NCBI GenBank assembly: GCA_016342655.1 | Contig: JAEINL010000017.1 | Location: 1-60,362 of the forward strand | DNA length: 60,362 nt | From: Sphaerochaeta sp. | GTDB lineage: Bacteria > Spirochaetota > Spirochaetia > Sphaerochaetales > Sphaerochaetaceae | Direction of reading: 5' to 3' | Part shown: piece after piece, positions 1 through 60,362 of the stretch | Layout: the number at the start of each line of letters is the position of its first letter | How positions within the stretch are numbered: position 1 is the stretch's first letter | The notes under the pieces: generated by a model | What the model was told of the DNA's origin: nothing | Database searches by the model: none | Seen by the model: the letters and a program-made list of their open reading frames with translations, nothing else | Position numbers and translations under genes: made by a program

Positions 1-110
1 ATATAGAAAGTCCTGTTTCTATCCCTTATGAGAAGACATGATGCCTGTGGTACGAAAATGGGGTGGGAACTATAGCTAATAAAAACACATTCTCCTAAGC
101 AGACTACAGC

Positions 111-788
111 TCAGATCTGTGCTATCTCCCTGGTCAGGGAGAACTCGAGAGGCCTCCCCTGATAGTAGCCACGCTTCTCTTCGGGCATGAGGGCCGCCAT
201 CCTGAGCATGATCTCATCGCTAAGGGCCTCTCGGGTTGCCGCATCCACGCGACCACCTTTCTGGATAATCTCAAAGGGCTTTCCTACCGCTATGGTGATG
301 GGAGTTCGCTTGAGGCGCTTGAGGTTCTTGGCGAAGTTGCTCAGGCCCAGGATAACCACAGGAACCATGGGAGTATCCTTCTTGTGGGCTATGAAGGCGA
401 TGCCTGCCTTGCCCTGCTGAAGCTTCTCATCCTTGCTCCTGGTCCCTTCTGGGGCCATGGCTAGGATTTCCCTGCGGTCAATGGCTGCGAAGCACGCCTC
501 CATAGTCTCACGGCCCATGTTCTCACGGTCAACAGGGATACTTCTCCACAAGTCCATAACCCAACCAAGGAACTTGTTATTCCACAACTCCTTCTTTGCC
601 ATGGCAAGAAGATTGCTACGCTGTAGGAAAACATAGAGCATGGGGCCATCAAGGACATAGGTATGATTGGCCAGCAAAAGAAGCGGTCCGTCTTGTGGAA
701 CTTTCTTCAGTTCTTCAAGGTTTATACGGCAGGTAACCCTGAAAAACCCTCTCAATACTGCATTGACAAATCTTTCCGATACTTTCAT
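111..788 (-). CDS. plsC: 1-acyl-glycerol-3-phosphate acyltransferase (PlsC family)
   Basis: Transfers an acyl chain to lysophosphatidate or a related lysolipid at the inner membrane. The acyltransferase block I is visible as NHTYVLDG (H-x4-D) near residue 42 and block III as APEGTRS near residue 112. Length, about 226 aa, suits the family. The frame stays open to an ATG at 836, but that would add a hydrophobic, Cys-rich stretch; the start at 788 (MKVSERF) gives the usual PlsC N-terminus. Neither start has a clear Shine-Dalgarno sequence. It is divergent from the aldo/keto reductase. Family sure; acyl acceptor and exact start less so. Confidence 0.85.
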   Translation of the reverse strand: MKVSERFVNAVLRGFFRVTCRINLEELKKVPQDGPLLLLANHTYVLDGPMLYVFLQRSNLLAMAKKELWNNKFLGWVMDLWRSIPVDRENMGRETMEACFAAIDRREILAMAPEGTRSKDEKLQQGKAGIAFIAHKKDTPMVPVVILGLSNFAKNLKRLKRTPITIAVGKPFEIIQKGGRVDAATREALSDEIMLRMAALMPEEKRGYYQGRPLEFSLTREIAQI

Positions 789-908
789 GTGCAAACTATA
801 ACAGAGAGAGATGGAGCAGAACAGAGGAAAAATCATAATTCATACGTTTACGTCTTATGTTTTAGTATGGTAAGCTTAAAGATGTACTTTCAATAAGGAG
901 CCTAGTGT

Positions 909-2054
909 ATGGAAACAAGAACATTTGAAAAAGTAGGCATCATCACTTCCCTGTTGGGCTTCGGTGCTATGCGCCTTCCCCTTACACAAGACGGGACCAT
1001 TGATGAACCGAGAGCAGAGGAGATGATGGAACTCGCCATAAAGTTTGGAGTAAACTACATTGATACTGCCTACCCCTACCATGAGGGTAAGAGCGAAGCT
1101 TTTGTGGGAAGAGTGCTGAAGAAGTACCCAAGAAAAACATTTTTTCTTGCAACAAAGCTTCCCTGCTGGAAAGTCAACTCCCTCTCTGATGCAAAAAAAA
1201 TATTCGCTGAACAGCTGGAGAACCTTCAGATGGAGTATGTTGACTTCTATCTTTTGCACGCCATTGATGGCGAGGCTTACGATAAGATGGTTGGTCTAGG
1301 GGTTGTCACCTACCTTGAAAAACTCAAGAAGGAAGGGAAAATCAGACATATCGGATTCTCCTTCCACGGCATCTATGAGGATTTCGAGAGGATTATCCAA
1401 AGCCAGTGCTGGGATTTCTGTCAGATACAGTACAACTACCTTGATACGGAAGATCAGGCAGGAACCAAGGGGTACCTGCTTGCAGAGAAGTTGGGCATTC
1501 CCGTCATTGTCATGGAACCCATCAAGGGAGGTTCCCTTGCATCCCTTCCCCCTGACCTTCAGCATCACCTCAATGATCTCGATGGTAAGGCAACACCGGC
1601 CTCCTTTGCATTGCGTTGGGTGGGAAGCCATCCCTATGTGAAGGTCATCCTCAGTGGCATGTCCACCCTTGAGCAGGTCTCTGATAACCTCAGGACCTTT
1701 TCTGATTTCAAGAAGCTTACTGAAAAGGAATATCGTGCACTGGATGAGATCGGGGACATCATGCGTGGGAGGGTCGGCAATGGGTGCACAGGGTGCAAAT
1801 ACTGCATGCCTTGTGCCTTTGGTGTCGACATCCCAGGAAACTTCGCCCTCTGGAATCGCTATCGCATGTTCCAGGACTATGACATGGTCAAGAAGGAATG
1901 GGAGAATGCGACAAAACAGGACAGCAGGCCCCCTGTCTGCACAGAGTGCGGCCAGTGTGTCCCCCTATGCCCCCAGAACATCAATATACCAGAGGATCTG
2001 AAGAGGATGCAGGCCGAGCTTAGCAAGGCCCAAGAGGAGAGTGCAAACAAGTAA
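909..2054 (+). CDS. Aldo/keto reductase with C-terminal 4Fe-4S ferredoxin domain
   Basis: A 381-residue fusion. Residues 1 to about 280 form the aldo/keto reductase barrel: YIDTAYPYHEGKSE near residue 50 (Asp and Tyr of the tetrad), ATKLP near 82 (Lys) and LLHAIDG near 117 (His). The C-terminal 100 residues hold two cysteine clusters, CTGCKYCMPC and CTECGQCVPLCP, expected to bind two 4Fe-4S centres. Such proteins are common in anaerobes and probably take electrons from ferredoxin or NAD(P)H; the substrate is unknown. A Shine-Dalgarno sequence (AAGGAG) lies at 895-900. Two inverted repeats follow the gene. Confidence 0.9.
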   Translation: METRTFEKVGIITSLLGFGAMRLPLTQDGTIDEPRAEEMMELAIKFGVNYIDTAYPYHEGKSEAFVGRVLKKYPRKTFFLATKLPCWKVNSLSDAKKIFAEQLENLQMEYVDFYLLHAIDGEAYDKMVGLGVVTYLEKLKKEGKIRHIGFSFHGIYEDFERIIQSQCWDFCQIQYNYLDTEDQAGTKGYLLAEKLGIPVIVMEPIKGGSLASLPPDLQHHLNDLDGKATPASFALRWVGSHPYVKVILSGMSTLEQVSDNLRTFSDFKKLTEKEYRALDEIGDIMRGRVGNGCTGCKYCMPCAFGVDIPGNFALWNRYRMFQDYDMVKKEWENATKQDSRPPVCTECGQCVPLCPQNINIPEDLKRMQAELSKAQEESANK

Positions 2055-2106
2055 GGCACTAGCGTCAGAATTGGCTGTTGCAAACACAAGAGAACCAGTC
2101 TTTACC

Positions 2107-2149
2107 CATTTGGTATGGATGGAGAAAGAGCCTATACCCATACCAAATG
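2107..2149 (+). repeat. Inverted repeat (12-bp arms) after the aldo/keto reductase
   Basis: CATTTGGTATGG at 2107-2118 is matched by its exact reverse complement at 2138-2149, leaving a 19-nt loop. No T-run follows. It is probably an mRNA 3' hairpin or a protein site; the role is not clear. Confidence 0.5.
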
Positions 2150-2156
2150 TATCAAG

Positions 2157-2197
2157 CAACAATGGCGATACCTTTTACCAAGGACTCGCCATTGTTG
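2157..2197 (+). terminator. Stem-loop after the aldo/keto reductase, possible terminator
   Basis: A perfect 12-bp stem, CAACAATGGCGA at 2157-2168 and its complement at 2186-2197, with a 17-nt loop and a weak T-rich tail (TATCTTT). It sits 39 nt before the next gene, so it may separate the two transcription units. Confidence 0.5.
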
Positions 2198-2235
2198 TAT
2201 CTTTGCTCTATGCTAGAAAGTAAGAGAGAAATATA

Positions 2236-3171
2236 ATGGAAGCCATCAATAGAGCAACGGGAGCCCTTTTAGGGATGTGTATAGGGGATGCCCTAGGCAT
2301 CCAGACAGAGGGGAAAGAAGAGAAGGCCCTCCTTGAGGAATATCCCCAAGGGGTTGGGGAGCTGTATAGCATTGAAAGGGTATGGGGAGAGAGCGGGGAG
2401 ATTACCGATTGTAGTGTGCTGGGAATCCTGCTAGCACAGAGCATCATCGCCCTTGAGGCCTATGATGCTGACCATGCCAGTGCTACCTACCGTAAGTGGT
2501 TGAAGCTAGAACCCACTTTGGTTCGCCCTTCACTGCAAGAGATCTTCGAAGGTACTCCCCTCATCAAGAGTGAGAACAACTATGCATTGATGAGAGTCAC
2601 CCCCATAGGGGTGGTAGGGACAAATATGACAGAGAAAGAGATTGCTGCCATGGCTGAAGCAGAGTGCATCATGACCAATCTCAACCAGACATGCATTGAT
2701 ACCAACAAAGCCCTCTCATGGGCGATTGCTGAGGCGATTAGGGGTGTAGAACACCAGTTCAGGCTGGGTAGCTACCTTCTGGCAACTTCCAAGAAGTTTG
2801 GCATAGAAAACACCATACAACAGGCCATCCAAAGGGCTATGGAAGGTAAGGGGGCTCCAACGGGAAAACAGGAAACTGCTTTGTACTCCTTTGAGCTCGC
2901 CTTGTATGCATTGCTGCATACCAACAGCTTTGAAGAGGGTATGGCCCTGGTGATAATGAAGGGGGGCTCGGCCAATGCCAATGCTTCTGTCTATGGAGCC
3001 CTTGCAGGATCTTTCTATGGTGAAGAGGAGATTCCGTCACGATGGAAGGAAGAACTGGAGGTTCCAGATACCTTGGCAAGATACATCAAGAAGCAGACTA
3101 CCTTCAGAAGACAGAACCTCAGTTTGGAGTTCATGGCTGAGACAATGGCAGAGAAGCTGCTAGAGCTGTAA
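2236..3171 (+). CDS. ADP-ribosylglycohydrolase-fold protein, probably inactive
   Basis: A 311-residue protein with the family's opening motif GALLGMCIGDALG (residues 9-21) and the late motif region ending YGALAGSFYG near residue 250. Active members (DraG, ARH) bind two Mg ions through a TDDT motif and a GGDxDT motif. Here these read TDCS (near residue 57) and GGSANAN (about 243-249), so most metal-binding aspartates are gone. It is therefore likely a pseudo-enzyme that binds ADP-ribosyl or a related nucleotide without cleaving it, or one with changed chemistry. No dinitrogenase or ADP-ribosyltransferase gene is nearby. Confidence 0.75.
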   Translation: MEAINRATGALLGMCIGDALGIQTEGKEEKALLEEYPQGVGELYSIERVWGESGEITDCSVLGILLAQSIIALEAYDADHASATYRKWLKLEPTLVRPSLQEIFEGTPLIKSENNYALMRVTPIGVVGTNMTEKEIAAMAEAECIMTNLNQTCIDTNKALSWAIAEAIRGVEHQFRLGSYLLATSKKFGIENTIQQAIQRAMEGKGAPTGKQETALYSFELALYALLHTNSFEEGMALVIMKGGSANANASVYGALAGSFYGEEEIPSRWKEELEVPDTLARYIKKQTTFRRQNLSLEFMAETMAEKLLEL

Positions 3172-3198
3172 ACCCACAGCAAGAACCAACCATGGTAA

Positions 3199-3225
3199 AA
3201 GCCCAAGGACATGACCCTTGGGCTT
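3199..3225 (+). terminator. Rho-independent-type terminator
   Basis: A 10-bp stem, AAGCCCAAGG and its complement, with a 7-nt loop lies 28 nt after the stop codon of the ADP-ribosylglycohydrolase-like gene. The following TCCTGCTTTTC is only moderately T-rich. Confidence 0.65.
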
Positions 3226-3349
3226 CCTGCTTTTCAGTAAATACAAAGGTTTTTCTTTTCCAAAATTTGTAGCAAACCCAAATTTATAATTTTCTATTTC
3301 GTTATTTAATATAGATTAATTCAAGATATCATTATTAATCAATTAGTTA

Positions 3350-3378
3350 TTGACATATGCCGGTAATAGTACTATAGT
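3350..3378 (+). promoter_or_regulatory. Strong sigma-70-type promoter of the DUF5320-type gene
   Basis: A perfect -35 TTGACA (3350-3355), a 17-bp spacer and -10 TATAGT (3373-3378). The -35 box is embedded in GACATATGCCGGTAA, which recurs 39 bp downstream as GACATATGTCGGTTA. Confidence 0.75.
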
Positions 3379-3388
3379 ATAGATGAAT

Positions 3389-3402
3389 CCGACATATGTC
3401 GG
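3389..3402. promoter_or_regulatory. Palindromic operator candidate
   Basis: CCGACATATGTCGG is a perfect 14-bp palindrome just downstream of the -10 box. A related half-site overlaps the -35 box (from 3352). A dimeric regulator bound at both sites would bracket the promoter. The regulator is unknown and not in this window. Confidence 0.6.
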
Positions 3403-3428
3403 TTACTAGTATACCAAGGAGGTACAAT

Positions 3429-3692
3429 ATGCCATATAGAGACGGAAGTGGTCCTATGGGACAAGGTCCTATGACCGGACGTGGAATGGGGCCCTGTGCA
3501 GGTGGTGCACGCCTTATGGGCGGACGCGGAATGGGAAGAGGTTTTGGAGGTCGACGTGGAATGGGCTACGGAATGGGAATGGGCTTTGCCCCTCCTATCT
3601 ATGCTGCTCCTACCAAGGAAATGCTCCTAAGCGAAAAGGCTATTCTTGAGGCTGAATTACAGGCCTTAGAAGAAAAGCTCTCAGAAAAGTAG
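3429..3692 (+). CDS. Small Gly/Met/Arg-rich DUF5320-type protein
   Basis: An 87-residue protein. Residues 1-50 are made of repeats such as GSGPMGQGPMTGRGMG and GGRGMGRGF; the last 30 residues are a charged, Glu/Leu-rich helix likely to form a coiled coil. This matches the DUF5320 type found beside Mo/Fe-cluster accessory genes in anaerobes; the function is unknown. The start is fixed by AAGGAGG eight nt before the ATG at 3429; an earlier in-frame start at 3396 lies in the operator. A promoter and terminator flank it tightly, so it is a single-gene unit under dedicated control. Confidence 0.75.
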   Translation: MPYRDGSGPMGQGPMTGRGMGPCAGGARLMGGRGMGRGFGGRRGMGYGMGMGFAPPIYAAPTKEMLLSEKAILEAELQALEEKLSEK

Positions 3693-3707
3693 GTTGACCT
3701 ACTATAG

Positions 3708-3732
3708 GAAAAGCCGGCATTGCCGGCTTTTC
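3708..3732 (+). terminator. Rho-independent terminator
   Basis: GAAAAGCCGGCA pairs with TGCCGGCTTTTC, a stem of about 12 bp with almost no loop, 16 nt after the DUF5320-type gene. The reverse strand also has a T-rich tail, so it may serve the convergent ROK gene too. Confidence 0.8.
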
Positions 3733-3787
3733 TGGTTTGAGGGTGAAGACAAGTTACCTTGTATGCATATCTTGTTGAGACAGGGTG

Positions 3788-5011
3788 TCAGAGCTGTTCC
3801 TCTAGAGTCAAGCCACTGCTGATCAAGGAGCTTATGCAGAGCATAGCTGATCCGATGACCCCAATCTTATCACCAAACTTTGATATGTTCACTTCGAAGT
3901 CGCTCTTTACCCAAGGGGTCGCCTGTTTAAGAATCCCGCTACGAATATAGTCAATGTACTGAGGGCCAAACGACACCTGTTTCCCTCCTAGGACAACGGC
4001 TTTAGGGTCAAAGAACTGCACCAGACGGCCTATCATTGTACCTACTACATCTGCAGTCTCCTGCAACAGATAGAGAGTTTCCCTATCACCAGAACCGACA
4101 GCGTCCTTAATATCATGCAAAGTAAGGTGACCTTTGTTCGCGTATAGCTTTGCAAGGATAGGTGATTTCCCTTCTTTGGCAAGCCTTTCAGCTTTTTCCC
4201 TGAGGGCACATTCCCCTGCTATCGCTTCAAGACACCCTACTTTCCCACACTGACACTGCTCAGATCGGCAATCGACCTGAATATGACCAATATTGCCGCT
4301 CAACCCGCTGTTACCTCGATAAATCTCACCATTGATGATAAGGCCTGCTCCGATTCCTGTCCCGATCTTTATGAAAAGCAAGTTCTTCTCCCTATATCTC
4401 TTGGAAAGATGAGCCTCTCCTAATCCCATGGTATTGACCTCATTATCGACAAAGACAGGACAGCAGTACTTCTTTGCCAACATATCTTTAATCGGCCATT
4501 GGTGCCACCCCGGCATGAAGGCAGGATGAACAGCATAGCCTGCTGCAAAATCCACGGGAGAAGGAAGTCCGACTCCAATACCGAGGATGGTATTTTCCCC
4601 TTGCGTGAGCTCAGATTGCAATTCGTCTATCTTGGCTGTAATCACACGATAAATCTCATCCGGCCCAAGCAGGAAGTCCACTGCAAAGCTAGTGCTGCAG
4701 AGAAGCTTTCCCATAATATTGCATAATCCAACTTCACACCGGTAGGCATCCAGCTCAACACCAACAAACACTCCACGGTCCTTGCGTATCATCAGGCATT
4801 TTCTCTTATTCTGCTTCCCCTCAGAACCCTTGGGTTTCTCTTCTATCAGTATGCCAAGACTAAGAAGCCTATCAGCATTCAACGTTATGGTGGAACGGGA
4901 AAAACCACTAATCCGGCTTAATTCGGCACGAGTCTGGGCTCCTAGCTTCCAAATTAGTTGAACTATGGTGTCAATTGCAAGATTGCTGTGATTTTCATTA
5001 AAGCTATTCAT
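3788..5011 (-). CDS. ROK-family transcriptional regulator (NagC/XylR type)
   Basis: A 407-residue repressor. The N-terminus has a winged helix-turn-helix (AELSRISGFSRSTITLNADRL). The ROK domain shows GIGVGLPSP, the phosphate-binding region IGTGIGAGLIINGEIYRG and the zinc motif CQCGKVGCLE. Such proteins bind a sugar or sugar phosphate and release DNA. The start at 5011 (MNSFNENH) is preferred; the frame is open to a GTG at 5122 but that would add an unlikely Cys-rich leader running through the operator. It is divergent from the ABC operon at 5242, its probable target. Confidence 0.85.
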   Translation of the reverse strand: MNSFNENHSNLAIDTIVQLIWKLGAQTRAELSRISGFSRSTITLNADRLLSLGILIEEKPKGSEGKQNKRKCLMIRKDRGVFVGVELDAYRCEVGLCNIMGKLLCSTSFAVDFLLGPDEIYRVITAKIDELQSELTQGENTILGIGVGLPSPVDFAAGYAVHPAFMPGWHQWPIKDMLAKKYCCPVFVDNEVNTMGLGEAHLSKRYREKNLLFIKIGTGIGAGLIINGEIYRGNSGLSGNIGHIQVDCRSEQCQCGKVGCLEAIAGECALREKAERLAKEGKSPILAKLYANKGHLTLHDIKDAVGSGDRETLYLLQETADVVGTMIGRLVQFFDPKAVVLGGKQVSFGPQYIDYIRSGILKQATPWVKSDFEVNISKFGDKIGVIGSAMLCISSLISSGLTLEEQL

Positions 5012-5071
5012 ACTTAAGACAATACATGAATTTAGCAAAATTGTGAAGGCTATACTTATAGGAACATACTT

Positions 5072-5096
5072 TTTTTGTTCGACAATCGAACAAAAA
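5072..5096. promoter_or_regulatory. ROK operator candidate
   Basis: TTTTTGTTCGA (5072-5082) and TCGAACAAAAA (5086-5096) form a perfect 11-bp inverted repeat around CAA. It lies between the ROK gene and the divergent ABC operon, directly upstream of the operon's -35 box, the right place for autoregulation and operon control. Confidence 0.65.
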
Positions 5097-5100
5097 GTAT

Positions 5101-5129
5101 TTGACAAATAGCAATTCACCACTTATTCT
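5101..5129 (+). promoter_or_regulatory. Promoter of the sugar ABC / oxidoreductase operon
   Basis: -35 TTGACA (5101-5106), 17-bp spacer, -10 TATTCT (5124-5129). The operator candidate ends 4 bp upstream of the -35 box. Confidence 0.65.
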
Positions 5130-5241
5130 ACAAGGGCATAGCAGGGAGAACCTTGTTCGGGACACACGAAGGTGAGGTTTTCCTCTGATCTGGATGCATT
5201 CTGAATATTCGACGTAAAAAGTAGTATGGAGGTAGTGAGGT

Positions 5242-6132
5242 ATGCAATTGAAAAAAACCCATAAGGACTGGCTATGGGGCTACCTGTTTATAGCGCCAAC
5301 AGTCCTCGGCTTGTATATTTTCTTCCTATATCCCATGGTCAGTTCAATTTTCATCTCCTTTACCCGTTGGAATCATCTTACTCAACCCGAATTCTTGGGG
5401 CTCGATAACTACAAAAGGCTGTTCCAAGATCCCGTGATGTGGATTGAGTTTAAGAACACCCTGTTTTTTGTTGGTGTTTCAGTTCCCCTCACAGTAGGAT
5501 TCTCCCTGTTTCTGGCAAGTGCCCTCAATGCAAAAAAACTCTTCATGAAAGGTACCTTCAGAACAATATTTTTTCTCCCCTATGTTGTCTTACCGGTAAT
5601 AACCGCCCAGATATTCATGATCGTATTCAACTCTCGCTATGGCCTGGTAAACGGCATGCTTAAAATAATCGGCCTTCCCCAACCTTCATGGCTATCAAAT
5701 CCATGGTTGACACGAATGGTTATTGTCATTGTTACCCTGTGGGCGTGTATCGGCTACTACACCATCATTATTCTGGCAGGTTTGCAGAACATTTCTCCCC
5801 AGTATTATGAGGCCTGTGACATCGACGGGGGCAGCTGGTGGGTCAAGTTCAAAAACATCACCTTTCCCTTGGCGACTCCCCAGCTTTTCTTCTGCTTTAT
5901 CCTAGCTATCATCAACTCATTCAAGATGTTTGACTACATATTCGTATTTGGAAAGACCAATGTGATTGTGCGGGAAACTATCCGGACAATGGCCTTCGGT
6001 ATTTATGAACGAGGATTCACCTATTTGGAGATGGGATACGCTTCAGCAGAGGCCATCATCTTCTCTGTACTAGTATTGAGTGTGACAATCATCCAGAACA
6101 TTGGCCAGAACAAATGGGTTCACTATAGCTGA
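5242..6132 (+). CDS. Sugar ABC transporter permease (MalF/UgpA type)
   Basis: An inner-membrane permease of 296 aa with six predicted helices, the first at LFIAPTVLGLYIFFLYP. The EAA loop that docks the ATPase is EACDIDGGSWWVKFKNI near residue 192. It is the first gene of the operon, preceded by GGAGGTAGTGAGGT and the ATG. It pairs with the next permease and the binding protein. No ATPase gene is present, so a shared MsiK/UgpC-type ATPase encoded elsewhere is expected. Confidence 0.92.
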   Translation: MQLKKTHKDWLWGYLFIAPTVLGLYIFFLYPMVSSIFISFTRWNHLTQPEFLGLDNYKRLFQDPVMWIEFKNTLFFVGVSVPLTVGFSLFLASALNAKKLFMKGTFRTIFFLPYVVLPVITAQIFMIVFNSRYGLVNGMLKIIGLPQPSWLSNPWLTRMVIVIVTLWACIGYYTIIILAGLQNISPQYYEACDIDGGSWWVKFKNITFPLATPQLFFCFILAIINSFKMFDYIFVFGKTNVIVRETIRTMAFGIYERGFTYLEMGYASAEAIIFSVLVLSVTIIQNIGQNKWVHYS

Positions 6133-6142
6133 GGAAATAACC

Positions 6143-6970
6143 ATGAAAAAACCTTCTGTTGCATCAACTCTAAACTTCACCATACTTCTTCTAATTGCCA
6201 TGCTCGCACTTGTACCATTTTTCTGGATTGTAGTTTCCTCTTTCAAAACATATAAGGAAACAGTACAGATTCCCGTTATATTCTTCCCTGGCAGCTTCAA
6301 GTACTTTGACAACTACAAAGAGTTGTTCGGCAAATTAAACTTTTTACAGTACTATAAAAACAACATCATCAACACGCTTGGGATCACAATCCCCCAACTA
6401 CTGTTGTCATCATTGGCAGCATATGCATTTGCAAGAATCGACTTCCCTGGGAAAAATATCATTTTCATATCGCTGTTACTTGCCTTGATGATACCCATGC
6501 AGATGATTTTGCTTCCAAGGTACAAACTTATCCTTGAAATGGGTCTTTTTGACTCCTATTTGGGTATCATCATACCAAGCATCCCCAGTGTCACCACAAC
6601 CTTCTATATGCGCCAACAAATACTCTCACTTCCAAAATCCCTTGATGAATCTGCCTATCTAGATGGAGCTGGGCATTTCAGAATCTTTTGGTCAATACTG
6701 CTTCCTCTCTGTCATAGTGCATTGTTGGCCACGGGTATTATGTGTCTGGTCTTCAGCTGGAATGATTTCTTATGGCCCCTTATAGTCATCAACTCAACAG
6801 AAAAATATACCCTCTCAATAGCTGTAGCAAATCTTCAAGGCCAGCATCTGACAAAAGACAACTTATTGCTGACAGCAGCAGTTGTGGTTTCGATTCCCAT
6901 GATAGCGGTATTCATCATTTCCCAGAGATACTTCATAGAGGGAATCGCCCTCTCTGGTATCAAAGAATAA
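6143..6970 (+). CDS. Sugar ABC transporter permease (MalG/UgpE type)
   Basis: The second permease, 275 aa, with six predicted helices and the EAA loop DESAYLDGAGHFRIFWSI near residue 172. The start at 6143 follows TGAGGAAATAACC; an upstream in-frame start at 6101 would overlap the previous gene and add a polar leader before the signal-like helix. It forms the membrane channel with the preceding permease. Confidence 0.92.
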   Translation: MKKPSVASTLNFTILLLIAMLALVPFFWIVVSSFKTYKETVQIPVIFFPGSFKYFDNYKELFGKLNFLQYYKNNIINTLGITIPQLLLSSLAAYAFARIDFPGKNIIFISLLLALMIPMQMILLPRYKLILEMGLFDSYLGIIIPSIPSVTTTFYMRQQILSLPKSLDESAYLDGAGHFRIFWSILLPLCHSALLATGIMCLVFSWNDFLWPLIVINSTEKYTLSIAVANLQGQHLTKDNLLLTAAVVVSIPMIAVFIISQRYFIEGIALSGIKE

Positions 6971-7019
6971 TTGGTTTGTTTCAAGCGTTGCTTGAGTAAG
7001 TATACAAAAGGAGAAAGAC

Positions 7020-8273
7020 ATGAAAAAGAACATGCGTTTTGTATTGGTATTGCTGATCCTGACAGCCTTCCTGGTACCACAGCTTTTTGCTGGTGGAAGT
7101 GCAGAAACCACAAAAGAACAGAAAGTGATCAACCTCTGGTATTGGGACCAGAATGCTGATGAGATCTACAAGCAGATGGTTACAGAATATGAGGCCCAAA
7201 ACCCTGGGATTTCCGTCAAATTGACCGTTATTCCCTGGGCAGACTATTGGACAAAACTTCAGGTAGCCCTTCCTACAGGAACAGGCCCGGATATTTTCTG
7301 GCTTAACCATCCGAATGCTGTCTCGTACCTGCCAACTGGTCTGATAATGAACCTGGAAGACCAAGCAACAAAGATTAACTTTGACAACTTTAATGAAATT
7401 TACTACAAGCCTTTCATGGATAAGGGTGATCGCTATGGAGTTCCCATCTTCTTCGACTCTGTCATTTTGTACTACAACAAGGCAATGTTTGACAAAGCTG
7501 GCGTTCCCTATCCTGATGAAAGCTGGACTTGGGATGACTATACCAATGCTGCAAAGAAACTGACAATCAAGGATGGAAGCACAACCGTCCAGTATGGAAC
7601 TATTGTTGACCCTAACATGCAAAGTGGAGCATCCAACTTCATTCTGCAGAATGGAGGCAAACTCTTTAGCGATGACAGAATGGAACTGCAGATTGATAAT
7701 CCTAAAGCCAGAGAGACTGTACAGTACATGCTCGATATGATCTACAAGTATGGGTATGCTCCGAAGATTTCTGAAATGCGTGAAATTACCAAGATTACCA
7801 TGTTCCAGGCAGGTATGGTGGCAATGGTTACCAACCATACAGGAATCCTTAAACAATTTGCTGAAATACTTGGTGATGACCTAGGAATTGCCCCACTACC
7901 CAAGCAAGAGCAGAGAGCCAGCATCTACCACAATCTTGGATATGTTGCTTCTGCTAAGACAAAGAACCCAGTTGAGGTAGTTGATTTCCTCACCTACCTA
8001 GCATCCGAACGACATTCTGAAATTCTTTCAAAAGTCTGGGCTCCCTGTTACACCGGTGGTGCAGAACTGTTCTTTGATGAATACAAATGGCTTGATATCG
8101 AATACATCATCGATACAGTGAATTATGGGTATCCCCTTCCTGTTTCTGGTAAAAATGCAGGTCCGGTATATACGTTGCTGAACAACGAGATGGACAAGGT
8201 ATTTATGCAATCGACAGTCGGTAATAATTTGGCAACCATGCAAAAGGTTATCAACGCCGAGATAAACAAGTAA
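7020..8273 (+). CDS. Sugar ABC transporter substrate-binding protein
   Basis: A 417-residue periplasmic binding protein of the extracellular solute-binding family 1. The signal peptide runs to about residue 22 (LLILTAFLVPQLFAGG) with no lipobox cysteine, so it is secreted or held by an uncleaved anchor. NLWYWDQNADEIYKQ and TGTGPDIFWLNHPN are typical of family 1. It is preceded by AAAGGAGA and followed by a hairpin that probably protects this most abundant message of the operon. The sugar is unknown. Confidence 0.9.
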   Translation: MKKNMRFVLVLLILTAFLVPQLFAGGSAETTKEQKVINLWYWDQNADEIYKQMVTEYEAQNPGISVKLTVIPWADYWTKLQVALPTGTGPDIFWLNHPNAVSYLPTGLIMNLEDQATKINFDNFNEIYYKPFMDKGDRYGVPIFFDSVILYYNKAMFDKAGVPYPDESWTWDDYTNAAKKLTIKDGSTTVQYGTIVDPNMQSGASNFILQNGGKLFSDDRMELQIDNPKARETVQYMLDMIYKYGYAPKISEMREITKITMFQAGMVAMVTNHTGILKQFAEILGDDLGIAPLPKQEQRASIYHNLGYVASAKTKNPVEVVDFLTYLASERHSEILSKVWAPCYTGGAELFFDEYKWLDIEYIIDTVNYGYPLPVSGKNAGPVYTLLNNEMDKVFMQSTVGNNLATMQKVINAEINK

Positions 8274-8296
8274 GATTAATCTAACGGCATTTTTCT

Positions 8297-8323
8297 GGTT
8301 ACGCTCTTGTATAGAGCGTAACC
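8297..8323 (+). promoter_or_regulatory. Intercistronic hairpin after the binding-protein gene
   Basis: GGTTACGCTC and its exact complement flank a 7-nt loop between the binding protein and the first oxidoreductase. There is no T-run, so it more likely stabilises the upstream mRNA or partly attenuates than fully terminates. Confidence 0.6.
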
Positions 8324-8344
8324 CTCATATTCTGGAGGAATGCG

Positions 8345-9592
8345 ATGGAACCAATTCGAATAGCCCTTTTGGGTGCAGGAAACAGAGGCCGGTATGTATA
8401 TGCTGAGTATGCAAAACAGCGCCCCGATGAAATGAAAATAGTGGCGGTTGCAGAACCTGATGATGCAAAACGCTCTGCTATCGTAAAAGAACATGGCATT
8501 GAGCAAGACTATGCCTGTAAGGATTGGAAACAACTGTTTGAAAAGCCCCTCGCTCTCGATGGAGTCATTATTGCAACCCAGGATACGATGCACCGCGAGC
8601 CTATCCTTGCGGCAATGGAAAGACAATACCACATTCTCTGTGAAAAACCCATTGTCACTACAGAAGAGCATAGCCGTGAAATTGCCAAAAAAGCGGAAGG
8701 ATATGACAAGATTTTTGTCATCGGACATGTTTTACGCTACTCCCCTTTCTTTACCAGGGTAAAAAACATCCTGGATTCAGGGGAGCTTGGAAAGCTCATA
8801 GGAATTGAACTGGATGAGAGTGTCGGACATATCCATCAGTCACACTCATTTGTCAGAGGACATTGGAGAAACAAGGAAGAATCCTCCCCCATGATCTTGG
8901 CAAAGAGTTGCCATGACATGGATATGCTCTGCTACCTTGCAGACTCGGGATGCGAGTCACTGAGCTCCTATGGTGATCTCTACCACTTCAAGAAAGAGAA
9001 TGCACCCAAGGGAGCCCCCATGCGCTGCCTAGATGGATGTCCGGTAGAGAGCGAGTGTCCCTATGCAGCTCAGAAAATCTATTTGGGAAAGAAGACTGAT
9101 TGGCCGGTTAATGTCATTACCACCGACCTTTCCATGGAAGGCAGGATCAAGGCTTTGCAGACCGGCCCTTGGGGCAGATGCGTCTACCATTGTGACAACA
9201 ATGTAGTCGACCATCAGGTTGTACAGGCCCAGTTCCTCAATGGCGTGACTGCCAACTTCACGATGTCAGGCTTTACCATGGAAACCCATCGCACCTTGCG
9301 CCTGATGGGAACAAAAGCCGAACTGAAGGGCGATATGGAACAGGGCATCATTGAAATTGATGAGTTCTCCAGTCGCGAACACAAGACTATTCGCATCGAA
9401 ACAAAAAGAGAAGGACACTCAGGCAGTGATGAGTTGTTTGTAGCAGATTTCATCAGACAGGTCAGAGAAAATGACCAAGTGGGAAGAACCTCCATCAATG
9501 CCTCACTGCAGAGCCATTTTATGGCCTTCGCTGCTGAGACTTCCAGGCTTGCAAACGGAGAGAAGATTGATATTGCATCATTCAGCAAATAA
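8345..9592 (+). CDS. Gfo/Idh/MocA-family oxidoreductase (Cys-rich subtype)
   Basis: An NAD(P)-dependent sugar or sugar-acid dehydrogenase of 415 aa. The Rossmann motif is LLGAGNRGRY (residues 8-17), the EKP motif is CEKPIVT near 100 and the active-site region is SCHDMDML near 195. An insert at about 225-285 carries several cysteines (MRCLDGCPVESECPY, GRCVYHCDN) and probably a metal site; this marks a distinct subgroup. GGAGG precedes the ATG. It is the first of three paralogous family members in a row. Confidence 0.9.
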   Translation: MEPIRIALLGAGNRGRYVYAEYAKQRPDEMKIVAVAEPDDAKRSAIVKEHGIEQDYACKDWKQLFEKPLALDGVIIATQDTMHREPILAAMERQYHILCEKPIVTTEEHSREIAKKAEGYDKIFVIGHVLRYSPFFTRVKNILDSGELGKLIGIELDESVGHIHQSHSFVRGHWRNKEESSPMILAKSCHDMDMLCYLADSGCESLSSYGDLYHFKKENAPKGAPMRCLDGCPVESECPYAAQKIYLGKKTDWPVNVITTDLSMEGRIKALQTGPWGRCVYHCDNNVVDHQVVQAQFLNGVTANFTMSGFTMETHRTLRLMGTKAELKGDMEQGIIEIDEFSSREHKTIRIETKREGHSGSDELFVADFIRQVRENDQVGRTSINASLQSHFMAFAAETSRLANGEKIDIASFSK

Positions 9593-9621
9593 CAGCTCTT
9601 TTGATGATTAGGAGAAACAGG

Positions 9622-10626
9622 ATGACACAGGTAGCCGTACTAGGATGTGGGACAATGGGTCAGACCCATGCCCACGCTTATAAAAACATAGAAGATGTAC
9701 ATGTTGTAGCAGTCTGTGATATACGCAAGGAGAAAGGGATCCCCGTCTCCGAGCTTCTAGAAGCTGATTACTACAGCCAAGCTGAGGCCCTTTTTTCAAA
9801 GGCTTCCTTTGATGTGTTGGACATCTGTTTGCCAACCTATCTGCATAAGGAATATGCCCTGCTTGCAATGAAGCAAGGGAAACATGTCTTTTGTGAAAAA
9901 CCCATTGCACTCTCCCTTGAAGATGCCAAGGAGATGATCGATTGTGCCAGACAGTACGACGTATACTTCTCCGTTGGACATGTCGTTCGTTTCTTTCCTC
10001 CCTACAGACAAGCCACATCCCTGATGGAAGCGGGAAAAATTGGTATCCCTAGACTTATCAGAACCTCCCGAAACCAGGCTTTTCCCCCTTGGAGTTGGGA
10101 ACACTGGTACCAGAATACAGAAAAAAGTGGTGGCCCGGAAGTGGACCTGATGATTCATGATTTCGATTGGATCATCCACTATTTTGGTAAAGTCGAACGG
10201 GTCTATGCAAAGAATCTTGGAGAACATCTTCCAGACCAAAGGCACTGCTTGTGCATCCTACGTCTTGCCAATGGGGCAATGGCCCATGTGGAAGGATCTT
10301 GGGCCTTACCCAAGGGAAGTGAATTCCGTACTACCTATGAGATTGTAGGGACTGAAGGTCAGCTCTGTTACGATTCGACCCATGATGCACCCATCAAGAC
10401 AGAGATTTCCAATGACCTGAGCCACCCCGTTCACCATGAAAATCCCATGTATGGGGGAATGAATCCATATGAAGCAGAACTGCGCGCCTTTTATGATACG
10501 GTGATTCATGGAAACCCCTTGCAGGTCACAGGAGAACAAGCCTTGGAAGCCTTGGAAGTTGCCTTGGCTGCAGTAGAGTCTGCTAGGACGGGAGAAAGTG
10601 TGACACTTGGGAGGGCTACCAAATGA
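9622..10626 (+). CDS. Gfo/Idh/MocA-family oxidoreductase
   Basis: A 334-residue dehydrogenase: VLGCGTMGQTHAHAY at the N-terminus, CEKPIAL near 91 and the catalytic region MIHDFDWIIHYFG near 178. The start at 9622 follows AGGAGAAACAGG; the frame is open to a TTG at 9601, which lacks a ribosome site. It overlaps the next gene by ATGA, so the two are translationally coupled. The catalytic His suggests an inositol- or glucose-type oxidation or its reverse. Confidence 0.9.
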   Translation: MTQVAVLGCGTMGQTHAHAYKNIEDVHVVAVCDIRKEKGIPVSELLEADYYSQAEALFSKASFDVLDICLPTYLHKEYALLAMKQGKHVFCEKPIALSLEDAKEMIDCARQYDVYFSVGHVVRFFPPYRQATSLMEAGKIGIPRLIRTSRNQAFPPWSWEHWYQNTEKSGGPEVDLMIHDFDWIIHYFGKVERVYAKNLGEHLPDQRHCLCILRLANGAMAHVEGSWALPKGSEFRTTYEIVGTEGQLCYDSTHDAPIKTEISNDLSHPVHHENPMYGGMNPYEAELRAFYDTVIHGNPLQVTGEQALEALEVALAAVESARTGESVTLGRATK

Positions 10627-11609
10627 AGAAGATGAGAATTGGCGTGCTAAGTTTTGAGCACATGCATGCCATGAGCTACACCAGAGAACTGTGCAAGAAC
10701 CCCCAGGTACAATTGGTGGGAATAGCGGATGAGGATGAATACCGGGGGACCTCTATGGCGGCTAAGTATAATACGGTCTTCTACGAAAACTATCATACAC
10801 TATTAGAACAGCACCTTGATGGAGTCATAGTATGTAGCAACAACAGCCTTCATGCAACGCTAAGCTGTGATGCAGCACGTGCAGGGGCCCATATTCTGGT
10901 AGAGAAACCCTTTGCAACAACTATAGAAGAAGCAATCGAGATGATTGAGACAGCAAAAAAACACAATGTTCGGATAATGAATGCTTTTCCCATGCGTTTC
11001 AATCCCAATGTTATCAGAGCAAAAGCCATTATTGATTCCGGACGGATTGGAGATGTCCTTTGCATAACAGGCATAAACCATGGAAAGATTCCTTCTGGTT
11101 GGTTTATCAACCCCTCCTTGGCTAGAGGTGGGGCTGTAATGGACCATACGGTTCATATCGCTGACTTGCTCAGATGGTTTACCGGCAGTGAATTTACCAA
11201 TGTCTATTGCGAGAGCGGGGACCTGCTCCATAATCGAAACATAGACGATACCGGTCTCATAATGGTTGAATTGGAAAACGGAGTATTCGCTTCCATAGAC
11301 TGTTCATGGGCCCATCATACCAATTATCCCATATGGGCACAGGTCGATATGGAAATCATAGGGACAAAAGGATCAGTCGAGCTCAAGGCTTTTTCCCAGG
11401 TTGTGCACCTAGATGACCAGACAAACAACAGATTTGAGGATATGAGTTGGAATGAAACCGGCGATGAGGGTCTGATCCGGGAGTTTGTGCAGGTCTGTCA
11501 AACAGGGAAAGAACCCTCTGTGACAGGAGAGGATGGACTTCGTTCGTTGGAAGTTGCCCTCTGCTCCTACAAGTCAACCCGATCACATGTGAAGGAATCC
11601 ATCAGATAA
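10623..11609 (+). CDS. Gfo/Idh/MocA-family oxidoreductase
   Basis: The third member, 328 aa. The nucleotide-binding end is atypical (IGVLSFEHMHAMSYT in place of a glycine-rich loop), with VEKPFATT near 92 and MDHTVHIADLLRWF near 168 at the active site. Its start overlaps the previous stop (ATGA). Three such enzymes in one transport operon suggest a stepwise oxidation, epimerisation and reduction of the imported sugar, as in known 3-keto-glycoside or inositol pathways; which one is not decidable from sequence. Confidence 0.9.
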   Translation: MKKMRIGVLSFEHMHAMSYTRELCKNPQVQLVGIADEDEYRGTSMAAKYNTVFYENYHTLLEQHLDGVIVCSNNSLHATLSCDAARAGAHILVEKPFATTIEEAIEMIETAKKHNVRIMNAFPMRFNPNVIRAKAIIDSGRIGDVLCITGINHGKIPSGWFINPSLARGGAVMDHTVHIADLLRWFTGSEFTNVYCESGDLLHNRNIDDTGLIMVELENGVFASIDCSWAHHTNYPIWAQVDMEIIGTKGSVELKAFSQVVHLDDQTNNRFEDMSWNETGDEGLIREFVQVCQTGKEPSVTGEDGLRSLEVALCSYKSTRSHVKESIR

Positions 11610-11650
11610 GAGAGTGGGAAATACCCTACTCACTCACAAGCTTTATTACT

Positions 11651-11682
11651 AGGCAACCACCTGAAGGATCAGGTGGTTGCCT
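11651..11682 (+). terminator. Stem-loop terminator; left copy of a repeat
   Basis: A perfect 14-bp stem (AGGCAACCACCTGA and its complement) with an AGGA loop, 41 nt after the oxidoreductase operon. A near copy (2-3 changes) stands at 16724-16755, so the two bracket the acyl-ligase/HsdMS unit. Confidence 0.75.
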
Positions 11683-11790
11683 TCATATCCTGCATCAGCC
11701 TGATCTGGGTACTGTTCCGTATTGATTCCACAACCCATCCAACCGGTTGTCTTTCTCCACCTGTAATCGTGACTTGCTAATTTGAAAACA
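11683..11790 (-). pseudogene. Remnant of a NahK-like kinase gene (C-terminal end)
   Basis: Read on the reverse strand the segment encodes VVESIRNSTQIRLMQDM. The intact kinase at 18902-19993 has VVESGRNITQIM and, some 30 codons later, TRTQIKLMQDMD. The DNA matches both stretches at 85 to 90 percent, joined at the shared ATCTGRGT. So this is the tail of a second kinase copy that lost about 90 bp by recombination between two short direct repeats. Nothing else of the gene is recognised. It abuts the left stem-loop. Confidence 0.65.
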
Positions 11791-12097
11791 GACTTCTCTG
11801 ACCGTATACAGAAGACTCAAGAATTCCTTGCATACAGCATCCGTGGTGCTTACGATCCGATCAACAGGCACTTTACCATGTCGCTTCTTTTCTTCGAAAA
11901 ACTGATGTAATGTGCATTTATAATTACATTTAAAGGAATATTGTTTTTATAGGTACTAGTATAAATAGGAATCGTTGACAGCTTTACAGTAATGGGGAAC
12001 ATTAGACACAAGACCAAAGAAATTTCGGACATATGATTGTCATCATCGATCTTCGTTGCAAAGATGGCAAGAGTGTCCATCTGCAGGAGGGTAAAAT
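11791..12097. other. Intergenic stretch before the acyl-ligase gene
   Basis: No convincing gene. A reverse-strand frame from about 11945 down to 11700 is open but lacks a start with a ribosome site and matches nothing I recognise. A TTGACA at 11975-11980 could be a -35 box for the next gene, but no good -10 follows at the proper distance. The AGGAGGG at 12084-12090 is the strong ribosome site of the acyl ligase. Confidence 0.4.
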
Positions 12098-13813
12098 ATG
12101 AGAACAAAAGATTCCTTCACACCATGGGACATGCTGTATCCCTATAAGGGCACGATGTACCACGCAACGTGGCCTACCCTCAAGGAACTTTTTGAGATAA
12201 CTGTCAAACGCTTTGGGCCGCGGGTCTGCTGGAAAGAGTTCGTACCAAATCCTGTTTCCTATACATATAGTGAAGCCTTGGTCATTGTGAAAGGAATCTC
12301 CTCTTGGCTCATTAGTTCTGGTATCAGAAAGGGCGACAAGGTCATTGTCAGCGGGAAGAACAGCGTTGCCTGGGGATTCGGATATTTTGCTGTCCTATTT
12401 GCAGGAGCCACCGTTGTCCCCTTGGACAATGCCTTAAGTGACGAGGACTTCATCAAACTATCAGAGTTCTCCGATTCTGTCGCGATGTTTGCTGACAGCA
12501 ACAGACTCATGAAAGTTGCCTCAAAACTCCCTCTGAAGGCCGTTGCATGCCTTGAGGATAACGGACCGGTCGAATGGATTATGCGCAAGAAAGCGGAAAA
12601 CATCGAGGCTGAACCATGCAATGAAGATGACATTGCACAAATAATCTTCACCTCAGGGACAACTGGCACTCCGAAGGGAGTCATGTTGTCCCATAAGAAT
12701 CTAGTCTCGGACATCTTCCTCTCACAGGCAAACATGAATATTTTTGAGACGGACGTGTTCTATGCAATTCTGCCAATACACCATGCCTATACGCTTCTAT
12801 CCGTACTTCTTGTAGCACTGGGCGTTGGTGCCTCCGTTGTCTTCGGCAAGAAACTTGTCGTATCACAAATACTCAAGGAACTGAAGGAAGGCGAGGTAAC
12901 AATGTTCCTTGGCGTTCCAATACTCTTCAACAAAATGTATGCTGCTGTTGTCGATGGGCTGAAGAAAAAGGGGTTGCTTGTCTACGGATTAATACGGGGC
13001 CTCATGGGCATCTCAGGATGGCTCAAGAGAACGTTTGGGATCAATGTCGGAAAACATTGGTTTAAATTCCTGCTTAAGAAGCTCTCGCTCGATACCAACA
13101 GAATATGTATCTGCGGGGGTGGTCCACTCCCCGAATCGACGTTCAGAGGATTCAACGAACTTGGCATCGATTTCGTACAAGGATATGGACTTACCGAAAC
13201 TTCCCCTATCACCCATCTCAATCCAATCTATGCGTTTATCGAATCCTCAGTAGGAAAGGCCGTTGCAAGTACCGAGTGCAAGATAGTGAATCCTGACGAA
13301 GACGGAAACGGCCTGATTTACATTCGTGGCCCCCAGGTAATGAAAGGATACTACAAGAACCCTGAAGCTACAGCTGAAGTGCTTGACCAGGATGGATGGC
13401 TCAATACAGGGGACATTGGACAAGTGGATGAGAACAACTACCTATACCTGAGTGGGAGGGCAAAGTCAGTTATCGTGAGCGACGGGGGAAAGAACGTTTT
13501 CCCAGAAGAGATTGAGGATAAGTTTCAGCTCTACTCAGAAATTGAGCAGCTTTGCGTAATTGGATACATCAAAAACAAGCAAAGTGCCGGTGAGCGTGTG
13601 AGGATTATCATACTTCCCACCGAGGAATTTGCCGAAGGCAAGACTTCCGAAGCGATTCAGGAGAGAATGGATCATATAGTCAGAGAGGTCAATGCCACCC
13701 TTCTTCCCTATAAGAGAATAGAGATGGTCACTGTGGTTGACGAACCTCTTTCAATGACCTCATCCAAGAAGGTCAGACGTTCTGAGGTTTCTAGGACATA
13801 TGAAATTGCATAA
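12098..13813 (+). CDS. AMP-forming acyl-CoA synthetase / acyl ligase (FadD-like)
   Basis: A 571-residue adenylating enzyme that should activate a carboxylic acid as acyl-AMP and pass it to CoA or another acceptor. Motifs in order: phosphate loop FTSGTTGTPKGVMLSHKN (about 184-201), YGLTETSP near 360, NTGDIG near 436, GRAKSVIVSDGGKNVFPEEI near 453-473, and the C-terminal catalytic lysine in TSSKKVRR near 558. All catalytic residues are kept, so it should be active. The fatty-acid-binding region resembles long-chain synthetases. It overlaps the HsdMS-like gene by 14 bp. Such a partner is unusual and suggests the pair acts together. Confidence 0.9.
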   Translation: MRTKDSFTPWDMLYPYKGTMYHATWPTLKELFEITVKRFGPRVCWKEFVPNPVSYTYSEALVIVKGISSWLISSGIRKGDKVIVSGKNSVAWGFGYFAVLFAGATVVPLDNALSDEDFIKLSEFSDSVAMFADSNRLMKVASKLPLKAVACLEDNGPVEWIMRKKAENIEAEPCNEDDIAQIIFTSGTTGTPKGVMLSHKNLVSDIFLSQANMNIFETDVFYAILPIHHAYTLLSVLLVALGVGASVVFGKKLVVSQILKELKEGEVTMFLGVPILFNKMYAAVVDGLKKKGLLVYGLIRGLMGISGWLKRTFGINVGKHWFKFLLKKLSLDTNRICICGGGPLPESTFRGFNELGIDFVQGYGLTETSPITHLNPIYAFIESSVGKAVASTECKIVNPDEDGNGLIYIRGPQVMKGYYKNPEATAEVLDQDGWLNTGDIGQVDENNYLYLSGRAKSVIVSDGGKNVFPEEIEDKFQLYSEIEQLCVIGYIKNKQSAGERVRIIILPTEEFAEGKTSEAIQERMDHIVREVNATLLPYKRIEMVTVVDEPLSMTSSKKVRRSEVSRTYEIA

Positions 13814-16511
13814 GGGAGAAGAGACTGAGGAAACGTACATACATCCTACCAAAGAGGGCATGCTTATTGAGTCATGGAAGATTGCCGAGGTACTAGAGCA
13901 CCGTTTTCATGGATGGGATTCCCGTCGTTACATCATTGCAATGCTTATCTATAGGTATCTTTCACAGGAAATGGAGCAGTTTACCGAGGGGCGAGCGCAA
14001 CTGTTGTGCGATGAGTCAAAATATCGAACTATGGATGACGAGGAAGCAGAAGCTCTAACAGAAGAGGCCTCTTCCAGCATAGGATTCTTCATTCCTCCAA
14101 GCGGCCTATTCTGTAACGTATACAGGGACGCCCCGATAGATGGAAACCTTGGAAAGACCCTAGAATGGGTCTTTTCCGACATCGAAGAATCTTCGATCGG
14201 CTTCGCGAATGAGAGCGTCTTTAGAAATCAGTCGAGCCATCTTGACCTAGACGGATCAGGACTTGATCCTATTCCTAAAAAGAGGAAGAAGAAGCTTTAC
14301 TGCCTGATGAAAGAAGTGTCAAATGTTTGTTCTGATGCCATATCTGATATGGCAAGTACCTTTGAATTTATTCTTGACCAGTATTCCAGGCCAATGGCTA
14401 CTGGTGAAGGAATGTTCGAAGTACGGCTTGTTCCAGACCTACTAATACTCCTCGTTTGCAGAGGAAGAAAAGATTTGCAGTCGTTCTATGACCCCTACTG
14501 CGGCCCAGGTGTGTTGCTCTCACATGCACGCTCCAGACTTGCTTCCGAAGGCTGTCTGTACGGTCAGAGCGAAACCATAACAGAGTACAATCTGGCCCGC
14601 TCTTTCATGTTCCTCATACACCTCGATCCAACCCGTTTTTCACTGGCGTATGGTGACTCGCTCACTTCTTTCGATACCTTTGGGGGGTGTACGTTTGACA
14701 TGATTGCCAGCATACTCCCCAAGAGAAAACGATGGGTTGGAGATGATGATCTATCCCTTGTGAAGGACAGACGTTTCAGTCCTGCCGGCGTTCTGGCTCC
14801 GAAGTCAAAAGCAGACTTGGCATACGTCATGCACTCAGTATCATGCCTCTCGGAATGTGGAACTGCAGCATTCGCTCTTTCTGAAGGAAGCCTGAGCAGG
14901 GAAAGGTCTGAGAAAGAGATACGAAGATGGCTTCTGGACAATAACCTTGTTGATGCCGTCATAAGAATTCCGACCGATGGACTTCAATTGTATAAAATGC
15001 ATCGGTATGTGCTTGTTGTCCGAAAGGGAAGAAGTGAACGTACCATCCTCTTCATCAATGCGTCTTCCCAAAAAAGAAACAAAAGTTTTTGCTTCGTAAT
15101 GGTCGGGGAAATATCCCATATATTCAACGAAAGAAAGGAAGTGCCAAACTATTCACGTCTTGTGGACAGAAGCGAGGTCCTCGCTAACGGATGTGATCTT
15201 ACGCCTTTTCTCTATGTTGAGAGAAGTCACCCTTGTGGAGAGGAAATGGGGACGTCGCTTTCGAAAGCCCTTGAAGAAATTTCGACTGAGCTTGCATCAT
15301 TGGCTTTTTCCTCTTCATCTCTTGAGTCGTTGGTGAGAAAGCTTGAGCTTGCACCTCTCCAACCTGTTGGTGCATTGGCAATTGTCAAAATGGGAAAAAA
15401 TGCAAAGGCAAATGAGTTTATCGATGCCCCTGAAGGAATTGATTACGTCAGGATATCAGACCTTGCATGCAGATTCAGCGAAAACACATTCGTCAATCAT
15501 TCAGCACTCAAAGTCTCACCGAATGCAGCCTCTACAAGGATTTTTGAAAGAAATACTGTTCTTATTCCCAAGAATGCCACCAGCATCAAATCAGGCAGAC
15601 GGGGAATTCTGTCAAAAAGATCGGCTGTAGATGGAAACCTCTTGTGCCTTGTTCCACGAGGAGAGTTATTAGAGGAGTACCTTTTACATTCGTTCGGGTC
15701 TTGGACTCGTAGCGTGTGGCTCAAAAGAACTGACCGTAAGGAAATACTGAGGCTTTCCGATACCTTAGATGCCATGATCAAGGTTCCCTCTGCAACGATA
15801 CAGAAGCAAGTCAACGAAACAATAGGTTCCCTTGAAAAATCCGAGCGCTTGATGAAAAAAAAGAGCTACCTGTTGAGAAGGCTCTTGGTTAAACGTTTGG
15901 AGGAGCTCATCGCGTCTACTTCTGATGAGCCTCGCGTACCTATTTCTGCTGTTGCAGAAGTCTTGAAGATCCCTGGATACAAGTACAACAAGTTTGTAAG
16001 GTACTCTGAGTCTGGAACGTGTATCGCCCTTAGAGGATGCAACGTGAAGAACGGGCGCCTTGACCTGTCAAGCTCCCAACGACTTGACGATAAGATCCTG
16101 TATGAGATCAGCTGCGCTCTTCTGCATAAAGGAGATATCCTGTTCACCTTTGTCGGAACTCCGGGTCATGTAGCTGTGGTAGATAGCGATGACCGCTACT
16201 ATCTGGAGCCTGATGTGGCCCTGATCAAAGTTGATAAGACAAAGGTGCTTCCTGAATATCTTTGCTACTGGTACCAGAACAGCCCGGCATGCAGGATTGA
16301 CATCGCAAGTGATGTTAAACCTATGGGCAGAAGGAGCATTCCCTTCGATCGTATACGGAAATTCAAGGTGAGCCTGCCCCCATTAGGACGGCAACAGGAA
16401 ATCGTCGAAGAGCTCGAAACAGGATTCATAGCAAGGATTACTGAGGTGGAGAGAGCGATGTCAGAATCTCATAGAAGGCTTGAAATGGTCATTTCCAAGC
16501 TGACTCTGTGA
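13800..16511 (+). CDS. HsdM-HsdS fusion with degenerate methyltransferase motif
   Basis: A 903-residue protein. Residues about 35-215 are the helical N-terminal domain of type I M subunits (HGWDSRRYIIAMLIYRYLSQ). The methyltransferase fold follows: motif I DPYCGPGVLL near 230, then FDMIASILPKRKRW near 299, where active enzymes have NPPY/F (here ILPK), and the family signature FSPAGVLAPKSKADLAYVMH near 325. Without Asn-Pro-Pro-Tyr, N6-adenine methylation is not expected. Residues about 515-903 are an S subunit with two target-recognition domains, each followed by a long helix (QKQVNETIGSLEKSERLMKK and RQQEIVEELETGFIARITEV). Type I M and S are normally separate; no HsdR is near. ATG at 13800 with AGGA upstream, 14 bp inside the acyl ligase. 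Likely a DNA-recognition or silencing protein. Confidence 0.85.
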   Translation: MKLHKGEETEETYIHPTKEGMLIESWKIAEVLEHRFHGWDSRRYIIAMLIYRYLSQEMEQFTEGRAQLLCDESKYRTMDDEEAEALTEEASSSIGFFIPPSGLFCNVYRDAPIDGNLGKTLEWVFSDIEESSIGFANESVFRNQSSHLDLDGSGLDPIPKKRKKKLYCLMKEVSNVCSDAISDMASTFEFILDQYSRPMATGEGMFEVRLVPDLLILLVCRGRKDLQSFYDPYCGPGVLLSHARSRLASEGCLYGQSETITEYNLARSFMFLIHLDPTRFSLAYGDSLTSFDTFGGCTFDMIASILPKRKRWVGDDDLSLVKDRRFSPAGVLAPKSKADLAYVMHSVSCLSECGTAAFALSEGSLSRERSEKEIRRWLLDNNLVDAVIRIPTDGLQLYKMHRYVLVVRKGRSERTILFINASSQKRNKSFCFVMVGEISHIFNERKEVPNYSRLVDRSEVLANGCDLTPFLYVERSHPCGEEMGTSLSKALEEISTELASLAFSSSSLESLVRKLELAPLQPVGALAIVKMGKNAKANEFIDAPEGIDYVRISDLACRFSENTFVNHSALKVSPNAASTRIFERNTVLIPKNATSIKSGRRGILSKRSAVDGNLLCLVPRGELLEEYLLHSFGSWTRSVWLKRTDRKEILRLSDTLDAMIKVPSATIQKQVNETIGSLEKSERLMKKKSYLLRRLLVKRLEELIASTSDEPRVPISAVAEVLKIPGYKYNKFVRYSESGTCIALRGCNVKNGRLDLSSSQRLDDKILYEISCALLHKGDILFTFVGTPGHVAVVDSDDRYYLEPDVALIKVDKTKVLPEYLCYWYQNSPACRIDIASDVKPMGRRSIPFDRIRKFKVSLPPLGRQQEIVEELETGFIARITEVERAMSESHRRLEMVISKLTL

Positions 16512-16547
16512 TTCATTCCTTAGTCCGTTAACGGACTAAGGAATGAA
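16512..16547. repeat. Perfect 36-bp palindrome directly after the HsdMS-like gene
   Basis: The sequence from 16512 to 16547 equals its own reverse complement, centred on GTTAAC, with no loop and no T-run. It begins one base after the TGA stop. It could be a bidirectional terminator, a cruciform, or a binding site for the protein just encoded. Confidence 0.75.
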
Positions 16548-16723
16548 GAGGAAGTTGTGTTCCATGCAGTCACGCAATGGAGGAAGAAAAAACCCACATG
16601 CGATATTCTTTAGCATAGGCTCAAGAGCGATTAGGACAATGCACACTGCTTTCATATTCCGTTGAATCTACTACAGAGAATTTCAGTATCAAGCACAAAC
16701 AAGGAGGGAACCCTCTGCTCTTA
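16548..16723. other. Gene-free spacer right of the HsdMS unit
   Basis: No open frame with a ribosome site and no recognised remnant on either strand. GGGAACCCTC (16707-16716) holds a short inverted repeat just before the right stem-loop. Confidence 0.4.
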
Positions 16724-16755
16724 AGGCAACCACCCGAAGGCTCAGGTGGTTGCCC
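16724..16755 (-). terminator. Stem-loop; right copy of the repeat
   Basis: Same core as 11651-11682 (AGGCAACCACC...GGTGGTTGCC) with two substitutions in the shared 31 bp, one weakening the stem. It probably ends the reverse-strand sugar operon that stops at 16840. Confidence 0.65.
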
Positions 16756-16839
16756 ATTCTTATTGGATAAGGATATGCACTGGATGCTCGTTCTGTGAAC
16801 AAACATCAGAACCTGCATCCTGCGACATGACACTTCACT

Positions 16840-18882
16840 CTATTCAAACATATTCATATCATATTTGGCTTGTATCGGATAGAGCTTTTTCACCCTCTCA
16901 ATTACCTCTTGGGTAGCCTCCACCTTCTGCTCTTTGGTGTAGGTGATCACATTGTACGCTAGCCACAGATCATTGAGTGGGGCATCCCCCTCTCGTATAT
17001 GACCGAGCTCCTTATCAAGGACCAAGGCCTTGATAAGGGCTGCATCACCTTGCATTGCTGCAAGTTGGGCTCTTGGGACACTGAGTTTCTCACTGGTTTC
17101 AATCCAGGATTGAGGAAGGGTATCAAAGATTGAGCGTGCTTGCTCAACCATCTTATTGTCTACGAGCAACTTGCAATACTCCTCCGCGATACAGGGGTCC
17201 AAAGTAAACCCTGGAAGCGTTGCAGCAAGGGCATACCACTGGAGAGAACCTGCTAAGCAGCCTCTCCTCCCTTCTAAAACTGCAAGGTTCCTTGCAGTCC
17301 ATGCATTAGGCAACACAGCCATACACTCAAGCCAGAGAGTCAGGGCGCAGGAAACCTCTTCCAGTTCCAAGTGTATGATACCAAGGTAATGCTTGATTGT
17401 CGCCTCTTCTGTATCAGTCAGATCTGGATTCTGAAGAGCTAGGAGAAACCGTTCCTTCCATGCCTCCGAACAGATGGGAGGGGCAAGGGGGAGCCCTGTC
17501 AAATCCATCACAGGGAGCTTTCCCTCTTCAAGAAATATATGATAGGGCTTCTCCTCATCCCGTACAGAGATTTTGTCAAAGACAAATGCTCTAGGCAAAG
17601 AATACCCTTTCAGCTTCTTTTCCAAGAAACCCCATCCAGTTGAACGTTGGATGATTTCACCAGGCTCTATCTGACTTGCTAGGGAGAATCTCTCGTGCAT
17701 CCTCTGAAGTGTTGTAGTGTCTATCTGTTTGGTAATCGCCCTCCCAGCTGCCTTGGAGGCGAGTGCATAGCTAGCGTCATGCACCTCCTGTGTGTTCACC
17801 GCCAAGGATCCAAAGGCCTGAGTCCAAGACAAGGAGGAATTTCCCTCAATGAAGTAGCCATGCAACTGGCTACAAGCCAGCCCACTCTGGATCTCCACAT
17901 ACTCAGAATTGCTGTCGGGGGCGAGGTAGCGTTGCCACCTCTTCCCTCCGGCATGGTTTCCCCAACAGAACATCTTCCTATACCCCAGCAAAGGAGTGGA
18001 TACTTCATAAAGACCCGTCCCATCCCCCCCAAGGGCACACTCCCAAGGCATGCTTTCATTTTCACAGGTAAAGAAATACTCATTTGAGGCGTCAAATTGA
18101 TTGGGATACGAAGCATCTATATTTTTAAATATATCCATATTGGGCATCTGCATATACCCAAAAAGCCGAGTCCCCTTAGTAGCAAAAGGGTCAAGATAGA
18201 CAGCTTTGTCACTACTTGCAAGGACCCTCGTGTCGTCACTCATTTCGATGGCAGTGTTTGTCCAGTAGTACAGGGAAGTACGCTTATCCTCTAGATTATA
18301 TACCCCTACATGGGCATACAGCTGTCTAGAATCCTTGGGAAGATGGAAATCAATATGCCACCAAAGGGCCTTACAGGGTTCAAAATCATACAGGCGTAGA
18401 AAGTCTTTACCCTCTGCATCCTTTTGTATGGAAACAAACAATTTGCTACTCGTTGTGAAGGCATGACCATACTGGCCGAAATTCCATTCGATACCCCCGG
18501 CAAACCATGCATCAAGGGTGGCCAGGTTGCCTACCTGGAGGCTTCTGTTACAGTGGAGCAATTCCTTGCTATTCTCTTTGTCGATCAGGCTGATGAGCCT
18601 TCCTCCGAGCGTATGAAGAAAGGTTGCCTTGAGGAACTCGTTCTCCATGACTATCGCTGGAATATCCTGCTCCTGACGATTCCTATCATACCGGTCTTGC
18701 ATCCTATAGGGCAGCATTCGCCGTCCACAATCAAGGCCCATCAGGCTCTGGTACTTGAGGGGAACATCGGGTTTTACCCGAACAGGTACATCGTGGTCCC
18801 TTTCCCTAAAATAGGGTAGTGGATTCACCCCTTGGGGAAGGGCTGCAGTAGCATGGAAATACTCGAAAGAAATTGTACTCAT
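16840..18882 (-). CDS. DUF5107 / TPR-type carbohydrate-processing protein
   Basis: A 680-residue protein. The first 400 residues look like the DUF5107 beta-sandwich (GGRLISLIDKENSKELLHCN, AWFAGGIEWNFGQYGH, FYFTCENESMPWE-like segments), related in fold to galactose mutarotase; the rest is helical with TPR-like repeats. Members occur beside sugar transporters and are thought to act on carbohydrates, but the reaction is not settled. The start at 18882 is backed by AAGGAG ten nt upstream; an ATG at 18909 overlaps the kinase stop and would add nine residues. Last gene of the operon. Confidence 0.8.
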   Translation of the reverse strand: MSTISFEYFHATAALPQGVNPLPYFRERDHDVPVRVKPDVPLKYQSLMGLDCGRRMLPYRMQDRYDRNRQEQDIPAIVMENEFLKATFLHTLGGRLISLIDKENSKELLHCNRSLQVGNLATLDAWFAGGIEWNFGQYGHAFTTSSKLFVSIQKDAEGKDFLRLYDFEPCKALWWHIDFHLPKDSRQLYAHVGVYNLEDKRTSLYYWTNTAIEMSDDTRVLASSDKAVYLDPFATKGTRLFGYMQMPNMDIFKNIDASYPNQFDASNEYFFTCENESMPWECALGGDGTGLYEVSTPLLGYRKMFCWGNHAGGKRWQRYLAPDSNSEYVEIQSGLACSQLHGYFIEGNSSLSWTQAFGSLAVNTQEVHDASYALASKAAGRAITKQIDTTTLQRMHERFSLASQIEPGEIIQRSTGWGFLEKKLKGYSLPRAFVFDKISVRDEEKPYHIFLEEGKLPVMDLTGLPLAPPICSEAWKERFLLALQNPDLTDTEEATIKHYLGIIHLELEEVSCALTLWLECMAVLPNAWTARNLAVLEGRRGCLAGSLQWYALAATLPGFTLDPCIAEEYCKLLVDNKMVEQARSIFDTLPQSWIETSEKLSVPRAQLAAMQGDAALIKALVLDKELGHIREGDAPLNDLWLAYNVITYTKEQKVEATQEVIERVKKLYPIQAKYDMNMFE

Positions 18883-18901
18883 GTGTGGCAAGCTCCTTGT
18901 A

Positions 18902-19993
18902 TCATACATCTCGGTTCAGAATATCCCATTTGGCATCCATATCCTGCATCAGCTTGATCTGAGTCCTTGTACGGTCCAGATTATGGTTTTCTCGCTGAAT
19001 GCTGTAATACTTGTCCCCATTGAGGAAGTCAGTCAGAAAGCGAACGGCCATAATCTGGGTAATGTTTCGTCCTGATTCCACAACCAACGACCTTTCCACA
19101 TCGGTAAGGAACTCCGCCTTTGCAAGATAGCCTTGTATGAGTGCCTTATGCAGCTTCTCATCACAGCTAACCGTAGAGAGGTCGGTCGCATCCTCTTCGC
19201 CTGTTGTGGTGGCAGTGCGGATCATGTCCCCAGTGTCGAAGAGGATTGTCCCCGGCATTACCGTATCCAAATCAATGATACAGAGGGCTTCAGATCCATC
19301 AGCCTTGAACAGCACATTGTTTATCTTGGTATCATTATGGGTAACGCGAGTAGGAAGCTTTCCACTGGACATCCCTTCCCATAACAACAGCCCCCGTTCC
19401 TTGTTAGCCATCAGAAAATCCAATTCGGGGCCAACGTGTACAAGCCTGTTCTGGTGATTGAAGGCCATAGCCTCTTGGAGTTGCTTATAGCGAAAACCCA
19501 TATCATGGAAATGAGGGATGGTCTCGTGCAGGGATTTCCCATCAAAGTCAGAAAGTTGCAGTTGGAAGTTGCCAATGGCTTCGCCAAGCAGATATGCCTG
19601 GCTTGCATCCCCGATAGTACTGAATGTCCGCACGTGATCAATGTAGTGATAGGTTCTCCAGTATCCGCCTTCCTCATCTATATGGACCAAGGAACCGTCA
19701 CGGGTCTCCACCACACGAAGACATCTCTGGTCAATATCTTCATAGTTGCCCAGAAGTTTTGTATAAATATGCTCTGTGACAGCGTGTATGTTCTCCATGA
19801 CTTCAAGAGGCTTCTTAAAGACATAGTTGTTGATCCTCTGGTGGGTGTACTTCCTAATATTCCCCTCATGGACAAACGTGGAGATGTACGTACTGTTGAT
19901 GTGTCCCTCCCGGTTAGCCTTCACCTGGGTGAGAGACCCATCTATCTTGAATTGGGAAATTACGTTACGGAGTATTTTTTCATCTGATTGCAT
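18902..19993 (-). CDS. N-acetylhexosamine 1-kinase-like phosphotransferase (NahK type)
   Basis: A 363-residue kinase of the aminoglycoside phosphotransferase fold. The catalytic loop VTHNDTKINNVLF (near 217) and the metal-binding IIDLDTVMPGTILFDTGDMIR (near 238) are typical of NahK, which makes N-acetylhexosamine 1-phosphate from GlcNAc/GalNAc. In this operon it would phosphorylate the sugar released from the imported glycan. It lies between permease and DUF5107 protein, behind a hairpin at 20083. Hexosamine specificity is inferred from family resemblance only. Confidence 0.8.
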   Translation of the reverse strand: MQSDEKILRNVISQFKIDGSLTQVKANREGHINSTYISTFVHEGNIRKYTHQRINNYVFKKPLEVMENIHAVTEHIYTKLLGNYEDIDQRCLRVVETRDGSLVHIDEEGGYWRTYHYIDHVRTFSTIGDASQAYLLGEAIGNFQLQLSDFDGKSLHETIPHFHDMGFRYKQLQEAMAFNHQNRLVHVGPELDFLMANKERGLLLWEGMSSGKLPTRVTHNDTKINNVLFKADGSEALCIIDLDTVMPGTILFDTGDMIRTATTTGEEDATDLSTVSCDEKLHKALIQGYLAKAEFLTDVERSLVVESGRNITQIMAVRFLTDFLNGDKYYSIQRENHNLDRTRTQIKLMQDMDAKWDILNRDV

Positions 19994-20082
19994 GGGTACC
20001 TCAGTGTGTTGATAGGTAAATAGTAGCTAATCTACTACCAGCCTTGAGAAGATAACAGAAAATGGAAGCATGGGGAAAGGTC

Positions 20083-20105
20083 AGGGGCAAAGACGTTTTG
20101 CCCCT
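20083..20105 (-). promoter_or_regulatory. Intercistronic hairpin upstream of the kinase
   Basis: A 9-bp stem (AGGGGCAAA and its complement, loop GACGT) between permease and kinase on the reverse strand. It probably lowers read-through so that downstream enzymes are made in smaller amounts than the transporter. Confidence 0.55.
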
Positions 20106-20132
20106 AGGTAAGTCTTTTCGTATACAGATACC

Positions 20133-20996
20133 CTACCCTTTTATAGCGCCTGCTGTAACACCCTTGATAATCCTGTCAGAAAGGAAAATGTAGAGGATAA
20201 AGGTCGGCATAAATACAATGACAACCGAGGCAAACATACCGCCCCAGTCCCCTGTATAGCGCATCGCCTGGATCATGTTGAACAATCCGACTGCTACAGG
20301 TCTCACTTTGGTCTTGTTGGCGAAGATCAAGGACATGAAATATTCATTCCAGATGGTAATGAAGTTAAAGATTGTAACGGTTATTATTCCAGGCTGTACC
20401 AGGGGAAACATGATTCTCCAAAACGTACCCATTGGAGAACATCCGTCAATGGCTGCTGCCTCCTCATAGGTAGTGCTCAGACTCTTGAAGAACGAGAGCA
20501 AAAAGAAGGTAGTGAACGGTACATTCATAGCTATGTACAGGAAAATCAAGAGCCACCTGTTGTTTGTCAGGCGCAATCGGCTGACCACACTGAATAGTGG
20601 CATGACAATCATGATTGCTGGGATACCAAGAGCTGAAGCCAGGAGGTTCTGTACGGACACATTCCCTTTGAACTTGAAACGGCTTAATACATATGCAGCT
20701 GGGGAAGCAATCAGAATTATTGAGGTACAGGACACAACCGTATAGAACAAAGAGTTCATGAAGAATACAGAAACCTTCTGCGTACTCCAGGCTCTGGCAT
20801 AGTTAGCAAAATGAAAGCCAGTCTCAAACCTAAACATATGGTCACTGAAAATTTCCTGACTGGAGGAAAAGGAGGCAAAAAATACCCATCCGATAAGGAC
20901 GAAGGTGAAGAGCACCCAAAGACCTATCAGAATATAGGAAGGAATGAGCCTAATCTGGTTGAACCGATCAAGGGAATAGTTTTTTTTCTTAGCCAT
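20133..20996 (-). CDS. Sugar ABC transporter permease (MalG type)
   Basis: A 287-residue inner-membrane permease; six predicted helices and the EAA loop TYEEAAAIDGCSPMGTFWRI near residue 187. The short N-terminal tail MAKKKNYSLDRFNQIR precedes the first helix. Eleven nt separate it from the upstream permease. It works with that permease and the binding protein at 21980; the ATPase must come from elsewhere. Confidence 0.92.
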   Translation of the reverse strand: MAKKKNYSLDRFNQIRLIPSYILIGLWVLFTFVLIGWVFFASFSSSQEIFSDHMFRFETGFHFANYARAWSTQKVSVFFMNSLFYTVVSCTSIILIASPAAYVLSRFKFKGNVSVQNLLASALGIPAIMIVMPLFSVVSRLRLTNNRWLLIFLYIAMNVPFTTFFLLSFFKSLSTTYEEAAAIDGCSPMGTFWRIMFPLVQPGIITVTIFNFITIWNEYFMSLIFANKTKVRPVAVGLFNMIQAMRYTGDWGGMFASVVIVFMPTFILYIFLSDRIIKGVTAGAIKG

Positions 20997-21007
20997 GATA
21001 GACCCTC

Positions 21008-21916
21008 CTATAGTTCCACATCATCATTCTTGACGATGAGATTCGTCAACGAGAATGCAATAATGACTATGATCATCATTATCACACCAATTGCTGCACC
21101 AGCGCCACTGTCCCGGACCGTTGCCGCACTGGAAGAGGAGCCGAATACAATTTCGTACATATAGTTCATGGGAGCGACTGTGGCGTAGGAAAGGTTGACG
21201 GGACTGAACAGCTGTCCCCATACAAAGAAGGCAACAGTAAACACAGTCCACATGACAATATTTGTCCTGAAACAGCCCCGTAAGAAGGGCAAGGTAATAT
21301 GGAAGAAACGCTGGACAATATTTGCCCCTTCTATCTGGGCGGCTTCATGGTAGTCCTTGGGAATCTGCTCGATACTGGCCATGAAAATCAGCATATGATA
21401 GCCAACCATACCAAAGCAGTACGCTACTAGCATGGACCAAAACAGGTGCCCCGGTCCGGTCCATAGGGTTTCAGAAAGCTTGTCCAGCCCTATAGACTTA
21501 CATATATTGTGTAACAGCCCATAGCTTGAGTTATAGACATAACTGATCCACATGGTTCCCATTGCAATGGCTGAAACAACATTTGGCAGATATATGACAC
21601 TCCGTATGAATTTTACCTGCTTCATCCCATTGGTCAGGGAAACAGCAAAAAACAGGGAGACTGTCATTACCCCAATTCCGCCTACAAACCAAATATTGGC
21701 AATATTTATCATTGATTGTTTGAAAATTTCAGTACCGAATAGTTTTGTGTAGTTATCCAATCCTATGAAACGCCAGGTGGAGATCGGATCAGAGACCGAC
21801 TCTACTGCGAAAAAGCTCATGATAGTTGTCCGTATTGAAGGGTACAGGAACACGAGGAGATAACAAATAAGGGCCGGAGCAAGAAAAACGATGATCATTA
21901 CACGATTTTTTTTCAT
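21008..21916 (-). CDS. Sugar ABC transporter permease (MalF type)
   Basis: A 302-residue permease starting MKKNRVMIIVFLAPALI with six predicted helices; EAA loop YHEAAQIEGANIVQRFFHI near residue 188. First permease after the binding protein, from which it is separated by a strong hairpin. Confidence 0.92.
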   Translation of the reverse strand: MKKNRVMIIVFLAPALICYLLVFLYPSIRTTIMSFFAVESVSDPISTWRFIGLDNYTKLFGTEIFKQSMINIANIWFVGGIGVMTVSLFFAVSLTNGMKQVKFIRSVIYLPNVVSAIAMGTMWISYVYNSSYGLLHNICKSIGLDKLSETLWTGPGHLFWSMLVAYCFGMVGYHMLIFMASIEQIPKDYHEAAQIEGANIVQRFFHITLPFLRGCFRTNIVMWTVFTVAFFVWGQLFSPVNLSYATVAPMNYMYEIVFGSSSSAATVRDSGAGAAIGVIMMIIVIIAFSLTNLIVKNDDVEL

Positions 21917-21935
21917 CTATGTACCTATACAGGCA

Positions 21936-21969
21936 GTAAGCCCTTACAGGTTTTCCTGTAAGGGCTTAC
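21936..21969 (-). promoter_or_regulatory. Strong intercistronic hairpin after the binding-protein gene
   Basis: A perfect 15-bp stem (GTAAGCCCTTACAGG and complement) with a TTTT loop, between binding protein and permease. Like the hairpin at 8297, it should keep binding-protein mRNA in excess over permease mRNA. Confidence 0.7.
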
Positions 21970-21979
21970 CACAATTCTC

Positions 21980-23236
21980 TTATTTGTTCATTGCCGCATA
22001 GAATCCATCGGCATCAAGGGATCCAATGATCAGCTTAGCAAAGGCATCTTTGATCTTAGCGTTTACATCAGCAAGGTTTTCCATTCCAACAGCCCAAGTC
22101 ATCCACTTGGTAGTATTGTCGATAACAACCTTGGCTTCTGCAGTCTGCTTAGGCCAGCTGCTGTCTTTACCCATTGGAACACCAAGACTCTCCTTGGCAA
22201 GGGTTGAGTCCCACTTACCGGTAGTCATGTATACGATGAACTGGAAAGCCTCATCGGCAACTTTGGAGTTGTTGTTGATACCAAAGCACTGTGCCCCATA
22301 GTTGTTAGCCTCGACACCAGCACCCTTGGGTCCCATTGCAGGATAGGCAAAAGCGCCCCAGTTGAAATTGGGAGCATTGCCGCTAATCTCATTAGGAAGC
22401 CAGGTCCCATTCAGATACATGGCAACTTTTCCAGCTGCAATCTCTTCTAGCTGTCCTGCAGGGTAGATGTTGGAAGCGGCTTTCTTGCTGATATAACCCT
22501 TTTTTGCAAAGTCAGACCATATCTTTCCAAATTCAAGCACTGAGGGATCGTTGAACTTGTTGCTATTTGCCATCTCCAAGGTTTTCTCTACGCCAGCAAG
22601 GCGGGAGAGGTTGTACCCGAAGAATGCTGCCATGTATGCGTCATCAACAGTAATGGGGGTAATGCCTGCTGCTACAAGTTTCGCACAAACTTCTTCAAAC
22701 TCTACCCAGTTCTTAGGTGTCCTTGTGATTCCTGCCTTTTTGAACAGGTCACTATTGTACATGACAATAAAGGCAAAGGGCTGGTAGGGGATAACTTTCA
22801 GAGTTCCACCACCTTCCTGACGGGCTAGATCCATCAGAGCAGTACTTACCGAAGACTCAAAACTTTCCCCACCTGTGGTAGAATACTGTTTTTTGGCATA
22901 GTCTTCCAAAGGAAGAAGGTATTTGCCCCAGGTTGAATTGACGCGGGTAATATCTTCATCAAAGATATCGATAGTTTCACCCGAGTCCAATGCTGGCTGC
23001 AAGGTCTTTCGGATTTCGCGGCCATTGAACACAATGTCCACAACAATGCCCGTCTCTTCTTCAAATGCTTCAGCAGTAGATGCCAATACACGGCCCTGGG
23101 GTTCAGCTTCATTCCACATGGACCAGTAAGTGACGATTTTCTTATCGGACTTAGCTTCTGTAGCTCCACCTGCAAAAAGTGGGGAAACTAATACTGACAA
23201 TACGATTAACACGATACCAAAAGTTCTTTTTCTCAT
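21980..23236 (-). CDS. Sugar ABC transporter substrate-binding protein
   Basis: A 418-residue secreted binding protein of solute-binding family 1. Signal peptide RTFGIVLIVLSVLVSPLFAGG without a lipobox. The mature part starts ATEAKSDKKIVTYWSMWNE; YLNGTWLPNEI near 315 is typical of glycan-binding members. The start at 23236 follows AAGGAGCGTCCT; the upstream in-frame extension to 23344 would run into the AraC promoter region. First gene of the reverse-strand operon. Confidence 0.9.
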   Translation of the reverse strand: MRKRTFGIVLIVLSVLVSPLFAGGATEAKSDKKIVTYWSMWNEAEPQGRVLASTAEAFEEETGIVVDIVFNGREIRKTLQPALDSGETIDIFDEDITRVNSTWGKYLLPLEDYAKKQYSTTGGESFESSVSTALMDLARQEGGGTLKVIPYQPFAFIVMYNSDLFKKAGITRTPKNWVEFEEVCAKLVAAGITPITVDDAYMAAFFGYNLSRLAGVEKTLEMANSNKFNDPSVLEFGKIWSDFAKKGYISKKAASNIYPAGQLEEIAAGKVAMYLNGTWLPNEISGNAPNFNWGAFAYPAMGPKGAGVEANNYGAQCFGINNNSKVADEAFQFIVYMTTGKWDSTLAKESLGVPMGKDSSWPKQTAEAKVVIDNTTKWMTWAVGMENLADVNAKIKDAFAKLIIGSLDADGFYAAMNK

Positions 23237-23282
23237 AGGACGCTCCTTTTTTAGCAACTGTTTGCTAGTGACCACCAAACTT

Positions 23283-23288
23283 AGTATA
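23283..23288 (-). promoter_or_regulatory. -10 box of the reverse-strand sugar operon
   Basis: TATACT on the reverse strand, 47 nt before the binding-protein start. No recognisable -35 hexamer lies 16-19 bp upstream, as expected of a promoter that needs the divergently encoded AraC-type activator. Confidence 0.45.
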
Positions 23289-23401
23289 CCCTTGTTTCCA
23301 GATTCGTATTTGTCTAAAAATATATATTGTTTGTCATATTGCACATTGTACTGTATGCTTACCTTATGGATAAATATAGTAATGGATTTTTACTCACACC
23401 T

Positions 23402-24286
23402 ATGAAGAAAGAGATTAACGTCAGTTATTTTGTTACCTTTCATTACTTTGAGTATCCACATATGTTTATTTTTGAAGGGGAACGGCATAACTTCTGGGAA
23501 CTGCTCTATGTTGACAAGGGAGTGGTATTTTCCCGAACTGACACCGAGCATCACCAATTGCAACAGGGCCAGATAATTTTTCACAAACCCGGTGAATTTC
23601 ACAGTGTAGAATGCAATGGGGTCATCTCCCCTTGTCTGGTTGTCATATCCTTTGTATGCAATTCTCCAGCTATGAAGTTCTTCGAGAACAAAGTACTTCC
23701 CATAACCAGCAAAACTAAAAGTCTGATGTCCTTCATCATCAATGAAGCTAAAAAGACCTATACAACAGACTTGTCCGACCCTTATTACAAACGATTGGAT
23801 TTGGATGAAAACTGCCCTTTGGGGAGTCAGCAGTTGATAAAGAACTATTTTGAAGCATTCCTATTGGAATTATTGAGGCATAATTCCCAGAATGAGAAGA
23901 ATAAGACCATACTCAGCACTAGCCAAATTAATGACCGGAGAATCCGCTTTGAGATGGCTAATACCTATTTACAGGGACATCTTTCCGAAAACCTGACACT
24001 CTCTGGTGTATGTGATCATTGCTCTATGAGCAAATCCCTAGCCCAACAGATATTCAAACTTGAAACCGGCAATAGTGTCATGCAGTGGTATACCCGTTTG
24101 CGAATAGAACAAGCAAAGCAACGTATCCGTGAAGGAAAAGGTAATATGACAACCATTGCAAACCAGTTAGGCTATAGCTCCATACACCATTTCTCCAAGC
24201 AGTTTTCAAAGGTCAGTGGAAAAAGCCCCACAGAGTATGCACAATCAATAACAAGCCTCCTGAATGTGGACAGGGAGTTGTTCTGA
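23402..24286 (+). CDS. AraC-family transcriptional regulator
   Basis: About 294 residues: an N-terminal cupin-like sensing domain (LLYVDKGVVFSRTDTEHHQL, IIFHKPGEFHSVE) and a C-terminal double helix-turn-helix (LSGVCDHCSMSKSLAQQIFK; TTIANQLGYSSIHHFSKQFS). It probably senses the sugar imported by the divergent operon and activates it. The start is uncertain: ATGs at 23366 and 23402 and a TTG at 23327 are in frame and none has a clear ribosome site; 23402 (MKKEINVSYF) fits the family N-terminus best. Confidence 0.85.
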   Translation: MKKEINVSYFVTFHYFEYPHMFIFEGERHNFWELLYVDKGVVFSRTDTEHHQLQQGQIIFHKPGEFHSVECNGVISPCLVVISFVCNSPAMKFFENKVLPITSKTKSLMSFIINEAKKTYTTDLSDPYYKRLDLDENCPLGSQQLIKNYFEAFLLELLRHNSQNEKNKTILSTSQINDRRIRFEMANTYLQGHLSENLTLSGVCDHCSMSKSLAQQIFKLETGNSVMQWYTRLRIEQAKQRIREGKGNMTTIANQLGYSSIHHFSKQFSKVSGKSPTEYAQSITSLLNVDRELF

Positions 24287-24376
24287 ACTACTGAAACCCT
24301 AAGGCAGGGCATCATTGCTGTCCAGAGATTCCTCCTCACTTGAAGCACTGTCGTATACACTTCCTCTTACTTCAGT

Positions 24377-25873
24377 ATGCAAACTCTCATCAACAAGATT
24401 GCCCAAGAGAAGTTTGGCCTGCAGAACCTCAGGCCGTACCAAAGGCTGATTATCCAAAGGATACTTGAGCATGATACTGAAACCACTGACCATGAGGGAA
24501 TGCTGGTAGTCCTGCCCACAGGTTCGGGCAAGAGCGTCTGCTTCATGCTTCCCTCCTTGCTTGTCTCAGGCCTAACAGTAATAGTCTATCCTCTCCTCTC
24601 CTTGATGAACGACCAGGTCAAGAGATTTGAACAGAGCGGCATCCGTTGCGTCTGCATACGTGGAGGGCAGACCAAGGAACAGAGGAAAGCCATCTGGGAA
24701 AAACTTAAGGAAAAACAAACCACTGTAGTGGTTACCAATGCCGAGTGCATGCTCAATCCCCAGATCATTGCCAAGCTAAGCCTCTACCCGATCAGCCTTC
24801 TGGTGGTCGATGAAGCCCATACAGTGGTGCAGTGGGGAACAAGCTTCCGACCTTCCTATAAAAGCCTAGGAACCGTCTTAGCCTACCTATCCGTTCGTCA
24901 GATATTGGCTTTTACAGCCACATCGGATAAAGCCATTACAGACGAACTGCAGACAATGCTGTTTTTAGGCGTGAGACCACATAGCATCCGAGCAAGCGCC
25001 GACAGGCAGAACATCATCTACCATGTCCAGGACACCTTGTCTAAAGCCCATTCCCTAGCGATGTTGCTCAAGAGCCCAACATCTCGTCCTGCTGTTGTAT
25101 TCTGTGCAACAAGAAAGGAGTGTGAGCTTGCCGCCAAGGATTTTTCAAACACCTTAGGGCATATCCCTGCCCGATATTATCATGCCGGATTAGGAACGTA
25201 TTCAAGGGTTATACTTGAATCCTGGTTTGCTGCTACTGCTGAAGGGGTTCTTTTCTCTACAAATGCATTCGGAATGGGGGTCGATAAGAAAAACATCCGC
25301 ACTGTCATCCATAGGACACTTCCCAAGGATGTTGCTTCGTTCTTGCAGGAAAGCGGTAGGGCTGGTAGGGATGGCAACATTGCACACTCCTTTGTCTTGG
25401 TAGGGGAGCAAGAGAAAAGAAAAGCAGCACATGAAGCCTCTTCATTCTCTGTTCTCTACAACATCTTTACCCAAAGACAAGTATGCTTACGATCAGCCCT
25501 GTTGCACCTGCTAGGAGAAACCCTGGAGGGCTGCAGTGGCTGTGATGTCTGTAACAACAATCTGTTCACAGAACCTGACGGTATGAGACAGATAGTGCGT
25601 ACTGTGCAGTGCCGTCCCCTCTCGTATACCCCTGGGACGCTGGCAAAGCTCCTCTGTCAACAGGATAATCATGATAGTCGATCGGGTATCTTGTCCCAGT
25701 GGTCAGATCGGGAGCTGGTTGAGGCGATAAAGAGCTTGCTCGATCGGAATATCCTGGCTTTGTCCAAATACCCTAAGAGACGATTGTATGCAAGATCCAT
25801 GCACAAGAAGCATCCTTCAGTTGGGAGAAAACAAACTAAGCAATTTCCATTGAAAGATACAAAGGAAGTATGA
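24377..25873 (+). CDS. RecQ-family ATP-dependent DNA helicase (short form)
   Basis: A 498-residue DEAH helicase: PTGSGKSVCFMLPSLL (Walker A), VVDEAHTVVQWG (motif II), FTATSD (motif III), and QESGRAGRDG (motif VI). After the helicase core come the zinc-ligand cysteines CSGCDVC and about 90 more residues, but no HRDC domain. It should unwind 3'-tailed DNA in repair or recombination. Length is below the usual 600 of RecQ. The ATG at 24377 has no strong ribosome site. It stands alone. Confidence 0.88.
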   Translation: MQTLINKIAQEKFGLQNLRPYQRLIIQRILEHDTETTDHEGMLVVLPTGSGKSVCFMLPSLLVSGLTVIVYPLLSLMNDQVKRFEQSGIRCVCIRGGQTKEQRKAIWEKLKEKQTTVVVTNAECMLNPQIIAKLSLYPISLLVVDEAHTVVQWGTSFRPSYKSLGTVLAYLSVRQILAFTATSDKAITDELQTMLFLGVRPHSIRASADRQNIIYHVQDTLSKAHSLAMLLKSPTSRPAVVFCATRKECELAAKDFSNTLGHIPARYYHAGLGTYSRVILESWFAATAEGVLFSTNAFGMGVDKKNIRTVIHRTLPKDVASFLQESGRAGRDGNIAHSFVLVGEQEKRKAAHEASSFSVLYNIFTQRQVCLRSALLHLLGETLEGCSGCDVCNNNLFTEPDGMRQIVRTVQCRPLSYTPGTLAKLLCQQDNHDSRSGILSQWSDRELVEAIKSLLDRNILALSKYPKRRLYARSMHKKHPSVGRKQTKQFPLKDTKEV

Positions 25874-25912
25874 ATATTTGACTGCCACTATAAGCATTTA
25901 TCCTATGGTACA

Positions 25913-26881
25913 TTAGAGAAAAAGCTCTGCTAGCGTGGGCAGCACGACCTTTGGCTCTGCCTCTGATCCCCCTATCAGAAGGAGTAGCTCCTTCGTTGCT
26001 CTCTTGTAGATCTCACCACTTTGGATATCCACACTTGCCAAAGGCCCACTGAAGAGCCTGTAGAAGGGGGAACCATCATACCCGATGCTAGGAAGGGCAC
26101 TCCTGCTCTTGAGCAACAATTCAAACAAGGTCAGGTCATTGACTGCCGCTATGCTGTCAATGACTCCATCCTGTGTCATTGTTGCCACCATTCCAAGGAT
26201 ATCAAGGATTGCCTCAGGCTTGCCTATATGGGTTTCCAGTATATGGGTATCAGGAAATAGGGAAAGGAACCCCTGGAGCCGCTGTTGGTGGGGAACCACA
26301 CTCTCTAGGTAGCCGGTGATATACAGGGGGCTCGTACAGAGCTGTCTCTTGAGAAATTGTGCCTGGAGAACTCCCCCATAATAATTGTCGGTCACCACCA
26401 CAGAAGCGGCAGCTTCTTTACTGAGGTGATGCGACAGTACGTAGGGTACTGTCAGATCTCTAAAAAGGGAGACTTCCTCCTCTGTATCGACATCATAGGC
26501 AAGGATTCCATCACAGTGACGCCCAAGTGTCTGCAATTCCATTTTTGTTCGTATCTTGTAAAACATCAGCTGCCAAGAGGTGTCCTTGATGGCCTCCTGC
26601 ACTCCCCTGATGCTTCGACCAAAGAACCAGTCAAAGCTTTCAAGATTCCCCCAATAGTAGGGTCTGCCCACTTTCTCCAGCTCTACAAAGGCAATGACTC
26701 CAGTCCCCCTACGTCTTAGCATTCCAGCTGTCTTGTTTGGGGTGTATCCAAGCTCTTGGGATGCATGCAGCACAGCCTCGCGTAAGGGTGGAGACACTGC
26801 TTCCGGACTGTTGAAGACTCTGGAAACTGTAGCGCTGCTGACCTTTGCCATCTTAGCCACCTGGTCTCGTGTTATCTGCAT
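25913..26881 (-). CDS. LacI-family transcriptional regulator
   Basis: A 322-residue repressor: helix-turn-helix VAKMAKVSSATVSRVFNSP at the N-terminus, then a periplasmic-binding-protein-like sugar domain. The start at 26881 follows GGGAGGCCCTT; an upstream ATG at 26905 has no such site and would add eight residues. It is divergent from galactokinase, with a palindromic operator between them, so it likely controls galactose use and its own gene. Confidence 0.9.
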   Translation of the reverse strand: MQITRDQVAKMAKVSSATVSRVFNSPEAVSPPLREAVLHASQELGYTPNKTAGMLRRRGTGVIAFVELEKVGRPYYWGNLESFDWFFGRSIRGVQEAIKDTSWQLMFYKIRTKMELQTLGRHCDGILAYDVDTEEEVSLFRDLTVPYVLSHHLSKEAAASVVVTDNYYGGVLQAQFLKRQLCTSPLYITGYLESVVPHQQRLQGFLSLFPDTHILETHIGKPEAILDILGMVATMTQDGVIDSIAAVNDLTLFELLLKSRSALPSIGYDGSPFYRLFSGPLASVDIQSGEIYKRATKELLLLIGGSEAEPKVVLPTLAELFL

Positions 26882-26924
26882 AAGGGCCTCCCAAAGAATT
26901 GACATGTACTAGTGGTTCCAGTAT

Positions 26925-26938
26925 TGTACACGTGTACA
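26925..26938. promoter_or_regulatory. LacI-type operator
   Basis: TGTACACGTGTACA, a perfect 14-bp palindrome with the central CG usual for LacI-family sites, 44 nt upstream of the LacI gene and 133 nt upstream of galactokinase. Confidence 0.7.
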
Positions 26939-27070
26939 TTTAACAAAGCAAGATTATGGCAATCATTATCCAACCCATTCCCAAGAGGGAATAGAAAAGT
27001 TTGTCCTACCTAGGGCCAAGAAAGCTGTGGTAGTATGACCTGATAGGAAGCATGTCAAAAGGAGAGCAGG

Positions 27071-28345
27071 ATGGCTACAATAGAGATGATTAGAGAGGGG
27101 CTGTTGCATGAGGCATATCCACACCTCTATGCAGGAGGCTACGACCAGAGTGATATGGACGCTCGTTACATCTCCCTGTTGAAGAGTCATACTGAGTTAT
27201 TCAAGACACAGGAGGCAAAGCTTTTCTCCACTGCAGGACGCAGTGAACTGGGGGGTAACCATACTGACCACAACCTGGGCAAGGTGCTTGCGGCAACCAT
27301 CAACCTCGATACCATTGCTGCAGTATCAGAAAGAGATGATAATCGTGTGTTGCTTATCAGCGAGGGCTATCCTCCTGTTGAGGTGGACCTCACATCGCTA
27401 GAGATGGTAGAAGCCGAAAAGAATACCACCGAAGCCCTGCTTCGGGGCATAGCCTTTTCCTTCAAGCAAAAAGGCATCGCCATCGGAGGCTGGCAGGCCA
27501 ATACGACGAGCCGTGTCCTCAAGGGATCAGGACTCTCCTCCTCTGCCGCCATTGAAATATTATGTGCCACCATCTTCAACCACCTGTTCAACGAGGACAG
27601 GCTATCCCCTATCGAGTTGGCCATCATCGGACAGTTCAGCGAGAACCAATACTTTGGCAAACCATCGGGCCTTATGGACCAGGTAGCCTGTGCCAACGGT
27701 GGAATTGTCAGCATAGACTTCAAGGATGCAAAAGATCCTGTTGTCACTCCTGTCCCCTTCTCCTTTGAACAACATGGCTACCACTTGGTCATTGTTGACA
27801 CAGGGGGCAACCATGCAGACCTCACCCCAGAGTATGCCTCCGTACCCAAGGAGATGCGCCAGGTTGCGCGTTACTTCAATAAGCAGAACCTTCGTGAAGT
27901 GGAGACTGAAACCTTTGTCGCCGCTTTGCCCCAATTGCGAAAAACCCTACATAATGACCGAGCCCTCTTGCGCGCCATTCACTTCTTTGGCGAGAATGAG
28001 CGGGTCTCGGACATGCTCTCAGCCCTTGAGAGAGAGGATATGCAAACCTATCTGCTTAAAGTCCGCTCTAGTGGAGAAAGCTCCTTCTGCTTCTTGCAGA
28101 ACCTCTACCCTTCCACCAATCCCCAGGAACAGGGCCTCAGCCTCGGTATTGCCATGACAAAGGAGGTACTTGGTGACAGTGCGACAGTACGTGTCCATGG
28201 AGGTGGGTTTGCAGGAACAATCCAGGCATATGTGCCTACCGATAAGCTTACCGTATTTTCTACCTATCTTGAATCTGTCTTCGGGAAAGGAGCTGTTACA
28301 GTGATCGCAGTGAGGGAGAGGGAGAGCTGTTGCATTGCTGACTGA
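27071..28345 (+). CDS. galK: Galactokinase
   Basis: A 424-residue GHMP kinase making galactose 1-phosphate from galactose and ATP. Sugar-binding motif GRSELGGNHTDHN near residue 57 and ATP loop KGSGLSSSAAIE near 150, plus the C-terminal HGGGFAGTIQAYV near 375. The GGNHTDHN form (in place of GEHTDYN) and the longer N-terminus match the clostridial type of galactokinase. AAGGAGAGCAGG precedes the ATG. Divergent from the LacI regulator; no galT or galE is adjacent. Confidence 0.88.
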   Translation: MATIEMIREGLLHEAYPHLYAGGYDQSDMDARYISLLKSHTELFKTQEAKLFSTAGRSELGGNHTDHNLGKVLAATINLDTIAAVSERDDNRVLLISEGYPPVEVDLTSLEMVEAEKNTTEALLRGIAFSFKQKGIAIGGWQANTTSRVLKGSGLSSSAAIEILCATIFNHLFNEDRLSPIELAIIGQFSENQYFGKPSGLMDQVACANGGIVSIDFKDAKDPVVTPVPFSFEQHGYHLVIVDTGGNHADLTPEYASVPKEMRQVARYFNKQNLREVETETFVAALPQLRKTLHNDRALLRAIHFFGENERVSDMLSALEREDMQTYLLKVRSSGESSFCFLQNLYPSTNPQEQGLSLGIAMTKEVLGDSATVRVHGGGFAGTIQAYVPTDKLTVFSTYLESVFGKGAVTVIAVRERESCCIAD

Positions 28346-28370
28346 CACCAAAAAAATACTTATGGTACTA

Positions 28371-28410
28371 CAATCAAGAGCCACCTTGGAAATAGGGTGG
28401 CTCTTGATTG
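28371..28410 (+). terminator. Rho-independent terminator after galK
   Basis: A perfect 15-bp stem (CAATCAAGAGCCACC and complement) with a 10-nt loop followed by TATTTTCCC. Confidence 0.85.
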
Positions 28411-28465
28411 TATTTTCCCTTGCATAAGGGAATTTCTGCAGTACAATTGGGCGTAGGAGATATGT

Positions 28466-29212
28466 ATGCTACTAAACGACAACATACTCAGGCAGTTCAG
28501 GGCCTCCTCTGCCTTGGAAACCATTGATGAGATTCATCTGGGGCTAGGCTACACCGCGCTGACCCTTACCAATGGGAGCTGTGGACTCTGCTATACACCC
28601 AAAGAAAAAAGTGGGTCCTGTACTGTATTCAAAGAAAGCACAGAATTTGAAGGTAGCCCTGCCATCCAACTGTTGGAAAGGATTCATGACGAGAATCCTC
28701 TGGTCCGCTGCCTGGCCATCGCCCTAGCAAATGCCCTTAACCATAGCTATGCCATGGGCTTGGACACTGATGACGGCGACGTCGTGGATGACCTGAAACT
28801 GAAGAAGGGCAGCAAAGTTGCCATGGTAGGGTACTTCGGTCCCATAATCACCCAGTTGGAAAAGCAGGGTATCGAGGTTCGTTCCTACGATATCGGAAAA
28901 GAAATAGGTGAAGAAAAAAGCTTCTACAGCTGGGCAAGAGCGGAAGCAGACGGCCTCATCCTGACAGCAACGAGCCTCATAACCAACAGTACTGAAGAGA
29001 TTTTTGAGAAGCTGGGCACCACAAGCCTGCCTTCAATCTTGATGGGACCATCTACGATCGCGTCCCCTAATCTTTACGACCATCTGGGCATACTATACTG
29101 TGCGGCAACAGTGACAACTGATGTACCGGGTATTCTCAAGGATATTCGCAACGGAAGGGGGACTCCCTACCTCCACCGACACTCCAGGAAGGTGAAGCTG
29201 AAGCTACTTTGA
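28466..29212 (+). CDS. DUF4213/DUF364 domain protein
   Basis: A 248-residue protein with the DUF4213 N-terminal region (IHLGLGYTALTLTNGSCGLCYTP) and the DUF364 Rossmann-like C-terminus (GSKVAMVGYFGPIITQLEKQ; LILTATSLITNSTEEIFEKL; ILMGPSTIASPNLYD). Relatives are linked to heavy-metal chelate or cofactor handling in anaerobes, but no reaction is proven. GTAGGAGATATGT holds the ribosome site. Stands alone behind the galK terminator. Confidence 0.8.
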   Translation: MLLNDNILRQFRASSALETIDEIHLGLGYTALTLTNGSCGLCYTPKEKSGSCTVFKESTEFEGSPAIQLLERIHDENPLVRCLAIALANALNHSYAMGLDTDDGDVVDDLKLKKGSKVAMVGYFGPIITQLEKQGIEVRSYDIGKEIGEEKSFYSWARAEADGLILTATSLITNSTEEIFEKLGTTSLPSILMGPSTIASPNLYDHLGILYCAATVTTDVPGILKDIRNGRGTPYLHRHSRKVKLKLL

Positions 29213-29317
29213 GTATGACGGACACTCAGTCACATCAGCGGTACTTGTATCGAAGGGTAACCACAGTTCTGATTTTTTTGTATAGTGATGCTTGGGAGCA
29301 AATGAAAGGACAGTCTT

Positions 29318-29692
29318 ATGCTTACACGCAATCGTTTATCACGTATTCTTGTCATCGTTGGTAGCATCTCTATGCTGATAGGCTCTTTGGACCCTCTGGA
29401 GGGGTCGGTTATCATTCTGGCCGGGAGCGCTCTTGTTGTATGGGGGACATACCTTGCCAAATGTCAACACCGTATTCTCGTGTACTGGATTTGGGTCTTC
29501 ATTCTGCTTGCATTGGGTTTTGCCATGATGTGGATGCTTTCAGCATTCGGGGGGATCGGAGGCTCTACAGGGCGCCCGATGTGGTGGGGGCTTATCGTCC
29601 TGCCCTATCCTGTTGGCTGGATCATGGGCATGACAAGCCTCATCGTCAGGTTGGTCAGATTCATCAGGACAAGGAAGCTCTCCGCACACTAG
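29318..29692 (+). CDS. Small integral membrane protein, function unknown
   Basis: 124 residues with four predicted membrane helices (ILVIVGSISMLIGSL, GSVIILAGSALVVWGTYLA, ILVYWIWVFILLALGFAMMW and a last one before MTSLIVRLVRFIRTRK). The basic C-terminal tail should face the cytoplasm. No catalytic motif. Ends 27 nt before the convergent threonine synthase. Confidence 0.7.
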   Translation: MLTRNRLSRILVIVGSISMLIGSLDPLEGSVIILAGSALVVWGTYLAKCQHRILVYWIWVFILLALGFAMMWMLSAFGGIGGSTGRPMWWGLIVLPYPVGWIMGMTSLIVRLVRFIRTRKLSAH

Positions 29693-29719
29693 GCTTACCC
29701 AGCAATCCCAAGAGCCTTG

Positions 29720-30991
29720 TCAGTCGGCAAAAAGCTCCCTATAGTCGCACCCTACACTGGTATACTCGCTTTTCTTGGCAAGCAGGGAAGCTAGGCCCTC
29801 AGGGACAGGGACAGAGCTTCCTATCAAGGGCTCCACCACTGCCTCAAACTTGGCAGGGTGGGCGGTAGAGACCACAATGGTATCATCCTGGAGGGGAAGG
29901 TCCCTACGCACTCTCTCAGCAGTTGCAGTATGAGGACAGATTACATAGCCCGTCTCCTCGTAGACCTCCCTGATGGTTTCTCTGATGGCATCATCGGAAA
30001 CAGAGGTGGCGCTGACCATCTTACGGAAGGTCTCGATATCATCATAGAGGTTGAAGAGCCTTTCCATGTTGCTAGGTGCGCCCACATCCATGGCGTTGGC
30101 CAGAGTGGCGATGCTCTGCCTTGGCTTGTACTCTCCCTCCTTGAGGTAGTCGGGGATGGTCTTGTTCGCATTGACTGCTAAGGTGATCCTCTCGATAGGG
30201 GCCCCCATGCTAAAGGCCCAGTAGGCACCACAGCTGTTGCCCACATTCCCGCTGGGAATGATGAAGGTCGGCTTGGTATCATAGGCTCCCTGGTACAGGT
30301 AGGACGCGTAGACATAGTAGACACTCTGGGGAAGCAACCGCCCCAAGTTAATGCTGTTGGCACTGCTGAGACCCCACTCTTTGGAGAGCTTGGTGTCCAT
30401 GAAGGCATCCTTGACCATCTTCTGGCAGTCATCAAAGGTTCCGTCAACCTCATAGGCCTTGATGTTACCACCCCAGCAGGTCAGCTGCTGTTGCTGGCGC
30501 TTGCTAACCCTACCCTTGGGGAAGAGCACCTTCACCTCGATGCCCTTGCGACCAGCAAAGGCCGAGGCAACAGCCCCTCCTGTGTCGCCGCTGGTGGCGA
30601 CCAGGATAGTGAGTTTCCTTGGTTGCTTCTCCAAGAGCTTCTCCATTGCGGAGGCTAGAAAGCGTGCACCAAAGTCCTTGAATGCAGCAGTTGGCCCATG
30701 GAAGAGCTCCAGGACCATCTGTTTATCGTGAAGCTTTACCAGAGGCACGGGAAAGTTGAAGGCATCGATGCAGATTTCTGCCAGGTCATTCTTGAGTATA
30801 TCGTCTTCGAAAAAAGGGGTGAGTATCTCAAAGGCGAGTTCAGGGTAGGAGGATATCTCATGGATGTTTATGAGTCCTAGCGAGGGGAAGAACTCGGGGA
30901 CATAGAGCCCTCCATCGGGGGCGAGCCCCTGCAGTATCGCTTCGCTGGCTGTGACCTGCTCTGATGCGTTCCGTGTTGAGACAAACTTCAT
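29720..30991 (-). CDS. thrC: Threonine synthase
   Basis: A 423-residue PLP enzyme converting O-phosphohomoserine to threonine. The PLP lysine is in HGPTAAFKDFGARFLA near residue 107; the phosphate loop is ATSGDTGGAVASAF near 130 and the later motif IPSGNVGNSCGAYW near 240. It lies 9 nt downstream of the ThrA-type gene in the same direction, one operon. No homoserine kinase gene is next to it. Confidence 0.95.
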   Translation of the reverse strand: MKFVSTRNASEQVTASEAILQGLAPDGGLYVPEFFPSLGLINIHEISSYPELAFEILTPFFEDDILKNDLAEICIDAFNFPVPLVKLHDKQMVLELFHGPTAAFKDFGARFLASAMEKLLEKQPRKLTILVATSGDTGGAVASAFAGRKGIEVKVLFPKGRVSKRQQQQLTCWGGNIKAYEVDGTFDDCQKMVKDAFMDTKLSKEWGLSSANSINLGRLLPQSVYYVYASYLYQGAYDTKPTFIIPSGNVGNSCGAYWAFSMGAPIERITLAVNANKTIPDYLKEGEYKPRQSIATLANAMDVGAPSNMERLFNLYDDIETFRKMVSATSVSDDAIRETIREVYEETGYVICPHTATAERVRRDLPLQDDTIVVSTAHPAKFEAVVEPLIGSSVPVPEGLASLLAKKSEYTSVGCDYRELFAD

Positions 30992-31000
30992 GAAAACCTC

Positions 31001-33400
31001 CTAAATTCTGGCACCGAGGTAGGCTGCCAGTCGCAAGATATCAGAGAATACTCCACCTGCAGTTACTGCCCGCCCCGCCCCCGGGCCCTTGATAACCAAG
31101 GGTTGACTCAAATAGCGGTCAGTGGTGAAGCAGATGACGTTGTCAGTTCCTGTAGCCTGGGCAAATGCATGGGTCAGGGGGAAACTAAGCAGTGAGGCAC
31201 TACAGTTGCCATCCTTGTCCACGATGCCCACATACCGAAGCTTCTCACCCTTTGCCTGGGCTTGGGTGTACAATTCCTTGATAGGAGCATCCATATCCTC
31301 AAGCCTTTCGAGGAATTCTGGTAAGCTCAGGCCTTGCAGATGTTCAGGAACCAAGCTCTGGATGGGGATGTCCTTTACCTCAACCTTGTAGCCAAGCTCT
31401 CTTGCAAGGATGACGCTCTTACGACCGACATCCATACCAGAGAGGTCATCACGGGGGTCAGGTTCAGTATAGCCCATCTCCTTGGCCTCCCGTACCAATG
31501 TGCTGAAAGGCACTGATCCATCATACTGGTTGAAGAGCCAGGCAAGGGTGCCACTTACTATACCTTCAATGCGATGGATCCTATCTCCTGTCTGCACAAG
31601 GTCCTTCAGGGTGCAGATGACAGGCAAGCCGGCCCCTACTGTAGTCTCGTACAGGAAGCGCCTGCCTGTGCGCAGACACGTCTCAAACAGGGACTGGTAA
31701 TACGGATAAGGCTCTGTTCCTGCTTTCTTGTTCGGGGTAATGACATGAATCCCCCCTTCAAGCCAGGTGACATACTCCTGTGCGAGAGCACGGCTGGTGG
31801 TGCAGTCGACGATGAGGGAATGAGGGAAGTAGGTCGCCCCAATATGTTTGGCGAACTTCTTGATGTCCAAGGGTTCTGCCTCAGTTGCTAGCTGTTCTCT
31901 CCAGGTGGCAAGGTCAATGCCATCCTGATGGAGGACCATGGTCTTTGAATTTGCTATCCCACGAATATGGATATCGAGGCCAAACTGTTCCTTCAGCCTG
32001 AGTGTTTCACTGGCTATCTGGTCAAGTAGGGTCCCCCCGATATTGCCGGGTCCGAAAATTCCAACAGAGAGGGCTTGCTTGGAGAGGAAGAAGCGAGCAT
32101 GCAAGGCTCGCAAAGCCTTCTTGGAGTCTTTTGCCTTGATAACTGCACTGATATTGGTTTCACTGGAACCCTGGGCAATGGCTATGACATTTACTCCCGC
32201 CTTGCCTAGGGAAGAGAAAAATTTCCCGGCGACCCCTGCTTGGCCGGTCATCTGCGCACCAACTGCTGCAAGGATGACACACTCGCCTTCCGCCTCGATG
32301 CTGTTGATCAGACGGTCGTGCAACTCGTGTGCAAAGGCCTCCCTTGCGGTAAGGCAGGCAAGGTCCTTCTGGGACTCGGGCACTGCAAAACAGATAGAGT
32401 ACTCGCTCGATGCCTGGCTGATGAGAATAACTGAGATGGAAGCCTTTCGCATGGCGCTGAAAAGTCGCCCTGCTATGCCTATTACCCCACTCATACCAGC
32501 CCCTTCGACGTTGATGAGGGCCACATCACTAATGGTGCTGAACCCTTTCACTCTATTGGGTGAACCGTTGAGGCCTTGTCTTGAGATGACACTACCCTCT
32601 GCTGTGATATCACCCCACCACTTCAGCTGCACGTCTATGGAGGCATTCATTGCAGGCAGGAGCGCCTGGGGATGGACGATAGGGGCACCAAAGAAAGAAA
32701 GCTCGGTGGCTTCAGAGTAGGAAAGAGAGGGTATGACCAGTGATGAAGGGACCTCTGTTATATCAGCGTTTCTGAGTAGGGAAATTGTATTCCAGAAGGT
32801 GACTCCGCATGAACCGAGCTGGGACCCAAGCAAGGCGGCAGCATATTCGCTGACACCCTCATGAGGGTCACTCTTCTCAGCCTGTGGCAATTTCCCATAT
32901 ATAAAGAGGGATTGGGCTTTGATCTCTGTCATCTGCATGGCCGCGGGGAAGTCAAGCAGGTCCGAGGTAATGCCGGAGGAAGCAAAAAAATGGCAACAGA
33001 TGTCAGCGACCCACGAGCCAAGCACCTTGTCGATATACTGTTGGGAACCGAGGGAGATGTCCTCAACAAGCCATACGGCACGCAACAGGTCTTCCATCTC
33101 AGAAAAACCCTGTTTTATGCGTTGGAGCACCTTCTCTCCTGCAAGGGGAGAGAGCAGGTTCTCAATGAGATCTGTCCAGAGAGAGAAGGTCCTTTCCAGT
33201 TCAGACCAGAGTCTCTCGTCATGACCCTGGGCGTGGACTAGAAGGGTCCCCAAAGCCAAGGAAGGATCTCTCAAGGGAGCGATGACAAAAACCTGATGGC
33301 TTTCTTTCTGTGTCCTAAAAATCCTGACAAGCTTTTCACAACCACGTGCTGAGACCAAATTTGAGCCTTCAACAGCATGTATTCTGATAGTATTCACCAA
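31001..33400 (-). CDS. thrA: Aspartokinase/homoserine dehydrogenase fusion, kinase half degenerate
   Basis: A 799-residue ThrA-type protein. The C-terminal homoserine dehydrogenase is intact: NAD site VGIFGPGNIGGTLLDQ near 449, HVITPNKKAG, TTVGAGLPVICTLKDL and the catalytic region DPRDDLSGMDVGRKSVILA. Both ACT domains are present (GMSGVIGIAGRLFSAMRKAS; GQAGVAGKFFSSLGKAGVN). In the N-terminal third the kinase signatures are missing: KFGGTS is replaced by HAVEGSN, GRNGSDYSA by HEGVSEYAA, and TDVDGVYTADPR by NTISLLRNADI. The ATP and aspartate sites therefore look dead, and the half may serve only in assembly and threonine feedback. Upstream of thrC. Confidence 0.88.
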   Translation of the reverse strand: MVNTIRIHAVEGSNLVSARGCEKLVRIFRTQKESHQVFVIAPLRDPSLALGTLLVHAQGHDERLWSELERTFSLWTDLIENLLSPLAGEKVLQRIKQGFSEMEDLLRAVWLVEDISLGSQQYIDKVLGSWVADICCHFFASSGITSDLLDFPAAMQMTEIKAQSLFIYGKLPQAEKSDPHEGVSEYAAALLGSQLGSCGVTFWNTISLLRNADITEVPSSLVIPSLSYSEATELSFFGAPIVHPQALLPAMNASIDVQLKWWGDITAEGSVISRQGLNGSPNRVKGFSTISDVALINVEGAGMSGVIGIAGRLFSAMRKASISVILISQASSEYSICFAVPESQKDLACLTAREAFAHELHDRLINSIEAEGECVILAAVGAQMTGQAGVAGKFFSSLGKAGVNVIAIAQGSSETNISAVIKAKDSKKALRALHARFFLSKQALSVGIFGPGNIGGTLLDQIASETLRLKEQFGLDIHIRGIANSKTMVLHQDGIDLATWREQLATEAEPLDIKKFAKHIGATYFPHSLIVDCTTSRALAQEYVTWLEGGIHVITPNKKAGTEPYPYYQSLFETCLRTGRRFLYETTVGAGLPVICTLKDLVQTGDRIHRIEGIVSGTLAWLFNQYDGSVPFSTLVREAKEMGYTEPDPRDDLSGMDVGRKSVILARELGYKVEVKDIPIQSLVPEHLQGLSLPEFLERLEDMDAPIKELYTQAQAKGEKLRYVGIVDKDGNCSASLLSFPLTHAFAQATGTDNVICFTTDRYLSQPLVIKGPGAGRAVTAGGVFSDILRLAAYLGARI

Positions 33401-33511
33401 AAGAGCCCTCCCATAGCATGTACCTTATCGGAGAAGCGTAAAAAAAACTACTGTCCTTGGCATTGCCCAGAAGCGTTTATGCTCTTCTCCCCCGTCCTAA
33501 TTTTCTGAACC

Positions 33512-33673
33512 AGAGAATGAAAGGTATCAATACCCCAGGACAAGCCCTGGAAAGAGGAGGCGTTGCCTCTTTTTCCGCCCCAAGGGGCTCACGTATCTCA
33601 CCTTGCTTTCCCGGCACTCGCTCGGTAATGGAAGCATGGTAATGCTTCCGCTACTCTCGCTTCGTTGGGGAAT
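33512..33673. repeat. 162-bp dispersed repeat, copy A
   Basis: Matches 37654-37815 over its whole length with 8 substitutions and no gap (95 percent). It contains several small inverted repeats, for example GGAAGCAT/ATGCTTCC around 33629 and CCCCAAGGGG near 33581. No transposase is encoded. It lies between the ThrA gene and the L28 terminator. Confidence 0.85.
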
Positions 33674-33693
33674 CATTGTAGCAGGTACGAAAA

Positions 33694-33713
33694 AAGAGCC
33701 CCTCAGGGCTCTT
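33694..33713 (-). terminator. Terminator of rpmB
   Basis: AAGAGCCC/GGGCTCTT with a 4-nt loop, followed on the reverse strand by TTTTTT, 27 nt after the L28 stop. Confidence 0.85.
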
Positions 33714-33739
33714 CATTTTCGAGTAACGTACACTTACAG

Positions 33740-33970
33740 TTATACGATTTTCTCGACCTTTCCGCTCCTAAGGCAACGAGTACAGATCTTGATAGTACGA
33801 GGCGTACCCTTGATCAAAGTCTTGACTGTCACAAGATTGGGGCGGAATGTGCGTTTTGTGGTTACGCCAATGTGTTGGCCTACGCCGCCTTTCTTCTTGG
33901 CCTGACCTTTTCTTGGAACACTATTTCCTGCAATCGTTCCTTTTCCGCAAATCTCACATCTACGAGCCAT
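33740..33970 (-). CDS. rpmB: 50S ribosomal protein L28
   Basis: A 76-residue ribosomal protein: MARRCEICGKGTIAGNSV at the N-terminus and TKRTFRPNLVTVKTLIKGT in the core, with CXXC pairs (CEIC near residue 5 and CTRC near 67) that make a zinc ribbon, the zinc-binding form of L28. The start at 33970 (MARRCEI) is standard; an upstream in-frame ATG at 33991 adds only MDKVDIA. It is a single-gene unit. Confidence 0.95.
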   Translation of the reverse strand: MARRCEICGKGTIAGNSVPRKGQAKKKGGVGQHIGVTTKRTFRPNLVTVKTLIKGTPRTIKICTRCLRSGKVEKIV

Positions 33971-34039
33971 AGCAATATCCACCTTATCCAAATAAATTCA
34001 TTCGTTGGCCGAAATGAGGCCTGTTAAAGTCAAGGCTAC

Positions 34040-34081
34040 CCTTGCACGGGCAACGGCTTACCCGTGAGCATAATTGCAAGG
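34040..34081 (-). ncRNA. Structured leader candidate upstream of rpmB
   Basis: Nested inverted repeats: CCTTGCA/TGCAAGG outside and CACGGG/CCCGTG inside. It lies 70-111 nt before the L28 start, where a ribosomal-protein leader would sit. It matches no known leader that I recognise. Confidence 0.35.
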
Positions 34082-34207
34082 TTATTGCGATTAGGACTTC
34101 AACCTTAGCCAAATTACCAGATAATGACTTTTGTGTAAAGACAAAGGACCCATCTTTTATTACTTTTCGGCCTTGAAGAGGCTCAAGTTTGTCAGTATGC
34201 TCTAAAT

Positions 34208-34654
34208 ATGTCAACCTATTATGCACTGTTGCTTCCCCAACATATGAGGCTCAAGATCCAAGAGGTCCGTAGGGCCCTCTTCTTTGCAAGTGGGGATAGC
34301 TCTTTCAGAGCCCAAGAAAGTTGGATCCTGCTGGGAAAGACAGAGGACACCACCCTCTCCAAACAAGTGACCTGCCCCCCTATGCCCCTAACAGTACAGG
34401 GGACAACCGTATACTCTGAAAACACTCTTTTCTTTCCTGTAGAACAACATGAACTAGATAAAATCAGGGGTGAACTAGGGGTAAGCCATCCTTACAGCGG
34501 CATCTATCTGGGAAAGGTGAAGATGGAAGCTGCAGTGCAGCTACCTCCCCTCACAAACCTTCGCCTCGCCCTTGTAGAGATACAGAAGCGAGGTGATATC
34601 ACCCTTTGGAGGACGCTTGCAGAAAAGCGGCTGCAGAAGGACAAAGCTCTCTGA
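34208..34654 (+). CDS. Hypothetical protein
   Basis: 148 residues beginning MSTYYALLLPQHMRLKIQEV, with a mixed alpha/beta pattern. The opening recalls 2H phosphoesterase (LigT) proteins, but the paired H-x-T/S motifs are absent, so no activity is claimed. Its last 56 bp overlap the convergent endonuclease III gene, which may make the two antagonistic at the RNA level. The ribosome site is weak. Confidence 0.5.
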   Translation: MSTYYALLLPQHMRLKIQEVRRALFFASGDSSFRAQESWILLGKTEDTTLSKQVTCPPMPLTVQGTTVYSENTLFFPVEQHELDKIRGELGVSHPYSGIYLGKVKMEAAVQLPPLTNLRLALVEIQKRGDITLWRTLAEKRLQKDKAL

Positions 34655-35246
34655 GCTGACACTCCTCACAGAGAGGCTTCTTGGCATGGCAGACAGTCCT
34701 GCCAAACATGTTTGCAGTCATTGAAAACCTGTAGTGCTTAGTCTCTTCAAGAAGAAGAGCAACTTGCTTCTCAATCTTTTTAGGATCCTTGGAATCGACG
34801 AGCCCCAGACGCTGGATAACCCTACCAAAATGGGTATCCACAATGATGGCAGGCTTGCCATAGATATCTCCAAGCACACAGCTCGCTGTCTTGCGCCCTA
34901 CTCCAGGAAGCTTGACCAGCTCCTCCATCGTGGAGGGAATTTCCTTATCTACCAAGGCCTGGGCACAGGCCTTGATATTCTTGGCCTTCATTCGGTAGAA
35001 ACCGGTTGGGAAGATAATCTCCTCCACCTCTTTCAGGGAAGAAGAGGCAAGAGCCTCAACGGTGGGGAAGCGTTCAAACAGTGGTCCTGTCACTATGTTG
35101 ACGATCCTATCAGTAGTCTGGGCTGAGAGGATGACACTTATCATAAATCTGAAAGGGTCGCGTTGTTCCAAGAATTGGATATGAGAAGGAAGCAGTTCGT
35201 CCAGTATCGCATAGACCATTTCTGCCTTTTGTTGTAATTTTGTCAT
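34599..35246 (-). CDS. nth: Endonuclease III
   Basis: A 215-residue base-excision repair glycosylase/AP lyase for oxidised pyrimidines. Helix-hairpin-helix LPGVGRKTA near residue 114 with the catalytic lysine, catalytic Asp in VDTHFGR near 138, and the 4Fe-4S cluster cysteines C-x6-C-x2-C-x5-C (CHAKKPLCEECQLRELC) near 187-203. All key residues are present. Start at 35246 (MTKLQQK) behind AGGGGTAGT. Confidence 0.95.
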   Translation of the reverse strand: MTKLQQKAEMVYAILDELLPSHIQFLEQRDPFRFMISVILSAQTTDRIVNIVTGPLFERFPTVEALASSSLKEVEEIIFPTGFYRMKAKNIKACAQALVDKEIPSTMEELVKLPGVGRKTASCVLGDIYGKPAIIVDTHFGRVIQRLGLVDSKDPKKIEKQVALLLEETKHYRFSMTANMFGRTVCHAKKPLCEECQLRELCPSAAAFLQASSKG

Positions 35247-35303
35247 TGTTTCATACTACCCCTTGACGCTCCCAAGCTCAAGTGCGTATACTCACCTTGA
35301 TTT

Positions 35304-35376
35304 CGGAGCGTTGCCTAGTGGCTAAGGCGCCTGCTTTGGGAGCAGGAAATCGAAGGTTCAAGTCCTTTCGCTCCGA
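35304..35376 (+). tRNA. tRNA-Pro (UGG)
   Basis: A cloverleaf with acceptor CGGAGCG/CGCTCCG, anticodon stem CCTGC/GCAGG with loop TTTGGGA (anticodon TGG), and T-arm GGTTCAAGTCC. The CCA end is not encoded. Followed by a terminator. Confidence 0.9.
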
Positions 35377-35406
35377 TAATGTACACTCTTCACCAGAAGA
35401 TCCAAG

Positions 35407-35450
35407 AAATGGCAATGTGTTTGGGAAACAAACAGATTGCCATTTTTTTT
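35407..35450 (+). terminator. Terminator of tRNA-Pro
   Basis: AAATGGCAAT pairs with ATTGCCATTT, with an inner GTTT/AAAC pairing, and runs into eight T. Confidence 0.85.
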
Positions 35451-35948
35451 GGCCCGGATCAGAATTTTGTGGGATTTATAATGTTGGTAGGGGATCCTGC
35501 TGGCTTCCATAATCTTCCAGAAGGATAGGGGTATATAGGGGAATTCCTGGCAAGACCCCTAAGATTTAGAGGCGGACGTAGAATCTCTCGATGTGTTGCC
35601 TCCCATGAACAGGGTGAGCATCTGGCTTGAGGAAAAGCAAGCCTTATTCTATCGCCCGGAGAGAGAACTTCTCCCAACTTATTCAATCCAGCCTACGTCA
35701 CATCAGGTTCAGGAATAGCTTGGCGTCTCTTGTCACGACACGACTTCGTCCAAACAGGCAAAAAGCTCAAAACCCAACCAGAAGGCTCAAAAGGCAATCC
35801 ATTCCTGTCATACGTGTCATTCTCGTTAACTTATACGCTTACTTATACCATGTGTAACTATGTGATATGTTATAAGTTTATCTAAACTTCTTCTAACATG
35901 TGACATTTTCTATCTTTTTATTTTATAACGATTTAGATGCTTTTTCCC
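35451..35948. other. Gene-free stretch with possible coding scraps
   Basis: No intact gene. Two short frames look coding but carry no start: 35458-35527 (NFVGFIMLVGDPAGFHNLPE) and 35563-35719 (EADVESLDVLPPMNRVSIWL and on), in different frames and separated by stops. They may be pieces of one lost protein; I do not recognise it. CTTCTTCTAACAT occurs twice, near 35888 and 35954. Confidence 0.35.
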
Positions 35949-35977
35949 TTGACTTCTTCTAACATATACCACATTAT
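35949..35977 (+). promoter_or_regulatory. Promoter of the 36012 gene
   Basis: TTGACT (35949-35954), 17-bp spacer, CATTAT (35972-35977). The CTTCTTCTAACAT copy overlapping the spacer repeats 66 bp upstream and could bind a regulator. Confidence 0.5.
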
Positions 35978-36011
35978 ATATATGTAAGAAGAACAAACAA
36001 GGAGAGCAGAG

Positions 36012-36248
36012 ATGAAGAAGTTAGCAAAAACCTTAGCAATAACCCTGCTTCTGGTGATAGCCGCCACTTCCTTGTTTGCTGCAAACGCTAACGAGACTGC
36101 CGTGCTGAGGCTGACAGCCTATATTCCTGAGAAGACGACCTTCCAGACTTTTGATAATGAGTTTGTCGTAGACTCCAATGCCTACAACTTTACGTACTCA
36201 GTACAGCAATGGGCCAATACAAAGATGCTGTTCATAGTGGCAAACTAA
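36012..36248 (+). CDS. Small secreted protein, possibly frameshifted
   Basis: 78 residues with a clear signal peptide (LAKTLAITLLLVIAATSLFAA, cleavage near residue 24) and a beta-rich remainder (AVLRLTAYIPEKTTFQTFDN). Strong ribosome site AAGGAGAG. From about 36210 another frame reads on (YKDAVHSGKLNENDISGSG, then QASLQYDGSVNLGK) to a stop at 36373, so the present stop may come from a frameshift in a longer gene. Function unknown; the style matches periplasmic proteins of spirochetes. Confidence 0.55.
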   Translation: MKKLAKTLAITLLLVIAATSLFAANANETAVLRLTAYIPEKTTFQTFDNEFVVDSNAYNFTYSVQQWANTKMLFIVAN

Positions 36249-36324
36249 ATGAGAATGATATAAGCGGGTCCGGACAGGCAAGCTTGCAATATGATGGGTC
36301 AGTGAATTTGGGAAAAATCACTGG

Positions 36325-36660
36325 CTCCTACTTTTTATTATTCCACCAGTATGCTTTTTATTGTTCTACCTAAGCATATCCATTGCCATCTCATCCCTAC
36401 CCATGCTGACCCCAATGATATTCATTCTCTGTGTGGTTGGATCCTATGCGATTAACACAAGCTTCTCCGATAAAGGTATAAGACTCTTCTTGGGTATTTC
36501 CTGTAGAATTTAGATTCCTCTGTATCCCCTGCTGTACCGGGACGTATCCTAAGGCCTATGCCTCAAGCAATCTTCAGACAAGCCCTGTTGATGCGTAAAG
36601 GTAGGTATCCCATATTCTTGGAAGACATCAGAAATCCATATAAAAGTTTTGAACAAGACA
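36325..36660 (+). pseudogene. Remnant of a tripartite tricarboxylate transporter TctA-type permease
   Basis: Across two frames the DNA encodes LPMLTPMIFILCVVGSYAIN and, after stops, ILRPMPQAIFRQALLMRKG then RYPIFLEDI. TctA proteins end with a helix of the type LLAPLILVLCVVGAYAINNS and then GPMAEDNFRQALLMSGGD. Order and spacing fit, but frameshifts and stops break the reading. Only the C-terminal fifth remains. Confidence 0.55.
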
Positions 36661-36727
36661 TGTATAAAGAGAGAAGACGACCCGTTGGGTCGTCTTCCTA
36701 TATATGTATCAGACTACGTCTTGCCTG

Positions 36728-37141
36728 TTATGCAACTCTTGATTGAAAAAGCAACCTGGCCATAAAGCGCCCGAGTGCCTTACCGAAATTTGCGTCATAG
36801 CTGAGAACAGCTTCATAGACGTTCACTTCCCTGCCCTTCTCAATGCTGAGGTAGTAGAGGTGGTCACATATTTCAAAGAACACGTCGGCCCTTCTTCTTC
36901 CAGGGAAGCTCATCTGCGTAGTCCAATTCTCCATGACCTGGCTGATAGGCTGGTAGTAATTACTCATCCAGGAGAAGGTTGCCTCATCCCAGGTGATGTT
37001 GCTCTTCAAGTTCTTTCCCAGAAAATATCGATGCCCTTCAATATGTGATGCTAGTCTATTATAATCTGTTCCAAGGAACATGTCTGTGTCCTTAATCAAA
37101 AATTCAATGCTTTCTTTTTTGTTTTCTTCGTTGTTATTCAT
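36728..37141 (-). CDS. DUF4032-like small protein
   Basis: A 137-residue acidic/aromatic protein. DYNRLASHIEGHRYFLGKN, the spacing to a WDEA motif, and FPGRRRADVFFEICDHLYYL with EKGREVNVYEA resemble the DUF4032 domain, but here it stands alone without the partner domain. Start at 37141 after AAGGAGTTTTACT; an upstream in-frame start at 37180 lacks such a site. It survives intact in a region otherwise full of gene remnants. Function unknown. Confidence 0.6.
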   Translation of the reverse strand: MNNNEENKKESIEFLIKDTDMFLGTDYNRLASHIEGHRYFLGKNLKSNITWDEATFSWMSNYYQPISQVMENWTTQMSFPGRRRADVFFEICDHLYYLSIEKGREVNVYEAVLSYDANFGKALGRFMARLLFQSRVA

Positions 37142-37180
37142 AGTAAAACTCCTTTTCACGTTCTTTATTTTATATGTCAA

Positions 37181-37386
37181 TTATACCAAGTTAATCAGGC
37201 TTATACAAGCACACAAGACCGTATACTATTGCATTGTTCCGTTGTGTTTTTGTATTTTTCAGTCTTTTTGTTCCATATTTTCAGGATTTGTATGGTATTT
37301 AACCAGCTTTGGCTGATGAAAAAGCCATCTCCTCTAGAATGTGAAGAGAGGGTAAAAAAACACTTGAACAGGAGATGAAACACCAT
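37181..37386. other. AT-rich spacer
   Basis: No gene or remnant recognised between the DUF4032-like gene and the superoxide dismutase remnant. Confidence 0.4.
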
Positions 37387-37660
37387 TACTTAGTGAAAAG
37401 GGTGCCTACAGCATCCCAGTCAACAACATTCCAGAAAGCCTTTACATAGTCACCTCTGAGGTTCTTATACTTCAGATACTATGCATGCTCCCACACATCG
37501 ATGCCAAGAATTGAGGTAACACCCTTAGTATCCATCAAGGGGTTATCATGGTTCGGATAGGAAGAGACTGTGAGCTTTCCATCTGTATCGACAGAGAGGA
37601 AAGCCCATCCTTAGCCAAAGCGAGACAAAGCTGCCTTGCCCATTGCATCCTTGAGAGAAT
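37387..37660 (-). pseudogene. Fe/Mn superoxide dismutase remnant, C-terminal half
   Basis: The reverse strand encodes KDAMGKAALSRFG, stop, [43 protein letters not shown], stop, [20 protein letters not shown] and [10 protein letters not shown]. These are the C-terminal motifs of Fe/Mn superoxide dismutase, including the metal ligand Asp in [10 protein letters not shown]. Two in-frame stops (TAA near 37616, TAG near 37482) and loss of the N-terminal half, cut by the 162-bp repeat, make it a pseudogene. Otherwise the sequence is well kept, so the loss is recent. Confidence 0.88.
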
Positions 37661-37815
37661 GAAAGGTATCAATACCCCAGGGCAAGCCCTGGAAAGAGGA
37701 GGCGTTGCCTCCTTTTCCGAGCCAAGGGGCTCACGTATCTCACCTTGCTTTCCCGGCACTCGCTCGGTAATGCAACCATGGTAATGCTTGTGCTACTCTC
37801 GCTTCGTTGGGGAAT
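37654..37815. repeat. 162-bp dispersed repeat, copy B
   Basis: Same element as 33512-33673 (8 substitutions). Here it joins the broken N-terminal side of the superoxide dismutase remnant within 7 bp, so it marks a deletion or insertion point. Confidence 0.85.
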
Positions 37816-38018
37816 GAAACCTCCAAGTTCTATATTTCCTAGTTATTCACTAGGTATGAATAACTATACTCATAACCCTTTACCTGACAAGCCTTACAAA
37901 TGGACTTTACTCAATTATATTGCTAACAATTTAAAATATAACACCTTACTACGTACAAAATTCCTGTAGCATCTTTACCTTTTCCCTGATTTGGGGTACT
38001 GTTTCACCGTTACAACAC
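37816..38018. other. AT-rich spacer before tRNA-Arg
   Basis: No gene, repeat or remnant recognised. Confidence 0.4.
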
Positions 38019-38092
<74 letters not shown>

Positions 38093-38095
38093 GTA

Positions 38096-38142
38096 AAAAC
38101 CACCGTAAAACTCTTGTAGAGTTTTACGGTGGTTTTCTTTTT
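38096..38142 (+). terminator. Terminator of tRNA-Arg
   Basis: A 19-bp perfect stem beginning AAAACCACCG with a 3-nt loop, followed by TTTTCTTTTT. Confidence 0.9.
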
Positions 38143-38256
38143 ATGAGCCAGCAGATCACTCTTGACTCACTGAACCCTGACGCTTCCCTAATATCCATTC
38201 TCTGATATTTTATTTGGTGACTTCATGGTCATACACTAGCAGTGGTGTGTACCTGA

Positions 38257-38610
38257 GGTAAGTGGATACCCAGTCTTTTGGATTTGCCTAGCCTGTGGAT
38301 TTCTTCAACTATCAAAGCCTTTATTAGACCTGCTCTCATAATTTCTGCAATCAAGTATCTTTTAGTTCCCTTTGTGGCAACAGGAACAGCCTTTTTACTG
38401 GGATTTGGAAAGATTGACAATGGGCTCCCATTGAAGGTGATCCTTATTCTTTCTTCGATGCCAGTAGGATGTACCGCGTTGGTCCCTCCCTCAATCTATG
38501 ACTTGGATATAGACCTTGCAAATGCAGGATGGATAGTGACGACGGCACTCCTTGTGATAGTCATCCCCCTACAAATGCTCATTGTCACCTTTTATGTAAA
38601 CAGTGAAGCG
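38257..38610 (+). pseudogene. AEC-family transporter remnant, C-terminal part
   Basis: The frame encodes three C-terminal membrane helices of an auxin-efflux-carrier-type permease: YLLVPFVATGTAFLLGFG, LPLKVILILSSMPVGCTALV with PPSIYDLDIDLANAG, and WIVTTALLVIVIPLQMLIV. It begins after a TGA at 38254 with no proper start and lacks about two thirds of the protein; the frame then reads on into unrelated sequence to 38865. A fragment, not a working transporter. Confidence 0.6.
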
Positions 38611-38800
38611 ATTGTACATTCAGGACAGGTTCTTAGACTTGCCCTGTACCACGTGTGTTCTATTGATCTGAAAGACGCATCCCAAAGAGTTAGGATAGAA
38701 GGAAGGCCCAAGCCTCTGTCTCATTTCCTTACTACGGACTACAGTCCCAAACCAAGGGATTGGCTCAGGACTGTAGTAGTTTGGGAACACACACTCTTAG

Positions 38801-39157
38801 CTACATCAGGTCTCTATAAATTCCTGCATGGAAAGCCGCCCCACAATGATTGCAGTCCTTTCTGAGAATCTCAGCTAGAGTTTTCTCAACCAGGTTGCAA
38901 TCGCCTAGCCCGATATTCCCCAGAGCGATCAGGTATTCACAGTGAATCCGATTTCTAGGAGTCAAGTCCACATCGAATAACTGCAGTTCAGGCAGAGAGA
39001 CAGCAAAGTAATCAATGGTGATCTTGTCGAAGTAGTGCTTTTCACCATAGTCCACCAATTTGTGAAACCTAGCCAATGATGCATCGATTCTTCCCAGCTT
39101 TCTCAAGGCAAGGCCTTCATATAAGATCATATCTGCCATCTGATCATTGTAATACAT
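38801..39157 (-). pseudogene. DUF5107/TPR protein remnant, C-terminal part
   Basis: A 118-residue reverse frame: LYEGLALRKLGRIDASLARF, HKLVDYGEKHYFDKITIDYF, AVSLPELQLFDVDLTPRNRI and ALGNIGLGDCNLVEKTLAEI. These are the terminal TPR motifs of the long DUF5107 proteins that carry a KIDYFAVSLPD-type signature. About 900 residues of N-terminal sequence are missing. The subtype differs from the intact DUF5107 gene at 16840. No ribosome site. Confidence 0.6.
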
Positions 39158-39340
39158 ACTCTTTACGCCCCAAGGGGCGGGGAATGCCCCCCCTCTCTTT
39201 ACGAACCCATTCCCTGTAATGCCAGGTATGATAAATATAGCTGTGGTCTATGCATTGTTTTACCCATAGTATGCACACTATTTACTTATAGGTAATTTAT
39301 TTACTAATTATTATCGGTAGAGAGTCCGTTAACAAAACCC
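39158..39340. other. Spacer upstream of the pot operon
   Basis: A GC-rich hairpin CGCCCC/GGGGCG at 39169-39182, otherwise no gene. The remnant frame on the reverse strand continues a short way into it without homology. Confidence 0.4.
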
Positions 39341-39369
39341 TTGACAGTACCCGTTAAATATTCGATAGT
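39341..39369 (+). promoter_or_regulatory. Promoter of potABC
   Basis: -35 TTGACA (39341-39346), 17-bp spacer, -10 GATAGT (39364-39369), 81 nt before the potA start. Confidence 0.6.
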
Positions 39370-39449
39370 CGCAAGTATGTCGTGAAGGCCCAGAGGATAG
39401 ACTTCTCTGGAATATTTATGCCTGAAACGAGTGGAGGGAATGGAAAAGA

Positions 39450-40580
39450 TTGAAAGGTGTTGAAATTGCAGTCGAACAGGTCTCCAGAGCTTATGGAACA
39501 TTCAAGGCACTCGATGATGTGAGTGTTACAATACAGAAAGGTGAGTTCTTCTCCCTTTTGGGACCATCAGGATGTGGCAAGACCACACTGCTAAGGATTA
39601 TCGCAGGGTTTGACTACCCCGATACGGGAACTGTAGAGTTCGATGGCAAAGACATCCTTCCCTTGCCTCCTGACAAGCGGCAATCAAACACTGTCTTCCA
39701 GACCTATGCCCTCTTTCCCCATCTTACAGTCTATGAAAATGTAGCGTTCCCCCTACGTCTCAGGCGGGTTGAGAAAGACGAGCTAGACCGCCGCGTACGT
39801 GAGTATGTCCGCCTGGTCCAACTTGAAGAGCACATTGACAAGAAACCTTCCATGCTCAGTGGAGGCCAGAAACAGCGTGTGGCCATTGCTAGGGCGCTCA
39901 TAAACGAGCCGAGGGTGCTTCTCCTAGACGAACCACTATCAGCTCTTGACGCCAAACTGAGACAGAACCTTCTCATAGAGCTTGACGTTATTCATGACAA
40001 GGTTGGCATTACCTTTATCTATGTGACCCATGACCAGAGCGAGGCTCTCTCTGTCTCTGACCGCATTGCAGTGATGAACAAGGGTAAGATCCTGCAGATT
40101 GGAACTCCTTATGAGATTTATGAGGCGCCTGCCACCCGCTTTGTGGCACAATTCATCGGCGAGTCAAACATCTTCCCCTGCAAGGTTCTCGCCTGTGAGC
40201 CTTTTGAAAAAGAGTATATGCTCACCGTCGACGTACCCTCCCTTGGTGGGGTAGTCACAGTCACCGACTACGATCCTTCGGAAATTGGGGCGGAAGTTGA
40301 CTTCACAGTCAGACCGGAAAAAGTCAGGATTACACCAAATCCTCCCAAGACGACCCACAAGTATATGAACTCCTACAAAGGCGTGGTAGATGAGCCTGTT
40401 TACTCTGGTTTTCAGTCAAAATTCTACATACGACTCGATAATGAGGCGAAGTCCATCATCAAAGTATTCAAACAGCATACTGCATTCCTTGATGAAGGGC
40501 CTGAGATCGAATGGCGTGATACTGTCTATGTAAGCTGGACTGCGGCAGATGGATATATTGTAAAGGAAACAGACCGATGA
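39450..40580 (+). CDS. potA: Spermidine/putrescine ABC transporter ATP-binding protein
   Basis: A 376-residue ATPase: Walker A GPSGCGKTT near 37, Q-loop VFQTYALFPHLT, signature LSGGQKQRVAIARAL near 135 and Walker B VLLLDEPLSALDAKLR, then a C-terminal TOBE region. The only in-frame start is a TTG at 39450, 11 nt after GGAGGG. An ATG at 39440 lies one frame off and would give MEKIE before stopping, so a one-base change near 39455 may have altered the native start. It overlaps potB by ATGA. Confidence 0.9.
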   Translation: MKGVEIAVEQVSRAYGTFKALDDVSVTIQKGEFFSLLGPSGCGKTTLLRIIAGFDYPDTGTVEFDGKDILPLPPDKRQSNTVFQTYALFPHLTVYENVAFPLRLRRVEKDELDRRVREYVRLVQLEEHIDKKPSMLSGGQKQRVAIARALINEPRVLLLDEPLSALDAKLRQNLLIELDVIHDKVGITFIYVTHDQSEALSVSDRIAVMNKGKILQIGTPYEIYEAPATRFVAQFIGESNIFPCKVLACEPFEKEYMLTVDVPSLGGVVTVTDYDPSEIGAEVDFTVRPEKVRITPNPPKTTHKYMNSYKGVVDEPVYSGFQSKFYIRLDNEAKSIIKVFKQHTAFLDEGPEIEWRDTVYVSWTAADGYIVKETDR

Positions 40581-41509
40581 AGAAGGTTTTGAAACCCAAG
40601 GAGCGTGAGCAACTTCTAGGGACGACCTACGCATTCCCCATGGGAATCTGGTTTACCCTCTTCTTCACCATCCCTCTTTCAATCATAGTCCTCTACAGTT
40701 TCCTCAAGCGGGGGCTCTATGGTGGAGTGGAATGGGAGTTCACCCTTGACGCCTATAAGCAGATGTTCAACCCTAGCTTTGCAAAGGTGGTGATCCGCAC
40801 CCTGTGGATCAGCATCCTTGCGACCTTTGGGAGCATCCTCATAGCAATCCCCTGTGGGTACGCCATGGCAAAAAGCAAATACCAGACAACCCTCTTGTTT
40901 CTCATTATCATTCCCTTCTGGACAAACTCGCTCATTCGCATCTATGCATGGATATCAATCCTGTCGACAGAAGGCTTCATCAACACGCTTCTGATCAAGA
41001 TGGGAATTCTCACCGAAGGTGTGCAACTCATCTACAACAATGGGGCAGTGGTGCTTGTCCTAATCTATATGTACCTTCCCTTTGCTATCCTTCCTCTTTT
41101 CACCACCATAGACAAGTTTGATTTTGCCCTCCTTGATGCCGCCCGTGATCTCGGTGCGTCCAAGCTGGAATCGATAATCAAGGTCATGTTCCCCAACATA
41201 AAGAGTGGTCTGAGTACTGCCTTTATTTTTACATTCATCCCCATATTCGGGGCCTACACTGTCCCCTTGCTCGTCGGTGGAAAGGATTCGACTATGATAG
41301 GTAACATCATCGTTGACCAAGTATCCAAGACGCGCAACTGGCCATTGGCCTCAGCCTTCTCCATGGTGCTTACCCTCATCTCCCTCGTAGGGGTGTTCTG
41401 GATGCTCTACAATGGCAAACGTGAACAACAACAAACGAAGAAGACCACCCAGCAGTCCCTCGAGCTGAACATCCGAAGGCATCACTTGCGTAAGGGAAAC
41501 AGCAAATGA
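40577..41509 (+). CDS. potB: Spermidine/putrescine ABC transporter permease
   Basis: A 310-residue inner-membrane permease with six predicted helices and the EAA loop LLDAARDLGASKLESIIKVM near 186. Starts in the ATGA overlap with potA and ends in an ATGA overlap with potC, so the three are translationally coupled. Confidence 0.9.
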   Translation: MKKVLKPKEREQLLGTTYAFPMGIWFTLFFTIPLSIIVLYSFLKRGLYGGVEWEFTLDAYKQMFNPSFAKVVIRTLWISILATFGSILIAIPCGYAMAKSKYQTTLLFLIIIPFWTNSLIRIYAWISILSTEGFINTLLIKMGILTEGVQLIYNNGAVVLVLIYMYLPFAILPLFTTIDKFDFALLDAARDLGASKLESIIKVMFPNIKSGLSTAFIFTFIPIFGAYTVPLLVGGKDSTMIGNIIVDQVSKTRNWPLASAFSMVLTLISLVGVFWMLYNGKREQQQTKKTTQQSLELNIRRHHLRKGNSK

Positions 41510-42309
41510 TCAAGCACCAATACAACAAGAAAAGTAAGATATCTTTCTCATTTGCCATGCTGTACCTGACCATCATATTCCTGTTTGTCCCTCTCTTTGT
41601 GGTTGTCTTTTTCTCATTCAATGACTCCAAGGGAATGCAGTGGAGCCATGCCTCTCTAATCTGGTATAAGAAACTGATCTTTGAAAGCCCTTCCTTATGG
41701 TTGGCATTCAGGAACAGCCTCATCATCGCCCTAACCAGCAGCATCACTGCAACCTTCTTAGGTACTCTGGCAGCCATCGGCATCAAGTGGTACCGCTTCA
41801 AGGGAAAGAGCTACATCACAACCATCAGCTATCTTCCGATGGTTCTCCCTGAGGTCATCATTGGTATCTCGATGCTCATCTTTTTCTCTGCAGTAAGGGT
41901 ACGCCTTGGCATGTTTACCATATTTGCAGCCCATACGACCTTCAACCTCCCATTTGTCTTCATGATGGTCTCAGCCCGCCTCGATGAGTTTGACTACTCA
42001 ACAGTGGAAGCCGCTCGCGACCTTGGGGCCAATGAGAGCCAGACCTTGCGCAAGGTAATCATCCCCACGATCATACCCGGTGTACTTTCAGGATTTCTGA
42101 TGTGCATAACCATGTCGCTTGAAGACTTTGTCATCACATTCTTTGTTTCGGGCCCCGGTTCGGGCACCCTGCCCCTCTATGTCTATTCCATGATCCGTTA
42201 TGGCGTATCACCGGTGATCAATGCCCTGACCTTTGTCATGATATTGGGTACCATGGTCATAGCCTTTACGTTCAGACGGTTTCTTAAGACTGTGGCTGCA
42301 AGCAGCTAA
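41506..42309 (+). CDS. potC: Spermidine/putrescine ABC transporter permease
   Basis: A 267-residue permease; EAA loop TVEAARDLGANESQTLRKVI near 166. Completes the channel with PotB. The expected binding-protein gene potD is not next to it; the following gene is a sodium symporter behind its own spacer. Confidence 0.9.
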   Translation: MIKHQYNKKSKISFSFAMLYLTIIFLFVPLFVVVFFSFNDSKGMQWSHASLIWYKKLIFESPSLWLAFRNSLIIALTSSITATFLGTLAAIGIKWYRFKGKSYITTISYLPMVLPEVIIGISMLIFFSAVRVRLGMFTIFAAHTTFNLPFVFMMVSARLDEFDYSTVEAARDLGANESQTLRKVIIPTIIPGVLSGFLMCITMSLEDFVITFFVSGPGSGTLPLYVYSMIRYGVSPVINALTFVMILGTMVIAFTFRRFLKTVAASS

Positions 42310-42514
42310 GGTCCGGAGGCAACAAAGACTATGCCATCATTTTTCTCATCAGAGTCACCTTACTTGCTACCAAGCTGGAAAGGTGATTAATTCGATATGT
42401 TTCGTACATTCTCTGCATAAATATACAATTACTGTTCATTTACTGCAAACAATCTCTTGCCAGCAGGATTATTTCTAGGTACTCTAAAACAAATCCTCCT
42501 ATAAGAGAGTTGCT

Positions 42515-44011
42515 ATGAACAGTTATCAGCTTATTACCTCCCTAGCCTTTGCATTGTATCTTGGTCTCATGTTGACCATCGGATTTGTCACCTACAAGAG
42601 AACTCACAGCACCAGTGACTTTTTTCTTGGCAACCGCTCTGTCGGACCTTGGTTTACAGCCCTTAGTGCAGAAGCCTCTGACATGTCAGGCTGGCTCTTG
42701 ATGGGCCTTCCTGGGGTTGCCTATTTTACAGGACTGCAGGAAGCCTTCTGGACTGCAGCAGGGCTCTTGGTCGGCACCTACCTGAACTGGCTCTTCATAG
42801 CCAAGCGCATGCGAAAATACACCATCCATGCAAAAGACTCCATCACCATCCCAGAGTTTTTCACCAACCGTTTTCATGATAAGACCAAGGTATTGCAGAC
42901 CATAAGCTCTATCCTTATCCTGGTCTTTTTTGTGGTCTACACCGCAAGTGGCTTCCTTGCAAGTGCCAAGCTCTTCAACACGGTATTTGGCATGAACTAC
43001 TACATTGCACTCTTATTGGGGGTAGCGGTAATTCTGGGGTACACCTTGCTGGGGGGGTATCTTGCTGTTGTGGCAACCGACTTCTTCCAGGGTTCGCTGA
43101 TGTTCATAGCCCTGGTCCTTACCTCTGTCATCGCAGTAGTGACCCTCGGAGGTCCCTCTGTCACTATCGACAAACTCTCATCCTTTGGCATGCAGTTCGT
43201 CAATCCCTTTGTGGCAGAGCCAGGTTCGACGTATGGCATAGTCGACAGCCTCTCAGCACTCTCTTGGGGGCTGGGCTATTTTGGCATGCCCCATGTGTTG
43301 GTAAGATTCATGTCCATCCGCAGCAACAAGGAGGTGAAAACCTCCAGAAGGATTGCCATGGTATGGGTGACCATAGCCATGGCAGCAGCACTTGCCATAG
43401 GGGTTATCGGCAAGTCGTTCCTGCTTCCTATGGTTTATGAGAGCCAAGGTGCTGCAGAGGCTGTGTTTATCGCAAGCATGCAGAAGATATTCCCAACTTT
43501 CATTGCAGGAATCTTCCTCTGTGCCATCCTGGCAGCGAGCATGAGTACTTCTGACAGCCAGCTCCTTGTCGCTTCATCGGCCTTCAGCAAGGATGTATAC
43601 AAGGCCATCATCCGTAAGAATGCATCCGAGAAGGAGACCCTTGCTGTAAGCAGGATCACCGTCCTAGTAATCAGCGTCATTGCCGTATTCCTTGCAATGG
43701 ACCCGAGTAGTTCCATTTTTGATATTGTCAGCTACGCTTGGGCAGGCTTCGGCGCTACATTTGGTCCTGTCATCATAGCAAGTCTCTTTTGGAGACGGGC
43801 AACGCGTAATGGGGCCATAGCTGCAATGGTCGGAGGCGGCCTCACTGTAGTGATCTGGAAACAGCTCTCCGGGGGCCTCTTTGATGTCTATGAACTGCTT
43901 CCTGGCTTTATCATCGCTTCGATTCTCATGGTGGTATTCAGCCTCTTGGAAAAGAACCCCGATCCCAAGATGCTCGCTGACTTTGACAAGTACCAGAACA
44001 TCCAGGACTAG
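42515..44011 (+). CDS. putP: Sodium/proline symporter family protein (PutP type)
   Basis: A 498-residue sodium:solute symporter with about 13 predicted helices. Typical PutP segments: EASDMSGWLLMGLPG near 52, GYTLLGGYLAVVATDF near 170 and AASMSTSDSQLLVASS near 338. It should import proline with Na ions; sodium-site serines and threonines of the last segment are kept. ATAAGAGAG precedes the ATG. Substrate assigned by resemblance. Confidence 0.85.
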   Translation: MNSYQLITSLAFALYLGLMLTIGFVTYKRTHSTSDFFLGNRSVGPWFTALSAEASDMSGWLLMGLPGVAYFTGLQEAFWTAAGLLVGTYLNWLFIAKRMRKYTIHAKDSITIPEFFTNRFHDKTKVLQTISSILILVFFVVYTASGFLASAKLFNTVFGMNYYIALLLGVAVILGYTLLGGYLAVVATDFFQGSLMFIALVLTSVIAVVTLGGPSVTIDKLSSFGMQFVNPFVAEPGSTYGIVDSLSALSWGLGYFGMPHVLVRFMSIRSNKEVKTSRRIAMVWVTIAMAAALAIGVIGKSFLLPMVYESQGAAEAVFIASMQKIFPTFIAGIFLCAILAASMSTSDSQLLVASSAFSKDVYKAIIRKNASEKETLAVSRITVLVISVIAVFLAMDPSSSIFDIVSYAWAGFGATFGPVIIASLFWRRATRNGAIAAMVGGGLTVVIWKQLSGGLFDVYELLPGFIIASILMVVFSLLEKNPDPKMLADFDKYQNIQD

Positions 44012-44025
44012 TTTTGCACGCATGC

Positions 44026-44056
44026 CATTCCTGCCAACACTACGTTGACAGGAATG
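44026..44056 (+). terminator. Stem-loop terminator after putP
   Basis: CATTCCTG/CAGGAATG with extra pairing outside (GCAT/ATGC) and inside (CAAC/GTTG), followed by TGATATTTTTG. Confidence 0.7.
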
Positions 44057-44134
44057 CCGATGCATGTGATATTTTTGTGCACCCAAACCTCTGAGAACAG
44101 ATAACTCACTATGTTCTGATCGGGAGGATACCCT

Positions 44135-44597
44135 ATGAAAATTCGGGTGGAAAACCTGACACGTGAGGCATTTTGGAAAGTATACCGCCTAGGTTGCACT
44201 GAGCATCTACTAGTACATACCTTTCGAAACCATCCAGATTTCTTACAAGAATTGAGTCCTGTTGTGGAATCAAGATAGCAAAAGAATCATTACACACATT
44301 CCCTACAGCAAAACAACCATAGCATTGGACAACGGCAATCATAAAAAGATTCTCATGTTCTGACCTGTTGGTGTTTTGCCTGAATTCCAACATAAGGGAA
44401 TCGGTAGCAAACTCATTCACTACTCGATGGAAAAAGCCAAAGTATTGGGCTATGCAGCAATTGCCATTACAGGTAACCCCCAGTTGTATAATAGATATCG
44501 TTTTAGAAGTGGCGCAGAACATTCCCTCTATAGTATTTGTGGAGGAAGGCCTTCCCACCCCTTGACCAAAAAAGGATCATCCGGTAATTTGTTGTAA
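44135..44597 (+). pseudogene. GNAT N-acetyltransferase, frameshifted
   Basis: The 5' part reads MKIRVENLTREAFWKVYRLG and on for 47 codons to a TAG at 44276, behind a good ribosome site (GGGAGG). In another frame the 3' part reads SKTTIALDNGNHKKILMF, stop, PVGVLPEFQHKGIGSKLIHY and SMEKAKVLGYAAIAITGNPQ with LYNRYRFRSG. The acetyl-CoA loop Q/RxxGxG/A is QHKGIG. GNAT relatives have FGPVGVLP where this has F-stop-PVGVLP. A frameshift, a nonsense codon and a missing tail make it non-functional. Confidence 0.8.
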
Positions 44598-44644
44598 ACA
44601 TCCAGCCTTTCGGTAGGATATTCTTTATTGCAGGAGGTGGCACT

Positions 44645-44695
44645 ATGAGATCCATGACAGACTCTCAAGTACGTATGATGTGCCACCAGGCATAG
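44645..44695 (+). CDS. Possible Met-rich leader peptide
   Basis: A 16-codon frame MRSMTDSQVRMMCHQA with AGGAGG seven nt before the ATG. Four Met and one Cys in 16 residues is striking upstream of methionine genes. GGTGGCAC and GTGCCACC (44636-44643, 44680-44687) would fold the frame into a hairpin that hides its ribosome site. It could also be leftover sequence behind the GNAT pseudogene. Confidence 0.35.
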   Translation: MRSMTDSQVRMMCHQA

Positions 44696-44868
44696 AACTT
44701 CTTCTTTCAAGCAGCAACACAAAAAAACCAAGTATCGGTTACTCAGGATAGAGAGTTTGGGTTTTCCCCTCTTTGTTGGTAGTGTACCCTTTCTTCTTCA
44801 TTTTCCTCTTCTGGCTTTACCCCTAGTCTGCTTGTCACCCTCAGCCCGAACCTACTAAAGGAAACACT

Positions 44869-44919
44869 ATGACCAATGCCCCACGCCTGCGCTGTAATTC
44901 AATAAAAGATCGAATGTGA
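44869..44919 (+). CDS. Possible second leader peptide of metY
   Basis: A 16-codon frame MTNAPRLRCNSIKDRM with AAAGGA eight nt before the ATG. Its last codons, including the final Met, form the left arm of an inverted repeat whose right arm lies just before the metY ribosome site. This layout is that of an attenuation leader; there is no direct proof. Confidence 0.4.
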   Translation: MTNAPRLRCNSIKDRM

Positions 44920-44971
44920 CCGAACCTACTTCACTGCTTTGGTTACTGTTTTTGTCATTCGCCATTCGATC
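44908..44971 (+). promoter_or_regulatory. Inverted repeat in the metY leader
   Basis: GATCGAATG (44908-44916) pairs with CATTCGATC (44963-44971). The right arm ends 7 nt before the CAGGAG ribosome site of metY. CCGAACCTACT occurs at 44846 and again at 44920, in the loop. It is not a SAM riboswitch or T-box that I recognise. Confidence 0.5.
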
Positions 44972-44988
44972 ATTACCAGGAGATTCCC

Positions 44989-46290
44989 ATGAAAAAGACC
45001 AATCAATTTCGTTTTGAGACCTTACAAGTGCATAGTGGACAGGAGAAGGCCGACCCTACTACAGGTTCGCGTGCTGTCCCCATCTACCAGACAACAGCCT
45101 ATGTCTTTGACAACTGCGACCATGCGGCGGCTCGCTTCAATCTCTCTGATGCAGGAAACATCTACGGGAGGCTGACCAATGATACCCAAGATGTGTTTGA
45201 GAAGCGCATCGCGGCGCTGGAAGGGGGAGTTGGAGCTCTGGCAGTGGCCTCTGGCTCTGCTGCCGTCACATACACCATCCTCAACCTTGCAGAAGCTGGT
45301 GATCATATTGTCAGTGCAAAGACAATCTATGGGGGTAGCTATAATCTGCTTGCCCATACCCTGCCCCGATACGGCATCACGGCAACCTTTGTAGACGGTG
45401 ATGATCCTTCCAATTTTGAGAAGGCCATAAAGGATACAACCAAGGCCCTGTTTGTCGAGACCATCGGCAATCCCAACGCCACCCTGCTGGACATCCAGAA
45501 GATTGCGGACATAGCCCATGCGCACAAGATCCCGCTGGTGGTGGACAATACCTTCGCCACACCCTTCCTCTTCAGGCCCTTCGAATATGGTGCTGACATC
45601 ATCGTGCACTCTGCAAGCAAATTCATAGGAGGTCATGGCACTGCCATAGGAGGGGTCATCGTCGACAGCGGCTCCTTTGACTGGGAAGAGAGCGGCAAGT
45701 TCCCCTCCCTGACGGAGCCCAACGATAGCTACCACGGGGTCAGTTTCACCAAGGCTGCAGGGAAGGCTGCCTGGATCACCAAGGCACGGGCAGTGTTGCT
45801 TCGGGACATCGGAGCGACGCTTGCCCCTCTTCATGCGTTCTTGTTCCTTCAGGGACTGGAGACCCTATCGCTGAGGGTAGAGAGGCACAACTACAACACA
45901 CTCAAGATTGTGCCCTTTTTGGCAAACCATCCGAAGGTACGGGTTGTCAGGCACCCTTCCCTTCCTACCAGTCCTTATCATGACCTCTACAACAGGTACT
46001 TCCCCCAAGGAGGGGCTTCGATCTTCACCTTTGATATTGTAGGGGGAGAAAAGGAAGCGAAGGCTTTCATTGACAACCTCAAGCTCTTTTCCCTGCTTGC
46101 GAACGTAGCGGATGTTAAGTCTCTGGTCATACACCCCGCAAGCACAACACACTCCCAGCTCAGTTCTTCCGAGCTGCAGCAGCAGGGCATAGGAGAGGCT
46201 ACTATCCGTCTCTCGATAGGGACCGAACATGTTGATGACATCCTTGAAGATCTCGAGCAAGCCTTGGAAGGAGTCCCCCTATGCCAGTGA
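44989..46290 (+). CDS. metY: O-acetylhomoserine sulfhydrylase
   Basis: A 433-residue PLP enzyme of the Cys/Met family making homocysteine from O-acetylhomoserine and sulfide. FETLQVHSGQEKADPTTGSR at the N-terminus, the Tyr/Arg phosphate contact region YGRLTNDTQDVFEKRIA near 63, and the PLP lysine in HSASKFIGGHGTAIGG near 210. Length and N-terminus fit MetY rather than MetB. Overlaps metA by 10 bp. Confidence 0.93.
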   Translation: MKKTNQFRFETLQVHSGQEKADPTTGSRAVPIYQTTAYVFDNCDHAAARFNLSDAGNIYGRLTNDTQDVFEKRIAALEGGVGALAVASGSAAVTYTILNLAEAGDHIVSAKTIYGGSYNLLAHTLPRYGITATFVDGDDPSNFEKAIKDTTKALFVETIGNPNATLLDIQKIADIAHAHKIPLVVDNTFATPFLFRPFEYGADIIVHSASKFIGGHGTAIGGVIVDSGSFDWEESGKFPSLTEPNDSYHGVSFTKAAGKAAWITKARAVLLRDIGATLAPLHAFLFLQGLETLSLRVERHNYNTLKIVPFLANHPKVRVVRHPSLPTSPYHDLYNRYFPQGGASIFTFDIVGGEKEAKAFIDNLKLFSLLANVADVKSLVIHPASTTHSQLSSSELQQQGIGEATIRLSIGTEHVDDILEDLEQALEGVPLCQ

Positions 46291-47231
46291 CCATACAAAC
46301 AGGCCTTCCTGCTGAAGAGACCCTTCAGCAGGAGAATATCTTTTATATGAAGAAAGATCGTGCCTCTGCTCAGGATATCAGACCGCTGCAGGTCGTCATC
46401 CTCAACCTCATGCCCCAAAAGTCAGTGACTGAGACCCAGCTCATCAGGCTCTTGGGAAACACACCCTTGCAGGTTGAGGTCACCTTCCTCAGCACTGCAA
46501 GCTACCAGCCAAAGAATACCACAGTCTCCTACCTGAAGAGCTTTTATCAGCACTTTGAGGATATACGTGAGCAGAAGTTTGATGCCCTGATCGTAACGGG
46601 ATCTCCTGTGGAGAAGCTTCGTTTCGAAGAGGTCCAATACTGGCCTGAACTGACAACCATACTTGACTGGGCCGAAGAGAACGTCTTCTCTTCCCTCTTC
46701 ATCTGTTGGGGGGCTCAGGCAGCCCTCTACCACTACTACAAGGTAGAGAAAAGACCTCTGGAAAAGAAACTCTCTGGGATATACACCCATACGGTACTCA
46801 CCCCGACAGAGACCTTGGTAAGGGGATTTGATGATACGTTCCTTGCCCCTCACAGTCGTCACACGACTGTGTATGGCCAGGATGTCCAACATGTTGGGGC
46901 CTTGAAGATTCTGAGTTCCTCAGAAGAGGCGGGAATCTATCTTATTGCAAGCAAGGATGAGAGGCAGGTATTCATCACCGGTCATGCCGAGTATGATGCC
47001 CTTACTCTGGACGCAGAGTACAAACGGGACCAGAAAGCAGGGCTCAGGCCAGATAAACCAGTGAACTACTATCCTAAAGACAATGAGGGAAGAATCCCTC
47101 TGGTGAGTTGGAGGTCCCATGCGAATCTGCTGTTCAGTAACTGGCTGAACTACTTCGTCTACCAAAGGACCCCCTATGCACTGGAAGACCTTTCCCTTCA
47201 GGTGAGGCAGAGGCCACCTCTTGAGTACTGA
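46281..47231 (+). CDS. metA: Homoserine O-acetyltransferase (MetA family)
   Basis: A 316-residue homoserine acyltransferase. Catalytic Cys in FICWGAQAAL near 142, His and Glu in FITGHAEYDAL near 234-238. The specificity segment reads TGSPVEKLRF: the Glu at the position equivalent to E. coli Gly-111 predicts acetyl-CoA rather than succinyl-CoA as donor, in agreement with the MetY partner. It starts within the metY 3' end. Confidence 0.93.
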   Translation: MPVTIQTGLPAEETLQQENIFYMKKDRASAQDIRPLQVVILNLMPQKSVTETQLIRLLGNTPLQVEVTFLSTASYQPKNTTVSYLKSFYQHFEDIREQKFDALIVTGSPVEKLRFEEVQYWPELTTILDWAEENVFSSLFICWGAQAALYHYYKVEKRPLEKKLSGIYTHTVLTPTETLVRGFDDTFLAPHSRHTTVYGQDVQHVGALKILSSSEEAGIYLIASKDERQVFITGHAEYDALTLDAEYKRDQKAGLRPDKPVNYYPKDNEGRIPLVSWRSHANLLFSNWLNYFVYQRTPYALEDLSLQVRQRPPLEY

Positions 47232-47283
47232 GGTTCCCAACTCACCTTGATAGAATACATGATGCACTGGGGCTTTTCCCTAT

Positions 47284-47994
47284 CTACGCCCCCAAGACTT
47301 TAAGGCAGAGACTGACCATCGTATCCTTAAGCTTGGCAATTTCGGCAGAGCCGATGAAAGTCACTTCATCAGGACCTACCCCTGCAGCCCAATTGATGCT
47401 GTAGGCAAGGGAGGCGACCTTGATGCCAAGCTCGCGTGCTAGGGCTACCTCAGTGGCAGCTGTCATGCCCACCACATCAAAGCCAAGTGTCTTGAACATG
47501 CAAATCTCAGAAGGAGTCTCAAGGCGCGGACCGTTGGTGCAGACATAAACTCCTGCGTTTTTCAACGAAGGATCGGCTTCATGGAGAGCCAAGGTAAGAT
47601 CAGGGTCAAAGACCCTGTCCATTCCCACATGCTCTACACCATGCTCTTCTCCTGTGAAAAAGGTATGTTGACGCCCGCCTCCACTGAAATCAACGAAGTC
47701 AGAAAGGGTCCCGACCTCACCGGGCCTAAGAGCATCGGTGACAGAACCCACAGCATACATGCTGATGAGTTCTTCAACACCTACCTGCTTCAGGGCTGTG
47801 ATATTGGCTCTGTAGTTGATCAGATGGGGAGGGACCGAGTGGGAGGAACCATGACGGGGAAGGAAAACCAATGAAGCGTGTTTCCCTGTCCCTACAAAGA
47901 GTTCCACCAGACCATAGGGAGTTGATATCTCCTGCCTTTCACCAGAAAACCCAGAAATTCGGTCTACTCCAGTACCTCCAATTATTGCTTTCAT
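47284..47994 (-). CDS. mtnP: Methylthioadenosine phosphorylase-type nucleoside phosphorylase
   Basis: A 236-residue PNP/MTAP-family enzyme splitting methylthioadenosine (or methylthioinosine) with phosphate. Phosphate loop IGGTGVDRI, RHGSSHSVPPHLINYRANI near 49-67, ribose region NGPRLETPSEI near 155 and base region MTAATEVALARELG. It overlaps the upstream isomerase gene by ATGA. Shorter than human MTAP, so the methylthioinosine-type subfamily is also possible. Confidence 0.82.
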   Translation of the reverse strand: MKAIIGGTGVDRISGFSGERQEISTPYGLVELFVGTGKHASLVFLPRHGSSHSVPPHLINYRANITALKQVGVEELISMYAVGSVTDALRPGEVGTLSDFVDFSGGGRQHTFFTGEEHGVEHVGMDRVFDPDLTLALHEADPSLKNAGVYVCTNGPRLETPSEICMFKTLGFDVVGMTAATEVALARELGIKVASLAYSINWAAGVGPDEVTFIGSAEIAKLKDTMVSLCLKVLGA

Positions 47995-49019
47995 GTAAAA
48001 CTCCTTGCAATCTCTGAGGGAGCGAGTACTCCCTTTGGGGTGACTATCCCCTGGACCAGGGAAGGTTCAATGCAATCGAAAGAGGGATAGAGGGCCCTCC
48101 CCTCACTGGTGGTAGCCCTACCCAGGCAATGCAAAACCTCCTGGCCATCACGCTCTTCCATTGGGATATCAGAGGATGTACGTTTTGTAGGGTCAGGAGA
48201 GATGCTGAATGCATAATAGGGCACCCCATAATACTTGCAGGCCACTGCATTGCTCAGGGAACCTACCTTGTTGACCACCGTCCCATCAAGACAGACAAGA
48301 TCTGATGCTGTCATGTATTTGGTAATCTTCCCCTCTGAAAGGTAGTGGGCTCCCATTCCATCGGTAATGATATGTGCATCAATGCCCATTTCAACAAGGC
48401 TGGGATAGGTCAGACGAGCTCCCTGCAGGTAGGGTCGGGTTTCATTGACCAGAACAGATATATTTTTCCCCTGCTCTTTTGCATAGGCCAGACTCAGGAG
48501 GAATGTGTGCTCTGCAAAGCAGGTGGTGAGGATCACATCAGCATCTTCAAGTAGGGTGCTCCCGATCCTACCCATGTGGTGATAAAGATCATCATACGCC
48601 ATCTCTTGTGTATCCACCAACAGATTCAGATGGCGGACAAAGTCCTCCACTGGGGTATCTTGAGTGCAGAACGGAGAAAGGTCATCCAACAAGGCTAGCA
48701 TGACCCTTCTCATAGTGGTGTTGGTCGGCCTTGCACTGATGAGCAACCCTACCTGTCTCGTCAGCTCCGCAAAGGAATAAGCATACCTATGCTGCAGCAT
48801 CCCATCAGCAATGAACCTGAGCGTGGTGAATGCTACCTGTAAAGGTCCACCCCCTTGGGTCACCATAGATTTTAGTGCAGTGGAGACTTCCTCGACGGAA
48901 GAGCATGCTTCAAAACGCTTCTCAAAAGGGAAGACCCTACGGTCTCCAATGTGGACAGACCCATCAGAGATATGACAGATATTCTCTTTTCTCAACAGGT
49001 AGGGGAGGCTTATCATCAT
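47991..49019 (-). CDS. mtnA: Methylthioribose-1-phosphate isomerase-like protein (MtnA/eIF2B family)
   Basis: A 342-residue MtnA-like protein, expected to isomerise methylthioribose 1-phosphate to the ribulose form. The catalytic Cys aligns in VILTTCFAEHT, the ribose loop in VNETRPYLQGARLTYPSL, and the catalytic Asp in TASDLVCLDGTVVNKVGS (GADRI in standard MtnA, here ASDLV). Sequence around the Asp is diverged, so another sugar 1-phosphate may be the substrate. Coupled by overlaps to the phosphorylase downstream and the deaminase upstream. Confidence 0.75.
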   Translation of the reverse strand: MMISLPYLLRKENICHISDGSVHIGDRRVFPFEKRFEACSSVEEVSTALKSMVTQGGGPLQVAFTTLRFIADGMLQHRYAYSFAELTRQVGLLISARPTNTTMRRVMLALLDDLSPFCTQDTPVEDFVRHLNLLVDTQEMAYDDLYHHMGRIGSTLLEDADVILTTCFAEHTFLLSLAYAKEQGKNISVLVNETRPYLQGARLTYPSLVEMGIDAHIITDGMGAHYLSEGKITKYMTASDLVCLDGTVVNKVGSLSNAVACKYYGVPYYAFSISPDPTKRTSSDIPMEERDGQEVLHCLGRATTSEGRALYPSFDCIEPSLVQGIVTPKGVLAPSEIARSFT

Positions 49020-49525
49020 TTGTTCCAGAAGCTCAGATGGTCGGCTACGATAGCCTCAATGAGCTTTTCATCGGTAACTGGGCCCACAATCTCGATATTC
49101 TTCTGCCCATGCTCAAGGACTTTGTCTGCAGGAAGATTGAAGGTGGGGTTCTGCTCATCGCTGCCTGTAAGAGCGAGAAGCTGCTCTTCGGAGATGCCAA
49201 ATACCAGTCGCCTCACATTGGTCCAGTACATTGCACCAGTGCACATCACGCATGGCTCAGCGGTGCTGTAGAGGGTACACTCAGAAAGAAATTCAGGGGT
49301 GTAGAGCTTGCCAGCCTTGAACATAAGGGCTGTTTCCGCATGCATGGCAGGGCCTCCCTCTTCATAGGCATTCCCCTGTTCAAGCAGGATGTTGCCATCC
49401 TTATCGGCAAGAAGGGCTCCGAAGGGATGGCTTCCCTCAAGTTTAGCCTGGTGCGCTATGCGTACAGTCTCGCCCAGAAGCCTGATATCATCTTCTGTTG
49501 GTTCTACTTTGGTAATGCGTGGCAT
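49016..49525 (-). CDS. Nucleoside/purine deaminase (CDA superfamily, GuaD-like)
   Basis: A 169-residue zinc deaminase: MHAETALM (zinc His and catalytic Glu, near residue 61) and TAEPCVMCTGAMYW (zinc cysteines, near 88). The length and long C-terminal tail resemble bacterial guanine deaminase more than the tRNA deaminase TadA. As first gene of the operon with the isomerase and phosphorylase it probably deaminates adenine, guanine or methylthioadenosine. Start at 49525 (MPRITKV) after AGGAGAAATATACC. Confidence 0.85.
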   Translation of the reverse strand: MPRITKVEPTEDDIRLLGETVRIAHQAKLEGSHPFGALLADKDGNILLEQGNAYEEGGPAMHAETALMFKAGKLYTPEFLSECTLYSTAEPCVMCTGAMYWTNVRRLVFGISEEQLLALTGSDEQNPTFNLPADKVLEHGQKNIEIVGPVTDEKLIEAIVADHLSFWNK

Positions 49526-49752
49526 GGTATATTTCTCCTATGTGCAAATACCCTACCATGAGTTACTGTTGTTGGCAATAATAGCCAAGTTCCCTAAAAA
49601 AATGAGCCTAAGGGCTAACCCTATGTATTGTATACTATTGTTTTTAATGCGAAACTTGTATGGAGAAAACAGTTGTTGACGATTAGAAAAAGAACTCGTA
49701 CATTAAGTAGTATGTTGCCAAAGAGGCAATGACTGCATTAAAAGGAATAAAC

Positions 49753-51009
49753 ATGAACAAGAGCAAAATTGCAAAAATTACTGTGGCACTTCTTGCCATG
49801 GCTCTCATCGTCCCCACCCTATTTGCCGCCGGAATGAAAGAAAGCGATCCTCAGAGCGTGACCGTCAGGATTCTCAGCGTTGAGCAGGATGGGTCTTCGC
49901 CTGTGTTTACCGTACGCTCTGGTGATACCCAACAGTTCACCATCAAGGTAGACCAGACGACCGAGAGCAGTTTCCCCGTATCAGCTCTCCAAGCGGGGGA
50001 TTATCTTGAGGTAGTCCTGGATATGGATACGGCAACCAACATCAGATACATCAACCCCTTGGTAACCCTCGGCGTCTTGGATGTCTATATCAGTGATGCT
50101 GAAATGACCTCCCTTGCCACTCTGAATGAACGCTTCAGCTATACCTATGGGTACCTGTTGCTACAGTCCTTTGCATCACAAGGTCTTTTCTTCGATACTG
50201 GCTATTATGTAAAGGGAGCCCTCGATGGCTATGCATCCTCAATGCTGGAGGAGCCCATTGGCTTCTACACCCTTGAAGAGCTCTATGCCAACATCGAAGA
50301 GTATCAGACCACCATCTGGGCAGAGCAGAAAGCTCCCCAAGCTTTTACCGAAGGTTTTACGGATATTGCCGATGTAAACAAGCTAGCCAAACCAGAAGAT
50401 CTCATAAACACGTTCAGCTATACCTACGGATACCTGCTTGCCTTCAACATGCTCGGCCAGGGCATTGAGCTTGACGGTGACCTGTACGCACAGGGAGCCC
50501 TGGACTTCGCCAGCAACAACAAGACACTGATGAATGAGGAGGAGATGCAGACCTCCTTTATCGAGTATCAGAGGGTTGTTGAAGAGAAGTATGCACTGTG
50601 GCTCGAAGAGGTGACTGTCACAAACCTTTCTGACGCTGAGGCTTTCCTTGACTTCAATAAGAACAACAATGAGGATATCATTGTAACAGCTAGTGGTTTG
50701 CAGTATCAGGTTCTCAACGCGACAGACGGACCAAAGCCTACCGCTATGGATACCGTAGAGGTCAACTACCAGCTACAGATGATTGATGGTAAGGTCATTG
50801 AAAGTTCGTATGACCGTGGAGAAACTGCTCACTTCTCTGTCACCCAGGTAATCCCCGGTTTCAGCGAAGCTCTGCTTACCATGAATGTAGGTAGTGTCAT
50901 CCGCACTTGGATCCACCCAGACTTGGGATATGGAGCCAACGGGACAGAGAGCATCCTTCCCAATTCACTGCTCGTCTTTGATATCGAGCTGGTCGGAATC
51001 GACAAATAA
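49753..51009 (+). CDS. Periplasmic FKBP-type peptidyl-prolyl isomerase
   Basis: A 418-residue secreted isomerase. Signal peptide KITVALLAMALIVPTLFAAG. Residues about 35-115 form a beta domain (VTVRILSVEQDGSSPVFTVR); then two related Mip-like helical segments (FSYTYGYLLLQSFASQGLFF and FSYTYGYLLAFNMLGQGIEL) and a C-terminal FKBP domain (VEVNYQLQMIDGKVIESSYD; GYGANG). It should help fold envelope proteins. The start at 49753 follows AAAGGAATAAAC; the 49729 start lacks a ribosome site. Confidence 0.88.
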   Translation: MNKSKIAKITVALLAMALIVPTLFAAGMKESDPQSVTVRILSVEQDGSSPVFTVRSGDTQQFTIKVDQTTESSFPVSALQAGDYLEVVLDMDTATNIRYINPLVTLGVLDVYISDAEMTSLATLNERFSYTYGYLLLQSFASQGLFFDTGYYVKGALDGYASSMLEEPIGFYTLEELYANIEEYQTTIWAEQKAPQAFTEGFTDIADVNKLAKPEDLINTFSYTYGYLLAFNMLGQGIELDGDLYAQGALDFASNNKTLMNEEEMQTSFIEYQRVVEEKYALWLEEVTVTNLSDAEAFLDFNKNNNEDIIVTASGLQYQVLNATDGPKPTAMDTVEVNYQLQMIDGKVIESSYDRGETAHFSVTQVIPGFSEALLTMNVGSVIRTWIHPDLGYGANGTESILPNSLLVFDIELVGIDK

Positions 51010-51029
51010 CACTGCTTTCAAGCAACAAG

Positions 51030-51051
51030 AATGGTCCCTTCTGGGACCATT
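51030..51051 (+). terminator. Rho-independent terminator
   Basis: AATGGTCCC/GGGACCATT with a TTCT loop, running into TTTTGTTG. Confidence 0.9.
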
Positions 51052-51106
51052 TTTGTTGTCTATGCATAGGGAACTCATCGCATTTGATTGCTGTACGGTC
51101 TCTTGT

Positions 51107-51481
51107 CTATAGGTAGAAGATTACCTTTTTCACAACCCCATCATTTGCCATCTGCATGGAATTCTTATAGGACTCGCCCTCGCGTAAGATTACAAATCGT
51201 CCTTCCGTAGCCATTATAACCACACTAGGTGACTCATTCTCCTCGAGGGAGAGAAGCTCCTCCCCTTCAAGGATGCAGTGCATCTGGCTTTGCTCAGATT
51301 GCCTGATCGTGCTGTCACTGCCTGTAGGGTAGCAGAGAACCTCGTAGGAGATTCCATCGACCTGATGTGCACCCACCTCATCCTGATAGGGGAGACTCCT
51401 ATCCATGATGCCTATAACCCTCTTCAAGGAGGGATAGAGGCCCACATACCATTCCAGATTTTCCAAGATGTCAAAGAGCAT
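51107..51481 (-). CDS. YhcH/YjgK/YiaL family protein (DUF386)
   Basis: A 124-residue cupin-fold protein, MLFDILENLEWYVGLYPSLK at the N-terminus, HQVDGISYEVLCYPT in the core and CILEGEELLSLEENE, as in YhcH/YiaL (EbgC-type). Relatives bind sugars such as sialic acid derivatives and may act as mutarotases. The usual metal His residues are only partly visible. It directly follows the kinase-like gene (one-base overlap), one operon. Confidence 0.75.
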   Translation of the reverse strand: MLFDILENLEWYVGLYPSLKRVIGIMDRSLPYQDEVGAHQVDGISYEVLCYPTGSDSTIRQSEQSQMHCILEGEELLSLEENESPSVVIMATEGRFVILREGESYKNSMQMANDGVVKKVIFYL

Positions 51482-52122
51482 CAGATACCTTTCCCTCTAT
51501 GTTCTTTCCAAAGCTTCTCAAAGGACATTATCTGCTGTGCACACCCTTCAATACCGAGCTTGCTTGAGTCAATACACAAATCATAGGTCTTGCACATACC
51601 CCATTTGCGGTCGCTATAGTAGTTGTAGAAGTTGGCCCTCTGCTTGTCTGCCTTAAGACAGGTATCCTCTGCCTTATTCTCGGGTACTTCATACACCTTG
51701 ATAGCCCGCTCTATGCGCTTATCCAAATTTGCATGGATAAAGATGTTTAGGACATTATCCTTATCACGCAAGATATAGTCAGCGCAACGCCCTACTATGA
51801 CACAAGGGCCTTCTTCTGCCAGACGCTTGATCGTCTTGCTCTGTATAAGGAACAGCTGGTCATTGAGGGGCATCTCAGTGACACCCAGAGCGCCGCTTGC
51901 CATAGGGTAGTTACCCATTACCAGGGAATAAAAGATACTGCTTGTAGCCTTCTCATCAGCGTTGGTGAACAAGGCTTCACTCAGGCCACTGTCTTGTGCA
52001 CTAATGGCGATCAGTTCCTTATCGAAGAAAGGAATGCCAAGTTCTTCAGCCAAATTACGCCCGACCTGTCTCCCACCACTTCCGAACTGCCTGCCAATCG
52101 TAAAAACTGTATTATTATCCAT
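51481..52122 (-). CDS. Cytidylate kinase-like protein
   Basis: A 213-residue P-loop protein of the cytidylate-kinase-like family; the P-loop region is TIGRQFGSGGRQVGRNLAEE near residue 8 and the Arg-rich lid near 130 (RANFYNYYSDRKWG). It differs from housekeeping Cmk (GPSGSGKS), so CMP may not be the substrate. TGGAGGAACC precedes the ATG. Confidence 0.85.
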   Translation of the reverse strand: MDNNTVFTIGRQFGSGGRQVGRNLAEELGIPFFDKELIAISAQDSGLSEALFTNADEKATSSIFYSLVMGNYPMASGALGVTEMPLNDQLFLIQSKTIKRLAEEGPCVIVGRCADYILRDKDNVLNIFIHANLDKRIERAIKVYEVPENKAEDTCLKADKQRANFYNYYSDRKWGMCKTYDLCIDSSKLGIEGCAQQIMSFEKLWKEHRGKGI

Positions 52123-52183
52123 ATGCAGGTTCCTCCATTACGTTCAGTATACCACAACAAGAGTAAAAAGCAAAAGTGACTTA

Positions 52184-52205
52184 CCCATCAGTAAAGACCG
52201 ATGGG
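52184..52205 (-). repeat. IS605-type right-end hairpin
   Basis: CCCATC/GATGGG with a 10-nt loop overlaps the last codons and stop of tnpB. IS200/IS605 elements carry such a hairpin at the 3' end of tnpB, where the guide (omega) RNA also ends. Confidence 0.55.
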
Positions 52206-53436
52206 CTTCCTGCTCCCAGAATACTGCATAGGAACCGAAACTCCTACGTCTAACATACTCTCCACAGGCTCAGAGGGCTTGCCCAGAGCCAAGATATCCA
52301 AACCTACAGTACGCAGGTTTTTTCCAGCATTTTCATCACGGGAATGTTCTGCACCACAATTTGGACAAGTCCATGTGCGATCATGTAGTCGGAGCGCAGA
52401 GTTTTTATATCCACAATTGTTGCAGAGCTTGGAACTGGCAAACCATTGATCAGCTTGGATTACATGAGTCCCTGTCTCTTCAGCTTTCTGTTTCAGCTTT
52501 GCTACAAACTCAGCATATCCAAGATCATGAACTGACTTACCCAGTCTCAATGCTCGTGACATCCCTTCCAACGAAAGGGTCTCGATGCAAACTGCATCAT
52601 ATTTGGAACACAATTCGGTTGCTCACCTTCCTGTTGAAATCGGCACGAGCGTTGGCTATCGTCTCGTGCACAAGGGCAACTCTGTGCTTTGCTTTGTACC
52701 AGTTTTGCGAACCTTTTTTCTTCTTGCTCAGTCTCCTTTGGGCTTGAGCAAGGTGAGTTTCATATCTTCGTGTATTCCTGATGAATCCAGGAGTATTCCC
52801 CTCATGATCGACATAGAAGGTTCCCAGAGCCATATCCAGTCCTATTACCTTCTTAGGATCAGTTACAGTCTTCTTCTCAACTTCCTCTCCTTCTGTTTCA
52901 AAAAGTACCGATGCAAAATACTTACCGGTAGGGGAACGGGAAACCGTGACGGACTTGATCCTACCTTCCTTGGAGTTTCTTTTGTCCCTGAAGCTTACCC
53001 ATCCGACTTTGGGGAGCTTGATCTTTTTTACATCAAAGTCCACATCAACACTATTATTTGAAACAACAGATCGGTAAGAGCTCCCTGTTTTCTTCTTCTT
53101 GTATTTGGGGAAGCCTACGTTTTGCCCTTTTCTTGCACCTTTAAGGGATTTAAAAAAGGTTGAATATGCATGTGAAAGGTCAATACGACTTTGTTGAAGT
53201 GCTACCGCATCAACTTCTTTCATCCAATCAAACTCTACCTTGTACTCTTTCTCTGTTTTATATTTGTGTCCATTGACTACTCTCCGGTCTTCTTTATTCT
53301 CTTCAAAGAAAGCAATTCTTTCATGCAGCATCATATTGTACAAAGCACGACACGAACCGAGTGTCTTATCAATGAGAGTTTTCTGATGTAGGGTTGGATA
53401 TATCCGTACCTTCAGTGCTTTATGCCGCTTCTTCAT
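52188..53436 (-). pseudogene. tnpB: IS605-family TnpB (OrfB) nuclease gene, frameshifted
   Basis: The two halves are 52597-53436 (MKKRHKALKVRIYPTLHQKT to SNRIVFQI) and 52188-52613 (ELCSKYDAVCIETLSLEGMS to the end). Together they make a normal TnpB of about 415 aa: RuvC Asp in IGLDMALG, Glu in CIETLSLEGM, zinc ribbon CNNCGYKN with CPNCGAEHSRDENAGKNL (final Asp). The frames join if one C is removed at 52617-52618, giving NELCSKYD. So a single-base insertion broke an otherwise intact RNA-guided nuclease. Confidence 0.9.
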
Positions 53437-53577
53437 GCTTCAAACATACAACACTTAACAAATGAATAGTAGTATTTTATACCCTTACTATCAACCAATA
53501 GCCAAGAAAGTACCTTTGCAAGAATGGGTCATTACACTGCTACGTAGCACTGCTAATATTCGGGGGAAGTATATCTG
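53437..53577. other. Interior spacer of the IS605-type element
   Basis: Between the starts of tnpB and tnpA; AT-rich, probably with the promoters of both. No gene. Confidence 0.4.
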
Positions 53578-53915
53578 ATCTTCATATGCAAAGAACGGAA
53601 GCATCTGCTTCGAGGCGAGATGCAGGAAGAAATCCACCCCCATTGCATCTATCTCTGAGTCTGGAATTGATACCATGGGATCAGATAAGGATCATAGCCA
53701 CATCCTACTGAATTACAAACCTAAAACAAGTATCTCATGATGGTTCGTAGGGTAAAGACACAGACCTTGGCTACTGCCTGGAAGAACTTTAATTCACCTC
53801 TAAAACAGACCCTTTGGAGAGAACCCCCTTTCTGGTCAGACAGGTACTTTGCATGCTCTGTTGGAGATGCCTCTACGAATACAATTAGCAAGTATAGTGA
53901 AAGTCAAGGCTGATT
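53578..53915 (+). pseudogene. tnpA: IS200/IS605-type TnpA (HUH transposase) remnant
   Basis: In one frame ESGIDTMGSDKDHSHILLNY then KPKTSIS-stop: D-H-S-H matches the HUH histidine pair. In a second frame from 53737, VRRVKTQTLATAWKNFNSPL, KQTLWREPPFWSDRYFACSV, and ISKYSESQG, the tail with the catalytic Tyr in KYSESQ. A frameshift near 53735 and stops upstream break it. It is divergent from tnpB, the arrangement of IS605. Confidence 0.75.
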
Positions 53916-53920
53916 CATCC

Positions 53921-53943
53921 CAGAGCCTCAAGAGGACTGGGTT
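53921..53943 (+). repeat. Imperfect hairpin at the tnpA end of the element
   Basis: CCCAG...CTGGG with inner CCTC/GAGG directly after the TnpA stop codon; a candidate left-end hairpin of the IS605-type element. Confidence 0.4.
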
Positions 53944-54113
53944 CTCTCAGCAAAAGCGGATAGATTGCTAACAGTTCATTTTCATCATGCAATAGAACTG
54001 TACCTGTAGGCAATTCTTAGCTTTTCTTAATCTCTTTTGGGTTTTTCCTCGCAATCCATTTATTGTAACAATGCCCCGTTAGGCTTACTATCTGTATACC
54101 AATTGGAGGAACT
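53944..54113. other. Spacer before the aldose epimerase gene
   Basis: AT-rich, no gene. AATTGGAGGAACT at 54102-54112 is the ribosome site of the next gene. Confidence 0.4.
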
Positions 54114-54977
54114 ATGGTCACCTTACAGAACGAAAAGCTCAGCATGAAGATAGCATTGCTTGGGGCAGAGCCACAATCACTCTTTTCCCAGGAAAATGGC
54201 ATCGAATACCTATGGAGTGGAGATCCACAATTCTGGCCTAGGAGAGCTCCCCTGCTTTTCCCCATGACCGGACCCACCAAAGACGGGAAGGTTGAAGCGG
54301 CCGGGATTACCTACACATTGCCCAACAACGGCTTCGCCCGGGACCTGGACTTTACCCTCATCTCGCAAAGCTCAACTGTTGCCACCTTCGAGCTACAGGA
54401 TAGTGATGGTACCATGAAGTACTACCCCTATGGGTTTCGTCTCAAGGTCACCTATACCCTTCTCGAAGATGGATTCAAGGCTGAAGCTGAAGTGTATGCA
54501 AAGGATGACCTGTTCTTCACCTTTGGCTGGCACCCTGCCTTCAGCCTGGATATTAATGGCACCGATGCAAATCTGGAGTCCTACAGCATAACATTCGAGC
54601 AAGAAGAGCGTGTTGACAGGAAACGGCCGGTGAATGGCGTATTCGTCACAGACAAGAATTTCCTGGACAACAGCAAAACCCTCAGGCTCAGTAGGGAGGA
54701 GACTGACAAAGGGCCCATCATCCTCAACTGCCTTACATCCAAACAGGTAACTCTTACCTCTGATAAGGGAGAGCATGGGGTACGTGTGGATAGGGGAAAT
54801 CTGGAGACTCTGGTACTCTGGACCATCGAATCCAAACATGCCGGGTACCTCTGCATAGAACCGATGCATTCCTTTGGTGACATCAACCGAGAGTTTGCAC
54901 TCGAGAAAATGGATGAAGTTCTTGCATTGAAAGCGGGAGAGTCAAAGGTTTTCTCCAGCAGCTTCCATATCTTCTAG
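54114..54977 (+). CDS. Aldose 1-epimerase family protein (LacX-like)
   Basis: A 287-residue galactose-mutarotase-fold protein: GIEYLWSGDPQFWPRRAPLL near 34, PNNGFARDLDFTL near 80 (His of active enzymes is replaced by the GFARD variant common in LacX-type members), FTFGWHPAFSLDI near 145 with the second His and a late Glu in YLCIEPMHS. It probably interconverts sugar anomers. Its last 4 bp overlap the convergent cyclase gene. Confidence 0.85.
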   Translation: MVTLQNEKLSMKIALLGAEPQSLFSQENGIEYLWSGDPQFWPRRAPLLFPMTGPTKDGKVEAAGITYTLPNNGFARDLDFTLISQSSTVATFELQDSDGTMKYYPYGFRLKVTYTLLEDGFKAEAEVYAKDDLFFTFGWHPAFSLDINGTDANLESYSITFEQEERVDRKRPVNGVFVTDKNFLDNSKTLRLSREETDKGPIILNCLTSKQVTLTSDKGEHGVRVDRGNLETLVLWTIESKHAGYLCIEPMHSFGDINREFALEKMDEVLALKAGESKVFSSSFHIF

Positions 54978-55639
54978 GCTTTGTAGGAGGCTATCACCCT
55001 AGTAGGGGCTCCGTCACTGTCGTCTAGAAGAAGGGGAAGCGCTACCAGTGAGACTGTTCGCCCTACCACCCTATCCAGATTATTGAGATTCTCCAGGATA
55101 AGTCCCTCATAGGAGAAGATCAGATGATGGATGGGTAGGCTCTCACTATCAAGGGCATCGCAAGAAGAGCTGTCAAAACCAAACAGGCGAATACCACGTT
55201 CCAAGAGGAGCGTGGTAGCCTCCTCTGTAAGCAGAGGGGGATCTTCAAAGTAGCTCTCACTATTCCAACGGCCCTGCCAGCCTGAAAAGAACAGTACAGC
55301 CGTTACCCCAAAGGGAATCGCTTGTACCTGCTCTTTTCCTATGCTCCGACAGTGCTGTATGCCAAGGGTAAAGGCCTCATGGAAGAAAGAGCAAGGGAGG
55401 AAGGAATCAAGGCTTTTCCCCTTCGCAACAAGGTGTGAAGGGCTGTCCAGGTGTGTTGCACTATGGCTGCCAAAGCTCAGTTGCTTGAGACGGAAATGCT
55501 CAGTCTCCAAGGAGGACCATTGCCTGATCACAGTGGGAGGGTCTCCGGGATAGGGACGATCTCCATCGGCAATGCTGTGGCTCAGGTCGACATATACACT
55601 CTTTTCAGCTTTTCCTTCTGGCTTGGTTTCACTGCTCAT
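54974..55639 (-). CDS. Cyclase-family metal hydrolase (kynurenine formamidase-like)
   Basis: A 221-residue protein with VDLSHSIADGDRPYPGDPP at the N-terminus and the metal site FGSHSATHLDSPSHL near 57 (HxxTHxDxPxH). Family members hydrolyse formamides or cyclic amides such as N-formylkynurenine; no tryptophan catabolic gene is near, so the substrate is open. It starts in an ATGA overlap with the upstream glycosylase gene. Confidence 0.85.
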   Translation of the reverse strand: MSSETKPEGKAEKSVYVDLSHSIADGDRPYPGDPPTVIRQWSSLETEHFRLKQLSFGSHSATHLDSPSHLVAKGKSLDSFLPCSFFHEAFTLGIQHCRSIGKEQVQAIPFGVTAVLFFSGWQGRWNSESYFEDPPLLTEEATTLLLERGIRLFGFDSSSCDALDSESLPIHHLIFSYEGLILENLNNLDRVVGRTVSLVALPLLLDDSDGAPTRVIASYKA

Positions 55640-56397
55640 TGCAAACCCTCCGTTCTTGCATAGTGGAACAGATACTGCTGGGCAATACCTGCATAGGGTG
55701 CAAAATAGGTGGAATCCTTCCCGGGGTACCAGGTTATCATCACCTTTTGCATCCAGGTATCCATGGGAAACGCCTCCATCCTATGGAAGCCATACAACAG
55801 GATACAGTGCCCTACCTTGGGACCGACCCCCCTGATGGTCATGAGCAGTTCAAGGGCCTTCTCAAAGTCCAGTGAGGGTACCTGCTGTAGGATAGCCTGC
55901 TTCTGTATGGCATCTACGAGGTAAGGAGCTCGAAATCCCATGCCAAGCTTACGAAAATCCTCTTCAGTTGCATTTTTCATGTCACTGGCAAGAGGAAAGG
56001 CATGCAAAGTATCGTTCACGGCTTTCCCATAGGTCTGTGCAAGCTTTGCATACATTTGCCTAATTCTGGCTATATTGTTGTTCTGGCTTAGGATAAAACA
56101 GATCAACACCTCAAAAGGATCTTGGTTGAGGATATGAAGCCCTCCAAACCTTCTTACTGCGGAGCTAAGTTTTGGATCCAGAAGAGAGAGGTGCTCATTA
56201 GCCTCTGCATATAAGCCATCCATATCAAAATAGTGCTCAAGCCTCCCATCTTTGGCAAGGGCGGACAAGAACGACTCTTCCTCGAATTGAACATGAACCC
56301 CGTTGACAACTGACTGGAATACCCCGCCCTCTTTTTGCCATCCGAAACATTGGCCACAAAACAATGTTGCCTCGATATCTACCGGAAAATCCTTCAT
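55636..56397 (-). CDS. ogg: 8-oxoguanine DNA glycosylase (OGG type)
   Basis: A 253-residue HhH-GPD glycosylase/lyase. The N-terminal OGG domain shows LFCGQCFGW; the helix-hairpin-helix reads IRGVGPKVGHCILLYGF with the catalytic Lys, and the catalytic Asp is in EAFPMDTWMQ. Residues equal Lys-249 and Asp-268 of human OGG1. It excises 8-oxoguanine from DNA. First gene of a two-gene unit with the cyclase-family gene. Confidence 0.88.
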   Translation of the reverse strand: MKDFPVDIEATLFCGQCFGWQKEGGVFQSVVNGVHVQFEEESFLSALAKDGRLEHYFDMDGLYAEANEHLSLLDPKLSSAVRRFGGLHILNQDPFEVLICFILSQNNNIARIRQMYAKLAQTYGKAVNDTLHAFPLASDMKNATEEDFRKLGMGFRAPYLVDAIQKQAILQQVPSLDFEKALELLMTIRGVGPKVGHCILLYGFHRMEAFPMDTWMQKVMITWYPGKDSTYFAPYAGIAQQYLFHYARTEGLQ

Positions 56398-56561
56398 GAA
56401 TCTACTGTATCAGAGCTCTTGCCCCTTGCACAAGAAGCGACTGATTACTCTTGCATGCTAAATTTTCGTCATCATTAATATAAATTGGGAATTTTTCTTC
56501 TTTCAGATAGCTATTTTTCCAACTGAAGAGTATCCTAAAACCAAAAGGAACCTGAAAGAGC

Positions 56562-57287
56562 ATGGAAACAACAGACTTATCTTACCCCCAATGGATGAAA
56601 CGGATAGCCGGTGATAGAGAAGATATTCTTAGGATCGAAGAAATTGTCGCTCGTTATTCTCACTTGCTTTTTTCTGCCAGGCAGGTACTGGACTATGTGA
56701 GCCTTGATGAGATTGCATTCATAGGCAACAGGATGGCAAGCCTGCCATCCTCAAGGGAGGTTTATCTGGCACCGTATAGTTTTGCCGACCTCTATCTTAG
56801 TGACAATCCAACGTTACAAACCACTTTCAACAAGCTTACCTTCTCCCTACAGTGCAAGGTGCTGGATACCTCTCGTGTGTTTAGGGAGGCACAGCCACCC
56901 TATGCTATGGTAGCCCTCGATTGGGAAAGCGGCTCTGTGCAGTTGTTGGCCCTTTCTGCAAACCAGAGCAAGCTCGAAGAGCTTTCCTTGGCTTTCCTTA
57001 CAGACCCCCTGACAGTGACGATGGTCGATGAACGCTATGAACCACAAAAGGCCTATCTCCTAACCAAAGCCAAGGAATTGCTCCTTGACTGGACAAGTAA
57101 TAAGCGAATCGGCATATACAGTGTTACCTGTAGTGAAGAACTGTTTGTGAATACGGTGTTTGGACCTATCCTTGACTGCACCTTCTCCCTTGTGTTGGGA
57201 GAACAGAAAGATCTGTGGGGAAGAGCCATACCCTCTCACATCAGTGAACCTGACCAAGACTGCCTCTTCCAATCTCCTCGAACCTAA
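56562..57287 (+). CDS. Hypothetical protein
   Basis: 241 residues, soluble, no signal peptide. Regular alpha/beta pattern: DYVSLDEIAFIGNRMASLPS, PYAMVALDWESGSVQLLALS and SNKRIGIYSVTCSEELFVNT. I recognise no family or catalytic motif. GGAACCTGAAAGAGC precedes the ATG. It stands between the OGG gene (divergent) and a DMT transporter. Confidence 0.6.
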   Translation: METTDLSYPQWMKRIAGDREDILRIEEIVARYSHLLFSARQVLDYVSLDEIAFIGNRMASLPSSREVYLAPYSFADLYLSDNPTLQTTFNKLTFSLQCKVLDTSRVFREAQPPYAMVALDWESGSVQLLALSANQSKLEELSLAFLTDPLTVTMVDERYEPQKAYLLTKAKELLLDWTSNKRIGIYSVTCSEELFVNTVFGPILDCTFSLVLGEQKDLWGRAIPSHISEPDQDCLFQSPRT

Positions 57288-57456
57288 TCTGAGGGGACAA
57301 TGCTCCATGCACAGTCTTGGACGCTAAACAAACAAACAAAGAAATGCCATTTTACTCGCTGAGGGCATGTTCGGTCACCAGGATATCTGCCTCATACGGT
57401 ATTTCCCTTAGCTATTCTGCACTGAAAGAAGACATCCATGAACGTTGTATGGTAGC

Positions 57457-58323
57457 ATGAACCCTATGCATAATAAACAACTGGGTGTGCTCTATATTCT
57501 CTGTAGCGGGTTCTTCTTTGCCTCTGTGATGCTCTTCGTCAAACTTGCAGGACCCCTTCCTACCATGCAGAAGGCCTTGTTCCGCAATATCATTGCCTTG
57601 GGAATAGCGTTCATAATCCTAAGGAAGACTAAAACCCCCTTTACCTGGAAGAGGCAGGATTTTCCTATCCTTTTCCTACGCGGTCTTGCGGGGACTATAG
57701 GGCTTGTTGCAAATTTCTATGCAGTGGACCATCTCATCCTCAGTGATGCCACCATACTCAACAAGCTTGCTCCTTTCTTTGTCATTATCTTCAGCCTTGT
57801 CTTTCTCAAGGAAAAAGTAACTTTTGTCCAGATGCTTCTGGTATTTGGTGCTTTCCTTGGCGCATCCCTAGTGGTGAAGCCGACCTTCAGCAACACAGAG
57901 CTGTTTCCCTATCTCATAGGTATATTGGGAGGACTGGGAGCCGGAGCTGCCTACACCTGTGTGAGAGTTCTGGGCAACCGAATGGTACCAGCCCCTGTCA
58001 TTGTAGCATTCTTCTCCCTATTCTCGACAATGATACTTATCCCATTTGTCATAGTGGAACACCAGAGCATGCAAGCCTCGCAGATACTTTTCCTGCTACT
58101 GGCCGGCATCAGCGCAGCGGGAGGACAGTTCTGTATCACCAAGGCGTACGCCTACGCGCCTGCGAAGGAAATATCGGTATACGACTACACCCAGATACTA
58201 TTCGCCTCACTGTTATCCATTTTCTTCTTCTCTGAATACCCCGATGCAACAAGCATCGGTGGCTACATCATCGTGACAGGTATGGCAATTCTGATGTATG
58301 TCTATACCAAACGGAAGGCCTGA
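57457..58323 (+). CDS. DMT-superfamily (EamA) transporter
   Basis: A 288-residue membrane protein with ten predicted helices in two EamA repeats (GVLYILCSGFFFASVMLFVK; YLIGILGGLGAGAAYTCVRV). FKLAG and RGLAGTIGLVANFYAVDHL fit the drug/metabolite exporter family. Substrate unknown. The start is unclear: ATGs at 57457 and 57466 and a TTG at 57445 lack a clear ribosome site. Confidence 0.85.
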   Translation: MNPMHNKQLGVLYILCSGFFFASVMLFVKLAGPLPTMQKALFRNIIALGIAFIILRKTKTPFTWKRQDFPILFLRGLAGTIGLVANFYAVDHLILSDATILNKLAPFFVIIFSLVFLKEKVTFVQMLLVFGAFLGASLVVKPTFSNTELFPYLIGILGGLGAGAAYTCVRVLGNRMVPAPVIVAFFSLFSTMILIPFVIVEHQSMQASQILFLLLAGISAAGGQFCITKAYAYAPAKEISVYDYTQILFASLLSIFFFSEYPDATSIGGYIIVTGMAILMYVYTKRKA

Positions 58324-58336
58324 AGCCTCCCGTTTG
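58308..58336 (+). terminator. Terminator overlapping the end of the DMT gene
   Basis: CAAACGG/CCGTTTG with an inner AGGC/GCCT and one mismatch. It spans the TGA stop. No long T-run. Confidence 0.5.
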
Positions 58337-58377
58337 TGGATATGTATGGGTATACTTGTATTGTCAGATGCCATGAA

Positions 58378-59307
58378 TCACACCTCGGAGAAAAGCCACG
58401 TGGAGAGATACCTCTCTCCTGTATCAGGAAGCAACACCACAATGGTCTTCCCCTCATGCTCCTTCTTCGCAGAATAGGCAAGGGCTGCATCCAATGCAGC
58501 ACCACTGGAAATGCCAACCAGAAGCCCTTCTGTCCTAGCTGCCTGCCTTGCACGCTCTCCGGCTTTGGCGTCTTCGACGGTATATATCTCGTCAATTAAG
58601 TCAGTATCAAGAATGGAGGGCACAAACCCTGCCCCAATGCCTTGTATCTTGTGCGGTCCCCCGTGTCCAAGGGAAAGGATCGGACTGGTGACAGGCTCCA
58701 CTGCAACAATTAGGACCTGGGGATTCTGCTCCTTGAGGTAACGTCCTACCCCTGTAAGGGTTCCACCGGTACCAACTCCTGCAATGAATATATCCACCTT
58801 GTGCCCGCTATCTTCCCAGATCTCGGGCCCTGTATGCTCATAGTGAGCCTTCACATTATCAGTATTGTCAAACTGTGCAGGGATGAAGGAGTTGGGTATG
58901 GAGCGCGAAAGCTCTTCCGCTTGTGTAATTGCCCCTCGCATGCCCATCGAGCCATCAGTAAGCACAAGCTCAGCACCCAAGGCTGCAAGCAACTTGCGCC
59001 GTTCGATGCTCATGGTCTCAGGCATGGTGATGATGAGCCTATAGCCCTTTACCGCAGCGATATAGGCAAGGCCAACACCGGTGTTACCACTGGTTGGCTC
59101 AATTATTACCGAACCCTCCTTGAGCAGACCGGCTTTTTCAGCCCCCTCGACCATTGCCAGGGCTATGCGGTCCTTCACACTGGAAAGCGGGTTGAAACTC
59201 TCAACTTTTGCAAGAATGGTCGCATTCCCTTCGTTGAGACGATTAATCCTTATCAAGGGGGTATTCCCAATCTTTTCAGTTATGTTCTCATAGATATGTG
59301 CTCTCAT
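58378..59307 (-). CDS. cysK: Cysteine synthase A
   Basis: A 309-residue PLP enzyme making cysteine from O-acetylserine and sulfide. PLP lysine in NPLSSVKDRIALAM near 44, phosphate loop TSGNTGVGLA near 71, and GTGGTLTGVGRYLKEQ near 176. CysK-type length. The binding Ser/Thr residues are all present. Downstream of two Rrf2 regulators with an inverted repeat in its promoter region. Confidence 0.95.
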   Translation of the reverse strand: MRAHIYENITEKIGNTPLIRINRLNEGNATILAKVESFNPLSSVKDRIALAMVEGAEKAGLLKEGSVIIEPTSGNTGVGLAYIAAVKGYRLIITMPETMSIERRKLLAALGAELVLTDGSMGMRGAITQAEELSRSIPNSFIPAQFDNTDNVKAHYEHTGPEIWEDSGHKVDIFIAGVGTGGTLTGVGRYLKEQNPQVLIVAVEPVTSPILSLGHGGPHKIQGIGAGFVPSILDTDLIDEIYTVEDAKAGERARQAARTEGLLVGISSGAALDAALAYSAKKEHEGKTIVVLLPDTGERYLSTWLFSEV

Positions 59308-59333
59308 TCTCTACTCCTCGTATAGGAAGGGAT

Positions 59334-59348
59334 TACTATTCCATAGTA
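59334..59348. promoter_or_regulatory. Inverted repeat upstream of cysK, Rrf2 operator candidate
   Basis: TACTAT-TCC-ATAGTA, 27 nt before the cysK start and between cysK and the regulators. The GGAATACTAT unit on the reverse strand is repeated next to it. Confidence 0.5.
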
Positions 59349-59403
59349 TTCCTATAGATTATTAAGGTAATCAATCTTCCGCCCTCTGTCAATACGTGAG
59401 CAA

Positions 59404-59820
59404 TCAGATCATGTAGGTGAACCATTCTGCCTTGGTCACGTCAGCTAGGGAGACCCCTTCGAATGACTGCTGGATCTTCTCGTCCAGTTTCTGGAAGAAG
59501 TGGACACGGAGGCAACGCTGAATGGCTGTCTCCTCTTTTTGGGGCATCTCGGTAAAGGCGATATTGCCCTCAAGAAGGTCAAAAACCTCATAAATGAGAA
59601 TCTTGTCGGGCTTCCTACTCAAGAGGTACCCACCACCGGCACCCTTAACGGAATTAAGATACCCTCCACGAGTAAGAAGCAAGGCAACCTGCTGCAGATA
59701 TTTCTCACTCAAATCCTGTCGGAGAGCGACCTGTGAAAGGGCTACAGGCAAATCACTGGTGTGTTCTGCAAGATCTACAAGTAATCTCAGACCATATCGT
59801 CCACGAGTAGAGACTTTCAA
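59404..59820 (-). CDS. Rrf2-family regulator, CymR-like (no Fe-S cysteines)
   Basis: A 138-residue winged-helix protein: VSTRGRYGLRLLVDLAEHTS at the N-terminus, helix-turn-helix SQVALRQDLSEKYLQQVALL. Only one Cys (QRCLRVHFFQ) in the sensor region, so no Fe-S cluster of the IscR kind. As in CymR it may work with cysteine synthase to sense cysteine; cysK is the next gene. Overlaps the upstream Rrf2 gene by ATGA-type overlap. Confidence 0.88.
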   Translation of the reverse strand: MKVSTRGRYGLRLLVDLAEHTSDLPVALSQVALRQDLSEKYLQQVALLLTRGGYLNSVKGAGGGYLLSRKPDKILIYEVFDLLEGNIAFTEMPQKEETAIQRCLRVHFFQKLDEKIQQSFEGVSLADVTKAEWFTYMI

Positions 59821-60224
59821 ATTCCACCTCCAGCTTCTGATTCCACCAGATGGGAAGCCAAATCCGCTATGAAGACCTGATGGGAAAAATTACGGACAGT
59901 ATCTTGCAGCATCGACCATATCTGATGGGTTTTGCATGATTCACTCTGCGTACATTCCTCACAGGGGGTCGGAGTAAAATCCCCTTCACTGGCACTCAGC
60001 ACTTCAGCACAGGTAATATCTTTTCTCGCTATGCGATAGCCACCTTGAACACCTCGTTCAGACTCGACAAGATTATACTTCTTCAAGGGAATCATAAGCT
60101 GTTCAAGATACCCGCTGCTTATACCGGTAGCCTCACTGATGGACCTGATACTACAATTTCCTCTGCAGGTAGCCAGATACACCATAGTCTCCAAGGAATA
60201 ACGACCTTTTGTAGATAATTTCAT
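59817..60224 (-). CDS. Rrf2-family regulator with cysteine cluster (IscR-like)
   Basis: A 135-residue Rrf2 protein: LSTKGRYSLETMVYLA, helix-turn-helix RSISEATGISSGYLEQLMIP and the cluster CEECTQSESCKTH (C-x2-C-x5-C, then His) near residue 92, the place where IscR binds 2Fe-2S. It is first in the unit, so a redox- or iron-sensing and a cysteine-sensing regulator may be co-transcribed ahead of cysK. Confidence 0.88.
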   Translation of the reverse strand: MKLSTKGRYSLETMVYLATCRGNCSIRSISEATGISSGYLEQLMIPLKKYNLVESERGVQGGYRIARKDITCAEVLSASEGDFTPTPCEECTQSESCKTHQIWSMLQDTVRNFSHQVFIADLASHLVESEAGGGI

Positions 60225-60362
60225 AGTAAGAAGGTACCAGTACTTTGAGCACGCGTCAAGATTAAGCTTACGCTCTGAGCGATGAAACTAAGCCGAATAT
60301 GATTTATTCCACTCGAACGATAAATGATTTTTTCCCATATGGGCTAAACTGTGTTTTAATGG

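What the first reader, a model, noticed from the sequence alone, without database searches (positions are those of the whole stretch)
12098..16511. Acyl-adenylating enzyme translationally coupled to the HsdMS-like protein
Seen: the acyl-ligase gene overlaps the HsdMS-like gene by 14 bp behind one strong ribosome site. Both are long and well formed, and the ligase keeps all its motifs. I know no restriction, BREX, DISARM or other defence system that pairs an AMP-forming acyl ligase with an inactive M-S fusion. Inference: the ligase makes an acyl-AMP or acyl-CoA signal, or acylates the partner, and the DNA-reading protein triggers or restrains it, possibly in phage defence or lipid control.
Basis: inference. 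Interest (0 to 1): 0.85.

Follow-up and report, generated by a model that had tools for sequence, protein, structure and literature searches.

The report
Mobile lipid cassette with dead methyltransferase
In some Sphaerochaeta bacteria two fatty-acid enzymes travel together with a DNA-reading protein that looks like a DNA methyltransferase but has lost its catalytic motif, an arrangement that matched no described system in my searches and that may let a DNA sensor control lipid chemistry.

Summary
In detail: a 571-aa AMP-forming acyl ligase with its motifs intact overlaps a 903-aa HsdM~HsdS fusion by 14 bp. It is not accidental. In the genus (Sphaerochaeta) both genes occur in the same 8 of 26 genomes; 7 show the junction, each with the same overlap; the eighth is split by contig ends. 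Seven of the 8 are one clade, so this is two lineages, not eight events. The pair is part of a larger unit: in 7 of 8 an acyl-ACP thioesterase gene follows (with an in-frame stop in one). The window copy lost it but keeps about 40 bp of its 3' end. The unit moved horizontally (ligase 90% identical where core genes are 66%). Both lipid genes have their nearest relatives in the same five sister-genus genomes. The fusion has the HsdM fold and a two-TRD S part, but motif IV (NPPY) is SILP in 7 of 7 readable copies, while 109 of 109 ordinary HsdM keep it; it remains under purifying selection. Best reading: a non-methylating, sequence-specific DNA-binding protein that controls a mobile acyl-chain-diverting module. 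Whether this is phage defence or lipid control is undecided, and function is unmeasured. No system in the libraries and papers searched matches.

The parts
11882..12097 (+). conserved leader/promoter region of the cassette; TTGACA at 11975-11980
   Evidence: blastn of five other loci against the window begins at 11882 (three), 11890 and 11913; alignment of 8 leaders; TTGACA read by eye
12033..12101 (+). candidate 22-codon upstream ORF (MIVIIDLRCKDGKSVHLQEGKI) whose TGA overlaps the ligase ATG
   Evidence: open in 8 of 8 leaders, through a 3-bp indel; the stop overlaps the ligase ATG in 7, and in G010 (L043) it ends 2 bp before the ATG; no evidence of translation
12098..13813 (+). AMP-forming acyl(-CoA) ligase, FadD-like, 571 aa
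   Evidence: PF00501, PF23562; motifs intact; pairwise dN/dS 0.07-0.15
13800..13813 (+). 14-bp overlap of ligase end and HsdMS start
   Evidence: same in 7 of 7 junctions readable
13800..16511 (+). HsdM~HsdS fusion, 903 aa: M-like part about 25-477, TRD regions about 520-690 and 712-876, long helices 665-706 and 862-902; motif I DPYCGPG kept, motif IV NPPY replaced by SILP
   Evidence: domains; alignments; motif census; model; Foldseek
16514..16545 (.). perfect 32-bp palindrome at the place of the lost thioesterase
   Evidence: only copy in the own genome at up to 3 mismatches
16548..16587 (+). remnant of the acyl-ACP thioesterase 3' end (reads EEVVFHAVTQWRKK)
   Evidence: 90-92.5% over 33-40 bp to four of five loci, 85% over 33 bp to L038; translation
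11652..11681 (.). left copy of a terminator-like palindrome flanking the cassette
   Evidence: two places in the genome, both flanking the cassette
16725..16754 (.). right copy of the same palindrome
   Evidence: a related palindrome lies near the end of the orthologous neighbour gene in G021 (L117)

Best explanation
It is a mobile three-gene cassette (ligase - HsdM~S - acyl-ACP thioesterase; the last lost in this copy). The thioesterase would release fatty acid from acyl-ACP and the ligase would adenylate it and pass it to CoA (or an unknown acceptor), so together they pull acyl chains out of fatty-acid synthesis. The HsdM~S protein binds a fixed bipartite DNA sequence with its two TRDs but does not methylate; it acts as the switch, most likely by binding DNA at or near the cassette's own promoter and coupling output to the state of its target DNA (methylation by another enzyme, titration by incoming DNA) or to S-adenosylmethionine at the retained motif I. 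Shown by sequence: linkage, order, overlap, transfer as a unit, loss of the catalytic motif, purifying selection, no sign of TRD exchange. Inferred: DNA binding, regulatory role, enzyme activities, lipid outcome.
For: Same 8 of 26 genomes carry ligase and fusion; 7 of 26 carry the cassette thioesterase, its ATG 16 nt after the fusion's stop in 7 of 7. Horizontal unit: window vs G001 ligase 90% identity, pS 0.43, fusion pS 0.52, against median 66% identity and pS 0.79 for 24 other ORF pairs; in the tree the window genome's housekeeping ligase groups with those of G021, G020 and G006 (96/88), in which no cassette was found (G021 and G006 are incomplete). Both lipid genes have nearest relatives, among 139 genomes of the order, in the same five sister-genus genomes (ligase 63-65%; tree 99/93; thioesterase 47-50%). 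Fusion: best PDB fold match is a Type I M subunit (3lkd, TM to target 0.82); motif IV lost in 7 of 7 readable copies, present in 109 of 109 ordinary HsdM loci; dN/dS 0.22-0.34; between the two lineages TRD1 60-65%, TRD2 68-73%, M part 72-74% identical, so no sign of TRD exchange. Precedent: an inactive EcoRII M mutant still represses its own gene when its sites are methylated (PMC12707154, passage).
Against: No DNA target or operator is identified; the leader has only short dyads that differ between copies. The fusion's dN/dS is two to three times the ligase's. The window copy lost the thioesterase yet keeps the other two, so the full set is not strictly needed. In G010 the fusion is frame-broken while ligase and thioesterase are open; comM and dprA on that contig are broken too, so contig errors are likely but not proven. 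G025's thioesterase has one in-frame stop. Eight genomes amount to two lineages.
Confidence: 0.4

Rival explanations
1. Anti-phage system: the HsdM~S protein patrols DNA and, on meeting foreign or inhibitor-bound targets, releases or activates the lipid enzymes by protein contact, draining acyl-ACP/ATP or altering the membrane so the infected cell stops (logic like EcoprrI holding PrrC).
For: Horizontal transfer of the unit; in the other genomes the cassette lies in a variable region; genes near it or at the same place in cassette-less genomes include Fic, AlbA/Schlafen, DUF6577, DUF6088 with AbiEii; the translational overlap fits equimolar partners; a Type I complex is known to hold a latent effector (PMC3874165 passage).
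Against: No PADLOC family for the ligase; no HsdR in the window or the cassette loci (tblastn with three HsdR); the window copy is not in such a region; TRDs show no exchange; no cassette found in viral contigs, phages or plasmids; no paper found.
Confidence: 0.27
2. Passenger: a degenerate methylase~S gene was trapped between two useful lipid genes and is retained by translational coupling or slow decay.
For: Loss of motif IV; higher dN/dS than its neighbours; frame-broken in G010.
Against: dN/dS 0.22-0.34 over about 900 codons, open frame in 6 of 6 full-length copies other than G010; the stretch that replaces motif IV is itself conserved in both lineages.
Confidence: 0.15
3. Plain accessory lipid operon: ligase and thioesterase supply acyl-CoA or free fatty acid for an accessory lipid, and the fusion has an unrelated role (for example masking of methylation sites).
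For: Both neighbours are relatives of chromosomal lipid genes of the same family.
Against: Unit transfer with the fusion in the middle and a conserved overlap.
Confidence: 0.13
4. The fusion is still a methyltransferase using a non-canonical catalytic motif.
For: Motif I is kept in 7 of 7 readable copies; the M part is predicted with fair to good confidence.
Against: NPPY is SILP in 7 of 7; in M.TaqI the first two residues of NPPY hold the flipped adenine's amino group (PMC3874165 passage).
Confidence: 0.05

Closest known systems
Type I restriction-modification methyltransferase (HsdM + HsdS; nearest solved EcoR124I M 7bst and S. thermophilus M 3lkd)
   Same: HsdM_N and N6_Mtase domains, SAM motif I, S part with two TRD regions and two long helices, HsdM fold
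   Different: M and S fused in one chain, motif IV lost, no HsdR beside it, flanked by lipid genes
EcoprrI-PrrC (latent effector held by a Type I complex)
   Same: a Type I-like DNA-reading protein encoded in one operon with a non-restriction enzyme
   Different: there a conventional Type IC R-M system embeds an anticodon nuclease; here no HsdR, a dead M and acyl enzymes
Methyltransferases that repress their own operon (EcoRII M, SsoII M)
   Same: a methyltransferase used as a DNA-binding regulator; an inactive EcoRII M mutant still represses
   Different: EcoRII M has a fused repressor domain and acts on its own R-M gene; here the Type I architecture itself would bind and the targets would be lipid genes
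FadD-like acyl-CoA ligases (PF00501) and bacterial acyl-ACP thioesterases (PF01643/PF20791)
   Same: domain content and motifs; nearest relatives found are chromosomal genes of the same family
   Different: brought together around an HsdM~S gene and horizontally mobile

Membership tests
Type I R-M methyltransferase | HsdM N-terminal and N6_Mtase domains with HsdM fold | tested here: met
   (TIGR00497 240.8 bits, just under its 242.75 cut-off)
Type I R-M methyltransferase | S part with two TRDs | tested here: met
   Methylase_S 761-874 and PADLOC Specificity_I matches over 524-872; TRD folds not resolved in the model (pLDDT under 50)
Type I R-M methyltransferase | catalytic motif IV (N/D/S)PP(Y/F/W) | tested here: not met
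   absent in 7 of 7 readable cassette copies, present in 109 of 109 comparison loci (29 phylum, 80 viral; 105 distinct proteins)
Type I R-M system | HsdR encoded nearby | tested here: not met
   tblastn with three Sphaerochaetaceae HsdR finds none in the 60-kb window or in the cassette loci L037-L043 and L110, but finds their own loci; the rest of the genomes not examined
EcoprrI-PrrC type guard | active Type I enzyme plus anticodon nuclease | tested here: not met
   dead M, no HsdR, other two genes are lipid enzymes
Known anti-phage systems in PADLOC 2.0.0 | recognised system genes besides Type I M/S | tested here: not met
   ligase 0 families at E up to 1; of the fusion's 92 families the 25 shown are Type I M/S and mad5; the thioesterase was not scanned against PADLOC
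AMP-forming acyl-CoA ligase | PF00501 with core adenylation motifs and C-terminal lysine region | tested here: met
   (window copy); five motifs in 7 of 8 copies, four in G025, which is cut by its contig end
AMP-forming acyl-CoA ligase | acyl-CoA synthesis activity and chain length | not testable with these tools
   needs enzyme assay
Acyl-ACP thioesterase | PF01643 + PF20791 | tested here: met
   (G001 copy only); DYNxHVNN in 7 of 7 copies (catalytic role recalled)
Methyltransferase-derived transcription regulator | binds own operon control region | not testable with these tools
   no target known; leader conservation only

The most novel reading that the evidence does not exclude
A new kind of mobile system in which a Type I-derived pseudo-methyltransferase works as a DNA-state sensor whose effectors are lipid enzymes: on sensing non-self or unmodified DNA it unleashes a thioesterase-ligase pair, taken from host fatty-acid metabolism, that diverts acyl chains and stops the infected cell.
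Probability: 0.22. Interest if true: 0.92.

Novelty: categorically new. Interest (0 to 1): 0.62.

Why it matters
If the fusion controls the two enzymes, it would be the first case I know of in which a restriction-derived DNA reader, stripped of methylation, governs lipid metabolism. It would link DNA recognition with membrane chemistry and widen the range of effectors that DNA-sensing systems may use. It is directly testable with three genes in a laboratory host. Even as a lipid regulator only, it would be a new use of the Type I M~S scaffold.

Tried and rejected
Accidental adjacency: rejected. Phage- or plasmid-borne cassette: no cassette-like match in viral contigs (fusion alignment, thioesterase, 19-bp leader pattern, G001 fusion); no record with one place covering at least 80% of the fusion in plasmids (0 of 1838 matching records) or phages (0 of 29). 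These scans find mainly close relatives. A wider family of full-length fusions: of 392 genomes drawn evenly from the phylum, 38 matched at E <= 1e-60; only the window's own match covered the S part, the other 37 end by profile position 519 with open frames of 443-575 aa (at most two candidates scored per genome). The two genome-contig scans gave nothing and then two Sphaerochaeta records already held as G010 and G014. The same search was not possible outside the phylum except through those scans.

Structure: mean pLDDT is 57.5; only the M part and the long helices are usable, so TRDs were not compared by structure. Leader analysis gave no convincing operator. GC of the cassette does not stand out, so composition gave no sign of transfer; that claim rests on synonymous divergence and the tree. 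Literature (open-licence PMC papers only): six term searches for ligase or thioesterase with restriction or phage defence, or for pseudo-methyltransferase regulators, gave no relevant paper (none; one, unrelated by title). One search listed two papers; I read passages of one, PMC12707154. One search listed 8 of 17; I read passages of PMC3874165. Searches listed nothing relevant by title. No paper was read whole. That the ligase acylates the fusion was considered and dropped: nothing bears on it.

Full report
What is there. The window (G000:C107) carries at 12098-13813 an AMP-forming acyl ligase and at 13800-16511 an HsdM~HsdS fusion, overlapping by 14 bp. Pfam, NCBIfam and PADLOC agree on the fusion's domains; PADLOC has no family for the ligase. 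The ligase has its core adenylation motifs. The fusion aligns with EcoR124I HsdM over residues 24-477 and continues into an S part (Methylase_S 761-874; PADLOC Specificity_I over 524-872). An AlphaFold model (27 rows, mean pLDDT 57.5) is usable mainly for the M part; it shows two long helices (665-706, 862-902). Foldseek's best PDB match is the Type I M subunit 3lkd (TM to target 0.82), followed by EcoR124I M chains.

The methyltransferase has lost its catalytic motif. Where ordinary HsdM read SNPPYS, the cassette proteins read SILP followed by a basic stretch; the pattern DxIASILPx(R/K)K(R/L)W is kept in both lineages. I counted NPP-type motif IV by regular expression in 109 ordinary HsdM loci (29 phylum, 80 viral; 105 distinct proteins): 109 of 109 have it; a strict motif I expression matched 102 of 109. 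In the cassette 7 of 7 readable copies lack motif IV and keep DPxCGxG. The expression was sought anywhere in the protein, so it may overcount motif IV in the controls; the comparison loci were chosen by similarity to HsdM.

Conserved linkage. Among 149 genomes of relatives the fusion was found at 55-70% identity in 7 genomes besides the window's, all of the same genus; matches in other genomes are 38% or less. Among 26 genomes of the genus the ligase at 87% or more occurs in the same 8 genomes; two other ligase paralogues (57-59% and 42-45% where full length; partial matches 50-66%) are widespread. The junction with its 14-bp overlap is readable in 7 of 8 genomes and the same in all 7. In G025 ligase and fusion lie at the ends of two contigs. 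Record titles identify two of the genomes as Sphaerochaeta.

A third gene. In 7 of 8 genomes an acyl-ACP thioesterase (PF01643, PF20791 for the G001 copy) begins 16 nt after the fusion's stop (7 of 7; G025's copy has an in-frame stop). The window genome has only its ordinary, 33%-identical thioesterase. But directly behind the fusion, at 16548-16587, it keeps 33-40 bp matching the end of the cassette thioesterase, next to a perfect 32-bp palindrome that is unique in the genome. So the ancestral unit was ligase - HsdM~S - thioesterase, and this copy lost the third gene.

Origin and movement. A maximum-likelihood tree of 42 ligases puts the 8 cassette ligases in one clade (100/100), with ligases of a sister genus (g16) beside them (99/93). 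Among 139 genomes of the order, the same five g16 genomes have the closest ligases (63-65%) and thioesterases (47-50%). There the two genes lie apart: the thioesterase follows an RsmD-like gene in 4 of 5 loci, and the ligase lies beside a YhbY gene in 2 of 5, the other three being cut by contig ends on that side. The ordinary Sphaerochaeta copies have the same neighbours (PF03602 and PF01985). So two chromosomal lipid genes of one lineage appear to have been brought together around the fusion. In the housekeeping rows of the tree (25 of 26 genomes) the window genome groups with G021, G020 and G006, in which no cassette was found (G021 and G006 are incomplete assemblies), and the other seven carriers form one clade (97/88) whose sister G003 lacks it. 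Between the window genome and G001 the cassette ligase is 90% identical (pS 0.43) and the fusion has pS 0.52, while 24 other ORF pairs have median identity 66% and pS 0.79 (only pairs over 45% BLAST identity and 100 aa were kept, and ORFs were called mechanically). This supports horizontal transfer of the unit; it also means the eight carriers represent two lineages. Composition does not mark the cassette.

Selection. Pairwise dN/dS is 0.07-0.15 for the ligase (7 genomes), 0.22-0.34 for the fusion (6) and 0.11-0.26 for the thioesterase (6) (Nei-Gojobori; G025 left out of all three, G010 left out of the fusion, G000 has no thioesterase). Between the two lineages TRD1 is 60-65%, TRD2 68-73% and the M part 72-74% identical, so there is no sign of TRD exchange and the target is probably fixed. 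Contrary evidence: in G010 the fusion is broken by small indels, but comM and dprA on that contig are broken too, so I do not count it as decay.

Surroundings. In all seven other genomes rayT follows the thioesterase; the block rayT-dprA-comM is read in 5 of 7, the other two (G014, G025) being cut by contig ends within rayT. The left neighbours vary. Genes near the cassette or at the same spot in cassette-less genomes include DUF6577 and Fic (G019), AlbA/Schlafen (G003, G005), DUF4062 (G005), an IrrE-like peptidase (G014), and, about 9 kb beyond comM in G001, DUF6088 with AbiEii. In G017 the left side of the cassette holds a 78-bp copy of the rayT 3' end, and in G005, without cassette, a 62-bp copy lies beyond other accessory genes. 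No HsdR lies in the window or the cassette loci. The window copy lies between sugar-transport-type genes (read from the ORFs), flanked by two near-identical palindromes found nowhere else in the genome.

How it may work. The enzymes suggest acyl-ACP to free fatty acid to acyl-AMP/acyl-CoA. The fusion suggests fixed-sequence DNA binding without methylation, with a possible SAM site. The simplest mechanism is that the fusion is the switch of the cassette, an operator-binding regulator whose binding depends on DNA state or competing DNA. Precedents, from passages read: an inactive EcoRII methyltransferase mutant still represses its own gene if its sites are methylated by another enzyme (PMC12707154), and a Type I complex can hold a latent effector, PrrC (PMC3874165; PMC12707154). 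Defence by contact is the main rival. Nothing here measures DNA binding, catalysis or phage resistance.

Verdict. Its function is open. Composition and history fit no system in the libraries, collections or papers searched; I rate the arrangement new, with the function unproven.

Noticed in passing
window 12033-12101: A short upstream ORF, open in 8 of 8 leaders through a 3-bp indel, ends at the ligase start; it could be a leader peptide or chance.
   Followed up: partly
L039 6870-6947; L113 10210-10271: Copies of 78 and 62 bp of the rayT (Y1 transposase) 3' end lie on the far side of accessory genes, suggesting the rayT end is an integration hot spot in Sphaerochaeta.
   Followed up: partly
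window 16514-16545: Perfect 32-bp palindrome, the only copy in the genome, fills the gap left by the lost thioesterase.
   Followed up: partly
window 11652-11681 and 16725-16754: Two near-identical terminator-like palindromes occur only at the two flanks of the cassette in this genome.
   Followed up: partly
L182, L184 (sister genus g16): Tandem acyl ligase paralogues in the sister genus.
   Followed up: no
L043 (G010:C29): comM, dprA and the HsdM~S gene are all frame-broken on one contig, pointing to indel errors in that assembly.
   Followed up: partly
L039 1-3714: A large protein with ten YDG-domain stretches lies a few kb left of the cassette in G017.
   Followed up: no
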